64,000 bases of DNA from Candidatus Neomarinimicrobiota bacterium (GCA_018651745.1 JABIDL010000010.1:62001-126000); one strand, 5' to 3'. Counted from the first letter of the stretch, positions 1 to 64,000 are shown. Notes: generated from the letters alone by a model not told the origin. Numbers and translations are program-made.

Positions 1-1
1 T

Positions 2-292
2 CGCAATTATTCTCAATGCGATTCTATTTTAATCGGAGATAAATGCGGAGCACATACTTTTCCCTATATAGATGTTCGTAATCCGACCGCCCAAATGGAA
101 CACGAAGCATCCACATCAACCATTGGCGAGGACCAACTTTTTTATGCAAACCAACGCGGAATTTCCACAGAAGATGCGGTTTCGATGATTGTAAACGGAT
201 TCTGTAAAGAAGTCTTTAGAGAATTGCCAATGGAATTTGCCGTAGAAGCACAAAAACTTATGGAAGTTAGTCTTGAAGGATCGGTGGGATAA
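2..292 (+). CDS. sufB: SufB, Fe-S scaffold subunit (C-terminal part, cut by window edge)
   Basis: The reading frame is open from base 2 and ends at the taa at 290-292, so about 96 C-terminal residues are visible. They carry the typical SufB tail: [19 protein letters not shown], then [26 protein letters not shown], ending in SLEGSVG. In the family, SufB forms the SufBC2D scaffold on which Fe-S clusters are built. The next gene follows after 53 bases on the same strand and the rest of the SUF operon continues from 3214. The first ATG in the fragment (95) is internal and is not a start. Very sure of identity. Confidence 0.96.
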
Positions 293-345
293 AATTCCTC
301 CAAGATTGAATACAATAATAATAACAAGAAAGGATACTAAAAATA

Positions 346-2127
346 ATGTTTCGAATTAAATCGTTTATCTTTTTCAGTTTTGCAGTGCTGATACAATTTT
401 ATTGTGCAGGGCCTTCCCTTGCAATTACATCCAATGAACTTGAATCTCATGTTCAATTTTTAGCATCGGATAATCTCGAAGGACGCTTCCCCGGCACAGA
501 CGGAGGAATGTTGGCAGCAAATTATGTCAAAAACAAATTCATCAAATCGGGATTAACATTATTAGGTGAAGCTGGTTTCCAATATTTTGAAGTCACAACT
601 GATGTTTCTTTGGGGGAATCAAACTCAATGCAAATTGGGGAATCATCTTACGAAGTGGAAAAAGATTTTATTCCTATTTCATATTCGCAAAGCAGCTCTC
701 TTCAAGCACCGGTAACGTTTGTTGGTTACGGTTTTGATTTTAATACCGACAGTCTATCCCGGAATGATTATTCGAACATGGATGTCTCAGGGAAATGGGT
801 TTTAATCTTGAGGGGGTCACCCGATGGAAATAACCCGCATGGAGAATACAACGCTTATAGTTCAATTCGACAAAAAATTACCGTGGCAAAAGATCATCAA
901 GCAGCCGGAGTTATATTTGTTTCCGGAGTAGAGTTTGATGAAAAAGATGAACTGATTCCAATGCAATATGAACAAGGTTCCTCGGCGATTAGCCTTCCAA
1001 TAATTCATGTACGAAGACACCTTGTAGATTCAGTATTAAAAGAATCTCATAAAACAATTGCATCATTAGAGGTCGAACTGAATTCTGATGAAAACATAAT
1101 TAATGCCATTGAAGTCAATCAACTTGTTTCTGTAACAACTGATGTGGTTTATACTAACGTTCAAACACAAAATGTCATTGGATTTCTACCCGGAACTGAT
1201 GAGTTATTGCAGGATGAATATATTGTTCTTGGCGCTCATTATGACCATCTCGGCTATGGCGGTCACCATTCCGGATCTCGCAGGCCTGATGAAAATGAAA
1301 TTCACAATGGAGCGGATGATAATGCGTCTGGGACTTCTGTTTTAATCGAATTGGCTGAAAAATTTTCAAAAGAAAAACTTAATAAACGAAGTGTGATATT
1401 TATAGCATTCGGATCGGAAGAAATGGGGCTTTTGGGATCAAAATATTTTGTGAAAAGTAATTTGATTGATAAAAGTAAAATTCAAATTATGATAAATATG
1501 GATATGGTTGGGCGTTTAGATGAAACAGAACAAAAAATTAGTATAAGCGGAACCCAAACCGCCATCGATCTGGAGAAATCTCTTGAAGAAATTCTCAAGT
1601 CTCAACATATCCAACATTCATTTTCACCCGAAGGATATGGACCTTCTGATCATTCCAGCTTTTATGTAAACGATGTACCTGTATTGTTCTTCTTTACCGG
1701 GTCTCACAGTGATTATCACACTCCAACAGATGATGCCGATAAAATTAATTATATCGGCATGCAATCCGTTTTAGAATTAGTCTTTTCAGTAGCAATTCAA
1801 TATGCAACTATGAATGATCGTTTTGTTTTTCAAGAAGCGGGGCCGAAAAAAAGAGAAGAACGTCAACGATTTAAAGTTTCACTGGGAATTATGCCGGATT
1901 ATACCTATTCGGAAACAAAAGGATTGCGTATCGATGCCATTCTAAAAGATAAACCTGCCGAAAAAGGTGGATTGCTGGACGGAGATATTATTATTGAAAT
2001 GAATGGTAAATCCGTTGATGATATTTATGAATATATGCAGAGGCTGACGGAGATTAAACAAGGTGATGAAATTGATGTAAAAGTCTTACGAGGTAAACAC
2101 GAAATAATACAAAAGGTGCCATTTTAA
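346..2127 (+). CDS. Secreted M28 family zinc aminopeptidase with PA and PDZ domains
   Basis: 593 residues. A hydrophobic signal peptide covers about residues 1-26. A PA-like insert (about 105-230, VTFVGYGFD) precedes the M28 catalytic domain. Visible zinc-site motifs are HYDHLG near 298, NGADDNASG near 320, the EE pair in SEEMGLLGS near 358, MDMVGR near 384 and the distal His in YHTPTDDADK near 457. A PDZ domain (about 520-590, GLLDGDIIIEMNG) closes the protein. The family releases N-terminal amino acids outside the cytoplasm. It sits 53 bases after sufB and 1 base before the next gene, so it appears co-transcribed with the SUF genes, which is an odd place for a secreted peptidase. Substrate unknown. 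Confidence 0.9.
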   Translation: MFRIKSFIFFSFAVLIQFYCAGPSLAITSNELESHVQFLASDNLEGRFPGTDGGMLAANYVKNKFIKSGLTLLGEAGFQYFEVTTDVSLGESNSMQIGESSYEVEKDFIPISYSQSSSLQAPVTFVGYGFDFNTDSLSRNDYSNMDVSGKWVLILRGSPDGNNPHGEYNAYSSIRQKITVAKDHQAAGVIFVSGVEFDEKDELIPMQYEQGSSAISLPIIHVRRHLVDSVLKESHKTIASLEVELNSDENIINAIEVNQLVSVTTDVVYTNVQTQNVIGFLPGTDELLQDEYIVLGAHYDHLGYGGHHSGSRRPDENEIHNGADDNASGTSVLIELAEKFSKEKLNKRSVIFIAFGSEEMGLLGSKYFVKSNLIDKSKIQIMINMDMVGRLDETEQKISISGTQTAIDLEKSLEEILKSQHIQHSFSPEGYGPSDHSSFYVNDVPVLFFFTGSHSDYHTPTDDADKINYIGMQSVLELVFSVAIQYATMNDRFVFQEAGPKKREERQRFKVSLGIMPDYTYSETKGLRIDAILKDKPAEKGGLLDGDIIIEMNGKSVDDIYEYMQRLTEIKQGDEIDVKVLRGKHEIIQKVPF

Positions 2128-2128
2128 T

Positions 2129-3199
2129 ATGAAAAAAGAAATAACCAACAATCAAACATGGTATCCGAATTTTTTGAGCGGGTACCTTGGGATAATATTG
2201 CTCATTTCCGGGTGCTCCAATTCCGATACTTTCACGCTTGGGGAAATCACACAGTTGACTTTTTCCGGAGACAATGGAGAAGCCTATTTTTCAACGGATG
2301 GTTCACATTTGGTATTTCAATCCAAGCGCAATGGAAATGAATGTGATAAAATTTATACAATGACATCTACCGGAGAAAATATTGTCCCATTAGTTCAAAC
2401 GGATGGCGCATTTACATGTGCATATTATTCTCTGGATGATCAAACGATATTCTTTTCTTCTACTCTTGCAGATGGCCCTGACTGCCCCGATGTTTATAAA
2501 CATCCAAATCCACATAAATATATTTGGCCGTTACGCAATTTTGAGATTTTCAGCTATAATACTAATGAAGGATTGAAACAACTCACACACGTCCCTGGTT
2601 ACAACGCGGAATCAACTGTACATCCAACCGAAGAAAAAATCATATTTACATCTATGAGAAATGGTGACATCGATTTATACGAAATAAATTATGATGGATC
2701 AGAACTTACGCGCATTACTCATGATTTTGGATATGACGGTGGCGCATTCTACTCACCGAATGGGGAACAAATAGTATGGCGAGGATGGTATCCATCTACT
2801 CCAAAAGAAACTGAACAATGGAGTGAAAATTTGAGTAAGAAATATATCGATGCCGTTCCATTAGATATTTATGTTGCGAATAGAGACGGTTCTAATAAAG
2901 TAAGACTCACAAACAATGATGCAACCAATTGGGCGCCTTCTTGGCATCCCGATGGAAACCACATTGTGTTCTCTTCTAACATGGACGATTGGAATACCGA
3001 GTACAACACATTTGGTCATAATTTTGAAATTTATATTATAAATATTCGCACAAAAAAATTAGAACGTTTGACTACCAATACTACATTTGATTCATTCCCA
3101 GTCTTTTCAAATGATGGAAAGCAGCTCGTGTTTGCGTCTAACCGAAATGTAGAAAACCCTAGACAAACTAACATTTTTAAAGCAGATATAAATAACTAA
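2129..3199 (+). CDS. TolB-like beta-propeller lipoprotein (PD40/WD40-like repeats)
   Basis: 356 residues. A hydrophobic N-terminus ends in the lipobox LISGC, giving lipidated Cys29, so it should be anchored in an envelope membrane. The rest consists of repeated PD40-type blades: GEAYFSTDGSHLVFQS, EKIIFTSMRNGDIDLYEI, GGAFYSPNGEQIVW, HPDGNHIVFSSN, FSNDGKQLVFASNRN. Such propellers bind proteins or cell-wall components; TolB of the Tol-Pal system is the best-known relative. It starts one base after the peptidase stop, so the two are probably translationally coupled. The exact role is not known; it could act with the peptidase. It lies inside the SUF operon without an obvious Fe-S role. Confidence 0.82.
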   Translation: MKKEITNNQTWYPNFLSGYLGIILLISGCSNSDTFTLGEITQLTFSGDNGEAYFSTDGSHLVFQSKRNGNECDKIYTMTSTGENIVPLVQTDGAFTCAYYSLDDQTIFFSSTLADGPDCPDVYKHPNPHKYIWPLRNFEIFSYNTNEGLKQLTHVPGYNAESTVHPTEEKIIFTSMRNGDIDLYEINYDGSELTRITHDFGYDGGAFYSPNGEQIVWRGWYPSTPKETEQWSENLSKKYIDAVPLDIYVANRDGSNKVRLTNNDATNWAPSWHPDGNHIVFSSNMDDWNTEYNTFGHNFEIYIINIRTKKLERLTTNTTFDSFPVFSNDGKQLVFASNRNVENPRQTNIFKADINN

Positions 3200-3213
3200 G
3201 GAATTTTTCTTCG

Positions 3214-3963
3214 ATGCTTGAAATAAAAAATCTACATGCCAGTGTAGATGAAAAAGAAATTCTCAAAGGAATCAACCTATCGGTAAATGCCGGTGAGTTA
3301 CACGCCATTATGGGCAGAAACGGTTCCGGGAAAAGCACCCTTTCGCAAGTGATTGCTGGACGTGATACTTATACAATTACCCAAGGGAAAATTCTGTACA
3401 AAGGCGAGGACATAGCAGATTGGTCACCGGAACACCGCGCCTTGGAAGGAGTTTTCCTTTCTTTTCAATATCCCGTTGTCATTCCCGGCGTCAATACAAC
3501 ATACTTTTTGAAAGCGGCGCTTAATGCAAAATTAAAGTACCTTGGGAAACCCGAATTAGACGCAATGGAATTTTTAACACTCATCCGTGAAAAACTAAAA
3601 CTAGTTGGAATGGATGAAAATTATTTATCGCGGGCGGTGAATGATGGATTTTCAGGCGGTGAAAAAAAGCGGAATGAAATTCTCCAAATGCTGACGCTGG
3701 ATCCAACCCTTTCCATTTTAGATGAAACAGATTCTGGACTTGATATAGACGCGCTGAAAATTGTTGCTGAAGGTGTAAATAATTACCGAAACAAAGATCG
3801 AGCAATTGTGGTCATTACACATTACCAACGTATTCTGGAATATATGGATATTGACAAAATTCATGTATTAATGGATGGGGAAATTGTTAGATCGGGTGGA
3901 GCAAACTTGGCGCAAAAACTAGAGGAAAAAGGATATTCCTGGTTGGAGGAAAAATCTGCATGA
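3214..3963 (+). CDS. sufC: SufC, ABC-type ATPase of the SUF complex
   Basis: 249 residues, normal length for SufC. Walker A is GRNGSGKST at 34-42, the ABC signature is FSGGEKKRNEI near 145-155 (the KKRNE variant is diagnostic of SufC), Walker B is LSILDETDSGLD near 166-177 and the H-loop His is in VVITHYQR. No membrane segments. The protein hydrolyses ATP to drive conformational change in the SufBC2D scaffold in the cytoplasm. Its stop overlaps the sufD start by four bases. Identification is firm. Confidence 0.97.
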   Translation: MLEIKNLHASVDEKEILKGINLSVNAGELHAIMGRNGSGKSTLSQVIAGRDTYTITQGKILYKGEDIADWSPEHRALEGVFLSFQYPVVIPGVNTTYFLKAALNAKLKYLGKPELDAMEFLTLIREKLKLVGMDENYLSRAVNDGFSGGEKKRNEILQMLTLDPTLSILDETDSGLDIDALKIVAEGVNNYRNKDRAIVVITHYQRILEYMDIDKIHVLMDGEIVRSGGANLAQKLEEKGYSWLEEKSA

Positions 3964-5240
3964 ATTCCTTTTTATCTGAATTTGAATTTTTTGCAAACCA
4001 CCGAGAAAATGAAACGGCAGAATCGAAAGCGCTTCGACAAAAAGGCTTAGATCAATTCAATGAACTTGGTCTGCCAAAACGCTCTTGGGAAGCTTGGCAA
4101 TATTCTGATTTTTCCAAACTTGAATCCGCTCATTTTCGTTTGCCAAAAGAAAATGCTTTTCCATCAACCATCCCAGAGTCCATCCCAATTACCAGCGATT
4201 TCAATAAAATCGTGTTTGTAAACGACTTCTTTCAAAAACAAATGTCATCCTTCCCGGATAGCATAATTGTACGGACAATAATGGATATATCGGCTGAGGA
4301 ATCATCAGAAATATTGAGCAAGTTGAATACAAATGAGAATCCGTTTCACGCATTGAATACAGCATTAATGAGTTCTAAAATCTTAATTGAAATTCCCAAA
4401 GGGATCATTTTAGAAAAACCCATCCACATTCTATTCCAAACTACAGATATTTCAGATTTGCAAATGACTCATCCTAGAGTAAGAGTAAAAACAGGAAGCA
4501 ATTCTGAAGCTACCATAATCGAACATTATATTGGAAAATGCAAAACCGAATATTTTCAAAATATCGTTACAGAATTTTCTCTAGCAAATAATGCTCGGCT
4601 AAATCATATCCGTATCCAAGAGGACGGGATTAACGCCACACATGTTGCATCAACCCACTACCAGTTAGAATCAGATGCGAGTTTACATGGAATGCATTTT
4701 GCTTCAGGTTCTAAATTATACCGTCAGGATATTTCCGTAAGCCTTAACGGCGAAGGATCAGAAGCCAATTTGAACGGGCTTTGTTTATCCAATGAAATGC
4801 AACATTTAGATCATTTTGTCACTATGGATCATGATCAGCCTCAATGCGTAAGCCGTCAGCTTTTCAAATATATTTTATCGGATTCATCCTCCGGCGCATT
4901 TAATGGACGAATTGTTGTGAGCCCGGATTCTCAAAAAACAGACGCAATTCAAACCAATAAAAATCTACTTTTATCCGAATCAGCTTTGATGAATTCAAAT
5001 CCACAGTTAGAAATCTATGCAAATGATGTCAAATGCGCCCACGGTTCTACTTCCGGACAAATGGACCCTGAGGCAATTTTTTATCTTCAAAGCCGTGGAT
5101 TAAATAAAAATGAAGCTCGATTACTTTTGATAAATGGATTCGCTCGTGAGGTCATCCAAAATATCCAAGACAAGGCAACACAGGAATATCTGGATAACCT
5201 TTTGAATGATTGGTTAGATAAACAGAAAAATAAAATGTGA
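3960..5240 (+). CDS. sufD: SufD, Fe-S cluster assembly scaffold subunit
   Basis: 426 residues. The N-terminal helical part contains RSWEAWQYSDFSKL and the C-terminal half has the right-handed beta-helix of the SufB/SufD family: AFNGRIVVSPDSQKTDA, then CAHGSTSGQMDPEAIFYLQSRG and a SufB-like ending LLINGFAREVIQNI. SufD pairs with SufB and SufC and helps iron entry. It starts at an ATGA overlap with sufC and ends in another four-base overlap with sufU, showing tight coupling. Confidence 0.96.
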   Translation: MNSFLSEFEFFANHRENETAESKALRQKGLDQFNELGLPKRSWEAWQYSDFSKLESAHFRLPKENAFPSTIPESIPITSDFNKIVFVNDFFQKQMSSFPDSIIVRTIMDISAEESSEILSKLNTNENPFHALNTALMSSKILIEIPKGIILEKPIHILFQTTDISDLQMTHPRVRVKTGSNSEATIIEHYIGKCKTEYFQNIVTEFSLANNARLNHIRIQEDGINATHVASTHYQLESDASLHGMHFASGSKLYRQDISVSLNGEGSEANLNGLCLSNEMQHLDHFVTMDHDQPQCVSRQLFKYILSDSSSGAFNGRIVVSPDSQKTDAIQTNKNLLLSESALMNSNPQLEIYANDVKCAHGSTSGQMDPEAIFYLQSRGLNKNEARLLLINGFAREVIQNIQDKATQEYLDNLLNDWLDKQKNKM

Positions 5241-5683
5241 TGGAAGATATTCGTGAACTATATCAGGAAGTCATTTTGGATCATAATCAGAGTCCCAGAA
5301 ACTTTGGTCCTTTGGAAACCACAACCCACGAACTTGAAGGGATCAATCCTCTTTGTGGTGACCGATTGAAACTGTATGCACATTTGGAAAGTGACAGGAT
5401 TGTGGACATTCATTTTGAAGGATCGGGATGCGCCATTTTCAAAGCGTCTTCATCCATTATGACAGAGATTATTAAAGACAAAACGACGCAGGAAGCTGAA
5501 AAATTATTTCACCAGTTTCATGAATTGGTCACAACCGGCAAAGGCGAAATTGAATCTATGGGAAAACTAGCCGTAATGGCTGGCGTTCATCAATATCCTG
5601 CGCGGGTGAAATGCGCAAGCCTCGCATGGCATACTTTGAAAAATATTCTTGATAAATCCAACGAAACAGTTACTACTGAATAA
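5237..5683 (+). CDS. sufU: SufU, IscU-like sulfur acceptor/scaffold
   Basis: 148 residues, the usual SufU size. The three conserved cysteines are visible: Cys40 in NPLCGD with the adjacent Asp42, Cys65 in GSGCAIFKASSS and Cys126 in VKCASLAW. The N-terminal ELYQEVILDHNQSPRNFG matches the family. The roughly 20-residue insertion before the last part, typical of SufU versus IscU, appears present. In Firmicutes SufU is a zinc protein that takes the persulfide from SufS; that role is likely here because sufS lies two genes downstream. It overlaps sufD by four bases. Confidence 0.93.
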   Translation: MMEDIRELYQEVILDHNQSPRNFGPLETTTHELEGINPLCGDRLKLYAHLESDRIVDIHFEGSGCAIFKASSSIMTEIIKDKTTQEAEKLFHQFHELVTTGKGEIESMGKLAVMAGVHQYPARVKCASLAWHTLKNILDKSNETVTTE

Positions 5684-5686
5684 ATA

Positions 5687-6241
5687 ATGTTTAATGACAA
5701 AAACGAATATGTAACTCTACTTCGCGATGTTGATGCCACTCAAGTCCCTATGGGAACGAAGGCTACCTTAAAAAAGGGAGACCGGGGACAAATCACCCAA
5801 GCGCTTGGAGGAAATTTCACAATCCTGTATCACGGAAACCTATTCCAAATTGATAAAAAAGATGCCGAGGCCATTGGAAAAAAAATAGAGGAAGAGGCCG
5901 CACCGCTTCCCATTAATCCGAATGGTAATGTAAATGAAGATAGTATTTGGGATGTAATGAAAACTTGCTACGATCCGGAAATTCCGGTTAATATTGTTGA
6001 ACTTGGGCTTATTTATTCCTGTGAAATATCCAGCTTAGATGATGGTGGCACTGAGGTGAATATAAAAATGACACTGACGGCTCCCGGTTGTGGAATGGGA
6101 CACATTATTGCAGAGGAAGTCAACCAAAAAATAATGAACATCTCGGGCGTGTCAGAAGTACATGTAGAACTAGTTTGGGATCCGCCATGGAATCAAATGA
6201 TGATGTCGGAGTCAGCTCGTCTTCATCTTGGAATGTTATGA
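5687..6241 (+). CDS. sufT: SufT, MIP18/DUF59 family Fe-S maturation factor
   Basis: 184 residues. The C-terminal half (about 80-175) is a DUF59/MIP18 domain with EIPVNIVELGLIY, TLTAPGCGMG (Cys135) and the closing VELVWDPPWNQMMMSESAR, as in SufT/PaaD-like proteins. The N-terminal 75 residues form a small beta-rich region also seen in SufT-type proteins. The family helps deliver Fe-S clusters to target proteins. It lies three bases after sufU and its tga stop overlaps the sufS ATG at 6238-6241, so it is part of the same transcription unit. Confidence 0.9.
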   Translation: MFNDKNEYVTLLRDVDATQVPMGTKATLKKGDRGQITQALGGNFTILYHGNLFQIDKKDAEAIGKKIEEEAAPLPINPNGNVNEDSIWDVMKTCYDPEIPVNIVELGLIYSCEISSLDDGGTEVNIKMTLTAPGCGMGHIIAEEVNQKIMNISGVSEVHVELVWDPPWNQMMMSESARLHLGML

Positions 6242-7449
6242 GTTCGAATTTCGATCCCACATCTATTCGAGAAGATTTCCCGATTTTTTCTGTGCATCCG
6301 GACCTCGTTTATCTGGACAACGCTGCTACAAGCCAAACGCCCAAACATGTCACAAATGCTGTCTTAAAATATTATGAAACATTCAATGCAAATGTTCACC
6401 GTACTATTTATTCTATTGGGAATAAAGCAACACAAGCTTTTGAACATGCTAGAGAAAATGTAGCGGACTTTATTAACTCAAAAGAACATCGCTCAATTGT
6501 TTTTACCAAGAGTGCCACGGAGGCTATTAATTTGGTCGCCAATGCATGGGGAAGGAAAAATCTAGCTAACGGTGACGAAATTCTAATCACTGAAATGGAG
6601 CACCATAGTAATATCGTTCCATGGCAATTGATTGCGAAAGAAACCGACGCAAATCTCAAATATATTCCGATTACAAAAAATGGCGAACTTGAAAATTGGG
6701 AATCTTGCATTTCGGACAAAACGAAAATTGTTGCAATTACACACCAGTCAAATGTATTTGGCACTATTAATCCAATTGAAAAAATTGTAGAAAAAGCACA
6801 TTCTTTCGGTGCTGTTGTTTTGGTGGATGCCGCTCAAAGCGTTCCACACTCAAAAGTGGACGTACAAAAACTGGGGTGCGACTTTCTTGTTTTTTCCGGA
6901 CATAAAATGCTAGGGCCAACCGGCGTGGGTGTGCTCTATGGAAAACCCGATTTATTAGAAGGAATGGATCCATTCCTTGGCGGCGGTGAAATGATTAAAA
7001 CCGTATCCATGGAATCTTCCACTTGGAATGACATTCCGCATAAATTTGAAGCCGGAACACCCAATATTGCTCAAACAATCGGGCTTGGGACAGCCATTGA
7101 TTATCTTAATGAAATTGGTATGGGTACTATTCACGACTACGAGCAGGAATTGCTCATTTATACTTTGAGCATTTTTGAAAATAATCCTGCCATTACTGTA
7201 TATGGAAAATCTAAAAAAAGAGCTGGTGCCTTGAGTTTTAATCTTGAAAACATTCATCCACACGATGTAGCACAATTTCTCGATAACGACGGAATTGCAA
7301 TCCGTGCGGGGCATCATTGCGCACAACCGATTATGAAAAAGATCGGCGTATCAGCAACCTGCAGGGCGAGTTTTTATATGTACACCACAAAGGAAGATAT
7401 TCATCAGTTAGCAGAAAGTCTCGAAAAAATTGAATCTATTTTTGCTTGA
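6238..7449 (+). CDS. sufS: SufS, group II cysteine desulfurase
   Basis: 403 residues from the ATG at 6238, chosen because it forms an ATGA overlap with sufT and gives the standard N-terminus (IREDFPIF, then LVYLDNAATSQTP). An upstream in-frame ATG at 6088 would only read through sufT in another frame. The PLP lysine is Lys223 in FSGHKMLGPTG. The persulfide cysteine is Cys361 in RAGHHCAQP, and RASFYMYTT follows. The enzyme converts cysteine to alanine and hands sulfur to SufU. It is the last gene of the SUF operon seen here. Confidence 0.96.
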   Translation: MSSNFDPTSIREDFPIFSVHPDLVYLDNAATSQTPKHVTNAVLKYYETFNANVHRTIYSIGNKATQAFEHARENVADFINSKEHRSIVFTKSATEAINLVANAWGRKNLANGDEILITEMEHHSNIVPWQLIAKETDANLKYIPITKNGELENWESCISDKTKIVAITHQSNVFGTINPIEKIVEKAHSFGAVVLVDAAQSVPHSKVDVQKLGCDFLVFSGHKMLGPTGVGVLYGKPDLLEGMDPFLGGGEMIKTVSMESSTWNDIPHKFEAGTPNIAQTIGLGTAIDYLNEIGMGTIHDYEQELLIYTLSIFENNPAITVYGKSKKRAGALSFNLENIHPHDVAQFLDNDGIAIRAGHHCAQPIMKKIGVSATCRASFYMYTTKEDIHQLAESLEKIESIFA

Positions 7450-7628
7450 AACAGGCTAAATGCATAGAGCGCTGAGAAAAAAGTTTTACATAAGGGCACA
7501 AAGTTTCAATTTCCCCTTTTCATCCTAAGCGGTTCCCTCGGCGGGCTTTGCGGTTACTGCTTTTTTTTTACCATAAAATTTGTAAACTTGCGCGGTTCAC
7601 AATTTGAGTAAATGACAGGGAGCATCAA
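7450..7628. other. Intergenic spacer after the SUF operon
   Basis: A 179-base non-coding stretch. A good ribosome binding site (agggag, 7618-7623) lies just before the next ATG. At 7541-7569 it holds one copy of a degenerate intergenic motif (reverse strand AGTAACCGCAAAG) that recurs at 8632 and 10499. I see no clear terminator and no RNA gene. Confidence 0.5.
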
Positions 7629-7901
7629 ATGGCTAAGAAAAAATCTGAAGACATAAATAAAAATAAATATCTTGTTACGCTTCGCTGGTACATCGAGACT
7701 GACGAAGATCTGGTCGCAGGTGCAAAAGAATCCGATGATAAAATCCTCGACATTCTGCGGCATCGGACAGACGGAAGAAAAACGTGTTCAACTTGTCCAA
7801 CGCGCCATCAAGAAGGATATGCTATTTTAGATTATCATTATTTTATGGGTAATAAGCCAACTTATATGTCTGTGGATAAAATTTTGGAAGATCCTAAGTA
7901 A
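7629..7901 (+). CDS. Small hypothetical protein with a CxxC motif
   Basis: 90 residues, not recognised. It starts at ATG 7629 with an agggag site seven bases upstream. The N-terminus is lysine-rich. The middle carries CSTCPTRHQEGYAILDYHYF, where Cys-x2-Cys and a nearby His could bind metal, though a full four-ligand site is not obvious. There is no signal peptide or membrane segment, so it is probably cytoplasmic. It precedes a DUF2480-like gene and a deaminase on the same strand with a 28-base gap, so they may be co-transcribed. Confidence 0.7.
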   Translation: MAKKKSEDINKNKYLVTLRWYIETDEDLVAGAKESDDKILDILRHRTDGRKTCSTCPTRHQEGYAILDYHYFMGNKPTYMSVDKILEDPK

Positions 7902-7929
7902 TGCAAAGGCGCTACGGATTTAAAAAGTT

Positions 7930-8181
7930 ATGGTAACTATCAGTATGGATAATTTCCTCGACGGCGGGATTTTGAAGGAAAAATCATTCCGGAAACAGGC
8001 AGATGAAACAGACTGGTCGCAATACGAGGGCGAGCGGGTGTTGATTAAAGGCTGTGCAGAAGTGGCCATTCCCACATGGGCCTATTGTATATTAGCTGCT
8101 AAACTTTCCCAAGTTGCGGATCATGTTTTGTATGGTGAAGCATGTGCAGCAGTGAAAATTTTTGATCGAAAAGAATTATGA
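7930..8181 (+). CDS. DUF2480-like small protein
   Basis: 83 residues. The segment ILKEKSFRKQADETDWSQY, then RVLIKGCAEVAIPTWAYCIL and VLYGEACAAVKIF, resembles the DUF2480 family of Bacteroidetes, which is usually about twice as long; this looks like a single-unit version. Two cysteines (in KGC and GEAC) are in the positions conserved in that family. Function is unknown. The start could also be the ATG at 7945. The stop overlaps the next gene's ATG by four bases, which supports both as real genes. Confidence 0.65.
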   Translation: MVTISMDNFLDGGILKEKSFRKQADETDWSQYEGERVLIKGCAEVAIPTWAYCILAAKLSQVADHVLYGEACAAVKIFDRKEL

Positions 8182-8600
8182 AAAACAGAGTTAGCTGGGA
8201 ACATTATTTCATGAACATTGCGCAGGAAGTGGGCACACGTTCCACCTGTGACCGCAAGCATGTGGGGTCCGTTATCGTTCGTGATAAAACTATTCTTTCT
8301 ACGGGTTATAACGGTAGCATTCGCGGGCTTCCGCATTGTGATGAAGCCGGACACGAAATGGAAAACAACCATTGCGTCCGAACCGTGCATGCCGAAGCAA
8401 ATGCGATTGTCCAGGCGGCGGCAAACGGTGTGCGGATTGAAGGCGCTGAAATATTTGTAACGGCATCACCGTGCTACAGCTGTTTTAAAATGATCACCAA
8501 CTCAGGTATTAAGAAAATCTATTTTGGCGAATTTTACAGGGACGAACGCATTCGCGAACACGCAGAAGAGCTTGGAATTAAACTCGTTCATTTGGAATGA
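8178..8600 (+). CDS. dCMP deaminase family protein (ComEB-like)
   Basis: 140 residues. The zinc catalytic site is HAEAN (His71, Glu73) with PCYSC (Cys99, Cys102). An additional HCDEAGHEM...HC stretch before it matches the second zinc site of dCMP deaminases, as does STGYNGSIRGLPHC. The family converts dCMP to dUMP, supplying the thymidylate pathway; this fits with ThyX encoded at 42036. The start overlaps the preceding stop (ATGA). Another cytidine-type substrate is possible but dCMP is most likely. Confidence 0.9.
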   Translation: MKNRVSWEHYFMNIAQEVGTRSTCDRKHVGSVIVRDKTILSTGYNGSIRGLPHCDEAGHEMENNHCVRTVHAEANAIVQAAANGVRIEGAEIFVTASPCYSCFKMITNSGIKKIYFGEFYRDERIREHAEELGIKLVHLE

Positions 8601-8626
8601 TTTATAAATCAGCGGTTGGTTCTCTT

Positions 8627-8653
8627 CTCTTTTTTAACCGCAAAGAGTTTTTT
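8627..8653 (+). terminator. Probable rho-independent terminator after the deaminase
   Basis: CTCTTT at 8627-8632 pairs with AAAGAG at 8642-8647, followed by six T residues. The loop contains AACCGC, part of the degenerate intergenic motif seen elsewhere. The stem is short and AT-rich, so strength is uncertain. It lies between convergent genes. Confidence 0.45.
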
Positions 8654-8686
8654 GTAGTCCGGTAATATTCTATAACACATGAACAT

Positions 8687-10447
8687 TCAAACACTTTTTA
8701 TTATCTCAGATAAAGTTTCCCGAAGTGTTTTCAAATTGAATGTATGTATCACGTGACCCTTTTCTTTGAGCCATTCCGTCATTTGAAATTCCCGACTGGT
8801 TTTATGTCCGGTGTATTGTTCGATGACGCGCTTGCCGGAAAAACCGATATTCCCCGCGTGTTCTTCAAATAATCGAATTCCCCTTGAGCCATATCCGATG
8901 GCAACGCCACCTAAAGTTGGATCAGTAACCAATGTTATGACATTAATCCCAGCTCGTTCTACCCTTGTTAAAGCAACATGAGCTTTTGGAATCCCAACCA
9001 TAGAAGAGCAACCTTCGTGCATGCGTGCCCCTCCGCCGGCTACCTGCAAAATTATAGGCACTTTTTTTTCTATGGCAATTTCCGCCGCTCGCCAAATCTT
9101 TTCTGCCGAGGACATACAAAATGATCCTCCTAAAAAACCAAAATCTGTTCCCACATATACAACCGATTTCCCTTCAATTTCTCCTTCTCCGGTCATCATG
9201 GATGTCATAAGCCCGGTCTTTTCGCGGGTTGCCTTCAGTTTTTCATCATATCCGGGAAATGACAAGATATCTTTATCAGCGATATATTTTGTTTCCTCGT
9301 GCTCAGAAAAAGATTCTGCATCAAGAGCATACTGAATGTAATCCCACGCAGTCAACCTAGTATAACGGCGTAGGCAGGTTGGACACACGAAGTCATTTTC
9401 TTCTAACTGACTGTAATGCTGAGGATCATAAACTCTGTCGCCATTTACAGTAGTACAATTTGAATGCCGTTTAATAAATCCGCCGGACGGCTTTTGTGGT
9501 ATGTTTGTTTTAACAGATTTAACAGATTCTAATTCCTCAGTAGAGCATTCATTCCACTGACCAATTTGCTTCCAGCGTTGAATTCGGTTTTTAATTACGT
9601 CATCATCGGGAACAAGGGCAAATGCGGGTAGCCATTTTTCAAGAGCTTGGGTTACTGCTGCTTTGGTTTCACTGGGAAATTTATGCGCAGGACCCGGTAA
9701 TTCCGGTATTAACTCATCCACAATGCCAACTTGAAGACCTTCCTTCGAGGTGATCCACATCGCTTCTGCAGCTCGGTTGGCTTCCTTGCGGCTATGGAAC
9801 AAAATAGAGGATGCTGCTTCCGGTGATATGACCAAATACGTTGAAAATTCAAGTGCCAATACAATATCGCAACCGGTTAAGGCAATCGCGCCTCCGCTGC
9901 AACCACGATTAATTATAATGGACAATGTTGGGCGATTTGCTTCCGCTAACGCCTGAATGGTATTTCCAATGCGCCAAGCAATTCCTCCTGATTCTGCTTC
10001 TTCTGTGGGGTCTGCGCCGGGTGTGTCTAACAATGTGATAATTATCCGGTCTTCTGCATCAGCGATGTTTACCGCTTCGGTAGCCCGTTCATACGATGCC
10101 GGTGTGGGCATTCCGTGGTTCCATTTATCTGATGCTTCAGGATGAACCATAGCCTCCCGGATTTCCTTGTAATTTGAGGATGGCCCACTCTGCTGACCGA
10201 TGAGCATGAGTTTTATTCCACTAAATTCTGCGCGGTGGGTTTGAATCAGGCAAGATCCAAATGATTGACTGTCTAGACATTCTTCAACTTGGTCAAAACA
10301 TTCAAGATAATCTAAATATTTAGGGCGTTCTGGATGGAAAGAAAGCTGATATTTTTCAAACTCAGTTAGATTAGCAATAGATTCAGCTGAATAATCAAAG
10401 GTTCCATCTTTCTCGAAGGGTAAATAAAAATGATTATTGATTGCCAT
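8687..10447 (-). CDS. Single-chain acetyl-CoA carboxylase carboxyltransferase, alpha-like then beta-like
   Basis: 586 residues. The N-terminal half (about 80-270) is AccA-like: NHGMPTPASYERA, LLDTPGADPTEEAESGG, NRGCSGGAIAL, STYLVISPEAASSILF. The C-terminal half (about 330-586) is AccD-like: a zinc-ribbon region with HSNC and CPTCLRRYTR (a His in place of the first Cys), then TGLMTSMMTGEGEIEG, GGSFCMSSAEKIWRA, GGGARMHEGC, TDPTLGGVAIGYG and GKRVIEQYTG. It should transfer the carboxyl group from biotin carrier to acetyl-CoA, making malonyl-CoA. The domain order alpha-beta is the reverse of single-chain acyl-CoA carboxylase beta subunits. The gene follows the Etf oxidoreductase gene by 83 bases on the minus strand. 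Confidence 0.85.
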   Translation of the reverse strand: MAINNHFYLPFEKDGTFDYSAESIANLTEFEKYQLSFHPERPKYLDYLECFDQVEECLDSQSFGSCLIQTHRAEFSGIKLMLIGQQSGPSSNYKEIREAMVHPEASDKWNHGMPTPASYERATEAVNIADAEDRIIITLLDTPGADPTEEAESGGIAWRIGNTIQALAEANRPTLSIIINRGCSGGAIALTGCDIVLALEFSTYLVISPEAASSILFHSRKEANRAAEAMWITSKEGLQVGIVDELIPELPGPAHKFPSETKAAVTQALEKWLPAFALVPDDDVIKNRIQRWKQIGQWNECSTEELESVKSVKTNIPQKPSGGFIKRHSNCTTVNGDRVYDPQHYSQLEENDFVCPTCLRRYTRLTAWDYIQYALDAESFSEHEETKYIADKDILSFPGYDEKLKATREKTGLMTSMMTGEGEIEGKSVVYVGTDFGFLGGSFCMSSAEKIWRAAEIAIEKKVPIILQVAGGGARMHEGCSSMVGIPKAHVALTRVERAGINVITLVTDPTLGGVAIGYGSRGIRLFEEHAGNIGFSGKRVIEQYTGHKTSREFQMTEWLKEKGHVIHTFNLKTLRETLSEIIKSV

Positions 10448-10530
10448 ACCGGTAGTGTTCTATTCTAATTTTTCTTTATCGGATTTCGGGGTTCTTTTTT
10501 TAACCGTTAAGAGCCCAAAGGGAAACGCTT

Positions 10531-12549
10531 TTAAATGCGTTCCGCAATTAACTCTGCAATATCCACCACTTCCATAGATTCATCTTTACTGGTTACTTTC
10601 CTAGCGTCGTCCATCATAATCATACAAAAATTGCAAGAAGTGGCAACTTTTGTTGCGCCAGTTTCTATCGCTTCCTCAAATCGTTCAATGTTGATCCGCG
10701 TACCGGTATTTATTTCGTACCACATATTTCCACCACCGGCGCCACAGCAAAAACTTTGATCTTTGGTTCGAGCCATTTCAACCAAATTTTCTTCATTATT
10801 AATGACTGCTTGTAGAACATTCCTCGGGGCATCGTATTCTCCTTGATGGCGTCCAATATAACATGCATCATGAAAGGTGATTTTTTCAGTAATATTTTTT
10901 TCTGGTTTTATCTTTCCTTCAGAAATCAATTGTGAGATAAACTGAGAATGGTGAATGACTTCCAATTCGGCGCCCATTTCGCTGTAATCATTTTTAAGTG
11001 TAGTAAGGCAATGAGGACACTGCGTAATTATTTTTTTAATGTTATATTTTTCAAAATTTTCCATGTTTTGCATAGCTTGCATTTGGAATAGATATTCATT
11101 CCCAATTCTTCGAGCAGAATCACCTGTACAAGTTTCTTCATTTCCCAAAACAGCATAATCTATATTAGCTTCATTCAAAATTTTTGCGACAGATTTGGAT
11201 ATTCCCTTACCTCTATCATCATAGGCACCGGCACATCCGGCCCAGTACAAATATTCTGCAGATTTCTTTTCTCTAATTAGCGGAACGTTTAACCCTTCCA
11301 TCCATTTTTCTCGGTCTTGCGGAGACATTCCCCATGGATTACCATAGGTTTCAATTTTATTGAATGCATCCATGGCTTCTTGGGGAAATTTGCTTTCCAT
11401 GAGAACTAAATTTTGACGAATATGTAGAATATCCACCATCGGTTCATTGCCAACCGGACACACTTCAACACAAAATCCGCAGGTTGTGCAGGACCATAAC
11501 GCTTCTTCCGAAAGCAACCATTGATGTAATGGTTCTGTCGTTTCGTCCCCTTTTGCTAAAGATGTTAAGTGATCATTAAAATAATAACGTTTGTTAATTT
11601 CAAGTGCGGATGGTGACAATTCTTTCCCCGTTATATAAGCAGGGCAGGAATCCTGACAACGATTGCACATGATACATGCGTACCCATCCAAAAAAGATTT
11701 TTGAGGTAAATGTTCGAGTTTTGATGCCCCAAATTGTTCAACATCTTCCGCTTCCAGATCCATGATATCTAATGTAGCTGGAGAACGGCGCTCTTTTGCC
11801 GCCATATAATTAAGAGGCCCCATAAATAAATGAGCATGTTTTGAAAATGGGAAATAAGGTAAAAATCCTAAAATTAATCCCAATGCCAACCACCAACTCA
11901 TATGTTCCCCAAAAGCTATCGCACTTTCTGTCATTCCCAACCATATCCACATAAATGATAATATTGTAGCCGCAGGCTGGCTCCAATCTTGGCCATGCAA
12001 GGCCACTTCAAATGAAGCACCTATCAATCGAAAACCAACATGGCAGAGAATAAACATCCCAACAATGAATGAATCACGACGCATGCCTTTTCGAGCAGAT
12101 TCGTTCAATAAAACCGGCTCTTTTATCGTCAGATTTTTATCCTTGTAAATAAATCGCCTAAATATGAAATATTTTACTCCAACTATTACAAGGACACTAA
12201 AAATATCCACAAATAATCGATAAACCTTCCCAATAAAATGATTGGGTATAAAATGAAACCCGGGAATCATTCCATACAGAATATCAACCACATTTACAGC
12301 CATGTAGAGCGTAAACCCCCAAGCTACTGCGGCATGAATTCCACCAACAACCGGTCTTGTTTTGAAAAGAGTACGTTGGCTTAAAAATATTCCCAATCCT
12401 TTTGGAAAATGTGCAAATGCTTTTTTCCAGTCAAGGGGATCCGATCCCCGACTGATAACTTTAAACATTTTGCTGAACGTCATCCATGAAAGTCCTAGCG
12501 ATAATAGGACCATCACAATAAACATGATTCGTTCCAGGTTAGATAGCAA
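10531..12549 (-). CDS. Membrane Fe-S/CCG-domain oxidoreductase, probable ETF:quinone oxidoreductase
   Basis: 672 residues. The N-terminal third has several membrane segments with histidines (GIHAAVAWGF, HVGFRLIG, EHMSWWLALG), like a NarI-type cytochrome b. Two 4Fe-4S motifs follow: CIMCNRCQDSCP near 290-304 and CTTCGFCVEVCP near 352. Two CCG cysteine-rich domains follow: WAGCAGAYDDRG, CTGDSARR, CPHCLTTL, then HDACYIGRH, FCCGAGGG, CNFC. This architecture (HdrDE/GlpC-like) next to etfBA is known as an ETF:menaquinone oxidoreductase. It starts 12 bases after etfA, so they form one operon. Confidence 0.85.
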   Translation of the reverse strand: MLSNLERIMFIVMVLLSLGLSWMTFSKMFKVISRGSDPLDWKKAFAHFPKGLGIFLSQRTLFKTRPVVGGIHAAVAWGFTLYMAVNVVDILYGMIPGFHFIPNHFIGKVYRLFVDIFSVLVIVGVKYFIFRRFIYKDKNLTIKEPVLLNESARKGMRRDSFIVGMFILCHVGFRLIGASFEVALHGQDWSQPAATILSFMWIWLGMTESAIAFGEHMSWWLALGLILGFLPYFPFSKHAHLFMGPLNYMAAKERRSPATLDIMDLEAEDVEQFGASKLEHLPQKSFLDGYACIMCNRCQDSCPAYITGKELSPSALEINKRYYFNDHLTSLAKGDETTEPLHQWLLSEEALWSCTTCGFCVEVCPVGNEPMVDILHIRQNLVLMESKFPQEAMDAFNKIETYGNPWGMSPQDREKWMEGLNVPLIREKKSAEYLYWAGCAGAYDDRGKGISKSVAKILNEANIDYAVLGNEETCTGDSARRIGNEYLFQMQAMQNMENFEKYNIKKIITQCPHCLTTLKNDYSEMGAELEVIHHSQFISQLISEGKIKPEKNITEKITFHDACYIGRHQGEYDAPRNVLQAVINNEENLVEMARTKDQSFCCGAGGGNMWYEINTGTRINIERFEEAIETGATKVATSCNFCMIMMDDARKVTSKDESMEVVDIAELIAERI

Positions 12550-12561
12550 AGGCGATTTAGA

Positions 12562-13527
12562 TTAGGTTTGTAATGCTTTGGTTAGCTTCGGAATGATTTC
12601 TAAAATATCACCAACTACTCCGTAATCAGAAATTTCGAAAATTGGTGCATCGGTATCTTTATTTATGGCGATGATATTTTTAGATCCTTTCATCCCCACC
12701 ACATGCTGGATGGCGCCGGAAATACCGAGAGCTAAATACACCTTCGGTGCAACAGATTGCCCCGAACTTCCAACTTGGTGAATAGACGGAAGCCATCCGG
12801 AGTCAACAACCGGGCGAGATGAAGCCAGTTCGCCGCCAATCGCCTTGGCGAGTTCGGTTGCCATGGGAATATTTTCTTCCTTTCCAATGCCACGACCGAT
12901 GGAAACAATGATATCTGCACTGGTTAAATCAAGACCACCTACCTCTTCTTGGAAAGGACTTTCTGAAAATGCTGTTACGTCATCTTTTGAAAGAGAAATA
13001 TCCATTGACCTGACTAATGCACTACCGGGAGTTACATCGTCCAATGAAAAAGCAGCCGACTGGAAACTAACAATATACTGGGACGAGATTGAGGTTACAT
13101 CAGCAATAAGTTTGGCATTAAAAACCTGTTTTGTAAAAATGGCACTACCACTTTCCTCGCGAACAGAAATGTTATCTGACAGAAAAGGAATTCCAAGTTT
13201 TGCACTCACGCGAGGCATGAAATCTCGTACCTGATACGAATGTCCGGCTACGATAATCTGTGGTGACTCTGCATCAATAACTTTAGCTAATGCGGAGGAA
13301 TACCCATCCGCAGAGTACATTTTTAACTGATCATTAGAAATGGTAATAACATCATTGAGATTCATTTTGGAAGCTTCAACACCAAGCGAATCGCATCCAT
13401 CGCCAATCGCAACAGCGCCAAAACTGAGACCGAGTTTTTTTGCCAAAGACTGACCCGCTGCTACCGCTTCAAGACTTATTCTGTGGATATTGCCATTGTT
13501 ATTTTCAAGATAAATCAAGATATCCAT
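12562..13527 (-). CDS. etfA: Electron transfer flavoprotein alpha subunit
   Basis: 321 residues, standard length. The C-terminal FAD domain is clear: SIGRGIGKEEN, SSRPVVDSGWLP, QVGSSGQSVAPKVYLALGISGAIQH, then KNIIAINKDTDAPIFEISDYGVVGD. The N-terminal ETF domain has AGHSYQVRDFMPRVSAKL. EtfAB accepts electrons from acyl-CoA dehydrogenases such as the one at 30723. It overlaps the etfB stop by one base. Confidence 0.96.
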   Translation of the reverse strand: MDILIYLENNNGNIHRISLEAVAAGQSLAKKLGLSFGAVAIGDGCDSLGVEASKMNLNDVITISNDQLKMYSADGYSSALAKVIDAESPQIIVAGHSYQVRDFMPRVSAKLGIPFLSDNISVREESGSAIFTKQVFNAKLIADVTSISSQYIVSFQSAAFSLDDVTPGSALVRSMDISLSKDDVTAFSESPFQEEVGGLDLTSADIIVSIGRGIGKEENIPMATELAKAIGGELASSRPVVDSGWLPSIHQVGSSGQSVAPKVYLALGISGAIQHVVGMKGSKNIIAINKDTDAPIFEISDYGVVGDILEIIPKLTKALQT

Positions 13528-14297
13528 TATAGAACCCTCAATTCTGATTTTAGCACTTCCATTATCCTATCTACTGCCTGATCCGCTGTGCCTTCTATCA
13601 TTTCAGTTTGTTTTGATGCTTGAGGCACGCGGAAATTTGCTAAAGACTGCTTTGCCGATGTCCCGTTTAATTCGGATTTTTCAATCAATTTAATTTCCTT
13701 CTTCTTCGCTCCCATGATGCCTTTTAGTGAAGGATATCGTGGCTGGTTCAATCCGGACTGAATCGAAAGACTTGCTGGAATCGGTAGAGTTACCCACTGA
13801 AACCAACCGGATTCAAGCTCGCGCTTTACCCGAATACTGCCGTCTGAAACTTCGGTTGCCATGACCAAAGTCGCCGTTGACATTCCTAACATTTCACCAA
13901 TGAGAACACCTATTTGGCCGAAACCAAGATCATCAGATTGGAGGCCAGACAAGACCAGATCAAAATCTTCAGACTTCAAAGATTCTGAAAGCAATGCAGC
14001 TGTCACAAGCGGATCGGAGTCTCCATTATCTTCTTCCTTGATATGCATCCCATAGTCTGCACCTTTTGCAAGTGCTTCGCGGATTATTTTTTGAACCCGA
14101 TCTGGACCCATGCAAATGGCAACCACCTCTCCGCCACCAGATTTTTCTTTTATTTGCATAGCTTCTTCCAAAGCGTATGAATCACTTTCATTCATTTCGA
14201 AAGCAACTGTGCCTTCGTCAATCCAATTTGATTCCGCGTTTACCTGAAGTGGAGAATCGGACCCCGGAACTTGTTTAATTAATACTGCTATTTTCAT
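13527..14297 (-). CDS. etfB: Electron transfer flavoprotein beta subunit
   Basis: 256 residues. Family motifs are KIAVLIKQVPGSDSP at the start, ESDSYALEEAMQIKE, ICMGPDRVQKIIREALAKGAD, VLSGLQSDDLGFGQIGV, and LPIPASLSIQSGLNQPRYPSLKGIMGAKKKE. It forms the FAD/AMP-binding heterodimer with EtfA. It is the first gene of the minus-strand etfB-etfA-oxidoreductase-accAD run. It is separated from the transporter stop by about 90 bases, where I see no clear promoter. Confidence 0.96.
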   Translation of the reverse strand: MKIAVLIKQVPGSDSPLQVNAESNWIDEGTVAFEMNESDSYALEEAMQIKEKSGGGEVVAICMGPDRVQKIIREALAKGADYGMHIKEEDNGDSDPLVTAALLSESLKSEDFDLVLSGLQSDDLGFGQIGVLIGEMLGMSTATLVMATEVSDGSIRVKRELESGWFQWVTLPIPASLSIQSGLNQPRYPSLKGIMGAKKKEIKLIEKSELNGTSAKQSLANFRVPQASKQTEMIEGTADQAVDRIMEVLKSELRVL

Positions 14298-14388
14298 TTT
14301 TCTCTTTCATGGAATTTTAATGCCTAAATCGATGGTTAAAAATAAACATATGCTATTCGGAAAACTAAATAATAGATGAGCTCAGCAT

Positions 14389-15900
14389 TTACAAATTCAT
14401 CCAAACAGGTACATTATTGGCAAGCCCAAATACTGGGATTATAACAAAATATATAAGCAAAACAATGACAACAATAGCTAGAAAATTTAACCCAAACCCA
14501 CATTTCGCCATTTCTGGGATTGACACATGACCACTCGCAAGAATGCTAGCATTAGGGCCCGTTCCGGATGGAAGCATAAATGCACAGGATGCAGCAATGG
14601 TGGCAGGCACCATTAATAAAAACGGATGAAACCCACCTGCTTTTGATAATCCCGCCAAGATGGGTAAAAAGACAGCAGCAGTTGCGGCGTTTGAATTGAT
14701 TTCCGTTAGGAAGACCATACAAGCAACTATGATTAGGATAACCACAAATATAGGTATTCCTGTTAAATCGAGACTATTTCCAATCCAAGAAACCAATCCT
14801 GATTCCCGGAATGCTGACGCAATAGCAAGCCCTCCACCGATGAGCATTGGAATTCCCCATGGTATAGATTGAGCGTCTTTCCATTCCAGTAGGCGTTTTT
14901 TGTGACCGGTTCCCTTCTTTGATCCTGTTGGTAAAATAAATAAAGCGAAAGCAGCCAAAAATGCAACAGTTGCATCCTTTGTATAGGATTCAACACCCAA
15001 GACATCAGACCATCCCGGAATGATCATATCGCCTATGATAAGATTCCTGCGAAAAATGAAACCAAGTGCATATAACACACTAATTAGTGCGACACGTTTT
15101 TCAGCAGTTGACATTCTACCAAGCGCTTTGTATTCATCATCAATAATTTTGTCTGAACCACTCAAGCCACCTTCAATACGAAAATATTTTATCAGATAAA
15201 ACCAAGCAATCGGCAGGAAAACAATTACAAAGGGAATGCCAATTTTCATCCAATCCAAAAAGACGACTTCCGGAGAATCAGGGAAAATTTCTTTCATTGT
15301 GCTAACAAACTGGAGATTCGGAGGAGTCCCAACCAGCGTACCTGTTCCGCCAATACTTGCTGAATACGCGATGGCTAACATGAGTCCCGCGCTAAACCCT
15401 GGATCGGAAGAACCGTGTGTTTTTTCATGTTGAATAATTGCAAGCCCAATGGGGAGCATCATAAGGGTAGTAGAATTATTGGATGTCCACATTGATAGCA
15501 ACGCTGTTGCTATCATAAAACTGAGAACAATTCTCTGACGACTGGTTCCAATCAATTTAATTGTTCCAAGTGCAATCCTCTTGTGCAATTGATTGGCTTC
15601 TATCGCTCTCGCCACAAAAAATGCACCTAATATAAGTAAGACAATATGATGCCCATATGCCCCGGCAATATCTTTTGCATTTAGAATTCCGAGTAAAGGG
15701 AACAATGCAATTGGAATGAAGGCTGTCGCAAAAATTGGGATAGCTTCCGTGATCCAAAAAATAGCCATCAATGCAGATACTGCCGCTGCCCTCATCCCGT
15801 TTGGATCCATCCCTTGAGGTGGAGGAAGCAAAAGAAGCAGAGCAAAAACTGATATACCAATGATTAGACCGAGTTTATTTCTCATAGCTTTGAATTGCAT
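14389..15900 (-). CDS. DASS (SLC13) family sodium:carboxylate symporter
   Basis: 503 residues with about a dozen hydrophobic segments. The paired signature loops of the divalent anion:sodium symporters are present: TSNNSTTLMMLPIG in the first repeat with GGTGTLVGTPPNLQF, and EINSNAATAAVFLPI in the second with LPSGTGPNASILASG. The family imports succinate, malate, fumarate or citrate with sodium at the inner membrane. The substrate cannot be told from sequence, but the citrate and malate enzymes elsewhere in the window suggest a dicarboxylate or tricarboxylate. It appears monocistronic. Confidence 0.9.
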   Translation of the reverse strand: MQFKAMRNKLGLIIGISVFALLLLLPPPQGMDPNGMRAAAVSALMAIFWITEAIPIFATAFIPIALFPLLGILNAKDIAGAYGHHIVLLILGAFFVARAIEANQLHKRIALGTIKLIGTSRQRIVLSFMIATALLSMWTSNNSTTLMMLPIGLAIIQHEKTHGSSDPGFSAGLMLAIAYSASIGGTGTLVGTPPNLQFVSTMKEIFPDSPEVVFLDWMKIGIPFVIVFLPIAWFYLIKYFRIEGGLSGSDKIIDDEYKALGRMSTAEKRVALISVLYALGFIFRRNLIIGDMIIPGWSDVLGVESYTKDATVAFLAAFALFILPTGSKKGTGHKKRLLEWKDAQSIPWGIPMLIGGGLAIASAFRESGLVSWIGNSLDLTGIPIFVVILIIVACMVFLTEINSNAATAAVFLPILAGLSKAGGFHPFLLMVPATIAASCAFMLPSGTGPNASILASGHVSIPEMAKCGFGLNFLAIVVIVLLIYFVIIPVFGLANNVPVWMNL

Positions 15901-15945
15901 ATTGGCATTAAAAACATAAAAGAATTTCTTGAATTTTATCCTAAA

Positions 15946-16074
15946 ATGTCAAAACTTATGTTTACCATGGATTTCATGATTGATACTGTACTGCCAAATG
16001 GCTTATTTATTTTTGGCACATTAATCCTATTATGGAGTATAAAACGTTGGCTTGAGCGACGGGACTGGAAATAA
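15946..16074 (+). CDS. Possible 42-residue single-span membrane protein
   Basis: An ATG at 15946 (or 15958) opens a frame to taa at 16072-16074. The product has one hydrophobic stretch (LPNGLFIFGTLILLW) followed by a basic tail (KRWLERRDWK), giving a predicted inner-membrane span with the C-terminus inside. No ribosome binding site is convincing and I recognise no family, so this may be chance. Confidence 0.3.
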   Translation: MSKLMFTMDFMIDTVLPNGLFIFGTLILLWSIKRWLERRDWK

Positions 16075-16107
16075 TTTTACCTAAAAATGACCCATTAAAA
16101 AAAATGA

Positions 16108-16137
16108 TTGTCCAAGTCAAGTATCTTAACCTATTTT
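16108..16137 (+). promoter_or_regulatory. Possible sigma-70 type promoter for the secreted-protein gene
   Basis: TTGTCC at 16108-16113 and TATTTT at 16132-16137 are separated by 18 bases. The leader from there to the ATG at 16211 is about 70 bases and includes a short hairpin, CCTGC (16156-16160) with GCAGG (16173-16177). Weak matches, prediction only. Confidence 0.3.
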
Positions 16138-16210
16138 CACTAGTTCTAAGACGTTCCTGCTTGCAGATGCTCGCAGGCTTAACACTAACCATAAACGGAG
16201 GAAATCCAAC

Positions 16211-17956
16211 ATGAGAAAACAATTGCTAACAGGTATTACTCTAGCACTCGTGCTGTCTGCTTCATTGCCGGCAGAATCAATTCAAGGGAATTTTGACTTG
16301 AATTACGTAACTGTTCACTACACATACGAAGTTCGTGACTCATCTAGTGCTGACGACTCACTTGCTACTTACGCCATAACAGCATCGTGGCCAAGCTCAG
16401 CAAGTCCGATGTACACGCACACTTTAAAAGGTTTTTCGGTTGGAGACACTATTGCAACTACTTTAGTTCCTTTAGTAACTCCCGAATTATTAGCTGCTTT
16501 TGGTTACATTTTAACCGGTGATCCTACCGCGCCAGGTGTAGCTCTGAATATTGATATGAACGACAATGGAAGATTTACTATCAATGATGGGAGTACATAT
16601 CCAACAACATCAACCATTAATTGTTCAACCGCTGCGGTTATTCCAAACGTTGCTGAATTTGGAACTTGGTTAAGCACCCAGGGCTTTACAGATCCAACTG
16701 ATTCTAAAGCCTATAAAATGGGGTGGGGTATTACTCTTTCCGGGATTTTTGCTCAATTTCAACCTGCGGATCTAATTAATGATACTTTAGGTGTTCAATT
16801 TGGACCAGGTACTGCGATGGAAAACTGGGGAATGTTAACGGCTCACTATAGTGATGATGCCCATACACAACTTAGTTGGCTTGATGTTTATTGGGAAGCA
16901 CACGACGGCGTCAGTAGTGGTTTGGGTGTAGATAGTGAAGGGAAATTTAACGGACATACTGGGGTTCCTGTTGTTTCTGTAGATACAACAACTATCCCAT
17001 ATATTGCTTCATTAAACCCTGCCATAAATGTATCAACAGATTACGGTATGCTTGGTGGTCCAGGTATTAAAACGGATTCAGTAGGTGCGACAGGAGATAC
17101 AGTCTATACAGGCGTTTTCCCTGCCAATCATGGATACCTGTTCGATCCTATGGGTGATGATGGGATTCCATTTTCCGGCGATGAAGCATTGCAATTTACG
17201 GGATATTATTTTACTAAAAATTTCCTGACAGCTGCCGGTACGTTCGGAGCGGTCGCAACACCTATTATCACTGCAAATCCCCTTGACTTTGATAGCGCTT
17301 TTACCGCTGCAGCAACTGCAATAGCCTATACTTTTGCAGCAACAGCTGCAGATAGTGCTGCCGCACCTACAATTGGTGCAGGTGTTGGTGCCGCAATGAC
17401 TGCATCGGTCGCCGCTGATTTGAGTAATTTGGGTGCCATTTCAGCATCTGGACCAACACAATCGCTCGGTGGCCTTGCAAGTGCTTTAGCAAGTGGCGCC
17501 TTCAGCGTGAATGTAAATGACTCTGATCATGATATGCTCTTAGATGGTACCACAGCAAATGGCAGATTGATTTACGAGGTTGACAATGTTTGTATTCCAG
17601 ATAATACTACTCAACGAGTTAATCCTCATTTCCTATATACTGGAGTTATGAGTGTGGATCGTGATGCGCCTATTGCAAGCGAGTTTAAGCTCTTGGGTAA
17701 TTATCCAAATCCATTCAATCCAGTTACCAAAATCAAATTCGCGCTTGATAGATTCTCAGATGTAACAGTGAAAATCTATTCACTCCTTGGTGAAGAAGTT
17801 GCCACACTCTATCAAGGCAATCTGGTAGCCGGTACATACGATGTAAAATGGTCTGGTAAAGACAATCAGGGATACAGCGTCCCAAGTGGTGTGTATTTTT
17901 ATGAAGTAAAATCTGATAATCGCACTGCACAGGGCAAAATGTTGTTGCTTAAATAA
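16211..17956 (+). CDS. Secreted protein with type IX secretion C-terminal sorting domain
   Basis: 581 residues. A strong site (ggagga, 16197-16202) precedes the ATG. A signal peptide ends near LPAES. The central part is beta-rich with an alanine-rich stretch near 360-420 and is not recognised. The last 90 residues are a classic type A sorting/FlgD-like Ig domain: LLGNYPNPFNPVTKIKFAL, KIYSLLGEEVATL, GTYDVKWSGKDNQG, VPSGVYFYEVKS, ending GKMLLLK. Such tails direct proteins through the type IX secretion system to the cell surface. It is followed by a strong terminator and then a TonB receptor, hinting at a paired surface function. Confidence 0.88.
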   Translation: MRKQLLTGITLALVLSASLPAESIQGNFDLNYVTVHYTYEVRDSSSADDSLATYAITASWPSSASPMYTHTLKGFSVGDTIATTLVPLVTPELLAAFGYILTGDPTAPGVALNIDMNDNGRFTINDGSTYPTTSTINCSTAAVIPNVAEFGTWLSTQGFTDPTDSKAYKMGWGITLSGIFAQFQPADLINDTLGVQFGPGTAMENWGMLTAHYSDDAHTQLSWLDVYWEAHDGVSSGLGVDSEGKFNGHTGVPVVSVDTTTIPYIASLNPAINVSTDYGMLGGPGIKTDSVGATGDTVYTGVFPANHGYLFDPMGDDGIPFSGDEALQFTGYYFTKNFLTAAGTFGAVATPIITANPLDFDSAFTAAATAIAYTFAATAADSAAAPTIGAGVGAAMTASVAADLSNLGAISASGPTQSLGGLASALASGAFSVNVNDSDHDMLLDGTTANGRLIYEVDNVCIPDNTTQRVNPHFLYTGVMSVDRDAPIASEFKLLGNYPNPFNPVTKIKFALDRFSDVTVKIYSLLGEEVATLYQGNLVAGTYDVKWSGKDNQGYSVPSGVYFYEVKSDNRTAQGKMLLLK

Positions 17957-17981
17957 ATAAACTAAATAAAATCAACAAAAT

Positions 17982-18024
17982 AAAAAGAACAGCTTCGTTA
18001 AAAGAAACGGGGCTGTTCTTTTTT
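17982..18024 (+). terminator. Rho-independent terminator
   Basis: AAGAACAGC (ending 17993) pairs with GCTGTTCTT (from 18012), with an inner CGTT/AACG pair and a run of six T residues (18019-18024). It lies 26 bases after the sorting-domain protein stop and directly before the TonB receptor ATG at 18033, so that receptor needs readthrough or its own start. Confidence 0.85.
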
Positions 18025-18032
18025 AATAAACT

Positions 18033-21000
18033 ATGAATATCAGAAGATTATTTTTTATATGCTTGGTAACAACAATTGCAATGGCGCAAAAAGGCACCAT
18101 TTCGGGATCTATAAACGATGCTAACAATGGCGATCCTTTATTAGGTGCAAATGTAATTATAAAAGAAACGTCACAGGGCGCATCTACAGATACCGACGGA
18201 CACTTTACAATCTCGAGGGTGAACCCGGGCAATTATACTTTAATTGTTACTTATATCGGTTATCAAACATTAAAAAATAAATTGGATCTGGGCGATGGAG
18301 AGACCATAAATGTTGAATTAACCCTTGAACCTGAAGCCATTCAGATGGAAACTTACGTCGTTACGGCATCAAGGAGACGAGAACGTGTTGAGGATGCTCC
18401 GGCAGCAATTTCGGTTATTTCCAAAAAAGAGATCCGACGAGAAAGCAATACAAATCTTGGCAGTTATTTAAAGGGAGTTAAAGGCATTGATTTCACCCAG
18501 TCCGGAATTGACAGTTACAATATGACTGCCAGAGGATTTAATTCTTCATTCAGCTCTCGACTACTGACCCTAACAGATGGCCGAATGGCCAATGTGCCCT
18601 CACTAAGACTTACGGCTTACAATGTTATTCCGGTATCCTTTGAAGATGTTGAACAAATTGAGGTTGTTTTAGGTCCTTCTTCTGCCCTTTATGGTCCAAA
18701 TGCACACAGTGGTGTGTTGAACATTGTTACTAGCTCTCCCATCAGAACCCAAGGAACGAGCATCAATATCCAAGGAGGTTGGATGGATCAAACAGATGCT
18801 GACTTATTAAAAAAGATCACCTTTAGAACCGCTCATAAGGTAGGCAATTTTGGCTTTAAAATTTCAGGCGTTGCTTTGGCTGGGAAAGATTGGGTTCATT
18901 TTAATGAGGACGAATGGGAAGGGCATGATCCTGTATTTATCGGCCGCCCAAATTTAAAACATGATCGCTTGGACAGAGGTGGAATTCCAGGCGAAAATGG
19001 AAACCAAATGTTTACTTATGAAATGATCAATGAAGTGGATGATGCTGATGAATCCTGGGTTGGTTTCCTTTGGGGAGACAAGATCGCTACTGCAGGTGGT
19101 GAAGCTGGTTCACCCTTAATTACTCAAGAGATGGTTGATAAAGCTGCATCTGATGCGTTTAATCGTTTTACCTTAGATAACAGAATAACGCTTTGGTTTG
19201 TCACAGCAGATAAAATTGGTAAAACCTATGCTGATGGTATCGATAATAATGGCGATGGAGCAATTGATGAAGGTATTGATTTAGGTATCGATGATGAATC
19301 TGAAGCCTGGTATGATGGTGTCGATAATGATGGAGATGGAGAAATAGACGAAGCAGATGAAATAGGTTCTTCTTGGCTTGATAGATTCGGTAGCTATTAT
19401 CAAGGAACTGATGCATCAACCCATAAATTTGGTTTTGGTGATTATAAATATGATTCTGAAGGCAACCTAATTTTTGACACAAATGATAACGGTCAATTTG
19501 GTGATAATTGGGGGTCAGATGGATTGGATAATGATGATGATTGGGGTCCCTTTAAAGATGACATGGGGAACACGTTTGATGTACCATACGAACCTTTCGT
19601 TGATCTAAATAATAATGGTCTATTTGATGCAGATGTAGGAGAAATTTGGGTAGATATTTTTGGAAATCAAGTTTTATTAGACTATGGATTAGATGGAATA
19701 CCCGGCACAGGAGATTATGGAGAAGGAAATGGAGTTTGGGACGGAGAATCGTTCGATGATCTTAACAATAATGATGAATGGGACGATTCGTTTGATAACA
19801 ATGACTTAGATGGAGATGGCTTGCCTAGCCAAGGGGAACTTGGAGTAGATGAATTTGATGAAATGGATTTTTCAGTCAATTATGGAGATTTACCGCAAAA
19901 ATATATGGATGCAAATGATGATGGTATCAATGATTATCCTACTTTTAACGTCAGGAATTATCGTTATGACATGCGCCTAGATTGGGAACCAAACTCTGAT
20001 TTAACCGTCAGCTTATCCCATGGATTCGCTTGGGCCAGAAACATTAACATTACGGGGATTGCGCGATACCTTGCTGATGGGTGGGTTTATCGTTATTACC
20101 AAGCAAGGATTCGATGGAAAAACTTTTTCCTACAAACTTACCTGAATTCCAGTTATTCTGGTGACCCCTCTCACCCGACTCGCAACTTGGCTACAGGATC
20201 TCTTATTTATGATCGCTCAAAAAAATTCAGTGCACAGTTACAACATGTTAATGAGTGGAAAGATGGAAATATTCGATTTGTATGGGGATTGGATTATTTT
20301 CTTACCTTGCCAGATACACGAGGCACTATTCTTTCCGATAAAAATTATACTGATAATCGCGACAACAACGGTACTGGAGAATCTGGTTCACCCTATATTT
20401 TCCACGATATTAATGATAATACATGGTATGAAGATGGCGAAGCCTTTTCGAAATGGGCGACTGATAACGGGACTGCAACAGGTGCATTATTAGATTCAAC
20501 GGATGCTGTTCTTGGGGCGATTGCAGATGGACTTGACAATGACGGTGACAGCGACGATTTTACAGATTTAAATTCCAATGGTATTCCTGATTTTTTGGAC
20601 TCAGATGGAAGTGGCGAATTTGAATTTGGTGAAACAGTAGAACCCGGAGTGCGCTGGTTGGGCGGACAAAGATTTATTGTTTATGCAGATGGACTTGACA
20701 ATGACGGTGACGGTTTAATTGACGAGAATATTGATGAAGGCATCGATGAGGCGGCTGAGGATAATCGTTATACTGTCAACGAAATAGGTGCATATTACCA
20801 GGTAAATTGGAAGTTTAGTAAAAAATGGGAATTTATCCAGGCCACTCGGTTCGATGTACATGACCGACTATCAGATATGATTGAGTTCAATAACCAGGGT
20901 GAAGGAATGGGCTACAATCCTCTTGATTGGAAATTTGATTTTAGTAAAACTGACGGACTGCAAGTTTCGCCAAAAATTGGTCTTGTTTATCGTCCAATGG

Positions 21001-22052
21001 AAAATCAGAATTTTAGATTAACATGGGCTACTGCATTTAATACACCCTCAAATCAAGCATTATTCTTAGATATTTATGTAACGCGTGTTTCGATTTTTAA
21101 AGTGTATGCACGAGGTGCTGATGGCGGTTACAACTTTCCTAGAGATTCCCAAGGCAATCCCTACTATTATGATATTGATCGCTTTACTTATTTACCAATT
21201 GATACGAGCAATAGTATCCTCTTTTATCCTTCTACCGATCCTAGAATTGATGGGTTTTATGGTCAAACCCTAATTGATCTACCGGAGATTGAACCGGAAA
21301 CGGTTAGGTCTTGGGAATTTGGTTATAAAGGAAGACTGAACAATAGATTGTTCGGAACTCTAGATATATATACAAGTCATTTTAGCAGTTTTGTCAGTCC
21401 GGTCACATTTATTACTCCCATTGTAATAGAAAAATCTATATTGGAAAGAGATTACGACGGTGATGGTCTTAATAATACAATTGACGAATTAGAAAAGAAT
21501 AATATAATCGACCAGGATGATTATGATGAGTCTTTCAATCATTGGCGGGGTGGGATTCAAGGGATTACAGCTATGGACACCACTCCCGGGTTTACGCCAC
21601 CCGTTGTTGTGGGTTACTTGAATTATGGCGAAGTTGACATGTGGGGCTTGGACGCGAGTTTAGTTTATTTTATTAATCCAAGGCTAAACTTAGATCTTAC
21701 ATATTCCTTTTTGGGTATGACAGAATTCTTTAATCCAATCACGAAGGGGAAAGACCCTATAAACGCACCGCGTAATAAAGCGGGGATGAAACTTCAATAC
21801 AATCTACAGAAATGGCCCATTACCACATCATTAAATGCTAGATACGTGGACGGATTTAAATGGTCATCCGGTATTTATTTTGGTGATATAAAACCTTATA
21901 CCATTTTTGATTTACATATTGGTTACAAAATAAATAATTATGCGACTGCCAATCTCTCAATTTCAAATCTGTTGGATAATAAACATACAGAAATTATTGG
22001 CGGTCCATCCTTAGGGCGAGTGATCGTTCTTAGATTACAAAATAGTTTTTAA
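18033..22052 (+). CDS. Large TonB-dependent receptor with acidic Ca-binding-like repeats
   Basis: 1339 residues, much longer than usual receptors (700-1000). A signal peptide (to about 18) is followed by a CarboxypepD_reg-like domain (GTISGSINDANNGDPLLGANV), a plug (DAPAAISVISKKEIRRE, RGFNSSFSSRLLTLTDGR, VEQIEVVLGPSSALYG) and a barrel ending LRLQNSF with terminal Phe. Loops of the barrel (about 390-630, 770-910 and near 1140) contain many DxDxDG-type motifs, such as DGVDNDGDGEIDE, DLDGDGLPS and DGLDNDGDGLIDE. The protein should import a large ligand across the outer membrane using TonB energy; the acidic loops probably bind calcium. Ligand unknown. Confidence 0.9.
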   Translation: MNIRRLFFICLVTTIAMAQKGTISGSINDANNGDPLLGANVIIKETSQGASTDTDGHFTISRVNPGNYTLIVTYIGYQTLKNKLDLGDGETINVELTLEPEAIQMETYVVTASRRRERVEDAPAAISVISKKEIRRESNTNLGSYLKGVKGIDFTQSGIDSYNMTARGFNSSFSSRLLTLTDGRMANVPSLRLTAYNVIPVSFEDVEQIEVVLGPSSALYGPNAHSGVLNIVTSSPIRTQGTSINIQGGWMDQTDADLLKKITFRTAHKVGNFGFKISGVALAGKDWVHFNEDEWEGHDPVFIGRPNLKHDRLDRGGIPGENGNQMFTYEMINEVDDADESWVGFLWGDKIATAGGEAGSPLITQEMVDKAASDAFNRFTLDNRITLWFVTADKIGKTYADGIDNNGDGAIDEGIDLGIDDESEAWYDGVDNDGDGEIDEADEIGSSWLDRFGSYYQGTDASTHKFGFGDYKYDSEGNLIFDTNDNGQFGDNWGSDGLDNDDDWGPFKDDMGNTFDVPYEPFVDLNNNGLFDADVGEIWVDIFGNQVLLDYGLDGIPGTGDYGEGNGVWDGESFDDLNNNDEWDDSFDNNDLDGDGLPSQGELGVDEFDEMDFSVNYGDLPQKYMDANDDGINDYPTFNVRNYRYDMRLDWEPNSDLTVSLSHGFAWARNINITGIARYLADGWVYRYYQARIRWKNFFLQTYLNSSYSGDPSHPTRNLATGSLIYDRSKKFSAQLQHVNEWKDGNIRFVWGLDYFLTLPDTRGTILSDKNYTDNRDNNGTGESGSPYIFHDINDNTWYEDGEAFSKWATDNGTATGALLDSTDAVLGAIADGLDNDGDSDDFTDLNSNGIPDFLDSDGSGEFEFGETVEPGVRWLGGQRFIVYADGLDNDGDGLIDENIDEGIDEAAEDNRYTVNEIGAYYQVNWKFSKKWEFIQATRFDVHDRLSDMIEFNNQGEGMGYNPLDWKFDFSKTDGLQVSPKIGLVYRPMENQNFRLTWATAFNTPSNQALFLDIYVTRVSIFKVYARGADGGYNFPRDSQGNPYYYDIDRFTYLPIDTSNSILFYPSTDPRIDGFYGQTLIDLPEIEPETVRSWEFGYKGRLNNRLFGTLDIYTSHFSSFVSPVTFITPIVIEKSILERDYDGDGLNNTIDELEKNNIIDQDDYDESFNHWRGGIQGITAMDTTPGFTPPVVVGYLNYGEVDMWGLDASLVYFINPRLNLDLTYSFLGMTEFFNPITKGKDPINAPRNKAGMKLQYNLQKWPITTSLNARYVDGFKWSSGIYFGDIKPYTIFDLHIGYKINNYATANLSISNLLDNKHTEIIGGPSLGRVIVLRLQNSF
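20522..20711 (+). repeat. 28-base exact direct repeat inside the TonB receptor gene
   Basis: The same 28 bases occur at 20522-20549 and 20684-20711, encoding the ADGLDNDGD part of two acidic repeats. Identity at the DNA level, not only the protein level, suggests recent duplication of the repeat unit. Confidence 0.85.
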
Positions 22053-22056
22053 AATA

Positions 22057-22082
22057 AAAATCCCCACTTCCGCGGGGATTTT
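22057..22082. terminator. Bidirectional terminator between convergent genes
   Basis: AAAATCCCC (22057-22065) pairs perfectly with GGGGATTTT (22074-22082) around an eight-base loop. A-run and T-run flanks allow use from both sides. It ends the TonB receptor gene on the plus strand and the DUF3467 gene on the minus strand. Confidence 0.85.
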
Positions 22083-22092
22083 AAGTGAAATA

Positions 22093-22416
22093 TTAATTTG
22101 GTAGAGATTCTTTGGGCGGTTTTACACCGAAATCCGAAAATCCATCCTGACCTGGTGATTTGATTCCACCATATTTCTTTTCAAATTTCTGAAGGTTGTC
22201 TTGAAGGGCTAACAAAAATGCTTTTGCATGCGGCGGAGCCATTACAATTCTTGAGTGTACTTTGGCCTTCGCAACACCCGGCAACAGTCGTGTAAAATCC
22301 ATAACTAATTCTGCCGGTGAATGCGTCACAACGACAAAATTTGAATATTCCCCTCCACTGACTTTATCGTCTAATTCGATATTGATTTGCTGAATATTTT
22401 TTTTCTTATCAGTCAC
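22093..22416 (-). CDS. DUF3467 family protein
   Basis: 107 residues. The pattern QINIELDDKVSGGEYSNFVVVTHSPAELVMDFTRLLPG, then AKVHSRIVMAPPHAKAFLLALQDNL, is characteristic of DUF3467, a widespread small family of unknown function. No signal peptide or membrane span. It lies 13 bases after the zinc-ribbon gene on the same strand, suggesting a two-gene unit, and ends at a bidirectional terminator. Confidence 0.85.
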   Translation of the reverse strand: MTDKKKNIQQINIELDDKVSGGEYSNFVVVTHSPAELVMDFTRLLPGVAKAKVHSRIVMAPPHAKAFLLALQDNLQKFEKKYGGIKSPGQDGFSDFGVKPPKESLPN

Positions 22417-22429
22417 GAGTTATTCCCCT

Positions 22430-22834
22430 CTATTTACTATTCTTAAAATCACGGCTATTGAATTCTTCCCAATCTTCCTCAATTCCCTTGAATTCTTCAT
22501 AATCAATAGCTTTATCTTCCTTCTCCTGTTCGCGGCTTTTCTGCTGAACGACTTCATTTTCAAAAAGGCTGAAAGTATCCTTCCTCTTTTCAAATTCTGC
22601 CGGATCCACATCCTCTTCATCATCAGGTTCAAGTCGCTCAATATCTTCACTATAAACATTTGCATCAAAGAAATCAAGATCTTCAACAATTCCGTTTGTC
22701 ATTAAATATTCGAGAAAATCGAGAAACTTACGATCACGCAGATCTACCTTGCATGATTTGCAACTCAAAGATTCCTTCAAAGAAACCTCTTCGAGAGTCT
22801 TTTCACAAACGGGGCAAATAATTCCTTCTAACAT
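22430..22834 (-). CDS. Acidic protein with N-terminal zinc ribbon
   Basis: 134 residues. The N-terminus has two Cys pairs, CPVCEK and CKSCKV, spaced 16 residues apart, a plausible zinc ribbon. The rest is highly charged and acidic (EPDDEEDVDPAEFEKRKD, then EEFKGIEEDWEEF), probably partly disordered. I do not recognise a named family. A frame on the same strand (22420-22689) overlaps it, but lacks motifs and ends inside the next spacer; the zinc-ribbon frame is preferred. Located just upstream of the DUF3467 gene. Confidence 0.75.
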   Translation of the reverse strand: MLEGIICPVCEKTLEEVSLKESLSCKSCKVDLRDRKFLDFLEYLMTNGIVEDLDFFDANVYSEDIERLEPDDEEDVDPAEFEKRKDTFSLFENEVVQQKSREQEKEDKAIDYEEFKGIEEDWEEFNSRDFKNSK

Positions 22835-22915
22835 TCCTTTATCATCCTAAATTTCGACGAGAATATAATCGGGAGCATAGGTCGCGTCAACAGGTTTATT
22901 TAAGTTTTTTTCAGT

Positions 22916-23485
22916 TTATAATCCTAATAATTTTTGAATACGTAAATATCCCATTTCAATAAAACCTTCTTTGTCTCGTTCAATAAATACATTAAAAAAC
23001 GATTCTTTTTCTTCTGATTGAAATCCAATCCTCAAATGAGCGTTTGATGCACAAACCAATTGCGCCGTTACGGGGTGAAAATCCGGATTTAAATCTACTG
23101 CAGCATCAAATTTCCTGGATAAAATCCGGTTCAAAGCTGAAGATTTCAATATTCCGAATCGATTAATGTCAGTATTTGAATATCCTCGAAAATCATCCAC
23201 TAAATCAATCCCAATGTTATTCCTATTAACTTCATCTCCAACAATGCGAAGTGTTATATGCCCCGTTTTTCCGATGGAATCTTTTAACGCATTGATGAAG
23301 GCCAACGCAACCCGACGCTGATCTACCGGTTCCGGAATGGCAATTAACAAAGATGAAATTCCTGGATCATTCTGAGTGATTGTGAGCTTTTTTGATAACC
23401 GACTTCGATGTCGTTTCGCATTGTGGAATCGAAGTGCTATCCGTGTTTTAAGAGGCAATTTCATCCTCGAATATACCTTTCTCAT
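22916..23485 (-). CDS. Short GT9/DUF6913-like protein
   Basis: 189 residues. A basic N-terminus (KTRIALRFHNAKRHRSRLSKK) is followed by a Rossmann-like stretch: ISSLLIAIPEPVDQRRVALAFINAL, then FDAAVDLNPDFHPVTAQLVCASNAHLRIGF. The second part resembles the middle of heptosyltransferase-type (GT9) enzymes and of the Bacteroidetes DUF6913 family, but the C-terminal nucleotide-sugar binding half of GT9 is absent. Catalytic activity is therefore doubtful. Function unknown; it is divergent from the DnaJ-domain gene. Confidence 0.65.
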   Translation of the reverse strand: MRKVYSRMKLPLKTRIALRFHNAKRHRSRLSKKLTITQNDPGISSLLIAIPEPVDQRRVALAFINALKDSIGKTGHITLRIVGDEVNRNNIGIDLVDDFRGYSNTDINRFGILKSSALNRILSRKFDAAVDLNPDFHPVTAQLVCASNAHLRIGFQSEEKESFFNVFIERDKEGFIEMGYLRIQKLLGL

Positions 23486-23569
23486 AAAAAGTAACCTGTG
23501 TACTTTTACTGAATTATGGTCAAATTGATGATAAGAAAATAACGTTTTTATTTAATCAAGGCATACAAA

Positions 23570-24304
23570 ATGAGAATTAGCAAAAAACTACTCTGGGGCG
23601 GATTTGGCTGGGCGCTTGGCGGCCCACTTGGCGGCATTATTGGTTATACACTTGCATCTATGTCGGATAACAAGTCCTATAGATCTTATTCTTACCAATC
23701 GGGAAGCCGAATGCCAAACACAAAACCCGGTGACTTTATTTTATCTTTACTTGTTTTGCTCGCTGCAGTGTTAAAGGCCGACAAAAAACTGTTAAAATCA
23801 GAACTGGATTACGTAAAAAAATTCCTCACAAATCAATTTTCATCTCAGCAAGTTCAAGAATTTATGACGTTATTCAAGGAAATTTTGGAACAGGATTATC
23901 CTCTCAGGGATGTCTGCCGGCAAATCCAAAGATCCATGGACCATCCGAGCCGATTAGAATTAATCCATGTATTATTCGGTCTTTCAAAAGCGGATGGACA
24001 AATTCATCCTTTAGAAATTGAGGTTATTAATAAAATATCCAATTATCTAAATATAAATGAAAAGGATTACGCATCGATCAAAGCAATGTTTATCGGAGAT
24101 GTAAATGGCTCTTACACCGTTCTTGAAATCCATCCAAAAGTAACAGACAAAGATGTGAAAATAGCCTATCGAAAAATGGCAACAAAATATCATCCCGATA
24201 AAGTTGCTCATCTGGGAGAAGAATTAAAACTTCTTGCCGATAAAAAATTCAAATCAGTAAATAAAGCCTACCAAACGATTAAAAAAGAACGTGGAATTAA
24301 CTGA
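23570..24304 (+). CDS. TerB-like plus DnaJ domain protein (DjlA-like)
   Basis: 244 residues. A glycine-rich hydrophobic N-terminus ([20 protein letters not shown]) may insert in the membrane. Residues about 55-175 form a TerB-like helical domain ([42 protein letters not shown]). The C-terminal 65 residues are a J domain with [20 protein letters not shown] and the HPD motif in [12 protein letters not shown] domains stimulate Hsp70 (DnaK), so this is likely a membrane-associated co-chaperone. It overlaps the next gene by one base. Confidence 0.88.
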
Positions 24305-25791
24305 TGCCTGAAAAGTCGGGGCAATTCCCCTTTACCCGCGGCCTCTATCCGAATATGTATAAAGACCGCCTCTGGACCATGCGTCAATATGCCGGATTTA
24401 CGTCTGCGGAAGAATCTAATCGACGGTATCGTTTTTTATTAGAGCAAGGTGTTACAGGTTTATCGGTTGCTTTTGATCTGCCCACACAAATAGGGTTTGA
24501 CTCAGACCATAGCATGGCCACAGGCGAAGTCGGCCGGGTTGGCGTTCCCATTTCCACGATTGAAGATATGGAAATCCTGCTAAAAAATATACCATTAGAC
24601 CAAGTTTCAACATCCATGACCATTAATGCAACCGCTCCAATTCTATTAGCCTTTTATATTGTAGCCGCAGAAAACAAAGGCATCAACAAAGCAAAACTTC
24701 GCGGCACTATCCAAAATGACATCCTGAAAGAATATATCGCTCGTGGAACCTATATTTATCCACCGGATGTTTCTATGAGGCTGGTGACAGATATTTTTGA
24801 TTATTGTTCTAATCACCTGCCAAATTGGAATTCTATTTCTATTTCCGGGTACCATATTCGGGAAGCCGGGTCCACCGCGGCGCAGGAATTGGCCTTTACC
24901 TTTGCTAATGGAATCGCATATGTCCAGGCTGCTATTAATTGCGGATTGGATGTAAACACCTTTGGAAAACGCCTATCTTTCTTTTTTAATGCTCATAACG
25001 ATTTCTTAACTGAGATAGCAAAATTTCGCGCGGCACGGAAACTCTGGGCCACCATCATGAAGGAACGTTTCCATACAACAAATGAAAAAGCTATGATGTG
25101 CCGGTTTCACACCCAAACCGGTGGCTCTACCCTCTCGGCACAACAAATTGATAACAATGTTGTGCGTACTACCATTCAAGCGCTTTCTGCTGTATTGGGC
25201 GGAACACAATCACTGCATACTAACTCGCGAGATGAGGCGTTGTCTTTACCAACTGATGAATCGGCAAAATTGGCGCTCAGAACACAACAAATAATCGCTC
25301 ATGAATCCGGAGTTACACAATTTGCAGATCCACTTGGCGGAAGTGAAATAATTGAAAAACTTACTGTAACTCTTGAAAAAGAAGCACTATCGATCATAAC
25401 AGAAATTGATGAAATGGGCGGAGCGCTTTCTGCGATTGAATCCGGATGGGTGCAAAATGAAATTGCCCGAAGCGCATATGAATATCAGAAAAATGTAGAT
25501 TCAAAAAAACAAGTGATTGTTGGAGTGAATAAATTTATGGACGACACGGAACCTGATTTCGAATTGCTTGAAATCAGCAGTAAGGCTGAAGAAAAACAAA
25601 TTACTCGGCTTATTGCATTCAGAAGTTCTAGAGATTCTTCAGAATGCTCCAATGCTTTGGCTAAACTCCGATCACACGCAAAAGGTACTGATAATCTCAT
25701 CCCCTCAATTATTGAATGCGTACGAAAAAAATGCACATTGGGAGAAATCTCTGATACATTAAGAGAAATATTCGGCGAACATCAAATATAA
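24304..25791 (+). CDS. Methylmalonyl-CoA mutase family, large (catalytic) subunit without B12 domain
   Basis: 495 residues. TIM-barrel motifs are [103 protein letters not shown] and [12 protein letters not shown]. It ends at the natural large-subunit terminus ([17 protein letters not shown]), so the cobalamin domain must be a separate protein not in this window. The N-terminal extension seen in many homologues is short. [10 protein letters not shown] (rather than RPWTIRQYAG of classical enzymes) leaves open another acyl-CoA mutase activity. The family rearranges acyl-CoA carbon skeletons. Confidence 0.87.
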
Positions 25792-25793
25792 CT

Positions 25794-26558
25794 GTGGCTT
25801 TTTCCCAACTCGTTCAAGCCAATCTTTCTACCCAAGTTATCGGAAGGAAAATTGAATATTATCAAATTCTAAAATCCACCAATTCCGAAGCATGGAATTT
25901 AATATATGCCGGCGCTCAACATGGAATCGTGGTGATTACCGATCATCAGACCAGGGGAAAAGGAAGAGGAAAAAACTCGTGGGTTTCAAGCCCGAATAAC
26001 AGTTTGACATTTTCCGTAGTCCTAAAGCCAAATGAAATACCATATTCTTCGCTATTTTCACTTTCTGCGGGGATTGCAATTGCAAAAACGTTACAGTTTT
26101 TTGGAATACAGTCGAATCTCAAATGGCCCAATGATATTTTGATCCATCAAAAAAAAGTAAGTGGAATTTTATGCGAAACAAAATTCCGAGCGTCAAACCC
26201 ATCCGCTTTGGTAATCGGCATTGGATTAAATGTGAATGAAAAAGTTGAAGATTTGCAAACAGAATTATCCGAATCTTCAACATCCATGTCCATAGAATCC
26301 GGTATGATCTTTCAGCGCGAACGGGTAATGGCAGAAAGTCTTAATTTTCTTGAGGAATATCTTTTTAAGTCTGATGAAGAAATTATTAAAGAATGGGCCC
26401 AATTTTGTGGACATATTGGGAAAAACATTTCCTTTAGAGATGGTAAAGAAAAAATGCGCGGAAAATTTATCGGCCTGACTAATTCCGGGGCGGCAGTTGT
26501 CAATATAAATGGTACAGAAACAGAATTCTCTTCTCCAATTATTACGATCGAGAATTAA
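25794..26558 (+). CDS. birA: BirA-type biotin-[acetyl-CoA carboxylase] ligase
   Basis: 254 residues, starting at GTG 25794 two bases after the mutase stop. Ligase motifs are YYQILKSTNSEAWN, TDHQTRGKGRGKNSWVS (biotinyl-AMP loop), LKWPNDILIHQKKVSGILCET and VIGIGLNVNE, followed by the small C-terminal domain. There is no N-terminal helix-turn-helix, so it is a monofunctional ligase and not a repressor. It biotinylates the carrier protein needed by acetyl-CoA or propionyl-CoA carboxylase, which links it to the carboxyltransferase at 8687 and the mutase next door. Confidence 0.92.
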   Translation: MAFSQLVQANLSTQVIGRKIEYYQILKSTNSEAWNLIYAGAQHGIVVITDHQTRGKGRGKNSWVSSPNNSLTFSVVLKPNEIPYSSLFSLSAGIAIAKTLQFFGIQSNLKWPNDILIHQKKVSGILCETKFRASNPSALVIGIGLNVNEKVEDLQTELSESSTSMSIESGMIFQRERVMAESLNFLEEYLFKSDEEIIKEWAQFCGHIGKNISFRDGKEKMRGKFIGLTNSGAAVVNINGTETEFSSPIITIEN

Positions 26559-26571
26559 GAATAATTTGTGA

Positions 26572-27738
26572 TTAGTACCGGTGGTAGGGCGACACCTTTA
26601 TTTCAACTTCGAACTCCGGAAATTTACTTTTAACAGAATCTCGGATTTCATTTTCGCATGTTATAAAGTTAGTATGAGTAATGTTAGAAGTGAGATTCAT
26701 TCCAAAAAGAATAACTTGGTGTTCGGGTGTATCTACAACTCGAATATCATGAACATTGGTGATCTGATCATTAGATTCACAATAGTGATTCAAATGATCC
26801 CTTAATTCATTAACAATTGGATGTTGAGGATGAATTGGATCCATATGAACTGTAGGTTCTACGTTTAGGTTTTTCTTAACGACATCCTCAACTTTTTCCG
26901 AAATATCATGTGCTTGAGCCGGAGGTTCATCGGCATCAATTTCAATGTGCATACTAATAAATTTTTCACGGCCGTAACTGTGAACCGTAATATCATGAAT
27001 ACCTAATACTCCATCCACTTGGACAACCATTTCCCTAATGGTTTCCAATTCGTCCTCTGTAGGAGGTTTGCCAAGCAAGTCGTCCACAGCATCTCTTGCA
27101 ATATGAAATCCGGTCCAAAGAATAAATGCTGCAACACCCAGTCCGGCCCAGCCATCAAAAGACAGATAACCCATTTTACTTGCGATTAAAGCAAATACCA
27201 CAATCAAAGAAGATAGTGCATCAGAACGATGGTGCCACGCATCTGCATGAAGCGTTCCGGAAGCAATTTTTTTCGATAAAAATTCTCCATAGCGTGCAGT
27301 GATCTCCTTAATGATTACCGTAAAACTTATCATGTAAATCATCCACCATTCCGGATTGATAGGTGTCGGAACCATGATTCTTTCAAATGATGCTTGAACA
27401 AATTCAATCCCTGCAACACCCAAGAAAACCGCAATAATGAGCGTAGCTATATACTCTGCCCTTCCATAGCCATAAGGATGGGTTGGGTCCGGCGGTTTCT
27501 TGGATTCATGAAATCCCCAAATGACTACAAGCGAACCGATGACATCTGCCAGAGTATGGAATGCGTCGGCAATGACACTGATCGCGCCAGCCATTACACC
27601 GATCATTAATTTGAGCACAAAAAGAATGGTATTGATTAAGACTGAAATCCAGCCTTGAAAAACACCGATATTTATCCTGTAAACACCTGCGGGTTCTTTT
27701 CCCTTGGGCACCCAATATTGTGTGAAGCGTTCAAACAT
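26572..27738 (-). CDS. Cation diffusion facilitator family transporter
   Basis: 388 residues. About five to six membrane segments occupy residues 20-215, with metal-site motifs DAFHTLADVIGS and DAWHHRSDALSS. A cytoplasmic domain follows (VLGIHDITVHSYGREKFISMHIEID), and the protein has an additional C-terminal stretch with a second ferredoxin-like unit (TNVHDIRVVDTPEHQVILFGMNL). Such proteins export Zn, Fe or Mn in exchange for protons. The metal cannot be fixed from sequence. The longer C-terminus is a variation on the usual 300-residue form. Confidence 0.9.
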   Translation of the reverse strand: MFERFTQYWVPKGKEPAGVYRINIGVFQGWISVLINTILFVLKLMIGVMAGAISVIADAFHTLADVIGSLVVIWGFHESKKPPDPTHPYGYGRAEYIATLIIAVFLGVAGIEFVQASFERIMVPTPINPEWWMIYMISFTVIIKEITARYGEFLSKKIASGTLHADAWHHRSDALSSLIVVFALIASKMGYLSFDGWAGLGVAAFILWTGFHIARDAVDDLLGKPPTEDELETIREMVVQVDGVLGIHDITVHSYGREKFISMHIEIDADEPPAQAHDISEKVEDVVKKNLNVEPTVHMDPIHPQHPIVNELRDHLNHYCESNDQITNVHDIRVVDTPEHQVILFGMNLTSNITHTNFITCENEIRDSVKSKFPEFEVEIKVSPYHRY

Positions 27739-27742
27739 GTTT

Positions 27743-28699
27743 TTAAATCATCCCCTTTATTTTATGCAGTTTATTATCCCCACCTTGTACCAAAGCATAA
27801 TCAAACCCATTTTTTAGACACGCAAACCCATTCCTGCCGTCTTTCCGAATAGCAATATAAGCAACTTGAAAATCGGGATTGCCATGATGTTTTTTTATCA
27901 CGCGCTTCAATGCTTCTTCACATGCTTCCGTTGGTTCGTAACCTTGCCGCATGAGTTCCACCACCAAGAAACTTCCAGTCGTCTTGATTACTTCTTCACC
28001 TAATCCTGTTGCGGCGGCGCAGCCAATTTCATTATCAACAAAAAGGCCGGCACCAATAATAGGACTGTCCCCCACTCTGCCATGCATTTTATAGGCCCAG
28101 CCACTGGTGGTGCATGCGCCGGCCAAGTCACCATTTTTATCTTGGGCTAAGACTGAAATTGTATCGTGTGTTTCATGGGGTGTCATTTCGCGACGTTTCT
28201 TTTTCCACTTTTCCCATGCTGCTTTAGATTCATCCGTAAGCAGATTCATTTCTTCAAATCCTTGTGAAACAGCAAATTGTCTTGCCCCTTCTCCCACAAG
28301 CATTACGTGTTTTGTATCTTCCATCACTTTTCGTGCCACTGATACAGGATGTTTAATATTCTGAACAAAAGCGACTGACCCTGCATTGCCGGTAGAATCC
28401 ATGACACAAGCATCTAAGGTTACATTCCCTTTTTCGTCGGGAAGACCGCCAAAACCGACGGATGTACTTTTGGGATCCGCTTCGGGAATACGTGCACCCG
28501 CTTCTGCTGCATCCATGGCATTGCCACCATTTTGAAAAGAAATTAATCCTGCTTCATTGGCCGGGAGACCGTGGTCCCACGTGGATAAAAGAATTGGATC
28601 ATTTTTATTGGTTTTGAGTTCAGTGTTACCAAATACTGCCTTTGGCGCAAACAACCCAATTGCACCTGTTTTTAAGAAATTTCTGCGTTTCATACCCAT
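27743..28699 (-). CDS. Twin-arginine-exported N4-glycosylasparaginase / type 2 asparaginase
   Basis: 318 residues. The N-terminus MGMKRRNFLKTGAIGLFA is a Tat-like signal. The Ntn-hydrolase motif is HDTISVLAQDKNGDLAGAC, with the Thr of HDT as the expected autocatalytic nucleophile, followed by HGRVGDSPIIGAGLFVD and GLGEEVIKTTGSFLVVELM. The family cleaves the GlcNAc-Asn bond or Asn/isoAsp peptides. Export to the periplasm or surface suggests a scavenging role. It overlaps the start-distal end of the DUF1761 gene by 10 bases. Confidence 0.88.
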   Translation of the reverse strand: MGMKRRNFLKTGAIGLFAPKAVFGNTELKTNKNDPILLSTWDHGLPANEAGLISFQNGGNAMDAAEAGARIPEADPKSTSVGFGGLPDEKGNVTLDACVMDSTGNAGSVAFVQNIKHPVSVARKVMEDTKHVMLVGEGARQFAVSQGFEEMNLLTDESKAAWEKWKKKRREMTPHETHDTISVLAQDKNGDLAGACTTSGWAYKMHGRVGDSPIIGAGLFVDNEIGCAAATGLGEEVIKTTGSFLVVELMRQGYEPTEACEEALKRVIKKHHGNPDFQVAYIAIRKDGRNGFACLKNGFDYALVQGGDNKLHKIKGMI

Positions 28700-29133
28700 A
28701 TTGCTAAAATAGCTCCCATGATTAATAGACCCACAAATTGGTAGCCTGTATTGATGAAATAGAATTGCCAGGATTTATCTTCGTATGCAACGGTGTTGAG
28801 TGAATAAGTGGCAATATAACCCAGCCAAAGCCAGAATCCGGTTGTGAGTCCGATAGCAAGATTAGACATTCCCGAATCTGTAAAAACTACTTTCATAAAA
28901 TCAACAATGTGGGCTGTGACAAAAGCCATTACTAATCCACCGATAAATGAAATAATAAATGGTTTGGCGCCGGGACCTTTTTCCTTCATCTCTTTCAGCT
29001 TTTCATCAGAGAAGCCCATGGCCTTGATCCACGGATTAGCAAACAACACCGGTGAATACCATAATCCGCCAATGATGAAAAAGATTATGGCCGAAACAAG
29101 TACAGCTAAATAGTTAATGGTTGGTTCATACAT
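28690..29133 (-). CDS. DUF1761 family membrane protein
   Basis: 147 residues from the ATG at 29133, chosen because AAGGAG lies eight bases upstream; an earlier in-frame ATG at 29205 lacks a site and would add a Cys-rich unrelated stretch. There are four membrane segments: LAVLVSAIIFFIIGGLWYSP, FIISFIGGLVMAFVTAHI, GLTTGFWLWLGYIATYSL, and FVGLLIMGAILAIWV. The pattern LWYSPVLFANPWIKAMG is typical of DUF1761. Function unknown. Co-directional with and overlapping the asparaginase gene. Confidence 0.85.
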   Translation of the reverse strand: MYEPTINYLAVLVSAIIFFIIGGLWYSPVLFANPWIKAMGFSDEKLKEMKEKGPGAKPFIISFIGGLVMAFVTAHIVDFMKVVFTDSGMSNLAIGLTTGFWLWLGYIATYSLNTVAYEDKSWQFYFINTGYQFVGLLIMGAILAIWV

Positions 29134-29257
29134 AATGATCTCCTTGATTAATAGGACGCAATTTATCATATGGAGACGTGGCAACACCATGTATTTACAA
29201 CACATCGCTCATCGATTATGAACAAAACAATTTGGGCAAAATGCTATTTATTTTTTG

Positions 29258-29285
29258 TTGAGAAATTGCTACATTAGTCTATCCT
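29258..29285 (+). promoter_or_regulatory. Predicted promoter for the 29319 gene
   Basis: TTGAGA at 29258-29263 and TATCCT at 29280-29285 with a 16-base spacer, 33 bases before the ATG at 29319. A strong AAGGAG site (around 29309) sits just before the start. Confidence 0.4.
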
Positions 29286-29318
29286 ATGAAGGGATAACCA
29301 AACCAGAAGGAGAATAAA

Positions 29319-29606
29319 ATGCTATTTCATGCAACCATTACGCATAGTTACCAAACCTGCCATTCACATGATGAAAATAAAAAAGCGAGAGTGATGGAGG
29401 CCATTCAAAACGCAGATGAAATTGGATTAAATGTCCATGGGGTTTATGTGGACCCACCCGGCCATGCGTTTTACATGGTTATAGAAGCAGATACTATGGA
29501 CCAAATTGTACAATTTTTTGACCCAATGCTAGAATTGGGTGATGCGGACATTCATCCTGTCATGAGTATGCAGGCTGCTTTGGATGCAATATCAAAAGGT
29601 GAATAA
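29319..29606 (+). CDS. Small DUF3303-like alpha/beta protein
   Basis: 95 residues. The start MLFHATITHSYQTCH and the ending with alternating strands and helices (GVYVDPPGHAFYMVIEADTMDQIVQFFDPML, then DADIHPVMSMQ) resemble DUF3303 and related ferredoxin-fold proteins, but the match is by memory and modest. No signal peptide. It has a good ribosome binding site and is followed after one base by a membrane protein gene, so they are likely coupled. Confidence 0.65.
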   Translation: MLFHATITHSYQTCHSHDENKKARVMEAIQNADEIGLNVHGVYVDPPGHAFYMVIEADTMDQIVQFFDPMLELGDADIHPVMSMQAALDAISKGE

Positions 29607-29607
29607 A

Positions 29608-29991
29608 ATGACTCTTAACACACTTTTCAAAATAAATACAGTGGTTGCTGGACTGTTTGGCATTGGATTCGTCATTGCACCCATTGCAGTCATGACACCT
29701 TATGGTATATCACAGGAGGCCATGGAAGCATCTGTAAATATGGCCAGATGGTTTGGCTCTGCCAATATTATGATAGCGCTAATCGTATGGTTTCTGAGCA
29801 ATTCACCCGACTCCGATGCAAAAACTGCTGTAGCAAAAGCATTAAGTATCGGCTTTGGCATTAGTGCTGCGGTCAGTATCCTCAATCAATTGTCAGATGA
29901 GATTGGCGCTCTTGGTTGGTCAACTGTTGCCATTTTTGCGATTTTTCAATTGGCGTATGGCAAATTCGGTTATTTAAATAACCAAAATTAA
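29608..29991 (+). CDS. Small four-span membrane protein
   Basis: 127 residues from the ATG at 29608, one base after the previous stop. An upstream in-frame ATG at 29584 lies inside the preceding gene. Four hydrophobic segments are visible: TVVAGLFGIGFVIAPIAV, NIMIALIVWFL, ALSIGFGISAAVSIL and STVAIFAIFQLAYGKFG. It resembles the generic DUF4345-like group of small integral membrane proteins, but I cannot name the family with confidence. It ends in a strong terminator. Confidence 0.7.
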   Translation: MTLNTLFKINTVVAGLFGIGFVIAPIAVMTPYGISQEAMEASVNMARWFGSANIMIALIVWFLSNSPDSDAKTAVAKALSIGFGISAAVSILNQLSDEIGALGWSTVAIFAIFQLAYGKFGYLNNQN

Positions 29992-29996
29992 TGAGA

Positions 29997-30043
29997 TTTA
30001 AAACCCATGCGAAGGATAATAAATCCTTCGCATGGGTTTTAAA
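29997..30043. terminator. Perfect 21-bp inverted repeat, bidirectional terminator
   Basis: The arms 29997-30017 and 30023-30043 are perfectly complementary around the five-base loop aataa. A-rich and T-rich ends allow termination in both directions. The stop codon of the minus-strand higA gene (30039-30041) lies within the right arm. Confidence 0.9.
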
Positions 30044-30341
30044 CTACTACCGGATCTAATATGACAGCTTTTGGTAATTTTTTTAGATTTTTTCCTGCAA
30101 TATACAAGTCCATGGCTTTTTGAGCATTTAGCCAGAATTCTGCTGTAGTATTAAATGTCGCTGCCAATTTTAAAGCCATTAAAGCACTTAATCCTGTGCG
30201 CTCATTCACAAGTCGGTTAACCACTTTAACATCACACCCAACATGGTCAGCCAGTTGTTTTTGACTCATATTTAATGGAGCCAAAAATTCATCTTTTAGA
30301 ATTTCACCAACAGATGTTGGTTTTCTTTGAATTCGAATCAT
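30039..30341 (-). CDS. higA: HigA family antitoxin (XRE-type)
   Basis: 100 residues. The order TSVGEILKDEFLAPLNMSQKQLADHVG, then RLVNERTGLSALMALKLAATFNTTAEFWLNAQ, is the standard HigA/VapI helix-turn-helix antitoxin. It binds and neutralises the toxin encoded just upstream and normally represses the operon. It follows the toxin gene by 20 bases, the toxin-first order usual for higBA. Confidence 0.93.
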   Translation of the reverse strand: MIRIQRKPTSVGEILKDEFLAPLNMSQKQLADHVGCDVKVVNRLVNERTGLSALMALKLAATFNTTAEFWLNAQKAMDLYIAGKNLKKLPKAVILDPVVV

Positions 30342-30361
30342 AACATGTCTCCTATTTTTTA

Positions 30362-30649
30362 TTAATGATAATCAATAATTGCCACATCAAAAGGCCCCAT
30401 TGAATTCCATTTAAAAACAATTCGCCATTGATTATTTATTCTGATACTGTACCAACCTTTCAATTTCCCTTTTAATAGTTCTAAACGATTGGATGGGGGC
30501 GATTTCAAATCAGAAAGAATATTTGCATAATTCATCATATCTAATTTCCGCTTTGCAATTTTAGTAAGATTTCTCCATCCAACTTTTTTCTTGACGATTC
30601 CAAAAACAAAAAATGTTTCCGTATTCTTGTCTGAAAAGGACTGAATCAT
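30362..30649 (-). CDS. higB: HigB family toxin (RelE/ParE fold)
   Basis: 95 residues. Family features are MIQSFSDKNTETFFVFG, a middle KRKLDMMNYA, LKGKLKGWYSIRINNQWRIVFKW, and the ending VAIIDYH. In the family these residues form the ribosome-dependent mRNA-cleaving site. First gene of the operon with a palindromic region directly upstream. Confidence 0.92.
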   Translation of the reverse strand: MIQSFSDKNTETFFVFGIVKKKVGWRNLTKIAKRKLDMMNYANILSDLKSPPSNRLELLKGKLKGWYSIRINNQWRIVFKWNSMGPFDVAIIDYH

Positions 30650-30659
30650 TATCTAAAGT

Positions 30660-30689
30660 TACCTTGCATAGGTATACCCGTACAAGGTA
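30660..30689. promoter_or_regulatory. Candidate HigA operator
   Basis: TACCTTG at 30660-30666 and CAAGGTA at 30683-30689 form an inverted repeat, with the palindrome GGTATACC (30671-30678) between them. A further AAGGTAT is at 30704-30710. It lies just upstream of higB, where HigA-type repressors bind. Confidence 0.5.
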
Positions 30690-30722
30690 TATATTCTATC
30701 AATAAGGTATAAAAATTTATAA

Positions 30723-31895
30723 TCAAGAATCGTAAGCGGCAATTCCCGTTTCAGCTTGCCCAATTATTAAGGTATGCATTTCGTGGGTGCCTTCGTAAGT
30801 ATAAACCGATTCAATATTTGCCATGTGGCGCATAATGGGGTAATCTTCTGTAATTCCGTTTGCCCCCAATATTCCGCGAGATATACTGGCAACATCTCGG
30901 GCTAATTCACAATTGTTCCGCTTTGCCATGGAGACTTGCTGAAAAGTCATGGTGCCTTCATCTTTCAATCGTCCCAGTCGATAAACCAACAACTGCGCTT
31001 CGGTGATTCGCGTCACCATTTCCGCCAACTTGGCTTGGGTCAATTGATATCCGCCGATAGGCTTGGAGAATTGTTTCCGCTCTTTAGAATATTCCAACGC
31101 GGTATTGTAACAATCCACAGCACAGCCAACCATTCCCCAAGAAATGCCGTAGCGTGCTTGGGTCAAACAACCCAATGGCCCTTTCAATCCTTCAATGTTT
31201 GGAAGCCTTGCAGAATCAGGAACTCGGACATTCACCATTGAAAGTTCAGATGTGACAGACGCACGTAAACTTAATTTTCCATGGATATCGCTGGACGTAA
31301 ATCCATCCATTCCTTTTTCTAATAAAAATCCACGAACAATGCCTTCTTCATCTCGAGCCCAGACCACAGCCACATCAGCCACAGATCCATTGGTAATCCA
31401 CATTTTGTTGCCGTTGATGATCCAGTCGTCCCCGTCCCGTTTACATCGGGTGGACATGCCACCTGGGTTTGAGCCGAAGTTGGGTTCTGTCAGTCCAAAA
31501 CAACCGATTTTTGTACCGGCACCCAAACCTGGGAGCCACTTGGCTTTTTGTTCATCCGAACCATAGGCGTGGATGGGATACATAACTAATGCACCTTGCA
31601 CGCTGGCAAAAGAACGAAGTCCTGAATCTCCTCTTTCTAATTCGTGAAGGATGAGTCCGTATGCCACATTGCTCACACCGGCGCCACCACTTTCTTCCGG
31701 CAGAGATGAACCCATAAAGCCCAGTTCGCCGAGCTTGGAGACCAGTTCCATGGGAAAGGTTGAATTCTCATAATGTTCATTTATAACGGGCATGAATTCC
31801 GTTTGGACGAAATCGTAAGCTGTTTGCTGAATCAGCAATTCTTCTTCTAACAGCAGATCTGTAATGTTATAAAAATCGGGTCCTAATTTTTTCAT
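30723..31895 (-). CDS. Acyl-CoA dehydrogenase, glutaryl-CoA dehydrogenase-like
   Basis: 390 residues. Motifs are GFMGSSLPEESGGAGVSNVAYGL, CFGLTEPNFGSNPGGMSTR, KMWITNGSVADVAVVWAR, RYGISWGMVGCAVDCYNTALEY, RKQFSKPIGGYQLTQAKLAEM, LGANGITEDYPIMRHMANIE and YTYEGTHEMHTLIIG, with the catalytic Glu in YEGT. The RYGISWG and NIESVYTYEGTHE forms are typical of glutaryl-CoA dehydrogenases, which oxidise and decarboxylate glutaryl-CoA to crotonyl-CoA and pass electrons to EtfAB (genes at 12562-14297). It follows the MmgE/PrpD gene by 12 bases. Confidence 0.9.
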   Translation of the reverse strand: MKKLGPDFYNITDLLLEEELLIQQTAYDFVQTEFMPVINEHYENSTFPMELVSKLGELGFMGSSLPEESGGAGVSNVAYGLILHELERGDSGLRSFASVQGALVMYPIHAYGSDEQKAKWLPGLGAGTKIGCFGLTEPNFGSNPGGMSTRCKRDGDDWIINGNKMWITNGSVADVAVVWARDEEGIVRGFLLEKGMDGFTSSDIHGKLSLRASVTSELSMVNVRVPDSARLPNIEGLKGPLGCLTQARYGISWGMVGCAVDCYNTALEYSKERKQFSKPIGGYQLTQAKLAEMVTRITEAQLLVYRLGRLKDEGTMTFQQVSMAKRNNCELARDVASISRGILGANGITEDYPIMRHMANIESVYTYEGTHEMHTLIIGQAETGIAAYDS

Positions 31896-31907
31896 AAATT
31901 TTCCTTT

Positions 31908-33344
31908 CTAATTAACCACAAGTTGTGACATAAAATCCCGGACAGTAAAATTCTCACAATTAAAAATCAATTCTTTGAGAGCTGTTAATTCATTTTCATT
32001 GAATTTATCTCCGGAAAGAGAATTAAATTTATTTTCCAAATCATCCATAGTCATGGGTTCTCGAGGATCCCCTTTGGGATATTCAAGGTATTCGGAATAT
32101 TCATTTCCGTCGTTTGTAGTAATCACAACCCTTGATGGCTGCTTTTCCGGAAACATTTTTTCGAATTCCTGTGAAGGTTCGCCCTTGATTTTATCTATTA
32201 CTTCAAAGATTTTTGGATCGTTTAATTTCTCATCAGAAAAAGAATCGGTAGTGATTTTTTTATCAACAATTGCTGCTGCCATACAATAAGGCAGCGAATG
32301 ATCTGCTGTTTCTCTTGATTCAGGACGGTATTTTGTAGGATCAAACAAAATATCATATGCTTGAGCAAAAGCAGTTACTTTGACTTCTTTAATGTCTGTG
32401 TAAATCAAATCATTGTTGATCATGGCATTCAAGGCACAGGAAATGTGCGTATGAGTTAGGGCTTCCGTGGGGAATGCTTTCATACCGCATTCCAAGATTT
32501 TATAATCTTTCCCCAGATTTCCCACTAATGCTTCAACATCCCATCCCCAAGATGAAATGCCATCACGTCCTTCCATATCCGTCGGGTTTAATAATTCATC
32601 TTTCGCATTCCACCCGATGAATGCATCCATGAATCCTTCTTTTCCTTCAAATACTTTCTCCGTTCCGGAATACCCTTTTTGTGCCATAAGTGCTGCAAAT
32701 ACACCGCTTTGTACCGCCATGGGATCCACTGTATTTTTCATCATGGTCAATTTCCCGGCTGTAGGACAGCCGATGGTATGATTATGACATCCGCTGATAC
32801 CGATGGCATTTACCATTTGATCAACCGTCAGCTCAAGAATTTTCCCTGCAACTATGGGCGATACAAATTGGGTCAAAGTCGCATGATGCCATTTCCGTTC
32901 ACGAACACCGGGTTTTGCAAATAAACATAGTCTTTGCTCGAATTCGTATGCCAGAACGATAGCAACTATCACATCCTTCATAGATGAATCCACTTTTTCT
33001 GCAGTACTCAATGCGGCCGGGATTATATCACTGGGATGGCTGGGGTCGTCTTTCCAATAAATATCGTTGAAATCCAGGGCACGAATCATGAGCGAATTGA
33101 TCAAGGCAGTATTCACCGCTGGTAATTCATCGCCAAAACCGATTACTTTGGATTCTGATGAACCGCCCATTTCCCGATATATGTCCAGAATCACATTTAC
33201 ATCGTGTGTTTTCATGCTACCAAAGGCACAACCCAATGAATCGTAAAGATACCGTTTTACCTCAAAAATGACATTTTCCGGTAAATCCTCGTATTTCAGG
33301 TTAACGGCAAATTCAGAAATTTGTCTTGCAATTGATTTATCCAT
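31908..33344 (-). CDS. MmgE/PrpD family protein
   Basis: 478 residues. Motifs are VKRYLYDSLGCAFG, ALDFNDIYWKDDPSHPSDIIPAALS, FVSPIVAGKILELTVDQMVNAIGISG, KLTMMKNTVDPMAVQSGVFAALMAQKGYSG, CGMKAFPTEALTHTHIS and ETADHSLPYCMAAAI. The family includes 2-methylcitrate dehydratase and cis-aconitate decarboxylase. Neighbouring aconitase and citrate lyase genes suggest a tricarboxylic acid substrate, but no methylcitrate synthase or lyase is visible here, so the exact reaction is unresolved. Confidence 0.88.
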   Translation of the reverse strand: MDKSIARQISEFAVNLKYEDLPENVIFEVKRYLYDSLGCAFGSMKTHDVNVILDIYREMGGSSESKVIGFGDELPAVNTALINSLMIRALDFNDIYWKDDPSHPSDIIPAALSTAEKVDSSMKDVIVAIVLAYEFEQRLCLFAKPGVRERKWHHATLTQFVSPIVAGKILELTVDQMVNAIGISGCHNHTIGCPTAGKLTMMKNTVDPMAVQSGVFAALMAQKGYSGTEKVFEGKEGFMDAFIGWNAKDELLNPTDMEGRDGISSWGWDVEALVGNLGKDYKILECGMKAFPTEALTHTHISCALNAMINNDLIYTDIKEVKVTAFAQAYDILFDPTKYRPESRETADHSLPYCMAAAIVDKKITTDSFSDEKLNDPKIFEVIDKIKGEPSQEFEKMFPEKQPSRVVITTNDGNEYSEYLEYPKGDPREPMTMDDLENKFNSLSGDKFNENELTALKELIFNCENFTVRDFMSQLVVN

Positions 33345-33401
33345 TTTTATCCTTATTTACAATGAATTTTACTAATCAAGCGAAAAGGTGTTTTCTTTTC
33401 T

Positions 33402-33440
33402 TTTAATTCGTGTTTTTCGTTTATTTCGTTGTTAATCAAA
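33402..33440 (+). repeat. TTCGTT-rich intergenic repeat, copy 1
   Basis: A tandem-like arrangement of TTCGT units (AATTCGTG, TTTTTCGTT, TATTTCGTTGTTAATCAAA). The tga stop of the minus-strand isocitrate dehydrogenase gene (33436-33438 on the plus strand as tca) lies in its terminal ATCAAA. Related copies occur at 34644-34679, 35120-35152 and 35167-35201. Confidence 0.7.
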
Positions 33441-34632
33441 GTTTTTCGATGATTGCGTTAGCCATTTGTGATGTTGATGCAGCGCCATTTTCAACCACAT
33501 CAGCCTTCCCCCGCATTTTTGCCATATCATATGTTCTGATTTTTCCTTCGGCTACAACATCGGCAACTGCTTTCCGGATTTTTGATGCAATGTCCTGTTC
33601 ATCAATGAAGTCCAGCATCATGCAGGCGGATTCAACCATGGCAATTGGATTAACTATCGAAACAGGATAATCCGCATATTTCGGTGCACTTCCATGGGTT
33701 GGCTCAAACACACCCACACCTGTTTCAGGATTGTATTGGGCACTGCAGGCAAAACCAAGCCCACCAATAAGTCCCGCAAAACCATCAGAAACAATATCGC
33801 CAAACATATTCCCGGCAACAATCACACCGTAATTTTCCGGATTTTTAGTCAGCCACATCATTTGAGCATCAATGTTTGTATTCCAAAGTGCGATATCGGA
33901 AAAATCTGCTTTTTGAATTTCCTGTGCCATTTTATACATCATTCCAGACGTTTCTCTGATAACATTAGGTTTTTCACAAACAGTGACAGATTTATAGCTG
34001 TATTTTTTAGCATGTTCAAACGCAGCCCGCAAAATTCTTTCTGTGGCATTTTTAGTGAATATCCTCGTTGATACAGAAATTTCCTCTTTGGGTGAGTCAC
34101 CGAAATTCTGTTGAAATTTAGGATGAGTCATGAGTGCATCATATACCTGCGGTGGTGGGTCACTCCACTCTACTCCGCCATATAACCCTTCCGTATTCTG
34201 GCGAAATATTGCTACATCCACTTCTGGCTCATCAATTACATCTCCAACACCTCTGCGTATGAAATTCAACGGATTTCCAGTATACGTCCGACACGGGCGC
34301 AAACAGATGTCCAGTCCAAAATGTTGACGCAAACCCACAATCGGACTGGAATACACCAATCCTTTTTCCTGTAAATCAGATGAGAGTTCATCAAACGCTT
34401 CATCCTTGGGTTTGGATGTAATAGCACCAAATAGAGCGATTTTATGTTCTTCAAGCAAATCAAGGGTTCTTTGTGGCAAGGGATTTCCTTCTGTTTTCCA
34501 AAATTCCCAGCCGATATCTCCTTCAACATAGTCAGCTTCAAATCCAGCCGAATCCAAGACGCGTAATGTTTCTTCTAATACAACTTTACCGATACCGTCT
34601 CCGGGCATTTTTACGATTGTTCTATTTGCCAT
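33436..34632 (-). CDS. Isocitrate/isopropylmalate dehydrogenase family protein (probably NAD-type isocitrate dehydrogenase)
   Basis: 398 residues. Family motifs are MPGDGIGKVVLEETLRVL, LFGAITSKP, LRQHFGLDICLRPCRTY, FRQNTEGLYGGVEW, RIFTKNATERILRAAFEHA, CEKPNVIRETSG, AGNMFGDIVSDGFAGLIGGLG and FEPTHGSAPKYADYPVSIVNP. The family decarboxylates 2R,3S-hydroxyacids with NAD(P). Position after an aconitase gene favours isocitrate as substrate; homoisocitrate or isopropylmalate are alternatives. It lies in the minus-strand citrate module, downstream of the broken GxxExxY gene. Confidence 0.85.
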   Translation of the reverse strand: MANRTIVKMPGDGIGKVVLEETLRVLDSAGFEADYVEGDIGWEFWKTEGNPLPQRTLDLLEEHKIALFGAITSKPKDEAFDELSSDLQEKGLVYSSPIVGLRQHFGLDICLRPCRTYTGNPLNFIRRGVGDVIDEPEVDVAIFRQNTEGLYGGVEWSDPPPQVYDALMTHPKFQQNFGDSPKEEISVSTRIFTKNATERILRAAFEHAKKYSYKSVTVCEKPNVIRETSGMMYKMAQEIQKADFSDIALWNTNIDAQMMWLTKNPENYGVIVAGNMFGDIVSDGFAGLIGGLGFACSAQYNPETGVGVFEPTHGSAPKYADYPVSIVNPIAMVESACMMLDFIDEQDIASKIRKAVADVVAEGKIRTYDMAKMRGKADVVENGAASTSQMANAIIEKL

Positions 34633-34643
34633 TTTTTCTCCTT

Positions 34644-34679
34644 ATTAACAACGAATTAAACGAATATAACGAAACAATT
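34644..34679 (-). repeat. TTCGTT-rich intergenic repeat, copy 2 (inverted)
   Basis: Plus strand reads TTAACAACGAATTAAACGAA then TATAACGAAACAATT, the reverse complement orientation of copies 1, 3 and 4. It lies 11 bases upstream of the isocitrate dehydrogenase gene start. Confidence 0.7.
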
Positions 34680-34723
34680 AAGAGCATCTATCATTGATTG
34701 ATTTCATGATATTATTTGAAATT

Positions 34724-35100
34724 TTATTTATTTAGTACTGACAGCCGTTTAAATTGAATAGGTATTTTACCAAAATTTATTACATACCAACTTCGTAATC
34801 TGATGCTTTCAAGTAATTGACTAATTGAGCATAATGATTGGGATGAAGTGTTTCCACTGCTTTTAATTCTAAAATAATTTTATTCTCTACAACTATATCT
34901 GCAAAATACTCACCAACATTTTCACTCCGAAAAAACACATTGATTAACTTTTGTTGTTCCATTTTAAGTCCAATGGATTTTAAAGCAATAATCAACGAAT
35001 TTTCATACACTTTTTCAAGAAAACCAATCCCTAATTCCTTTTGAACTTCAATGGCAGTTTTAATGATTAAATCTGATAAATTTTTATGTAATATTTTCAT
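34724..35100 (-). pseudogene. GxxExxY family protein, frameshifted near the C-terminus
   Basis: The intact part (35100 to 34780) gives 106 residues with the family signature GIGFLEKVYENSL, then LKMEQQKLINVFF, YFADIVVENKIILELKAVE and NYLKASDYEVGM before a taa stop at 34780-34782. In the frame reached by adding one base at that stop, translation continues INFGKIPIQFKRLSVLNK to a stop at 34724, which is the normal ending of this family. So a one-base deletion (or sequencing error) has cut the last 20 residues. The function of the family is unknown. It interrupts the citrate module and is flanked by short repeats. Confidence 0.8.
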
Positions 35101-35119
35101 TGTTTATATTTCAATAACC

Positions 35120-35201
35120 AAATTCGTTTGTTTCGTTTTGTTCGTTGTGAATCTCACATTTATTCCATTCGTTTGCTTCGTTTTATTCGTTGTGAATCAA
35201 A
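35120..35201 (+). repeat. TTCGTT-rich intergenic repeat, copies 3 and 4 in tandem
   Basis: Two near-identical units at about 35120-35152 and 35167-35201 share ATTCGTTTG, TTCGTTTT and TTCGTTGTGAATC. The tga stop of the minus-strand aconitase gene (tca at 35197-35199) lies in the second unit, in the same relative place as the isocitrate dehydrogenase stop lies in copy 1. Confidence 0.8.
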
Positions 35202-37167
35202 TTCTTTTCTTCACCCAGTTTTCTAATCCACCCGTCAAGATTAATTCTTGTGCGGCTGTTCCAACTGCAGAAATTGAATATTGTATATCATCTACTTGCA
35301 GCACCGATGATGCGAAATCAATTGAAGCAAGCAAACCTGTTTTAACTGTCAATTTTTTGGTACCGAATTTTTCTTTCAAATCTTTCACAAGGTCCGGCGC
35401 TTCTATGACCAAATAACCATTGTTCAGTGCATTTCGCTTATATGTCTGGCTAAAAGAACCAGCAATAACGAGTTGAATACCTCTATATTTTAACGAAGTA
35501 GCAGCTTGTTCTCTTGAACTGCCGGAACCAAAATTAAACCCACTGACCAAAATATCATTTTCTTCAACAATTTTTCCAAATTCCGGATCATAATTTTCCA
35601 TGACAACAGCAGCCATTTGGTCAGGTGTCAAACCATCTACATAAGTATATTTTCCGGGATAAATACCATCAGTATTCAAATTATCCTGATGGCAGAATAT
35701 CAACTCTCCGGATAATTTTTCAGGAAACCCCTCTAACAACGAAACTGAACTTTTTTCTCCGGAAGGTTGACTATTTATTTCAATATTACTTATAGGTTCA
35801 GTATCTGGATAAAATTCTGGGACTGTTATTTTACCGGCTATAGCCGAAGCAGCAACTACTGCTGGTGATGCCAAATACGCTTTGGCGCTTCTGCTGCCCA
35901 TACGACCTTTAAAATTTCTGTTCGTTGCAGAAATTCCGACTTCATCATCTTTCAACAATCCAATCCCTAATCCAATGCAGGGACCACAGCCCGGTGGTAA
36001 AGAAATAGCACCTGCAGCCAATAATGTTTGCCAGTCACCCTTTTCTTCACTTGCTGCCTTGACTTCGCTGGAAGCAGCGGCAATATAAAATTCAACGTGT
36101 TTAGCTACTTTTCTACCTCGCACAATTTCAGCTGCTTGAGTTAAATCATCTGTCCGGCTATTCGTACAACTCACCAAATAGGCTTTATTAATTGAGATAT
36201 TTCGATTAGACATTTCTTTTACCGCCGTCATGGTTTTTACATTATCCGGTCCGGCAACATGGGGGGTAACAGTGGATAGATTTAATGTTAATTCTTTTGC
36301 ATAAAATGCACCAGCATCTCTAGAAAGATGTTCATCTTCCAACTGCTGAATACGGTCAAGATTTATTCTCGGATGCTCGCCATTTTTACTTTCTTCGTCA
36401 GAAGGAACACCTTCCAACCCCCGTTTAGAAATAAATTCTGCTCGGTTTCGTAACCATTGAATCGTCACATCGTCAATAGGGAATAACCCCACAAGGGCGC
36501 CCCATTCGGTGGTCATGTTGGCAATGGTTAATCTATCATTGATGGATAAAGAATTAATTCCTTCCCCGGAAAATTCTAATGCATGGTTTAATACTTCATC
36601 ATGATTAAAAACCCCAGCAAGTGTAATAATTACATCCTTTCCAGTTACTCCGGAAGATATTTTTCCAGTCAATTCAACTTTAGCAACGGTTGGTATTTGC
36701 CACCATGTTCTACCTGTCGCCCAAATGGCGGCTGCATCTGTTCGAACTACAGGTGTTCCCAAGCATCCCAAACCGCCGTACATATTTGCGTGGCTATCGG
36801 AAGCAACAGCCATTGTCCCGGGAAAAGCGTAACCTTCTTCACACATTACCTGATGACCTATTCCTCGCCCAGCCGGATAAAAATCTACTCCCATTTTTTC
36901 CGCAAATGTTTCGATTTCGGTATATTTTTTCATATTTGACGAAGACGTATCCTGCACATTATGATCTAATGCAAACATGGGTTGGCGGGGGATGGCTATT
37001 CTGGCAGCGCCTATTGATTTAAACTTTTCTGATACGGGCGCTGTATTATCGTGGGTCAAAATATGTTCTGGTTGAATCGAAATATAATCCCCAGAATGAA
37101 CTTCGATCCCCTGCGGTAAATCCACAGTATATTTCTGTGCTATTTTTTCAACTAGATTTTGTGACAT
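35197..37167 (-). CDS. Aconitase family hydratase (aconitate hydratase/homoaconitase-like)
   Basis: 656 residues, the short aconitase type. Motifs are LTHDNTAPV, FALDHNVQ, GIGHQVMCEEGYAFPG, ASDSHANMYGGLGCLG, cluster cysteines in LVSCTNSRTDDL and GCGPCIGLGIG, and the swivel domain GFNFGSGSSREQAATSLKYRGIQLVIAGSF. It should carry a 4Fe-4S cluster and interconvert citrate and isocitrate; homoaconitate is a possible alternative since the size and sequence also recall homoaconitases. It is three bases after the HD-domain gene in the citrate operon. Confidence 0.9.
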   Translation of the reverse strand: MSQNLVEKIAQKYTVDLPQGIEVHSGDYISIQPEHILTHDNTAPVSEKFKSIGAARIAIPRQPMFALDHNVQDTSSSNMKKYTEIETFAEKMGVDFYPAGRGIGHQVMCEEGYAFPGTMAVASDSHANMYGGLGCLGTPVVRTDAAAIWATGRTWWQIPTVAKVELTGKISSGVTGKDVIITLAGVFNHDEVLNHALEFSGEGINSLSINDRLTIANMTTEWGALVGLFPIDDVTIQWLRNRAEFISKRGLEGVPSDEESKNGEHPRINLDRIQQLEDEHLSRDAGAFYAKELTLNLSTVTPHVAGPDNVKTMTAVKEMSNRNISINKAYLVSCTNSRTDDLTQAAEIVRGRKVAKHVEFYIAAASSEVKAASEEKGDWQTLLAAGAISLPPGCGPCIGLGIGLLKDDEVGISATNRNFKGRMGSRSAKAYLASPAVVAASAIAGKITVPEFYPDTEPISNIEINSQPSGEKSSVSLLEGFPEKLSGELIFCHQDNLNTDGIYPGKYTYVDGLTPDQMAAVVMENYDPEFGKIVEENDILVSGFNFGSGSSREQAATSLKYRGIQLVIAGSFSQTYKRNALNNGYLVIEAPDLVKDLKEKFGTKKLTVKTGLLASIDFASSVLQVDDIQYSISAVGTAAQELILTGGLENWVKKRI

Positions 37168-37170
37168 TTT

Positions 37171-37716
37171 TTACGCTTTAAATGGTTCAAAACTCACAAA
37201 ATCAGCATGGTGTACAATAATAGATTCTACCGTTCGTTTACCTAATTCGCCTTCTTTTGAATGAGTACCGATAATATGCTGAACATCTGCCGGTAAATCA
37301 AATCTCGCAGCAATGGCAACTCCGCTGAATGGGTGGCGGACTTTGCTACCGTAATCACTTGTAGATAGTTTACCGTCAATCATTTCGTATTCTAACAATT
37401 TCCCCACGTCGATTAAAATGGCACCGGCAATGAGTATATCCATATTAATCTCAATTTCATCACCAAAATTTTCCTGCATACGTTTAGCAATATCAACAGC
37501 CAGATGGACACAGGTTCGCTTATGATTCATAAAGGTTACGTTACAATCTTTTATTAAGAGTGAAAATGGAATTTCCATCAAGTCATCTGCTGACAATACA
37601 CTATTATCGATTGCCCATTCCCATGCTGCGGATACCTTTTCTTTTAATTCTTTATTCTTTATCCAATCTATTTCAGGCCAAATTTTTAATATGTTTTCTT
37701 TATTGCTCATAATCAT
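37171..37716 (-). CDS. HD-domain phosphohydrolase-like protein
   Basis: 181 residues. HD-type elements are FMNHKRTCVHLAVDIAKRM, ILIAGAILIDVGKLLEYE (a divergent form of the HD pair, with ILIDVGK), RHPFSGVAIAARFDLPADVQHIIGTHSKEG and SIIVHHADFVSFEPF. The usual adjacent His-Asp is seen here as Ile-Asp, so catalysis may be altered. The substrate is unknown. It overlaps the citF stop by four bases and precedes aconitase by three bases, so it is firmly embedded in the citrate operon. Confidence 0.75.
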   Translation of the reverse strand: MIMSNKENILKIWPEIDWIKNKELKEKVSAAWEWAIDNSVLSADDLMEIPFSLLIKDCNVTFMNHKRTCVHLAVDIAKRMQENFGDEIEINMDILIAGAILIDVGKLLEYEMIDGKLSTSDYGSKVRHPFSGVAIAARFDLPADVQHIIGTHSKEGELGKRTVESIIVHHADFVSFEPFKA

Positions 37717-39287
37717 TCCTTTACTTTAAAAATCGAATCTATAACCGTCCCGTCAACCCATTTAACAACGCTGATCACTTCATCTGTTAGTTCTGGTTTT
37801 TCAGGGGCACCACCAATAAGGTCATCTACTTCCGCTTTTATCTCCTCAATTTTTCTGATTGGTAAACCGCTGTTTTTTGTTGCCTTTATCAAATCTTTCC
37901 GTAACGGATTAATGGCTATGCCCCTTTCGGTAACAATAACATCAATCAATTCTCCAGGACCGACCAAAGTTGTGACTTCATCCACAATTATGGGAATACG
38001 ATCTCGAAAGGCCGGGATGGGTAATATAGTACATTTACTGAAAAGGCAATTTTGCCAACCACCAATTCCATGAAGCATTCGACCGTCCGAATGTGTCACT
38101 ACATTGGCATTAAAATTTACATCCACTTCTGTAGCACCCAGCACTACTACATCCAGCATGGAAGCAAAATTTCCTTTTCCATGCCAATTATAACTGGTAA
38201 AAGGCGATGTATCCACATGGCCCGAATTTTCTCTCATTGAGTGAACGCCATCTAAATCAAATGTTTGACCATCCAGAATAAAATCAGTAAGCCCTTCTTC
38301 CAGCATTTCCACTAGATATTTGGTGGAACCACCGCGGATGAATCGGGCTTTGATGCCAGCATCTTTCATCATTTCTTTCAAATAGATGGCAAATGCCAAC
38401 GCAGTGCCGCCGGCACCGGCTTGAAAGCTAAAACCGTCTTGAAGAATATCGGCAGCTTGAACAAATTTTGCTGTCAGTTCAGCAATATATAATCTATCCG
38501 GAGAGCGGGTGAGTTTGGTTGTCCCTGACACAATTTTTTCCGGATCTCCTACCTTATCCATTACAACTACATAATCCACATTCTGCCCCTGGATCTGCCA
38601 AGGCACACATGGAAATGGCACCAAATTATCTGTCACAACTATGACTTTATCGGCATACAGAGTGTCCACCAGACCAAACCCCAATAATCCGCACGCGGAT
38701 GAACCGCGATCTCCCGTGGCGTTCCCAAATTCATCAGCAGTCGGCGCGGCAATAATAGCAATGTCAATGTGAACTTCTCCATCTTGCACCGCCTGCCAGC
38801 GGCCGCCATGACTTCTTAAAACGCCTGTTCCGCGCATTCCTCCTTTTGATGCAAAATCACCCAGAGGTCCATTTAATGAGCCCTCAATCCAATCAATGGT
38901 TCCGTTTTTAATATGGTCAATTACAGGTTTATGGCATGGAAAAGCAGCCGAGGGAAACCAGCGTAAACCTTTTACACCCATGTTTGCGGCAATATCGAAC
39001 ACTTGATTCATAACTAAATCTCCATTACGAAAATGGTGATGATTCGAAATAGTCATACCGTCCTTTAATCCGCATTTTTTCAATGCTTTTTGCAAAGATC
39101 CGATTATTTTATTCCCATCCTTTGGATAGCCAGAGCAAGAGCGAATAGGCGGCGCTGCTTTTGGACCCGATGGTTTATGTTTATCAACACCCATAAATGG
39201 AGTTTGTTTAATTCCATTTATTTCAACAGGAACTAATCGGCTAACAGAATTTTGCACCATTTTTGGCTTTTTCATTTTTTCTTCCAA
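37713..39287 (-). CDS. citF: Citrate lyase alpha subunit (citrate:acetyl-ACP transferase)
   Basis: 524 residues, normal CitF length. Motifs include LKKCGLKDGMTISNHHHFRNGD, GLRWFPSAAFPCHKPVIDHI, GGMRGTGVLRSHGGRWQAV, APTADEFGNATGDRGSSACG, PCVPWQIQGQNVDYVVV, FSFQAGAGGTALAFA and FIRGGSTKYLVEMLEEG. It exchanges the acetyl group on the lyase carrier protein for citrate. The first 16 bases overlap the CitD-CitE fusion gene. I see no citC, citG or citX maturation genes in the window. Confidence 0.93.
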   Translation of the reverse strand: MEEKMKKPKMVQNSVSRLVPVEINGIKQTPFMGVDKHKPSGPKAAPPIRSCSGYPKDGNKIIGSLQKALKKCGLKDGMTISNHHHFRNGDLVMNQVFDIAANMGVKGLRWFPSAAFPCHKPVIDHIKNGTIDWIEGSLNGPLGDFASKGGMRGTGVLRSHGGRWQAVQDGEVHIDIAIIAAPTADEFGNATGDRGSSACGLLGFGLVDTLYADKVIVVTDNLVPFPCVPWQIQGQNVDYVVVMDKVGDPEKIVSGTTKLTRSPDRLYIAELTAKFVQAADILQDGFSFQAGAGGTALAFAIYLKEMMKDAGIKARFIRGGSTKYLVEMLEEGLTDFILDGQTFDLDGVHSMRENSGHVDTSPFTSYNWHGKGNFASMLDVVVLGATEVDVNFNANVVTHSDGRMLHGIGGWQNCLFSKCTILPIPAFRDRIPIIVDEVTTLVGPGELIDVIVTERGIAINPLRKDLIKATKNSGLPIRKIEEIKAEVDDLIGGAPEKPELTDEVISVVKWVDGTVIDSIFKVKE

Positions 39288-40480
39288 TCTTTTGATAACA
39301 GCTCCGAAGCAATGGCCAAATCAATGGTCTGCTGTGCTTTTTGTACAACAGGAGCATCTATCATTTTACTCCCCAGTGAAACCACACCAAGTCCTTTTGC
39401 TTCGGCTTCATCAAACGCCAATATAATTTTTTTTGCTCTTTCAATTTCTGAATCAGTTGGTGAAAATTCTTCATGAATTGGCTGAATTTGTCTTGGATGA
39501 ATACAGCCCTTACCATTAAAACCAAGAGCCTTGGCTTCTCTGGCCGAAATTCTTAATGCTTCCTCGTCACTGATATCAACTGATACAGTGTCAATTGCCT
39601 GAAGACCTGCAGTGCGGGCAGCATTGATGATTGTGCTGCGTGCAAATAAAGATTCATTACCTTCATCCGTACGCACGATTCCAAGATCGGCAGTGTAATC
39701 TTCCAATCCAATCGTCAGTGCAACGTTATTTGGTGAAGCTTCGGCAATTTCCAATGCATGCATCACACCTTTTGCGCTTTCAATTATAGGCATAAGAAAC
39801 ACCGGTTCTTTCCGTCCGCATTTTTTACTGATATCCGAAATTTTTTCATCTACAGCTATAATCTGTTCCCTACTTTCCGCTTTTGGAATAAGCACCAAAT
39901 GAACATTGTGAGGGACAACAAACTCAAGGTCTATTAATCCCATCTCTCCCTGATTGATTCTCACCATGCGTTCAGCACCAAAAAAGTCTAATGTCCGCAG
40001 AGCATTCCGAACGATAAACCGAGTGGATTCTTTTTCTGACGATGCTACAGAATCTTCCAAATCCAAAATAATTCCATCCGGTTTGTGAATGCCGGCATTC
40101 AGCATAAGTTTGGGCTGATTTCCTGGAATATATAATCGACTACGACGAAAACGATCTCGATTTGATTTTCCTTTGCAATGAGGTTTCATTTCCGGTAAAG
40201 ATTCTTCCGCGATGCCTGGATGAGCAGCTTTAATCACTGCTTCAATACGGGCGGCAATGACAAAAGGTAATGCGCCAAAATCTTCTAAGATGAATTCACC
40301 GGAATTAATCCCTAAATCTTTACAAACCATCTTCGCCTGGTTAAGAATAGATTCTCTAAATAATATATCAACCTTGCTTGATAATAAAAAATCTAATGGA
40401 TTAGAACTTGGTGAATAGGTAATTTTTAAATCAGATTTGGGTTTGTCACCCTTTGTCCCGGCAAAATATTCTTTTTTCAT
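39272..40480 (-). CDS. Citrate lyase carrier protein-beta subunit fusion (CitD-CitE)
   Basis: 402 residues. Residues 1-90 resemble CitD, the acyl carrier subunit: EYFAGTKGDKPKSDLKITY with a Ser in the prosthetic-group position, then KMVCKDLGINSGEFILEDFGALPFVIAARIEAVIKAA. Residues about 112-402 are CitE: RRSRLYIPGNQPKLMLNAG, GIILDLEDSV, LVLIPKAES, LMPIIESAKGV, LTIGLEDYTADLGI and KGCIHPRQI. CitE cleaves citryl-carrier to oxaloacetate and acetyl-carrier. In most bacteria citD and citE are separate genes. It is the first gene of the operon. Confidence 0.82.
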   Translation of the reverse strand: MKKEYFAGTKGDKPKSDLKITYSPSSNPLDFLLSSKVDILFRESILNQAKMVCKDLGINSGEFILEDFGALPFVIAARIEAVIKAAHPGIAEESLPEMKPHCKGKSNRDRFRRSRLYIPGNQPKLMLNAGIHKPDGIILDLEDSVASSEKESTRFIVRNALRTLDFFGAERMVRINQGEMGLIDLEFVVPHNVHLVLIPKAESREQIIAVDEKISDISKKCGRKEPVFLMPIIESAKGVMHALEIAEASPNNVALTIGLEDYTADLGIVRTDEGNESLFARSTIINAARTAGLQAIDTVSVDISDEEALRISAREAKALGFNGKGCIHPRQIQPIHEEFSPTDSEIERAKKIILAFDEAEAKGLGVVSLGSKMIDAPVVQKAQQTIDLAIASELLSKDWKKK

Positions 40481-40603
40481 AATCTATCGTTGAATTTGAA
40501 TTCTGTCTTTTAAAGTGACGGGGAATTTATGACCGACTTTTCACCCATTCCAAGAAATGCAAAACGAATTAAAAATTTTAACCAACATACTGTGTACCAA
40601 TTG
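40481..40603. other. Spacer upstream of the citrate operon
   Basis: A 123-base AT-rich spacer between the YdeI-like gene (upstream) and the start of the citrate lyase gene. The promoter of the citrate operon should lie here, but I see no clear consensus boxes or hairpin. Confidence 0.4.
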
Positions 40604-41062
40604 TCATTTTAACTTTTTCCTTTCAGATAATAATTTTACTGCTTTAGCAATGCGACGCAAGCGGGTTTCCTCTTTTTTCGCACCTTCAATCCATTCTACA
40701 TACAGTTTTTTATAAGATGGTGCCAATCCATCAAAAAATTCAACAGCTTCAGGATTCATAGCATCACGGAAATCTTGCGGTACTTTTACAACCCTTTTTG
40801 CTGTATCTTTTTCCATCTTGACAGAAACCGTATCCCCTGCATATTTGCTAATTTTTTTACGAATTTCTTTTTTAACCACCAAGTTATGTTTCCCGCCACC
40901 CAATGGTAAAAGTGTACTTTGGAAAGAGACACCATCAATAGTTCCCTTTACTTTCACTTTTGCTTTTGAACCATATTCCTTTTCAACGCTGAACGGAACA
41001 GTCAAAAAAGTCCAAGCACCGGAAATATCATAGGTGATGAGTTTTGTTTTAAATTTCTTCAT
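40604..41062 (-). CDS. YdeI/OmpD-associated, DUF1905 family protein
   Basis: 152 residues. The N-terminal DUF1905 part has GAWTFLTVPFSVEKEYGSKAKVKVKGTIDG and LLPLGGGKHNLVVKKEIRKKI with GDTVSVKMEKDT. The C-terminal helical part VPQDFRDAMN, EAVEFFDGLAPSYKKLYVEWIEGAKKEETRLRRIAKAVKLL is the YdeI-type tail. Function of the family is unknown. It is probably cytoplasmic. Directly upstream lies an Mrr-like remnant. Confidence 0.85.
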   Translation of the reverse strand: MKKFKTKLITYDISGAWTFLTVPFSVEKEYGSKAKVKVKGTIDGVSFQSTLLPLGGGKHNLVVKKEIRKKISKYAGDTVSVKMEKDTAKRVVKVPQDFRDAMNPEAVEFFDGLAPSYKKLYVEWIEGAKKEETRLRRIAKAVKLLSERKKLK

Positions 41063-41089
41063 TGTTTAGCCAAAGAGGACAGAGAGAGA

Positions 41090-41227
41090 TTATATATTGG
41101 AAAACCAATCTTTATTTATTTGGACTATTTCTTCTATTTCAACATTAGAACCTTAACCACCTAAATTATGTAAAGGTTCTAATAAAGGATTAAATAGATC
41201 GTCATAATTATAGTCAAAGTATTCCAT
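41090..41227 (-). pseudogene. Remnant resembling an Mrr N-terminal (winged-helix) domain
   Basis: An ATG at 41227 reads MEYFDYNYDDLFNPLLEPL, then HNLGG, to a taa at 41153-41155. The same frame continues GSNVEIEEIVQINKDWF to another taa at 41090-41092. The joined sequence (PLLEPLHNLGG-x-GSNVEIEEIV) resembles the start of Mrr-type restriction system proteins, in which the stop position is usually Ser. No endonuclease domain follows. Call by memory, so moderate. Confidence 0.45.
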
Positions 41228-41277
41228 TTATCTTCTTCTAAATAATTTATTCTTCGTGTTCTCTGTGGCTCTGCAAT

Positions 41278-41955
41278 TCAAATCAATCCATGGTCTGCAA
41301 ATGAATACACATCATCTCCGGCAATGATTAAATGATCGTGGATATATACATCGATGGTTTTTGTTGCTTCTTTTAATTTTTTGGTAATGGTTAAATCATC
41401 CTGGCTTGGATTGGGATTTCCACTGGGGTGATTATGAACTAAAACAAGTGCAGATGCATTATTATTAAGAGCTCGCTTTATTACTTCCCGGGGGTAAACG
41501 GCTGAAGTGTTCAACGTCCCCTCAAAAAGTTTTTCCATTTTTAGTATTTGATTTCTACCATTCAGATAGATCACCAAAAAAACTTCGTTGCTTTTGTCAC
41601 GTAGTGAATGCTTTAAATAATTCAACACATCACCTGAAGATCGAATATAATCCATGTCAAGAATTCGATCAGCTAAAAAGCGACGTGCCACATCTTGTGT
41701 CAACTTGAGACCAAAAATATTTTTATCACCAATACCTTTTATTTTTTTCAAATCCTTGGAATCTGCTTCTAGAACAGCTTTTAAGGAACCAAATTTTTTC
41801 ATGGCATCTTTTGCTGGCTGTTTACAATCGGATCGAGGTGTCCCCAACGTGAGTAGAAGTTCAATTATTTCATAATCAAGAAAACCGTCCAAGCTACTTT
41901 TGAGAAATTTTTCTCGAAGACGTTGTCGGTGACCTGAATTATTTGAAGTGTTCAT
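41278..41955 (-). CDS. radC: RadC family JAB/MPN-domain protein
   Basis: 225 residues. A UPF0758 N-terminal part has HRQRLREKFLKSSLDGFLDYEIIELLL and a helix-hairpin-helix LKKIKGIGDKN. The metal site is LVHNHPSGNPNPSQDDL, the JAMM signature with two His, Ser and Asp; GDDVYSFADHGLI closes the protein. Despite its name, a role in DNA repair is not proven for the family. Single gene, preceded by a short spacer from thyX. Confidence 0.93.
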   Translation of the reverse strand: MNTSNNSGHRQRLREKFLKSSLDGFLDYEIIELLLTLGTPRSDCKQPAKDAMKKFGSLKAVLEADSKDLKKIKGIGDKNIFGLKLTQDVARRFLADRILDMDYIRSSGDVLNYLKHSLRDKSNEVFLVIYLNGRNQILKMEKLFEGTLNTSAVYPREVIKRALNNNASALVLVHNHPSGNPNPSQDDLTITKKLKEATKTIDVYIHDHLIIAGDDVYSFADHGLI

Positions 41956-42035
41956 GTGTTTTAAGTATTGAAAGTGTTTAAGTGAGAAACAATAAGGACA
42001 AGGACCTCACCACTTTAGCAGATTATTACTCCCTC

Positions 42036-42998
42036 TTATTTTTTTAATGAGATAAGTTTTTTCTTAAACTCTCGCAACTCCCGCACGTTCCCAATCTCAA
42101 TTTCACCCGAATCCCATTTGAGTTTGAAATCTCTTTCAGAATCAGAGCCTCCCTGTTTTTTGTATAATAGATATAGATCAGCTGCTTCTCTGGGTTTACC
42201 TTTATGAAGGGTCGCAGCTACTTGATACGCAATATCTTCAAGTATATCATCTATTACGCGGTCTGGAAGTTTTTTCTCCAACAATCCTTTTTCAATTTTA
42301 GAAAATCGCATCCCATGAATCACATAATCCTGATATGCCTCCCATGCAAAGGGTGCGACCTTTTTAACCGATTCGGCCATCGCGTCAGAAAAAACACGAA
42401 TCTCAAACTGGGCGTGGCTATCGGATCGTAAACCGATAAAGTGTAATAAATTGTGTAAATCATTTTTCCAATACCATTCCGTATAGATATTTACAGGCAG
42501 TAACGATCGTGCCAATTCTCGTGCCACACCTGCTTCATTTAACTCTTGGTATAGGGCAAAACTTCTTTCTGAATTCTCTTTAAAGTATGCCAATACCTTT
42601 TGCTTTAATTCAGGCGGGACTTCTCCGGATCGGCCTTGTTTATTCAACGCACTTTGGAATTGAATATTTTCCGGATCAGGATAATAAAATTCATCACGAG
42701 CTTCGGAATAGCGTAGAGAATATTCATTAATATTTGCTGTACGATGACGTACCCATTGTCGGGCAACAAAAATTGGCATTTTACAATGAAATTTGAATTC
42801 CACCATTTCGAATGGTGTGGTATGCCGATGACGCATGAGATAGCGAATGAGTCCGCGATCTTGGGAAACTTTGCTTGTCCCTTGTCCATAGCTAACCCGC
42901 GCTGCTTGCACAATGGCATTATCTCCACCCATGGAATCCACGAGCCGAACGAAACCTTTATCTAAACATTTGATGGCATCTTTTGGTATGTTTGTCAT
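42036..42998 (-). CDS. thyX: FAD-dependent thymidylate synthase ThyX
   Basis: 320 residues. The ThyX motif is visible as RQWVRHRTANINEYSLRYSEA, and additional FAD/dUMP-binding parts are RHRHTTPFEMVEFKFHCKMPIF and ARELARSLLPVNIYTEWYWKNDLHNLLHFIGLR. It makes dTMP from dUMP with methylene-tetrahydrofolate and reduced FAD. About 80 C-terminal residues extend past the usual core and have no assigned role. It starts two bases after cysQ, in the metH-cysQ-thyX operon. Confidence 0.95.
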   Translation of the reverse strand: MTNIPKDAIKCLDKGFVRLVDSMGGDNAIVQAARVSYGQGTSKVSQDRGLIRYLMRHRHTTPFEMVEFKFHCKMPIFVARQWVRHRTANINEYSLRYSEARDEFYYPDPENIQFQSALNKQGRSGEVPPELKQKVLAYFKENSERSFALYQELNEAGVARELARSLLPVNIYTEWYWKNDLHNLLHFIGLRSDSHAQFEIRVFSDAMAESVKKVAPFAWEAYQDYVIHGMRFSKIEKGLLEKKLPDRVIDDILEDIAYQVAATLHKGKPREAADLYLLYKKQGGSDSERDFKLKWDSGEIEIGNVRELREFKKKLISLKK

Positions 42999-43000
42999 TA

Positions 43001-43780
43001 TTAATATCCTGTTAAAATACTATACGTTTTGTCCACTGCAACAATTTCACCGGCAATTAAGCCCGGTTCAATAAGCGTCTTTTCTTGATTGAAACTAACA
43101 AGATTCCCTTTTAGGTCAATCAACTTTCCACCGGCTTCATTGATAATGCAATTTCCTGCGCAAATGTCCCATTCGTTTTTCGGACGAAGAGATGCAAATA
43201 TGTCTGCCTTCCCTGCTGCAGTCAGTCCCAATTTATAAGCGACAGAACCCACAGCCTTGAGTTTGCCAAATGTACCGTTATATGGTGCCCAGAGCCCTCG
43301 TCGTGTTTCAGATCGACTATTCAGAATAACCATTTCACTTACATTTTCCTTGGTGGCACACTGAATTGGATCATCGTTTAAAAATGATCCCTCACCTTTG
43401 GATGCTGTAAACATTTCTTTTGTTACAGGATTATAGAGCACGCCCACAATCGGGAATCCATTATCCACAAGCGCCACACTTACCACAAAATTTGGAACGC
43501 CCTCAATAAATTCTTTCGTCCCATCCAATGGATCCACAACCCAAACCCGATCTTTTTCCAAACGATCAGGTGAATCTACCGTTTCTTCTGAAAGCCAACC
43601 ATATTTCGGTCGAGCGTTCATCAACAATTCTTTTAAACATGCATCAGCCTCATGATCAGCAGTAGTTACGGGGTTATGAAATCCCTTTTCTTCAATCTCA
43701 TAATCGGACTTATAATATTTTAAAATAAGATTGCCAGCTTCAATGGCAGCATCTTTGGCAAGATTTAATTCAGAATTCAT
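43001..43780 (-). CDS. cysQ: CysQ-like 3'(2'),5'-bisphosphate nucleotidase (inositol phosphatase superfamily)
   Basis: 259 residues. Metal-site motifs are TTADHEADACL, GWLSEETVDSPDRL (the second Glu), WVVDPLDGTKEFIEGVPNF and NEWDICAGNCIINEAGG. DGTKEFI is typical of CysQ versus inositol monophosphatase. It converts PAP, a by-product of sulfate assimilation, to AMP. The position between metH and thyX fits a sulfur/one-carbon operon. Confidence 0.9.
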   Translation of the reverse strand: MNSELNLAKDAAIEAGNLILKYYKSDYEIEEKGFHNPVTTADHEADACLKELLMNARPKYGWLSEETVDSPDRLEKDRVWVVDPLDGTKEFIEGVPNFVVSVALVDNGFPIVGVLYNPVTKEMFTASKGEGSFLNDDPIQCATKENVSEMVILNSRSETRRGLWAPYNGTFGKLKAVGSVAYKLGLTAAGKADIFASLRPKNEWDICAGNCIINEAGGKLIDLKGNLVSFNQEKTLIEPGLIAGEIVAVDKTYSILTGY

Positions 43781-43814
43781 CCATGGAAATTAATCCATAG
43801 AAAATATAAATTAA

Positions 43815-46800
43815 TCAACTTCTTCCCACTGAAAAATACCTGGATTCGGGGTGTGAATAATACCAGCCACTGACGGAAGCTGCAGGATACATGGCGCGAC
43901 TTTCTGTTAAAGAAATACCTGCATTTTCTTCCACATTCAAGAGGGTCCAAATTTTATCTTTTTCCGAGTGGTCCGGGCATGCAGGGTATCCCGGGGCGGG
44001 ACGAATACCTACATATTTTTCCTTTATTAAGGAATCGTTGCTTAAAGATTCTCCCAAATCATATCCCCAAAATTCTTTTCGTACTCTTTCATGTAATCGC
44101 TCTGCAAAGGCTTCCGCCAATCGATCAGCCAAAACTTTAACCATTATAGCATTGTAATCATCATGTTGATCTTCGAATTCTTTTACGATAGTTTCGATTC
44201 CATGACCTGTAGTCACTGCAAATGTGCCAATAAAGTCATCTTTGGGTGCAATAAAATCTGCCAGACAAAAATTCGGTTTATTTGCCCCTTTATCCACCGT
44301 TTGTCGGGGAAAATTGAATTCTACACAATCTGTAATTACGGATTCATTTTCTGCATGTGCAGGATGAATCCCCATCGCCCCTTTTGCTTTGAGCAATTTT
44401 TCAGATACTATTCTTTTCAATAGAGCTTGACCATCATCAAAAAGTTTTTGCGCTTCATTCCCATACTTTTTATCGGTCAATATTCTCGGATAAACGCTTT
44501 TTAATTCCCATGCATGGAAAAAAGGTGACCAGTCAATATAGTCCACCAGTTCGTCCAAAGGGTAATCATCAAAAACTTTTATACCTTGAAATTTTGGTGT
44601 TGGCACTTGATATTTTTCCCAATCAATTTTATATCTCCTTGATCTTGCTGTTCCAATATCAAGGCGTTTTATTTTGGACCCTTTTGCACGTGTTTCCCGA
44701 ATTTGAGTGAAATCTGCTCGAGTTTTTGCGACAAACGTTTCTTTTTCGTCTGCATTTAATAGTTTGCTCACAACACCCACCGCTCGAGAGGCATCAATCA
44801 CATGAATGGTCGCACCGGAATAATTTTCCTCAATTTTTACAGCGGTATGTTTGCGACTCGTTGTGGCACCGCCAATCAATAGTGGAATATCAAACTCGAG
44901 TCGTTCCATTTCGTTAGCCACATGAACCATTTCATCCAGACTAGGCGTGATCAATCCTGAAAGACCTATAATATCGGCACCTTTTTCTTTCGCAGTAGAA
45001 AGGATTTTGTCCGATGGCGCCATGACGCCAAGATCAATAATATCGTAGCCATTACATCCGAGCACAACCCCAACAATGTTTTTCCCAATATCATGAACAT
45101 CGCCTTTCACCGTAGCCATAATAATTCTGCCGTTGGACATTCCCGACAATCCCAACTCGTCTTTTTCTTTTTCAATAAATGGCAACAAGTGTGCGACTGC
45201 TTTTTTCATTACTCTCGCTGATTTCACAACCTGGGGTAAAAACATTTTCCCGGCGCCAAACAAATCACCCACCACATTCATCCCATCCATAAGTGGGCCT
45301 TCAATCACATGAATTGGACGTTCATATTTTTGACGCGCTTCTTCTGTATCTTCGACCACAAAATCCGTAATACCATCTACCAGTGCATGGCTTAATCTTT
45401 CCTCAACAGAATTTTCCCGCCACGATAAATCTTTTTTCTGTGACTTCTTAACACCGCGGTATTCATCGGCAATTTCTACAAGGCGTTCTGTTGCATCTTC
45501 TCTTCGATTAAATAAGACATCTTCCACCCGTTCTTTTAAATCAGGAGGAATATCATCATAAACAGTAAGTTGACCTGCATTTACAATTCCCATATCCATT
45601 CCAGCTTGAACCGCATGATATAAGAATGAAGAATGCATGGCTTCACGGACACCATTATTGCCACGGAATGAAAAAGAGAGGTTCGACACGCCACCACTAA
45701 TGTGAACACCTGGAAGTGATTCCTTAATGGTGCGGGTTGCATCAATAAACGCTTTTCCATACCCATTATGTTCTTCAATTCCGGTGGCAACTGCAAAAAT
45801 ATTGGGGTCAAAAATAATATCTTCAGGCGGGAAGCCGACCTCTTTCGTTAATACTTTATAGGCATGAGTGCAAATTTCTACTTTTCTATCATAAGAATCT
45901 GCCTGCCCTTTCTCATCAAAAGCCATTACGATTACAGCTGCGCCATACTTCTTTATAATTTTTGCCTGACGGATGAACTCTGCTTCGCCCTCTTTCATGG
46001 AAATTGAATTTACTACCCCTTTTCCTTGGAGATTTTTTAACCCTTGTTCCAATACAGTCCATTTGGATGAATCCACCATGACTGACACTTTGGCAATATC
46101 CGGTTCTGCTGCAATTAATCTTAAAAATGTTTCCATGGCTTGCTCAGAATCGAGTAACCCTTCATCCATATTTACGTCAATAATCTGTGCGCCATTTTCA
46201 ATTTGTTGTCGTGCAACAGAAAGCGCCTCTTCATAATTATCTTCTTTAATCAATCGGCGAAATTTGGCTGAACCGGTAACATTGGTTCTTTCACCGATAT
46301 TTACAAAATTACTCTCGGGACGAATGGTGACCGGTTCAAGTCCGCTTAATTTAGTCAACGGTTTAATGTCTGGAATCTTACGCGGTGTTAATCCTTTAAC
46401 TGCTTTAGCAATTGCATTAATATGTGGCGGTGTTGTACCACAACATCCACCGACCAAATTTACCAACCCACTTTCAGCAAATTCTTTAATGATGTCCGCC
46501 ATCGCCTCCGGTGATTCATCGTATTCACCAAATTCGTTGGGAAGACCCGCATTGGGATAAACAAAAACGGGAATATTTGCAATTGTAGATAATTCATCCA
46601 ACCAGGGGCGAATTTGTTCGGCACCTAATGCACAGTTGAGACCCACGGCGGTTAAATTTGCATGACGAATAGAATGCCAAAATGCTTCGACTGTTTGCCC
46701 GGATAGGGTACGACCGCTGGCATCGGTGATTGTACCCGAAACTAAAATTGGAATATCAACGCCGCGCTCTTCCAAAAGTGTGCTAACTGCGAAAAGTGCT

Positions 46801-47348
46801 GCCTTACAATTCAGCGTATCAAAAACAGTTTCAACTAAAAATAAATCGACCCCACCATCCAATAATCCTTTAGCCTGATCGTAATATGCATTTTTTAATT
46901 CATCAAATGAAATATTTCGAAATCCCGGATCGTTCACATCAGGACTCATAGAAGCAGTGCGGTTGGTTGGACCCAATGCACCGGCAACATATCGCGGTTT
47001 ATCTAAATATGTTTTTGCAACAGACTTAGCAATTTTGGCGGCTTCATAATTGATCTCATATGCCAGATTTTCCATTGAATAATCTGCTTGGGATATAGCA
47101 TTTGCGTTGAAGGTATTGGTTTCAACGATGTCTGCCCCCGCATCAAAATAGGCTTTATGGATTTCCCCCACAACATCGGGACGTGTGAGGCAAAGCAAAT
47201 CGTTATTGCCTTTCAGATCCTTCGGGTGATTATTGAAACGATCTCCACGAAAATCTTCTTCTTTAAGGTTATATGACTGGACCATGGTTCCCATGGCACC
47301 ATCAAAAACCATAATACGATTGTTGAGTATTTTTTTCATCTTTTTCAT
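43815..47348 (-). CDS. metH: Cobalamin-dependent methionine synthase MetH
   Basis: 1177 residues from the ATG at 47348. Upstream in-frame starts (47414, 47396) are rejected because they lie inside the riboswitch aptamer. Domains in order: homocysteine-binding ([11 protein letters not shown], zinc ligands in NCALG and [10 protein letters not shown]), pterin-binding ([14 protein letters not shown]), B12-binding ([26 protein letters not shown]), and the C-terminal activation domain ([21 protein letters not shown]). It transfers methyl from methyl-tetrahydrofolate to homocysteine. Expression is probably controlled by the leader at 47352-47432. First gene of metH-cysQ-thyX. Confidence 0.96.
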
Positions 47349-47351
47349 AAT

Positions 47352-47379
47352 AAAAAAACCCGTTGCTAAATCAGGGTTT
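47352..47379 (-). terminator. Leader terminator (attenuator) before metH
   Basis: On the minus strand AAACCC (47379-47374) pairs with GGGTTT (47361-47356) around a loop holding TTTAGC (47370-47365), followed by a T run. It ends four bases before the metH ATG. TTTAGC is complementary to the conserved GCTAAA of the upstream aptamer (47391-47386), so an alternative pairing could block the terminator. Confidence 0.7.
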
Positions 47380-47381
47380 AA

Positions 47382-47432
47382 CCTTTTTAGCACCATTCTT
47401 TCACGTCGCGGCAATAGGGCATAAATTACGAC
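47382..47432 (-). promoter_or_regulatory. SAM-II type riboswitch aptamer upstream of metH
   Basis: A 51-base stretch on the minus strand. P1 is GTCGT (47432-47428) with GCGAC (47409-47405). The loop reads AATTTATGCCCTATTGC, closely like the crystallised marine SAM-II metX aptamer as I remember it (GATTTAACCGTATTGC). After P1 comes GTGAAAGAATGGT and then GCTAAAAAGG, matching the conserved 3' end (GCTAAAAAGG). CC of the loop can pair with the final GG to form the pseudoknot. SAM-II riboswitches bind S-adenosylmethionine and shut down methionine genes, which fits metH. Confidence 0.85.
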
Positions 47433-47439
47433 TATGGTC

Positions 47440-47469
47440 AGTTTACGTCAATGTTATGAATGGTTTCAA
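47440..47469 (-). promoter_or_regulatory. Predicted promoter of the metH leader
   Basis: On the minus strand TTGAAA (47469-47464) and TAAACT (47445-47440) are 18 bases apart. A start about seven bases later falls one or two bases before the riboswitch P1 helix at 47432, which is a neat fit. Confidence 0.45.
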
Positions 47470-47640
47470 GAACTTAACATTATTAATGAAATCTCTTGGG
47501 TTGACACATTAAATCCCTTATCTTGGGGTTAGGATGAAGTCGTATTGAGGAACCGGACTCTTAACTTAAGCTTTTTTCAAGGTTCACAGTTTTTTTGTCG
47601 AAAATAAAAATTCACAAAAACATATCCCTCCTCAACTAAC

Positions 47641-47744
47641 TGACGGCCTTTGGACAGACTGAACCGCCCCTTCTTGGGGACTGTCCTTCGTCAATCACGT
47701 ATATCATCCGCCCTAACAGAAAGCAATGCGTTTTGCGCAATTGC
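47641..47744 (+). promoter_or_regulatory. Structured 5' leader of the RNase G gene
   Basis: Three nested helices are visible: TGACG (47641-47645) with CGTCA (47689-47693), GGACAG (47652-47657) with CTGTCC (47681-47686), and CCCC (47667-47670) with GGGG (47676-47679). A second hairpin, GCAATGCG (47723-47730) with CGCAATTGC (47736-47744), ends two bases before the aaaggag site. RNase E/G genes in enterobacteria are autoregulated through leader structure; the same role here is inference. It does not match an RNA family I recognise. The rest of the 325-base spacer to the metH aptamer shows nothing clear. Confidence 0.6.
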
Positions 47745-47757
47745 TAAAGGAGCGAAC

Positions 47758-49329
47758 ATGAAGAAAGAAATCTATATAAACGAAAGTATGGGTGAAACCC
47801 GTATTGGTATTCTCGAAGATGACCGATTGGTAGAGGTTTACGTTGAGAAACAAGATCAGCAACGAATGGTCGGGAATATATATAAAGGTAAAGTTGAAAA
47901 TGTTATTCCCGGCATGCAGGCTGCCTTTGTGGATATTGGGCATGAGATAAATGCATTTTTACCATTTTCAGAAATTGAGAACACCGATTATTTAATCGAA
48001 GAAGAAGACGATGATAGGACCAATGGCAAAGGTCGGAAAACAGGGAAAAACAGTCGGAATAGAAAAAATGATGGAAATATTCGTGTTGATCTGACAACCG
48101 GTCAAGATATTTACGTCCAAGTCATTAAAGAACCATTTGCCGGCAAGGGGCCAAGAGTAACCACTGAAGTCGCCATACCAGGGAGATTGCTTGTTCTGGT
48201 ACCAAATGGAAACTATATCGGTATTTCAAAAAAGATTTGGGATAAATACGAGAGAAGACGACTAAAAGGGATTACATCTCAATTAAAAGATAGAGGGTTT
48301 GGGCTTATAGTCCGAACTGTTGCCGATGGTAAAAGCGAAGAGCTTATCCGAAACGATTATGAAAACCTCATGGATGCCTGGGTAAAAATGGAATCAAAAT
48401 CAAAACGTACCAAAGAACCTGGGATAGTCTTCGAGGATATGGAGACTGCGTCTAGTGTCATTCGTGATTTACTTACTTTTGATGTCAATAAGATCGTAAT
48501 CGATTCAAAAAAAATATATCGAAAGATCCAGAATTATCTAGAGGATGTAGCACCAAACATGGCGTCTCGTTTGGAGAGATATAAAATCAAGGCACCTCTT
48601 TTCGAGAGTATGGGCATTGAGGCGGAATTGGATAAACTACTTCGCCCAAAAGTTTGGCTAAAAAGTGGTGCTTACCTTATTATTGAAAAGACTGAAGCAA
48701 TGGTGGTTGTAGATGTGAATAGCGGGCGTTTTATTGGGAAAAAACAACATGAAGAAAATTCCTTAAAAATAAATCTTGAGACCACTCGGGAAATCGCTCG
48801 CCAACTTCGATTACGTGATTTATCCGGCCTGATCGTGATAGATTTTATTGACATGCGGGAAGAATCTAACCGAAAAAAAGTGTACCACGAGCTTCGGAAA
48901 GAATTGCGGAAAGATCGCGCAAAGGTCGCTGTCAGTCAAATATCTGAGTTTGGACTATTGGAAATGACACGTCAACGCATTAGAGTAAGCTTATTAGATT
49001 CTATGAGCGAAGGCTGTCCAACTTGTAGGGGGGCCGGTAGGATTTTATCTAGAGAAACACTCATTACGAGAATTGATCATTGGCTTAGGCGATATAAAGG
49101 AAAGTTCAAAGGAATCAAATTAAAATTAGAAATTCATCCAGATATCGGAAATTATTTATTAGAAGAAAAACGTAAAGTTTTACGCGGATTAATGTGGCAA
49201 AATTTTGTCCACATCTCTATCGAAAACAATTTGGAAGTGGGTCGTGGTGAATTCAGATTCATTTCTGTAAAAACCGGAAAAGACCTCACCAAAGAGCTAG
49301 GGGTTGAAAAGGACAAAACTTCAGCATAA
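47758..49329 (+). CDS. rng: Ribonuclease E/G family protein (RNase G-like)
   Basis: 523 residues from ATG 47758, chosen for its aaaggagc site and the family start KKEIYINES. An S1 domain covers about 37-130 (VGNIYKGKVENVIPGMQAAFVDIG) and has a lysine/arginine/asparagine-rich insertion. The catalytic region has VVVDVNSGRFIGKKQ, LRDLSGLIVIDFIDM, and RQRIRVSLL; the zinc link is CPTCRGAGR. It processes rRNA and decays mRNA. The C-terminal degradosome scaffold of RNase E is absent. Followed by rplU 27 bases later, a common arrangement. Confidence 0.95.
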   Translation: MKKEIYINESMGETRIGILEDDRLVEVYVEKQDQQRMVGNIYKGKVENVIPGMQAAFVDIGHEINAFLPFSEIENTDYLIEEEDDDRTNGKGRKTGKNSRNRKNDGNIRVDLTTGQDIYVQVIKEPFAGKGPRVTTEVAIPGRLLVLVPNGNYIGISKKIWDKYERRRLKGITSQLKDRGFGLIVRTVADGKSEELIRNDYENLMDAWVKMESKSKRTKEPGIVFEDMETASSVIRDLLTFDVNKIVIDSKKIYRKIQNYLEDVAPNMASRLERYKIKAPLFESMGIEAELDKLLRPKVWLKSGAYLIIEKTEAMVVVDVNSGRFIGKKQHEENSLKINLETTREIARQLRLRDLSGLIVIDFIDMREESNRKKVYHELRKELRKDRAKVAVSQISEFGLLEMTRQRIRVSLLDSMSEGCPTCRGAGRILSRETLITRIDHWLRRYKGKFKGIKLKLEIHPDIGNYLLEEKRKVLRGLMWQNFVHISIENNLEVGRGEFRFISVKTGKDLTKELGVEKDKTSA

Positions 49330-49356
49330 ATTCGCCGGCTTTATTAAGGAATAATT

Positions 49357-49737
49357 ATGTATGCAATCGTAAATATCGCAGGAAAACAAATCCGAGTTGA
49401 AAAGGGCGCTAAAGTAAAGGTCGCAAGCTTGGAAGGTGATCCTGGAACAAAAGTACAATTTGACTCCGTCCTTCTTACTGATGACGGAAAAAAGGTTCAA
49501 ACTGGCAATCCAACCATCAAAGGTGCATCAGTTTCTGCTAGTATTCTTGAACATGGTCGGGATAAAAAAATCCTGATCTACAAGAAAAAAAGACGGAAAG
49601 GATACAATCGGAAAAATGGACATCGTCAGGGGTTTACCCTATTGCAGATTGATAAAATTGGAATATCAGCTGTTAAGAAAAAGGCTAGCCCTAAAAAAGA
49701 AGTCAAACCGGACAATAATGAAAAAGAGGATAGTTAA
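49357..49737 (+). CDS. rplU: 50S ribosomal protein L21
   Basis: 126 residues. Sequence features are [70 protein letters not shown] and LQIDKIGI. The last 23 residues are a lysine-rich acidic-ended tail beyond the standard 100-residue form. Two bases separate it from rpmA. Confidence 0.97.
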
Positions 49738-49739
49738 TC

Positions 49740-49994
49740 ATGGCACATAAAAAAGGAATGGGAAGCTCAAGAAATGGGCGTGATTCTAATGCAAAAAATC
49801 TTGGCGTAAAAGTTGCCGACGGGCAAACAATCCTTTCTGGAGGAATTATTCTAAAACAACGCGGAACAAAATTTCATCCGGGGCAAAATGTTCGCCGAGC
49901 TGGTGACGATTCACTTTTCGCAATAGCAGATGGCATCGTCAAATTCAGTACTAAAGGTAGTAACAAAAAGCTTGTTAATGTCATTACTGACTAA
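49740..49994 (+). CDS. rpmA: 50S ribosomal protein L27
   Basis: 84 residues, standard length. [20 protein letters not shown] is the N-terminal arm that reaches the peptidyl transferase centre, followed by [24 protein letters not shown] and VGRAGDD-like [12 protein letters not shown]. No N-terminal cleavable extension. It follows rplU by two bases and ends at a terminator. Confidence 0.97.
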
Positions 49995-50018
49995 CATCAA
50001 ATAATAAAAAGTGATTCT

Positions 50019-50055
50019 AAAAACCCTGTCTCCTTTATTGAGATGGGGTTTTTAA
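50019..50055 (+). terminator. Rho-independent terminator after rpmA
   Basis: AAAAACCC with the inner TCTC (50029-50032) pairs with GAGA and GGGGTTTTT, ending in a T run near 50053. It separates the rng-rplU-rpmA unit from mdh. Confidence 0.85.
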
Positions 50056-50073
50056 ATTCTACCTGAATTTTGA

Positions 50074-51024
<951 letters not shown>

Positions 51025-51087
51025 TCCAAATATAATTTAAACCAGAAGCCGTAATATTTAACAATTCGGTTTCTAGTAAGTTTATTG

Positions 51088-51112
51088 ACAACCATTTTTC
51101 ATATGGTGAGTC
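51088..51112 (+). promoter_or_regulatory. Possible promoter of the envelope operon (ECF-like or sigma-70 -35)
   Basis: ACAACC (51088-51093) and GTC (51110-51112) have the AAC...GTC layout with 17 bases between, as in ECF-sigma promoters, which would mean autoregulation. The overlapping TTGACA at 51085-51090 could instead be a sigma-70 -35 box, but no good -10 follows. Confidence 0.3.
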
Positions 51113-51137
51113 AAACGCTCTGTGAAAACATTACAAA

Positions 51138-51695
51138 TTGGACGACAAGACCACACAACTAATCATCAACGCCCAAGCTGGAGATTCAGATTCTTTCCAC
51201 CAGCTCGTTGCATTACATGATAGCCAAATTATGACATTGGCATTTCACCTTTCAAAAAACCAACACGATGCTGAAGACCTTTATCAGGATGTTTTCATGA
51301 AAGCATGGAAAAATATATCATCATTTCGGATCGAAAGTGAATTGTACACTTGGCTTTATCGAATTACGGTTAATACTTTTTTAACCCATCAGAAAAAAAG
51401 AACAAAAATGAATATTCAGGATGTGGATTCAGATTCCGGGTATGATCCACTTGACTGGATTTCAAATTCTTCCGATAAAAATAAACATTCCGAAGAAATT
51501 ATTTCTGCGGTTCAAACAGCTGTGAAATCATTACCGGATAAACAAAAAACTGTATTTATCCTTAAACATATGCAGGAATTGAAAATTCGTGAAATAGCAA
51601 ACATCATGGATATTTCTGAAGGCACCATAAAAAAATATTTGTTTAGAGCAATGGAAAAAATTCGCATTCAGCTCAAGGAATACAGATATGTCTAA
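51138..51695 (+). CDS. ECF-type RNA polymerase sigma factor
   Basis: 185 residues from TTG 51138; no in-frame ATG lies nearby upstream and the TTG gives the standard N-terminus. Region 2 has FHQLVALHDSQIMTLAFHLSKNQHDAEDLYQDVFMKAWKNISSF and TWLYRITVNTFL. Region 4 has SLPDKQKTVFILKHMQELKIREIANIMDISEGTIKKYLFRAMEKIR. It directs RNA polymerase to a small regulon. Its stop overlaps the next gene by eight bases, where an anti-sigma factor is expected, and three envelope genes follow. Confidence 0.93.
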   Translation: MDDKTTQLIINAQAGDSDSFHQLVALHDSQIMTLAFHLSKNQHDAEDLYQDVFMKAWKNISSFRIESELYTWLYRITVNTFLTHQKKRTKMNIQDVDSDSGYDPLDWISNSSDKNKHSEEIISAVQTAVKSLPDKQKTVFILKHMQELKIREIANIMDISEGTIKKYLFRAMEKIRIQLKEYRYV

Positions 51696-52647
51696 ACTCA
51701 ACGAAACTTTAAAAGAAAAGGCGTACTTCTATATTTCTGATGAAATGTCAGAAAAGGATCGGCTAGAATTCGAAAAAACACTTGGGACCGATAAAGCACT
51801 CTATCAATTTGTGGAAGAAATCGCATCATCTCTTAACTTGACAAAAACTACTTTTACAATACGGCCAACTCATGAATTTCTTCAAAGTCAACAGTTGATA
51901 CTTCGAAACACCTTAGAACAGGAAAAATCACAAACAAATCGGTGGGCTATCCCAGATTATTTCATGCGCTTCGCCAATGTACGCCAACCGATGTGGGCGG
52001 TAGCAGCCTATGTAGCAATTGCTTTTTTTATTGGTCAATTATCTTTCAACTCTTCAATTCACAAGGTTGAATCAACGTCAACTAATTATCCAAACATTTT
52101 GGAACTGATCGAGACTGGCGCCTTAAAGCAGGTAAATATAAAAGAAATAAATGGCGCAGGTTCCATCCAATTTGGAATGAGAACTTCCAAAATTTTCGAT
52201 ATTAGCGGAAATCCTGAAGACGACTATATTCAAAAGATTCTCCTTTATCTTCTCCTGAAGGATACAAATCCGGGGAACCGACTAAAAGCGGTAAAATACC
52301 TGAATGATGTTCCCCAGCATGATACCATGAAAATGGCACTAATGTCCTCTATTCTTTCAGATCCAAACCCGGGAGTCCGATTGCGATCTCTGAAATTGCT
52401 CAACAAATATAAAGTTGATGATCTTCTTTCAAATGCTTGCCTGAAAGTTTTATTAGAGGATGAAAATGAAGCGGTTCGAATGGGTTCTCTTGAAATTTTA
52501 GCTAAATATCCATCAAACAATATTGTACCTGCTCTTCAGGTAGTTTCCATGATGGATGAAAACGAATTCATTCAAAACCGATCTATAGAAATTCTTGATT
52601 CTATTGAGGAATTTCAAATTGGTGAAAAAATTGAGTCATTGCAATGA
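51688..52647 (+). CDS. HEAT-repeat membrane protein, candidate anti-sigma factor
   Basis: 319 residues. The N-terminus (YFYISDEMSEKDRLEFEKTLGTD) is a zinc-free version of an anti-sigma cytoplasmic domain. One membrane span lies at about 101-120 (PMWAVAAYVAIAFFIGQLSF). The periplasmic part (about 180-315) has HEAT-like repeats: NRLKAVKYLNDV, PGVRLRSLKLLNKY, EAVRMGSLEILAKY, IQNRSIEILDSI. The position immediately after the sigma gene is typical of anti-sigma factors; the HEAT part might sense envelope components. The role is an inference. Confidence 0.78.
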   Translation: MSKLNETLKEKAYFYISDEMSEKDRLEFEKTLGTDKALYQFVEEIASSLNLTKTTFTIRPTHEFLQSQQLILRNTLEQEKSQTNRWAIPDYFMRFANVRQPMWAVAAYVAIAFFIGQLSFNSSIHKVESTSTNYPNILELIETGALKQVNIKEINGAGSIQFGMRTSKIFDISGNPEDDYIQKILLYLLLKDTNPGNRLKAVKYLNDVPQHDTMKMALMSSILSDPNPGVRLRSLKLLNKYKVDDLLSNACLKVLLEDENEAVRMGSLEILAKYPSNNIVPALQVVSMMDENEFIQNRSIEILDSIEEFQIGEKIESLQ

Positions 52648-53888
52648 AGATAATTTTAACAATAATTATGTTAAATCTTCAAGTGAGTATCGCCCAAGAT
52701 ATTTTGAAATCATTTAACTTGGATGGGTTTAACCGATTTAAAGGAAAAACCACGTATCATTTTAAATCGAAATTAGGTGATTTAAATGAACGATCTTTAA
52801 TTGTAAACCGCGTAAAAGGAGATGTTATTATTCAGGGTACTGCCGGGGACGACATAATCATTATTGAAACTATGAATATTAAATCACTTTCTAAAAAGAA
52901 AGCTGAAAAATTATTCGAACAATCAAAATCAAAAGTGTCTCGCAATCTCAATTCTGATCTCTTTAAGATCGAAGGTATTCTTATGAAATCCCCCAGGGTT
53001 AATTTTAATTACGCTATTGAATTGCCAAGTCATTTTAACCTGGAATTACACACATCAGGTGGAAATATCGGATGTGATCAAATTGTAGGCGCCATTCAAT
53101 GCCAGACTAGCGGCGGCGATATCGAGCTTGTGAATTTATCTGGACGCGTAGACGGGAAAACATCCGGAGGTGATATTTTAATTAAGGATTCAGAAGGGTC
53201 ATTTACAGTAACAACTTCGGGTGGAGAAATTGAAATTGCCAGAGTAGATGGATTATTAATCGTCAAAACATTTGGCGGAGATATTGACGCAAACCATATT
53301 ACCGGACAACTGACTGTTACTACAAGCGGGGGAGATATTGAACTATCATATATTGAAGGAGAAAAAACTGTAGCAAAAACTTTCGGTGGAGACATTGATG
53401 TCGATAATATTAAAGGATATCTGGATGTAATAACATCGGGTGGAGACATTGAAATATATTCTTTGAATGGTGCATTATACGCGGCGACATCCGGCGGAGA
53501 TATTGAACTAAATCACATTGACGGAAACATCAATGCATCCACGCAGGGTGGATCCGTTTATGGTAAATATATCAGCGGATCAATCAATGCCACATCCTCT
53601 GGTGGAGATTTAAATATTATAAAAACTGGGGCTAACAATGATCAGGATCATTCCATCAGTCTCAAAGCTTTATCCGGCGATATTGAACTCGTTTTACCTA
53701 TCAATTTTTCATCCACCATTGATGCAATGGTTACGGGAACACACTCATCTAGGGCTATTGAATCTGAATTTCCAATCACTATCACCCTTGGTGAAAACCA
53801 CGTGAAGGGATCAGCAGTAATCGGAGATGGAAATCATCCGGTTACACTCAAATCAGCCTATGGCTCAATTATCATTGAAAGGGATTGA
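52644..53888 (+). CDS. DUF4097-type beta-helix repeat protein
   Basis: 414 residues with a short signal peptide (to about IAQD). About twelve repeats of 20-22 residues carry SGGDIE-type turns: TSGGNIGC, TSGGDIELVNL, TSGGDILIKD, TSGGEIEIARV, TFGGDIDANHI, TSGGDIELSYI, and so on to LSGDIELVLP. This is the DUF4097 (putative adhesin) pattern, a right-handed beta-solenoid likely facing the periplasm. Function unknown, but similar genes often accompany stress-responsive regulators. It overlaps the anti-sigma candidate by four bases. Confidence 0.85.
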   Translation: MKIILTIIMLNLQVSIAQDILKSFNLDGFNRFKGKTTYHFKSKLGDLNERSLIVNRVKGDVIIQGTAGDDIIIIETMNIKSLSKKKAEKLFEQSKSKVSRNLNSDLFKIEGILMKSPRVNFNYAIELPSHFNLELHTSGGNIGCDQIVGAIQCQTSGGDIELVNLSGRVDGKTSGGDILIKDSEGSFTVTTSGGEIEIARVDGLLIVKTFGGDIDANHITGQLTVTTSGGDIELSYIEGEKTVAKTFGGDIDVDNIKGYLDVITSGGDIEIYSLNGALYAATSGGDIELNHIDGNINASTQGGSVYGKYISGSINATSSGGDLNIIKTGANNDQDHSISLKALSGDIELVLPINFSSTIDAMVTGTHSSRAIESEFPITITLGENHVKGSAVIGDGNHPVTLKSAYGSIIIERD

Positions 53889-53891
53889 AAT

Positions 53892-55502
53892 ATGAAATAT
53901 TTTATGTTAGTTACATTTGTACTGCCAATACTGTTGGTAGCTCAAAGAGTGGACGAGGTCGTTGAAGAGATTGGAGAAGGTGCCGAAGAAGTTGGAGAGC
54001 AACTGGGTGAAACATTTAAAGATAATCATGAAAACGAATATGATGATGTGAATGATGAACCAAAAACTGCAATTGAATGGCAGCATGAAGAGGACACTAT
54101 CACGGACGAAATCATTTTTTATAAAGATCATGTGATTGTTTCGGGAGAAGTTTCTTATGATAATATCCGGATCATCGGCGGCGATTTGATTGTGGATGGT
54201 ACCGTCAAAGGCAAGATTACCTTGATCGGAGGTGACGCTAGGTTGAATGAAACTGCAGTGTTGGATGGTCAAATTGTTGTGGTTGGCGGAAAAGTCCAGA
54301 AACATGGCAATGTGGTAATCAATGGGAAAATCATTGAAAGCAATATAAAAGAAGGATTGCTGTACCGCGAAACTGATCCTGAGGAAAATATTCAGGGTAC
54401 CTCTGATTTTGAATTGGAAGAGCGGTCGGAACGTGCGAGAAAAAGCTGGATTCATCCTGAGGGACTCACCTTTGTATATAATAGAAATGAAGGACTTCTT
54501 CTTAATTTTTTTCACAAACGCTGGGATCGCCGTTCCCTGTCTAGTTTTAGGATTACATCATCGATGGGTGTTCGTATGAAGCCACATCATACGCCCGATT
54601 ATACAGGGAGACTAACCATGGAAAAAACGTTTGGGCTTAACCGAAACATTACCGTATTCGGAAGTGGATTTAAAGAAAGCCGAACCGATGATGCTTACCG
54701 ATTGCCACAGATAGAAAACACCTTAGCATCTTTCCTTGGCAAACAGGATTTTTACGACCGATGGGATGAGATTGGATGGGAGGCTGGTTTTGGATTAGAT
54801 ATTTCCCGGTTGAAAATTAAAGCTGCGTATAGCGAGGCTAGTCATGATTCAATATCTGTCGCAGATATCTGGAGTTTGTTTGAAAAAAACAGAATTTTGA
54901 GAGAAAATGTCCCGGTTATTCATTTGGAAAAAGTGAAAACAACCGAGGTGACCGCTGCATTCAGAACCAAAGATTACCATCCGTTAAATAATGGACTCGC
55001 ACTTTTTGCTCAATCTGAATGGTATAAAACCAATTTGGATTCAGGACAGCAAGTTAATAGAATTATGGCTATGGGAATCCTGAATTGGGAAATTGCCGAA
55101 GGGATTGTTCTCAGAACCCGTTTGATGGGTGGCACATCCACTGGCGACCTCCTCCCGCACCGGGATTTCGGCGTTGGTGGAATTGGATCTGTGAGCGCAC
55201 ATCCTTACAAAGATCAAACAGGAAACCAATTTGTACAAAGCAATGTGGAATTTATCATTACACCTGAATTCACTGATTCAGAATGGTTGGTAAAATTATT
55301 TGCAGATGGGGGTCATGCGTGGGACAAATCTGACTATGCATTTGAGATTGAAAAAATAAAAACCTCCGCCATTACGTCGGTTGGTATTGGTATTGGAAAC
55401 GGTGACGGGGATGATGATCTCAACTTTATAGTAAACATAGCCAAACCAATGAATGCTGGTGGGGAAATTGAAACAACCGTAAGAGTTAATTACAATTTTT
55501 AA
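53892..55502 (+). CDS. Bactofilin-like domain fused to an outer-membrane beta-barrel
   Basis: 536 residues with a signal peptide (ending LLVAQ). An acidic Val/Glu/Gly-rich linker (VDEVVEEIGEGAEEVGEQLG) is followed at about 80-150 by a bactofilin-like set of short repeats (IIGGDLIVDGTVKGKITLIGG; AVLDGQIVVVGGKVQKHG). The C-terminal 350 residues look like a BamA/surface-antigen barrel (LRTRLMGGTSTGD, FGVGGIGSVSAHP, FADGGHAWDKSDY) ending VRVNYNF with terminal Phe. I do not know this combination. It may assemble at the outer membrane. Three bases after the DUF4097 gene. Confidence 0.72.
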   Translation: MKYFMLVTFVLPILLVAQRVDEVVEEIGEGAEEVGEQLGETFKDNHENEYDDVNDEPKTAIEWQHEEDTITDEIIFYKDHVIVSGEVSYDNIRIIGGDLIVDGTVKGKITLIGGDARLNETAVLDGQIVVVGGKVQKHGNVVINGKIIESNIKEGLLYRETDPEENIQGTSDFELEERSERARKSWIHPEGLTFVYNRNEGLLLNFFHKRWDRRSLSSFRITSSMGVRMKPHHTPDYTGRLTMEKTFGLNRNITVFGSGFKESRTDDAYRLPQIENTLASFLGKQDFYDRWDEIGWEAGFGLDISRLKIKAAYSEASHDSISVADIWSLFEKNRILRENVPVIHLEKVKTTEVTAAFRTKDYHPLNNGLALFAQSEWYKTNLDSGQQVNRIMAMGILNWEIAEGIVLRTRLMGGTSTGDLLPHRDFGVGGIGSVSAHPYKDQTGNQFVQSNVEFIITPEFTDSEWLVKLFADGGHAWDKSDYAFEIEKIKTSAITSVGIGIGNGDGDDDLNFIVNIAKPMNAGGEIETTVRVNYNF

Positions 55503-55514
55503 GGATGTTTTAAG

Positions 55515-56456
55515 ATGAGGCCAAATCATTATTTCATTTCAATCCTTTTTTCCATAAGTCTTTCATTCGGACAAGGATTACGGGAATTGCCAAAACTGGA
55601 TAGGAATGTTCCATCCTCTGATTCAACGCAATATGATTCAGATAATAAAGTACGTGATTATTATCATTTTCGGATGGAAGATGATGAAATGTTAGATGTC
55701 AATGTTCAATATGGGTTTGGGGAGCTCAATCTAAAAGCCAATCAACATGATCACCGATTTGATGGCTCTGTTTTATATTTACCAAGTTTTGTTACTCCAA
55801 ATATCACATATCAAACAACAGCCGGCGAAGGGTCGCTATTTATTGGACTGCCTCAAAAATCGGGGAAAACGTATCCTACTGCATTCCATAGGTGGAAAAG
55901 CGAAATTGGCAATGAATTTCATAATGAAGCTGAATTTATGCTACCGCCTGCCATCCCCTTAAATTTAACTGTTGATTTCGGGCTCGGAGAAGCAGAAGTA
56001 GATTTTTCTACCCTTACAATAAACTATTTGGATATGAATTGCGGGCTCGGGACCATGGAAGTTTCAATGACAAGGCCAAACAAAACCATCGCAGAATATC
56101 TTACTATTGATACCGGGCTGGGCGAATTTGAAGGTGAAGGATTAGGAAATTTTCGCGCGAAACGAGTTTCCATCGACGTAGGTATGGGATCAGCCGAAAT
56201 TGATATGAGAGGAAAAAATCTTGTTGATATGGAAATAGATATTTCGGTAGGATTGGGTTCTATGGAATTAATTTTACCCGAAAAAGCAAATATTCGCATT
56301 GCTGCAGATCATAATTTTTTATCTTCTGTAACTGTCCATAACCTCCAGAAAAGTAGGAGCGGCTGGGTGAGTGATGAATGGAAAGAAGGACTTCCAACTA
56401 TTAATGTAGATGCAAACGTTGGCATGGGATCGATTGAGATTAGAGTTCGGAACTAG
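55515..56456 (+). CDS. Toast-rack/LiaF-like secreted protein
   Basis: 313 residues. A signal peptide (to about SFGQ) is followed by alternating glycine-rich beta units: LDVNVQYGFGELNLKA, LTVDFGLGEAEVDF, LDMNCGLGTMEVSM, IDTGLGEFEGEGLGNF, IDVGMGSAEIDM, ISVGLGSMELILPE, NVGMGSIEIRVRN. This resembles the toast-rack and LiaF C-terminal domains of envelope-stress systems. It closes the five-gene operon, and its tag stop overlaps that of the convergent Rieske gene. Confidence 0.8.
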   Translation: MRPNHYFISILFSISLSFGQGLRELPKLDRNVPSSDSTQYDSDNKVRDYYHFRMEDDEMLDVNVQYGFGELNLKANQHDHRFDGSVLYLPSFVTPNITYQTTAGEGSLFIGLPQKSGKTYPTAFHRWKSEIGNEFHNEAEFMLPPAIPLNLTVDFGLGEAEVDFSTLTINYLDMNCGLGTMEVSMTRPNKTIAEYLTIDTGLGEFEGEGLGNFRAKRVSIDVGMGSAEIDMRGKNLVDMEIDISVGLGSMELILPEKANIRIAADHNFLSSVTVHNLQKSRSGWVSDEWKEGLPTINVDANVGMGSIEIRVRN

Positions 56457-56758
56457 TCCGGACTCATATCGAGATACACAACGCCTTCTACTTCCTTTAC
56501 GGGATACTCCACAATTTTAATATTCGGATTTTGCACAGCACAACCGTCTTTTATCCCAAATTCCCATAAATGAAATTTGCATTGGACAGACTCGTTTTTT
56601 ATATGTCCGTCTGCTAAGGATGCGCCGCGGTGCGGGCAGCGGTTATCCCAGGCGAACAATTTCCCTCCGACGTTAAACACGGCAATTGGGGTGTCTTCCA
56701 CCATAATTAGTTTGGACGATTTTTCTGGAAGTTCAGTTTTTAGACAGACTTTGATCAT
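56453..56758 (-). CDS. Rieske-type 2Fe-2S ferredoxin
   Basis: 101 residues. The cluster ligands are Cys41 and His43 in CPHRGASL and Cys60 and His63 in CKFHLWEF. It is a small soluble Rieske protein like those serving dioxygenases or nitrite reductases; no such partner is adjacent. Its stop overlaps the toast-rack gene by four bases in convergent orientation. Confidence 0.92.
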   Translation of the reverse strand: MIKVCLKTELPEKSSKLIMVEDTPIAVFNVGGKLFAWDNRCPHRGASLADGHIKNESVQCKFHLWEFGIKDGCAVQNPNIKIVEYPVKEVEGVVYLDMSPD

Positions 56759-56808
56759 TTTAAAAGAGGAATAAAATTGAGGCGTATTTTACATTCCGTC
56801 TTTTGTTA

Positions 56809-57468
56809 TTAAATCAATGATAACACTTCAGATACTAATTTTTCAATTCCGGTGGCGGCTTCTTTTATGGACTTAGCTTCCATGTAGGCTGGAGTTGATA
56901 CGATTTTCTTTTCCTTGTCTACCACAAATCCCTCGACAGGACACATCACATGATTGGCGCCCATTGCATTTATATCATTCCCTGTCTGTTCGTTAAACCC
57001 AATGGTTAAATCAACTTTCTCGTCTTTTTCGCCCATTACTTTTGCCATCATCGCCGGTGCAATGCAGATGACGCCTATCGGTTTTCCTGCATCATGTACT
57101 TCTGATATCAACCGGGATACATCCGGATTGACCGAACATTCTGGCCCTGCCATTGCATAATCGCATAAGTTTTTAGCTACACCAAATCCGCCGGGGAAAA
57201 TAAGAGCGTCCAAATTATCACCTTTCACGACTGCAATATCTTTAATGTCGCCTCTGGCAATGCGAGCGGATTCAATCAGCACATTCCGTGACTCTTCCAT
57301 TTCTTCGCCAGTTGCATGATTGATTACATGCAAATGATCAATATTGGGTGCCATCATCACTGTTTCTGCGCCGGCTCGGTCTAGCTCCAACATCGTGATA
57401 ACGGTTTCATGAATTTCTGATCCGTCATTTACGCCACATCCTGATAATACTAATCCAACTATTGGCAT
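56809..57468 (-). CDS. elbB: ElbB-like glyoxalase (DJ-1/PfpI superfamily)
   Basis: 219 residues. Family features are VGLVLSGCGVNDGSEIHETVITMLELDRAGAE, MMAPNIDHLHVINHATGEEM, RNVLIESARIARGDIKD, LIFPGGFGVAKNLCDYA, and the nucleophile region GVICIAPAMMAKVMG. ElbB proteins have weak glyoxalase activity and an unsettled physiological role. It lies 20 bases downstream of queG on the same strand. Confidence 0.93.
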   Translation of the reverse strand: MPIVGLVLSGCGVNDGSEIHETVITMLELDRAGAETVMMAPNIDHLHVINHATGEEMEESRNVLIESARIARGDIKDIAVVKGDNLDALIFPGGFGVAKNLCDYAMAGPECSVNPDVSRLISEVHDAGKPIGVICIAPAMMAKVMGEKDEKVDLTIGFNEQTGNDINAMGANHVMCPVEGFVVDKEKKIVSTPAYMEAKSIKEAATGIEKLVSEVLSLI

Positions 57469-57488
57469 TTTTCTACCTCACATTCATA

Positions 57489-58418
57489 TTATTTAAGCAA
57501 AAGATTGGCTTCAATATTCCGTTTCAAACCCGAAAACTTTGTCCGTTTCACTGCTGATCCATTAAACAATTTACGAAATGTTTCTTCATCAAGTGAATTC
57601 CAATCTTCGTCCGTGTAGTTCAATATTTCAGATCTAGGTTGAAATGCCAGCTCATCTGAAGATGTTCCAAATTTTTGATTCCAGGGGCAACCTTCCTGAC
57701 AAATATCGCAGCCGTAGATCCAATCGTGTAATTCTGAATGTTTATGAGGCAAATCTCCGCGATGTTCAATAGTTAAATAAGAAATGCACTTCCCGGCATC
57801 GATCTTATATTCCTCAATGGCTTGTGTCGGACAGGCATCAATGCAGGCGGTACAAGTTCCGCAAAGATCTTCAGAAAAGGGCTTATCAGCTTCCAATTCA
57901 ATATCTAAAATCAGTTCTCCCAAAAAGAACCAGCTACCATAATCGCGGCTAATCAAATTCGTATGTTTCCCCTGCCATCCTAATCCAGCCTTCTGAGCCC
58001 ATACTTTTTCCATAACCGGAGAAGTATCTACACATACAATTCCCTTAACTTCCGGTGTTTTAGTTTTTAACCAAGCAAGCAATTGAAAGAGTTTAGATTT
58101 TAATACGTCATGGTAATCATCTCCCCAGGCATAATTGCTGAGTTTATAATTCGAGGTTAAATCTTTCTGATCGTGACCTGAATGGTACACCATGGCAACA
58201 GAAACAACAGATTTGGCTTCTGGAAAATATTTAAATATATCTCCCCGTTCATTTTCCCGCTTCACTATCCATTCCATGCTGCCGTGATGTCCTTTTTGCA
58301 GCCATGAATCTAAATTAGCTTTTTCTTGGGGAGTGAAAACTGCTTGTGCAATACCGACTTTTTGGAAACCGAGATCTATGGCTGTGGTTTTGATAGAAAC
58401 TGATAATCCAATGTCCAT
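57489..58418 (-). CDS. queG: Epoxyqueuosine reductase QueG
   Basis: 309 residues. Two 4Fe-4S motifs are CGTCTACIDACPTQAI and CDICQEGCPWNQKF. Other family features are LDSWLQKGHHGSMEWIVKRE, YAWGDDYHDVLKSKLFQLL, DTSPVMEKVWAQKAGLGWQGKHTNLI and YGSWFFLGELI. It makes the final step to queuosine in tRNA and uses cobalamin, which MetH also requires. The C-terminal HEAT-like extension found in some versions is missing, so it is a short form. Confidence 0.94.
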   Translation of the reverse strand: MDIGLSVSIKTTAIDLGFQKVGIAQAVFTPQEKANLDSWLQKGHHGSMEWIVKRENERGDIFKYFPEAKSVVSVAMVYHSGHDQKDLTSNYKLSNYAWGDDYHDVLKSKLFQLLAWLKTKTPEVKGIVCVDTSPVMEKVWAQKAGLGWQGKHTNLISRDYGSWFFLGELILDIELEADKPFSEDLCGTCTACIDACPTQAIEEYKIDAGKCISYLTIEHRGDLPHKHSELHDWIYGCDICQEGCPWNQKFGTSSDELAFQPRSEILNYTDEDWNSLDEETFRKLFNGSAVKRTKFSGLKRNIEANLLLK

Positions 58419-58480
58419 AAATACAATTTACGAGTTGTGGTGTTATGGATGTGGTTGAGTTAAAATTAAAATAAATTGAG

Positions 58481-58996
58481 TTATTTATTCTGGATATCAA
58501 TGATAAGCTGAATAATATCATCAATCTCCGAATCCGGAACACGCCCTTTATAAAGCCCGCGGCAAATGCGATTTTTATCGAGGATAATAATATTATAAGA
58601 GTCTTCTTTCAGGTTCCATGAATTTCTGAGTTTAGCGTCGTAATCGAATAGTACAGTTGTATCAAATTTTTTGGCCTTCGCGCCGCCAATCAGCTGGATT
58701 GCAAAATCTGGTTTCCAAGAAGAAGCGCAGTCTGCGATGCCAATTCCCTTAAATGAATCACGGTCAATGGTTTTATCTACATCAAGTGCAACTTTAATAG
58801 CATCGTTCACATGCTCGTTCATTTCCGATTCATCGGGATCTACATAATTGATTTGTAAAATCATGCCATCCCATTCTTTCATGGTAAACAATTTTTCATC
58901 AGAATCCGGAAACGTCCACTCTGATACTTTATCGCCTACGCGCAATTGTCCAAATGAAAGAGACAACAAAAATGATATAGAAAAAAGAAACCTCAA
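58481..58996 (-). CDS. YtfJ-like secreted thioredoxin-fold protein
   Basis: 171 residues with signal peptide (SISFLLSLSFGQ). The mature part has VGDKVSEWTFPDSDEKLFTMKEWDGMILQINYVDPDES, KGIGIADCASSWKPDFAIQ and NIIILDKNRICRGLYKGRVPDSEI, recalling the YtfJ thioredoxin-like family. The usual CxxC active site is absent, so redox activity is doubtful. It starts six bases after the stop of the upstream barrel gene. Confidence 0.75.
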   Translation of the reverse strand: MRFLFSISFLLSLSFGQLRVGDKVSEWTFPDSDEKLFTMKEWDGMILQINYVDPDESEMNEHVNDAIKVALDVDKTIDRDSFKGIGIADCASSWKPDFAIQLIGGAKAKKFDTTVLFDYDAKLRNSWNLKEDSYNIIILDKNRICRGLYKGRVPDSEIDDIIQLIIDIQNK

Positions 58997-59002
58997 GTAG
59001 AA

Positions 59003-59782
59003 TTAAAAATATTCAATGTAGGTGATTTTTAACTCGCGCGAGAAGTAATCCACCTTGTCATCATCAAAAAGTAAATTATTAAAATCCAGTTCAATGTGCA
59101 GGTGTTCCACAAAAGTCCATCTAATAGCAGCATTCAAGTAGCCACCACGGTTGATAGCAATGGTTTCAGCTGTCATGTCATTTTCATTCATGGCAGCATT
59201 GTATTCACCAAGGATTGAAAATTCAGGATTAAATTCCATGTCAAACCCAAAGAATAAATTTGAGTCATCATCACCATCATCTGTTTCAAGGAAACTGTGA
59301 TTCGCGCCAACATGCAAACCAAGGTTTCCGAGAGGTGTAGTCCAATTTTTAGACAATGAAACAAACGCGCCGTACGCTTTCACATCGTATCGATTGAGGG
59401 AATCGCCCTCATGAAACATCCCAAACCCTTGTGTATTTATCCCGACAGAAATCCCGGGCATCGTCAGATTTTCATCAACGAGTCTATACTTTACATTGGC
59501 TTCGGGGCGCGGGGGCCACTTGAGACTGTCATTCCCGATGATATTCCCCCCGCCATAGGAAAGCCCAAATTGAAAACGATCTGTAATACCAACTGATAAT
59601 CCGGAAGTTAGCGCACCATGTTTTTGGACTCGGGTTTCCAGCGAATAACTTCCTCTTACAAGCGTACCGGCAGTGGGTGCAGTTATCAGTGAAGTAGGTG
59701 CAGGATAGCTAGTTTGAGCGCTAAGAAAAGTTAAAAATACGACGGGCGATAATAATCGCCTTAGTTGGTATGTGAATTTCAT
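59003..59782 (-). CDS. Outer-membrane beta-barrel protein, unknown
   Basis: 259 residues with a signal peptide (LLSPVVFLTFLSAQ). The rest is alternating amphipathic strands (GSYSLETRVQKHG, SVGITDRFQFGLSYGGG, NLGLHVGANHSFLETD, LFFGFDMEFNPEFSILGEYNA, GYLNAAIRWTFVEHLHIELDFNNLL) ending in IEYF with terminal Phe. The pattern suggests an outer-membrane barrel of about 12 strands. No family recognised. Confidence 0.78.
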   Translation of the reverse strand: MKFTYQLRRLLSPVVFLTFLSAQTSYPAPTSLITAPTAGTLVRGSYSLETRVQKHGALTSGLSVGITDRFQFGLSYGGGNIIGNDSLKWPPRPEANVKYRLVDENLTMPGISVGINTQGFGMFHEGDSLNRYDVKAYGAFVSLSKNWTTPLGNLGLHVGANHSFLETDDGDDDSNLFFGFDMEFNPEFSILGEYNAAMNENDMTAETIAINRGGYLNAAIRWTFVEHLHIELDFNNLLFDDDKVDYFSRELKITYIEYF

Positions 59783-59846
59783 GTTCAGAGGTTTGATTAT
59801 TGACTAAGTAATTTACCTAGACAAAAGAAGTAAAAGCAATAGGTCG

Positions 59847-60800
59847 TCAGGGATACAATAAATCACCGTTTCGAGACATAACTGACTGCACTCTATTAAG
59901 AGGTAATCTATAAAGTGATAAATCCTCAGGCAATCGAAACAGGACTTCTTCCCCTAAAACATTCACCACATCTGCCATATAATCTTCTCCGGTTGAAAGT
60001 CTAATTCTGTCCCAATCCATTTTAGGAATAAATGCTACTGTATTCGATTGTTGTTTAGTTCGAAGCAAATCTTCAATAATTAAATCGACTTCATCTAATG
60101 TATTTCCTGTTCGCGGGAATGCCGTTTTGTAGAGTTGGTCTGCCGGTGCCTGTTCCAATACCATATGGCTCACTAAAGATCCATCTTTCCCATATTCCCA
60201 AATTTGGTTTTTTTCTGTCATCAAATTGTAATGATACGCGAACCTACGAATGATGGAATTATTTGGGATAGACCTCCAAATTTCCTCAGAAAGAAATCCG
60301 AGGTGATCGTAACGAAAATCTATCCTTCCATAGAATGTTTGGTCAATAGCACGAAATTCAATGGAATGAATCTGGTCTGCGAGACCTACTTTGAATATGG
60401 ATTCTTGAGCAATTGCCTGAAAAGCTGATTGTGCAGGAGTACTGTATTTTCTAAACTCGTTTGACCACGATTCTTCATTGCCATATCGGACGAGTTCAAT
60501 CACTTTTTGATTTTCATTCAGTGTCGCTTTTTTCTGAAGACTCCCATCCTGCCTGTACGAATACATTTCCTGCGATGATATAATTCCGTGTTCGTTAATA
60601 CTGCTTTTGAGGAGCGGGTTGCCTATTTCATCATAGGCAACTTCGATGTGTTTAGTTTTATGACGCGCAGAAGCGGACATGGTATTCCCGGAAATAAAAT
60701 CTAAATCGGAAGCAAAAAATTTGAGAGACATTGCCTCTTGCCCTGTAATCATTCCGGTAAATAGTGCAGAAGTAAATAAAATAGAAATGTGAAAATTCAT
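59847..60800 (-). CDS. Secreted hypothetical protein with YD-like motifs
   Basis: 317 residues with a signal peptide (FTSALFTGMITGQ). The middle has loosely repeated YD/RHS-like stretches: VAYDEIGNPLLKSS, YSYRQDGSLQKKA, RYDHLGFLSEEIW, IWEYGKDGSLVSHM. The C-terminal part (VAFIPKMDWDRIRLSTGEDYMADVVNVLGEEVLFRLPEDL) is not recognised. It overlaps the start-distal end of the lipoprotein gene by one base and is the last gene of a four-gene minus-strand run. Confidence 0.7.
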   Translation of the reverse strand: MNFHISILFTSALFTGMITGQEAMSLKFFASDLDFISGNTMSASARHKTKHIEVAYDEIGNPLLKSSINEHGIISSQEMYSYRQDGSLQKKATLNENQKVIELVRYGNEESWSNEFRKYSTPAQSAFQAIAQESIFKVGLADQIHSIEFRAIDQTFYGRIDFRYDHLGFLSEEIWRSIPNNSIIRRFAYHYNLMTEKNQIWEYGKDGSLVSHMVLEQAPADQLYKTAFPRTGNTLDEVDLIIEDLLRTKQQSNTVAFIPKMDWDRIRLSTGEDYMADVVNVLGEEVLFRLPEDLSLYRLPLNRVQSVMSRNGDLLYP

Positions 60801-62206
60801 TAATCTATTGGCTCTAAGTCTTCATCTAATTGATTAGATAGCTGGTACCGAAAAATGCTTCCTTGGGCCGGATCGCATACATAAATCATACCTCTATTGT
60901 CCACGGTTATTGCTTTGGGATTAATAAGATCTTCATGCGATTCTTTTACATAAAAAGTATCCACCAGAGAAGAATCATTTCCAGATACAACCCAATACGA
61001 TGTATCAATTATCATTGACTCTACGCCTGCTTTTAAGAAAAACATCCCGGAGGAATTGTACACCTGGAGTTCTTTGGATCCTGTATTTGCAACGTATACA
61101 AATTGATTTTGATCTACTGCAACGTCGTAAGGTTTATTAAATCGTGTCAAAAAAGTATCAACACTGGAAGCATTAACTATAAGAGTCGTGTCCCAAAGAT
61201 CCATGATATCATTCGACCCGGGTTGAAAGACCGAGGGATAAATCATCCATGCATTTGCGGAGACAGGACGGATTTTATGCACAGGGAAACTCTCACCATG
61301 CTGTGCAAAATAAATGTTTCCATCGCTATCGACATCAATTCCCGTGGGATCATCAATGGTGCCGGCGCCCGATCCACTACTAATTGCTGTGTGCCCGAAA
61401 ACACCGCGATGCACCCAAACAGAATCACCTGTTAAAAGTTTTATGAAATGGGTTTTTTCATAATCAATACGAATCATTCTTTGATGGAATCCGTCCAATA
61501 CATAAATGAAATTGGATTCGTCATCTGTAGCAGAAAGTCCTGTGAAGATAGACTTTTCACTCGCATAATAAGTGTCTTTATATGAATGGGTGAGGTTAGA
61601 CCCATCGTAAAAAATATGTGGAGACGTTAGTGAATCTTTCACATTCTGCGACGTTGTCCATGTAAATTCATACGGTTCCCATTCTTCGTCATTGATTACG
61701 TCAAACCAGTCATCCGATCCTGAAACTGCTTGAAACGAATCACCGGTGGTACTATTAATAAAGGTTCCTGTCGAGGCGACCGATTGAATGCCAATGTGAT
61801 CCCAAAGCTGGTTCCAACGATAAACTCTATTGGATCCATCAATAAAAAACACATTCATTTTTTTGTCCACATCCACGTCAATCGGGTAAATCAGGGAATC
61901 TTCCTCGGAAGTTAAATTTTTGAGAGAATCAAACCCTGTAACAATATCGCCTCCTTGAGAAAGAACCACAATCGCGTTCCCTGCTGAATCTGCAATAAAG
62001 ATACGGCCATCTTGCGCAATGGATATTTCTGTCGGTGTTACAAAACCATAAGATGCATCCCATACAGGACTGATGGCAAGATAGGTTGTATCTCCAGCAG
62101 TAAAATCAACATTTTTATTGATATTATCAGGAAATGCCATTTTCTCTATACATGCAAATTGTACTATCAGAATTGCGGACGCTGAAATTTGGATTAGCCG
62201 CTTCAT
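60800..62206 (-). CDS. NHL-repeat lipoprotein
   Basis: 468 residues. The N-terminus ends in a lipobox-like QFAC (Cys19), giving a lipoprotein. NHL/propeller blades are PTEISIAQDGRIFIADSAGNAIVVLS, PIDVDVDKKMNVFFIDGSNRVYRW, PTGIDVDSDGNIYFAQHGE, PYDVAVDQNQFVYVANTGSKELQVYN and PKAITVDNRGMIYVCDPAQGSIFRY. Such propellers bind ligands or proteins at the surface. It overlaps both neighbours by one base, so it is translated with the PorV-like gene. Confidence 0.82.
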   Translation of the reverse strand: MKRLIQISASAILIVQFACIEKMAFPDNINKNVDFTAGDTTYLAISPVWDASYGFVTPTEISIAQDGRIFIADSAGNAIVVLSQGGDIVTGFDSLKNLTSEEDSLIYPIDVDVDKKMNVFFIDGSNRVYRWNQLWDHIGIQSVASTGTFINSTTGDSFQAVSGSDDWFDVINDEEWEPYEFTWTTSQNVKDSLTSPHIFYDGSNLTHSYKDTYYASEKSIFTGLSATDDESNFIYVLDGFHQRMIRIDYEKTHFIKLLTGDSVWVHRGVFGHTAISSGSGAGTIDDPTGIDVDSDGNIYFAQHGESFPVHKIRPVSANAWMIYPSVFQPGSNDIMDLWDTTLIVNASSVDTFLTRFNKPYDVAVDQNQFVYVANTGSKELQVYNSSGMFFLKAGVESMIIDTSYWVVSGNDSSLVDTFYVKESHEDLINPKAITVDNRGMIYVCDPAQGSIFRYQLSNQLDEDLEPID

Positions 62207-63207
62207 CAGAATCCTATATTAAAGCTGATCCTGTGTGGATCGGATAGATGTTTAAAATTTGCAAATGCATAATCTATTCTAAGTGAAATGGGGCCAAGTG
62301 GCACATAAAACCCAGCTCCAAAGGATAAATCTTCTTCTTCGTTATTAAATTTATACCCTGCGCGCAAAGCTAAAGATTTGTATAAAATATATTCCATTCC
62401 CATTACGACATTTTCCGCATTATCAACAGGATGGTTTAATTGAAATGATGAAGTTAGACTTTGGTGTTTTGCGGAAAATAACTCCATCGCAATTCCAACT
62501 CGGAAAACGGTCGGTGGTGAAAACTGTTCGAACTCTGATTCGATGAGAGTTTCATCCCCAGTACTTTTATCTATAATTCGCCTTTGGTATGTACCTTTCG
62601 GACTAGTCTGGGTACCAAAATTCGATAGTGCTGCAGAAAACCTTAACGATTTGAAGCCAGTCCAATAATACGTTCCAAGATCTATCAAAACAGAATTCAT
62701 ATCATGCCCTGCCAGATTTTCCTGAACGTGCTTTAGCGTAAGCCCAAAGCTGAATCTGTCCGTCATTTTTACACCATAAGTCAGCCCAATAAACCTGTCC
62801 TGGAATATGAAATAATTCCCGGTTCCATGCGGCATGAATTCTGTGGTTTCCATCATCGGTTCCATATGCAAGATTCCCGCTGAAAGTCCAATAAAATGAT
62901 TCCCTCTGATGCGAGAAGAAATGGAAGCATAATCGTAATTAATATCTGAGGGCCATTGTATTCTACTCGTGGATATTTGTCTAGAGCTAAATTGTGCAAT
63001 GGTTGCCGGATTGTAAAACATTGACCCCGCATCTTGATTCAGAGCTACAACAGCTTCTCCCATCCCGACTGCACGAGCGCTTACTCCAATTTTTAAAAAT
63101 GAAAAAATGGATGTTCCGGATCGTTGTCCACCCAATATCGGAAATAAATTCTGTGCAGATCCAAAAGAAAATCCGACAATTAGAAAAATAAATCCAAATC
63201 GCTTCAT
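62206..63207 (-). CDS. PorV/PorQ-like outer-membrane protein
   Basis: 333 residues with a signal peptide (FLIVGFSFGSAQ). The start SIFSFLKIGVSARAVGMGEAVVALNQDAGSMFYNPATIA is the PorV/PorQ/UPF0164 signature. Later parts are barrel strands: FIGLTYGVKMTDRFSFGLTLKHVQE, SFQLNHPVDNAENVVMGMEYILYKSLALRAGYKF, FGAGFYVPLGPISLRIDYAF ending FNIGF. In Bacteroidetes PorV and PorQ belong to type IX secretion, consistent with the sorting domain of the 16211 gene. It overlaps the TonB receptor gene by one base. Confidence 0.85.
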   Translation of the reverse strand: MKRFGFIFLIVGFSFGSAQNLFPILGGQRSGTSIFSFLKIGVSARAVGMGEAVVALNQDAGSMFYNPATIAQFSSRQISTSRIQWPSDINYDYASISSRIRGNHFIGLSAGILHMEPMMETTEFMPHGTGNYFIFQDRFIGLTYGVKMTDRFSFGLTLKHVQENLAGHDMNSVLIDLGTYYWTGFKSLRFSAALSNFGTQTSPKGTYQRRIIDKSTGDETLIESEFEQFSPPTVFRVGIAMELFSAKHQSLTSSFQLNHPVDNAENVVMGMEYILYKSLALRAGYKFNNEEEDLSFGAGFYVPLGPISLRIDYAFANFKHLSDPHRISFNIGF

Positions 63208-64000
63208 CAGAAAATCACCTGAATCCCCAACTCCATTGTTCTAGGGCGACTGAATCTTGATGGATCCTCATTCGGGTTAGGTTGATCTATCATACTATAT
63301 GGAATAATTTCACCCGGATTATAGCCACGACCTGTAAATGAATTGATACGTCGCGGAAGTATTTCCTCAAATATGTTTTCCGACTCGAGAAAAATTTTCA
63401 ACTGCATTCCCTTTAACTTGAATGATTTATATGCTTTAATGTCCATACTGCTGGTCCCTGAAACAGGATCTACTTCAAACCAACCAAGTACTGTATTTAT
63501 CCCGGTTTTATCAAAAAACTTTAGACGATAATCGCTGAAGTAGAGATAAGGATTATCCCCATCTCTGGTTCCGATATAATACTCTCTTTCATCAACAGTA
63601 ATAATACCGTTATCGTATTCTGATGTGTCCGGTATGGAACGCGTGTATCTACGGTTTGACCCGTATTCTATTCGAGCTGAAATGCCCCATCCAGACGGAT
63701 GATTGTAAGATAAATTTGCAAATGCCTGAAACGGTCTGTCCCAGCTCATGAATGCCTCACCAAGCGGTTTTTCACTAATCGCTCCGGCTTGGACCAGCAA
63801 ATTGTCTAAGGGCGATGAACTTTTTCCCGTAACAATCGAATAATTGAAATTCACGTCAGCGTACCAATTATCATAAATTCTACTTTTCAAGATGAATTCC
63901 ACTCCCCGAGATCGTGCATAATCGGCGTTAAAATACATATTAAACCGAAGATGAGAATAGCGAGGATCAGACAACGCAATTGTCTGGGATGTTTCGTAAT
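63207..64000 (-). CDS. TonB-dependent receptor, C-terminal part (cut by window edge)
   Basis: The minus-strand frame stays open to the window edge (…YETSQTIALSDPRY), so the start lies beyond 64000. The visible 264 residues have barrel strands typical of receptors (FILKSRIYDNWYADVNFNYS, SWDRPFQAFANLSYNHPSGWGISARIEYGSNRR, MDIKAYKSFKLKGMQLKIFLESENIFEE) and end MELGIQVIF with terminal Phe. The last base overlaps the PorV-like start. Ligand unknown. Confidence 0.87.
   Translation of the reverse strand, partial: YETSQTIALSDPRYSHLRFNMYFNADYARSRGVEFILKSRIYDNWYADVNFNYSIVTGKSSSPLDNLLVQAGAISEKPLGEAFMSWDRPFQAFANLSYNHPSGWGISARIEYGSNRRYTRSIPDTSEYDNGIITVDEREYYIGTRDGDNPYLYFSDYRLKFFDKTGINTVLGWFEVDPVSGTSSMDIKAYKSFKLKGMQLKIFLESENIFEEILPRRINSFTGRGYNPGEIIPYSMIDQPNPNEDPSRFSRPRTMELGIQVIF

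Follow-up and report, generated by a model that had tools for sequence, protein, structure and literature searches.

A putative ECF sigma/anti-sigma envelope-stress operon with exported toast-rack and Omp85-like proteins in Candidatus Neomarinimicrobiota

Systems that control envelope stress have, to our knowledge, been described in few phyla. In Escherichia coli, the ECF factor sigma-E is paired with the single-pass class I anti-sigma factor RseA, and its output concerns outer-membrane biogenesis. In Bacillus subtilis, the yvlABCD operon, which is at least partly controlled by sigma-W, encodes toast-rack and PspC proteins, among them YvlB with its toast-rack domain (PMC12791056), and the DUF4097 domain is common to YvlB and LiaG (PMC9239133). 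Ravi et al. (2024) described genomic contexts in which toast-rack genes are linked to a sigma factor, as well as toast-rack operons free of PspA, and predicted an intracellular location for toast-racks (PMC11237479). A survey of the Omp85 superfamily lists ten architectures and makes no mention of bactofilin (PMC4104836).

The operon described herein, from Candidatus Neomarinimicrobiota, quite probably constitutes an autoregulated envelope-stress system built on an ECF sigma factor and a class I anti-sigma factor. It occupies positions 51138–56456 of the window (the whole 64,000 nt stretch of DNA that was analyzed), which is part of a MAG of 1.86 Mb whose genes are closely spaced (G000); all features given below are on the plus strand. 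From 5' to 3', the genes encode an ECF sigma factor with regions 2 and 4 (51138..51695, TTG start, 185 aa), a membrane HEAT-repeat protein and putative anti-sigma factor (51688..52647, 319 aa), a DUF4097 β-solenoid of the toast-rack family (52644..53888, 414 aa), a fusion of a bactofilin-like solenoid to an Omp85-like outer-membrane barrel (53892..55502, 536 aa), and a toast-rack protein (55515..56456, 313 aa), the last three being predicted to be exported. ORF calling on the window gave −8, −4, +3, and +12 nt for the four successive junctions and, together with the Pfam domains, bore out the five overlapping or near-abutting genes of a preliminary description. The gene order, the domains, the conserved promoter, its dependence on the presence of the sigma gene, and the identities of the downstream genes were all computed directly.

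Conservation of the five-gene order in relatives had been set beforehand as one of two points on which the proposal could fail, the other being predicted binding of the sigma factor by the HEAT protein, and the order is kept across Neomarinimicrobiota. A scan of genome contigs returned three loci, all from this phylum, to which the subsequent searches were confined; neighborhoods were fetched and their ORFs searched with family profiles. The loci were collected with the barrel or the HEAT protein as query, so that the presence of the querying gene is not independent evidence, while that of the other genes is. The barrel protein was matched in 33 of 61 relatives (a few matches cover the short solenoid part only), and the HEAT profile in 92 of 245 Neomarinimicrobiota genomes, or 50 of the 94 high-quality ones. 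Among 65 loci with both sigma and HEAT genes, the gene set is complete in 39, and none is without a toast-rack-family gene; the barrel is missing from 11 and the toast-rack gene from 7, 5 stop after DUF4097, and 3 pass directly from HEAT to toast-rack, some of the shortened loci being contig ends. Most families are monophyletic in the sigma+HEAT tree, which fits a mainly vertical inheritance. Distances of sigma and HEAT proteins correlate at 0.92, and those with DUF4097 at 0.80 and 0.82. The compact gene spacing of the MAG might suggest that five unrelated genes merely ended up side by side. Given that the same order recurs in many families with changing flanking genes, and that a single promoter precedes the set, such a reading borders on the impossible, and chance adjacency was rejected on the basis of the phylum-wide conservation.

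The identity of the first gene as an ECF sigma factor was confirmed by matches to Sigma70_r2 (9e-17) and Sigma70_r4_2 (1e-15), with regions sigma2 and sigma4 only, and by an NCBIfam sigma70-ECF match over the cut-off. Its nearest solved chain is SigW (5wuq_A, E 1e-25), and the TTG start is also found in close relatives. The second gene had been described as a membrane HEAT-repeat protein in the anti-sigma position, and a HEAT_2 match (7e-9), a membrane helix, and the 8 nt overlap with the sigma gene agree with this. Class I anti-sigma domains (ASDI) comprise an N-terminal three-helix bundle, a linker, and a fourth helix, which binds sigma2 (PMC7406223). The same layout is found at the N terminus of the HEAT protein in its AlphaFold model (mean pLDDT 75), where the predicted anti-sigma domain (residues 6–81, 51703..51930) has helices at 6–16, 22–34, and 36–55 and, after a linker, at 62–81, in blocks of pLDDT 62–88. 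The domain's profile also matches the solved anti-sigma factors 3hug_B (E 7.5e-6), which we take to be RslA, and RsiW (5wuq_C, E 0.0085). Three distant homologues of the HEAT protein match zf-HC2 over the cut-off, and the H-x3-C-x2-C motif is visible in distant homologues; in the window's lineage, the zinc ligands are missing and the anti-sigma matches are modest. The best-conserved cytoplasmic residues of the family consensus, L65, Q68, R69, L72, and R73 in the numbering of the window's copy, all lie in helix 4. In two families (f19 and f20), helices 1–3 are gone and helix 4 is still recognizable, with its W-L-x2-Q-R-x2-L motif retained.

A transmembrane helix is predicted at residues 102–119 (51991..52044; hydrophobicity maximum at 102). 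Over 21 sequences, K+R averages 4.0 before this helix versus 1.0 after it, and because the positive charges precede the helix, the N terminus is predicted to be inside and the HEAT domain outside the inner membrane. The HEAT repeats (residues 179–318, 52222..52641) would thus face outward; HEAT_2 was found in all 21 aligned members, and the top Foldseek matches of this region are HEAT/alphaRep proteins (E 2e-3). The most fitting assignment for the protein is thus a class I anti-sigma factor with HEAT repeats predicted to be extracytoplasmic and a presumed ability to bind the sigma factor. It might instead be a scaffold that sits beside the sigma gene by accident, the sigma factor being controlled otherwise, and the copy in the window does lack a significant Pfam anti-sigma match and reaches its NCBIfam match far under the cut-off. 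The gene overlap, the phylum-wide pairing of sigma and HEAT genes, the four-helix N terminus, the zf-HC2 domain in homologues, and the profile match to solved anti-sigma factors make this very unlikely.

A predicted ECF-type promoter, TGACAACC (−35), 16 nt, GTCAAA (−10), is located at 51086..51115, 52 nt upstream of the sigma start codon. Upstream of sigma genes, the consensus TGACAACY-N15-17-GTC occurs in 49 of 65 loci versus 0.06 expected in shuffles, usually about 51 nt ahead of the start codon; spacings of 14–18 nt between the boxes were searched, and all matches have 16 or 17. In 19 other genomes with the operon, the motif was matched 76 times, compared with 29 matches of the reversed pattern and 10 with a scrambled −35 box, whereas 20 genomes lacking an intact sigma/HEAT pair gave 15 matches versus 34 reversed (Fisher p 1.3e-6 for the excess with versus without the pair). 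One of these 15 is the fossil promoter of a decayed operon (L039 in G014), where the first part of the sigma gene continues in frame into the end of DUF4097. Promoter position is held by 39 of 64 non-operon sites versus 2 of 10 scrambled ones. Given the scrambled, reversed, and sigma-less genome controls, pure coincidence was rejected for the stringent motif; since the reversed control yields 29 matches, roughly a third of the individual sites may be due to chance. The sigma factor thus appears to be autoregulated through a promoter specific to this group.

In G000, the stringent motif has two matches only, at the operon and upstream of a DUF5916 gene, and the regulon of this genome may therefore consist of the operon and that one gene, for which the pattern is also present in G002 and nearly so (GTCCAA) in G001. 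Related species appear to switch on a broader range of envelope-maintenance genes. The 46 proteins behind non-operon sites, counted over a set that includes close genera whose members are not independent, comprise DUF5916 (11), CBM9_1 (10), Yip1 (8), PspC (4), DUF4097 (4), Peptidase_M1 (4), Peptidase_M3 (2), and MacB_PCD (2), with S46, S9, TldD, DUF2807, and Rce1-like as singletons. One PspC gene (L216) starts about 340 nt from its site, farther than the others, and is a weaker case. All four of the stand-alone genes for bactofilin-like membrane proteins that were examined have the motif or a close variant 55–76 nt upstream, two of them belonging to f13, a family in which the barrel has been lost from the operon. 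PspC is behind the motif in some genomes only; a toast-rack-family gene is part of every sigma–HEAT locus. PspA was found neither in G000 nor in 11 of 13 genomes tested. The envelope sensing or repair function of the preliminary description is strengthened by these further envelope genes behind a common promoter, and its view of a self-contained system must be relaxed, as the inferred regulon extends to other loci. The same targets bear on the proposal that the sigma factor controls cell-surface or attachment functions and glycan handling rather than stress. DUF5916 with a CBM9-like domain is the commonest unlinked target, as expected under this proposal, and the DUF2807 target is named a putative adhesin head by Pfam. 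Nevertheless, the PspC, Yip1, DUF4097, bactofilin-like, peptidase, and MacB-type permease targets fit envelope maintenance better, and the closest solved chain to the sigma factor is SigW, which makes a surface role improbable.

The three remaining products of the operon are predicted to be exported, as first described, each having an N terminus that resembles a signal peptide by eye. The DUF4097 protein (Pfam E 2e-15) was recognized from its SGGDIE repeats as a β-solenoid, and the description holds: eleven such repeats of the pattern [ST]xGG[DENS] (53052..53651) are placed at residue positions 137–318 with a basic period of 18 residues (18–19 overall). A sequence search of this protein against solved structures gave no match. 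For the last protein, which had been called toast-rack/LiaF-like, the toast-rack part stands, with Toast_rack_N over the cut-off (2e-6) and a family profile that matches the solved toast-rack structure 4qrk (E 5e-31). The LiaF-like part does so less well: LiaF-like_C, although matched in 20 of 20 family members at E ≤ 0.01, stays under the cut-off in the window's copy (3e-4), and a LiaF-type membrane region is lacking.

The fusion protein was likewise upheld in part. Its sixteen-strand barrel (residues 194–536, 54471..55499; AlphaFold strand list) has 116 PDB matches with E ≤ 1e-3 in Foldseek, the best being BamA (8xnb, 2e-12), and a TMt of 0.72 to the TamA barrel (8us4). Pfam Omp85 reaches 4.5e-5 on the window's copy (23.6 bits, cut-off 24) and matches 10 of 27 family members. 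The bactofilin-like solenoid (residues 72–150, 54105..54341), regular and made of short strands in the model, lies in the position of POTRA. Its profile, PF04519, matches 8 of the 27 members (best E 1.5e-4) and leaves the copy in the window unmatched. No POTRA match was obtained. Bactofilins form cytoplasmic polymers, and for this protein the signal-peptide-like N terminus and the barrel argue against a cytoplasmic location. By its model, the protein resembles an Omp85 barrel whose POTRA arm has been replaced by a bactofilin-like solenoid. It is like the Omp85 superfamily in its sixteen strands and its matches to BamA and TamA, and differs from it in carrying this solenoid rather than POTRA, which most but not all Omp85 subfamilies have. 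The literature searched contained no paper naming both Omp85 and bactofilin.

For the working of the system, we infer sigma binding, membrane topology, signal, release step, and effector functions. In the resting state, the HEAT protein would use its anti-sigma domain to hold the sigma factor at the inner membrane, and its periplasm-facing repeats would sense envelope disturbance, the likeliest cue being altered HEAT binding to envelope proteins or an altered state of the exported partners. Proteolysis or a conformational change would release the sigma factor, which would then transcribe from TGACAACY-N15-17-GTC its own operon first and other envelope genes afterwards. The outputs would be exported toast-rack β-solenoids together with the Omp85-like barrel, whose periplasmic arm resembles bactofilin. 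In relatives, they would be joined by PspC, Yip1, bactofilin-like membrane proteins, DUF5916 outer-membrane proteins, peptidases, and MacB-type permeases, whose task would be to stabilize membranes and to clear or assemble the proteins of the envelope. A narrower version, in which the HEAT repeats read whether the solenoid and barrel are free or assembled and the response is a stress-specific Omp85 machine that works with a bactofilin-like solenoid rather than POTRA, would make the operon a dedicated outer-membrane repair circuit; we regard it as rather unlikely.

The exported proteins could also be the sensors themselves. A complex of toast-rack solenoids and barrel would then hold the HEAT domain, much as RseB does RseA, and the sigma factor would mainly adjust sensor dose. 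The presence of a toast-rack-family gene in 65 of 65 sigma–HEAT loci is what would be expected of an obligate partner. However, several genomes retain exported genes although the sigma/HEAT pair is not intact, namely DUF4097 with the barrel (L024 and L035), DUF4097 with toast-rack (L060), or the barrel alone (L031 and L032), and unlinked toast-rack and bactofilin-like genes share the same promoter. We therefore consider the sensor role somewhat doubtful, and a dual role of these proteins as sensor and output is possible.

The stress system favored here resembles several known ones. With sigma-W/RsiW it shares a SigW-like ECF sigma factor, a putative membrane class I anti-sigma factor, and toast-rack and PspC outputs; unlike in that system, the toast-rack genes are inside the sigma operon, which also encodes an Omp85-like outer-membrane protein, and the putative anti-sigma factor has a HEAT domain predicted to lie outside the inner membrane. 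The likeness to sigma-E/RseA lies in the ECF sigma factor, the putative single-pass class I anti-sigma factor, and an output resembling outer-membrane biogenesis, although HEAT repeats replace the periplasmic domain of RseA, RseB is lacking, and the output barrel has no POTRA. Toast-rack proteins, and PspC behind the common promoter in several genomes, recall Psp and Lia; yet the Psp core protein PspA/IM30 is missing from G000 and 11 of 13 genomes, and the operon has no LiaS/LiaR or LiaI–LiaF-TM genes. In contrast to the toast-racks predicted to be intracellular (PMC11237479), those of the Neomarinimicrobiota lineage are probably exported, because their N termini are signal-peptide-like.

From these features of sequence and gene content, the system most likely works like sigma-W, Psp, and Lia and is not a member of Psp or Lia. 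Its apparent novelty as a unit agrees with the literature searched, which contained no matching description linking Marinimicrobia to ECF sigma or envelope stress, anti-sigma with HEAT, or Omp85 with bactofilin, the main ECF classification paper being outside that search. New relative to the described systems are the HEAT sensor, the solenoid–Omp85 fusion, and the promoter TGACAACY-N15-17-GTC. A largely uncultured phylum thereby gains a candidate regulator, complete with promoter sequence, predicted regulon, and likely sensor, and testable roles are suggested for the poorly understood DUF4097, toast-rack, DUF5916, Yip1, and bactofilin-like families. Moreover, a POTRA-less Omp85 architecture is exposed, and toast-rack and PspC genes are tied to an ECF sigma factor outside the Firmicutes, mostly without PspA.

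The barrel gene, which fuses a bactofilin-like solenoid to an Omp85-like outer-membrane barrel, outlives the remainder of the operon, since at two loci in Neomarinimicrobiota genomes (L031, 3647-5107, and L032, 3000-4481, one in each of two genomes) it is the sole operon gene left. At both loci, it is flanked by malate dehydrogenase on one side and by a Rieske-type gene on the other. A decayed operon is also found in genome G014 (locus L039), where an in-frame junction links the N-terminal part of sigma to the C terminus of DUF4097 (7845-8141). This fusion is a deletion scar; a fossil promoter is left at the same locus, and the barrel gene is still intact.

The predicted operon promoter (TGACAACY-N15-17-GTC), or a close variant of it, also lies 55-76 nt upstream of stand-alone genes at loci L036, L037, L056, and L057. 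The products of these genes are bactofilin-like, and each has a signal peptide as well as several membrane helices.

In two families of the phylum (f19 and f20, loci L094-L103), the HEAT anti-sigma proteins lack helices 1-3 of the N-terminal domain and keep the helix 4 motif alone. This loss provides a natural test of which part of the anti-sigma protein binds sigma, an interaction that is itself predicted. A single in-frame stop is present in several of the HEAT matches (genomes G201, G205, G210, G211, G212, and G115) and may stem from decay, an error in the assembly, or recoding. The sigma genes, including the copy in the window, often start with TTG or GTG instead of ATG.

Upstream of the operon, the window carries an rne-like gene, rplU, rpmA, and a malate/lactate dehydrogenase gene, in this order (47650-51024); other families have different flanks. 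At locus L025, an additional small ORF (6207-6587) is located between the barrel and toast-rack genes, and its product resembles, as judged by eye, a four-helix-bundle protein.
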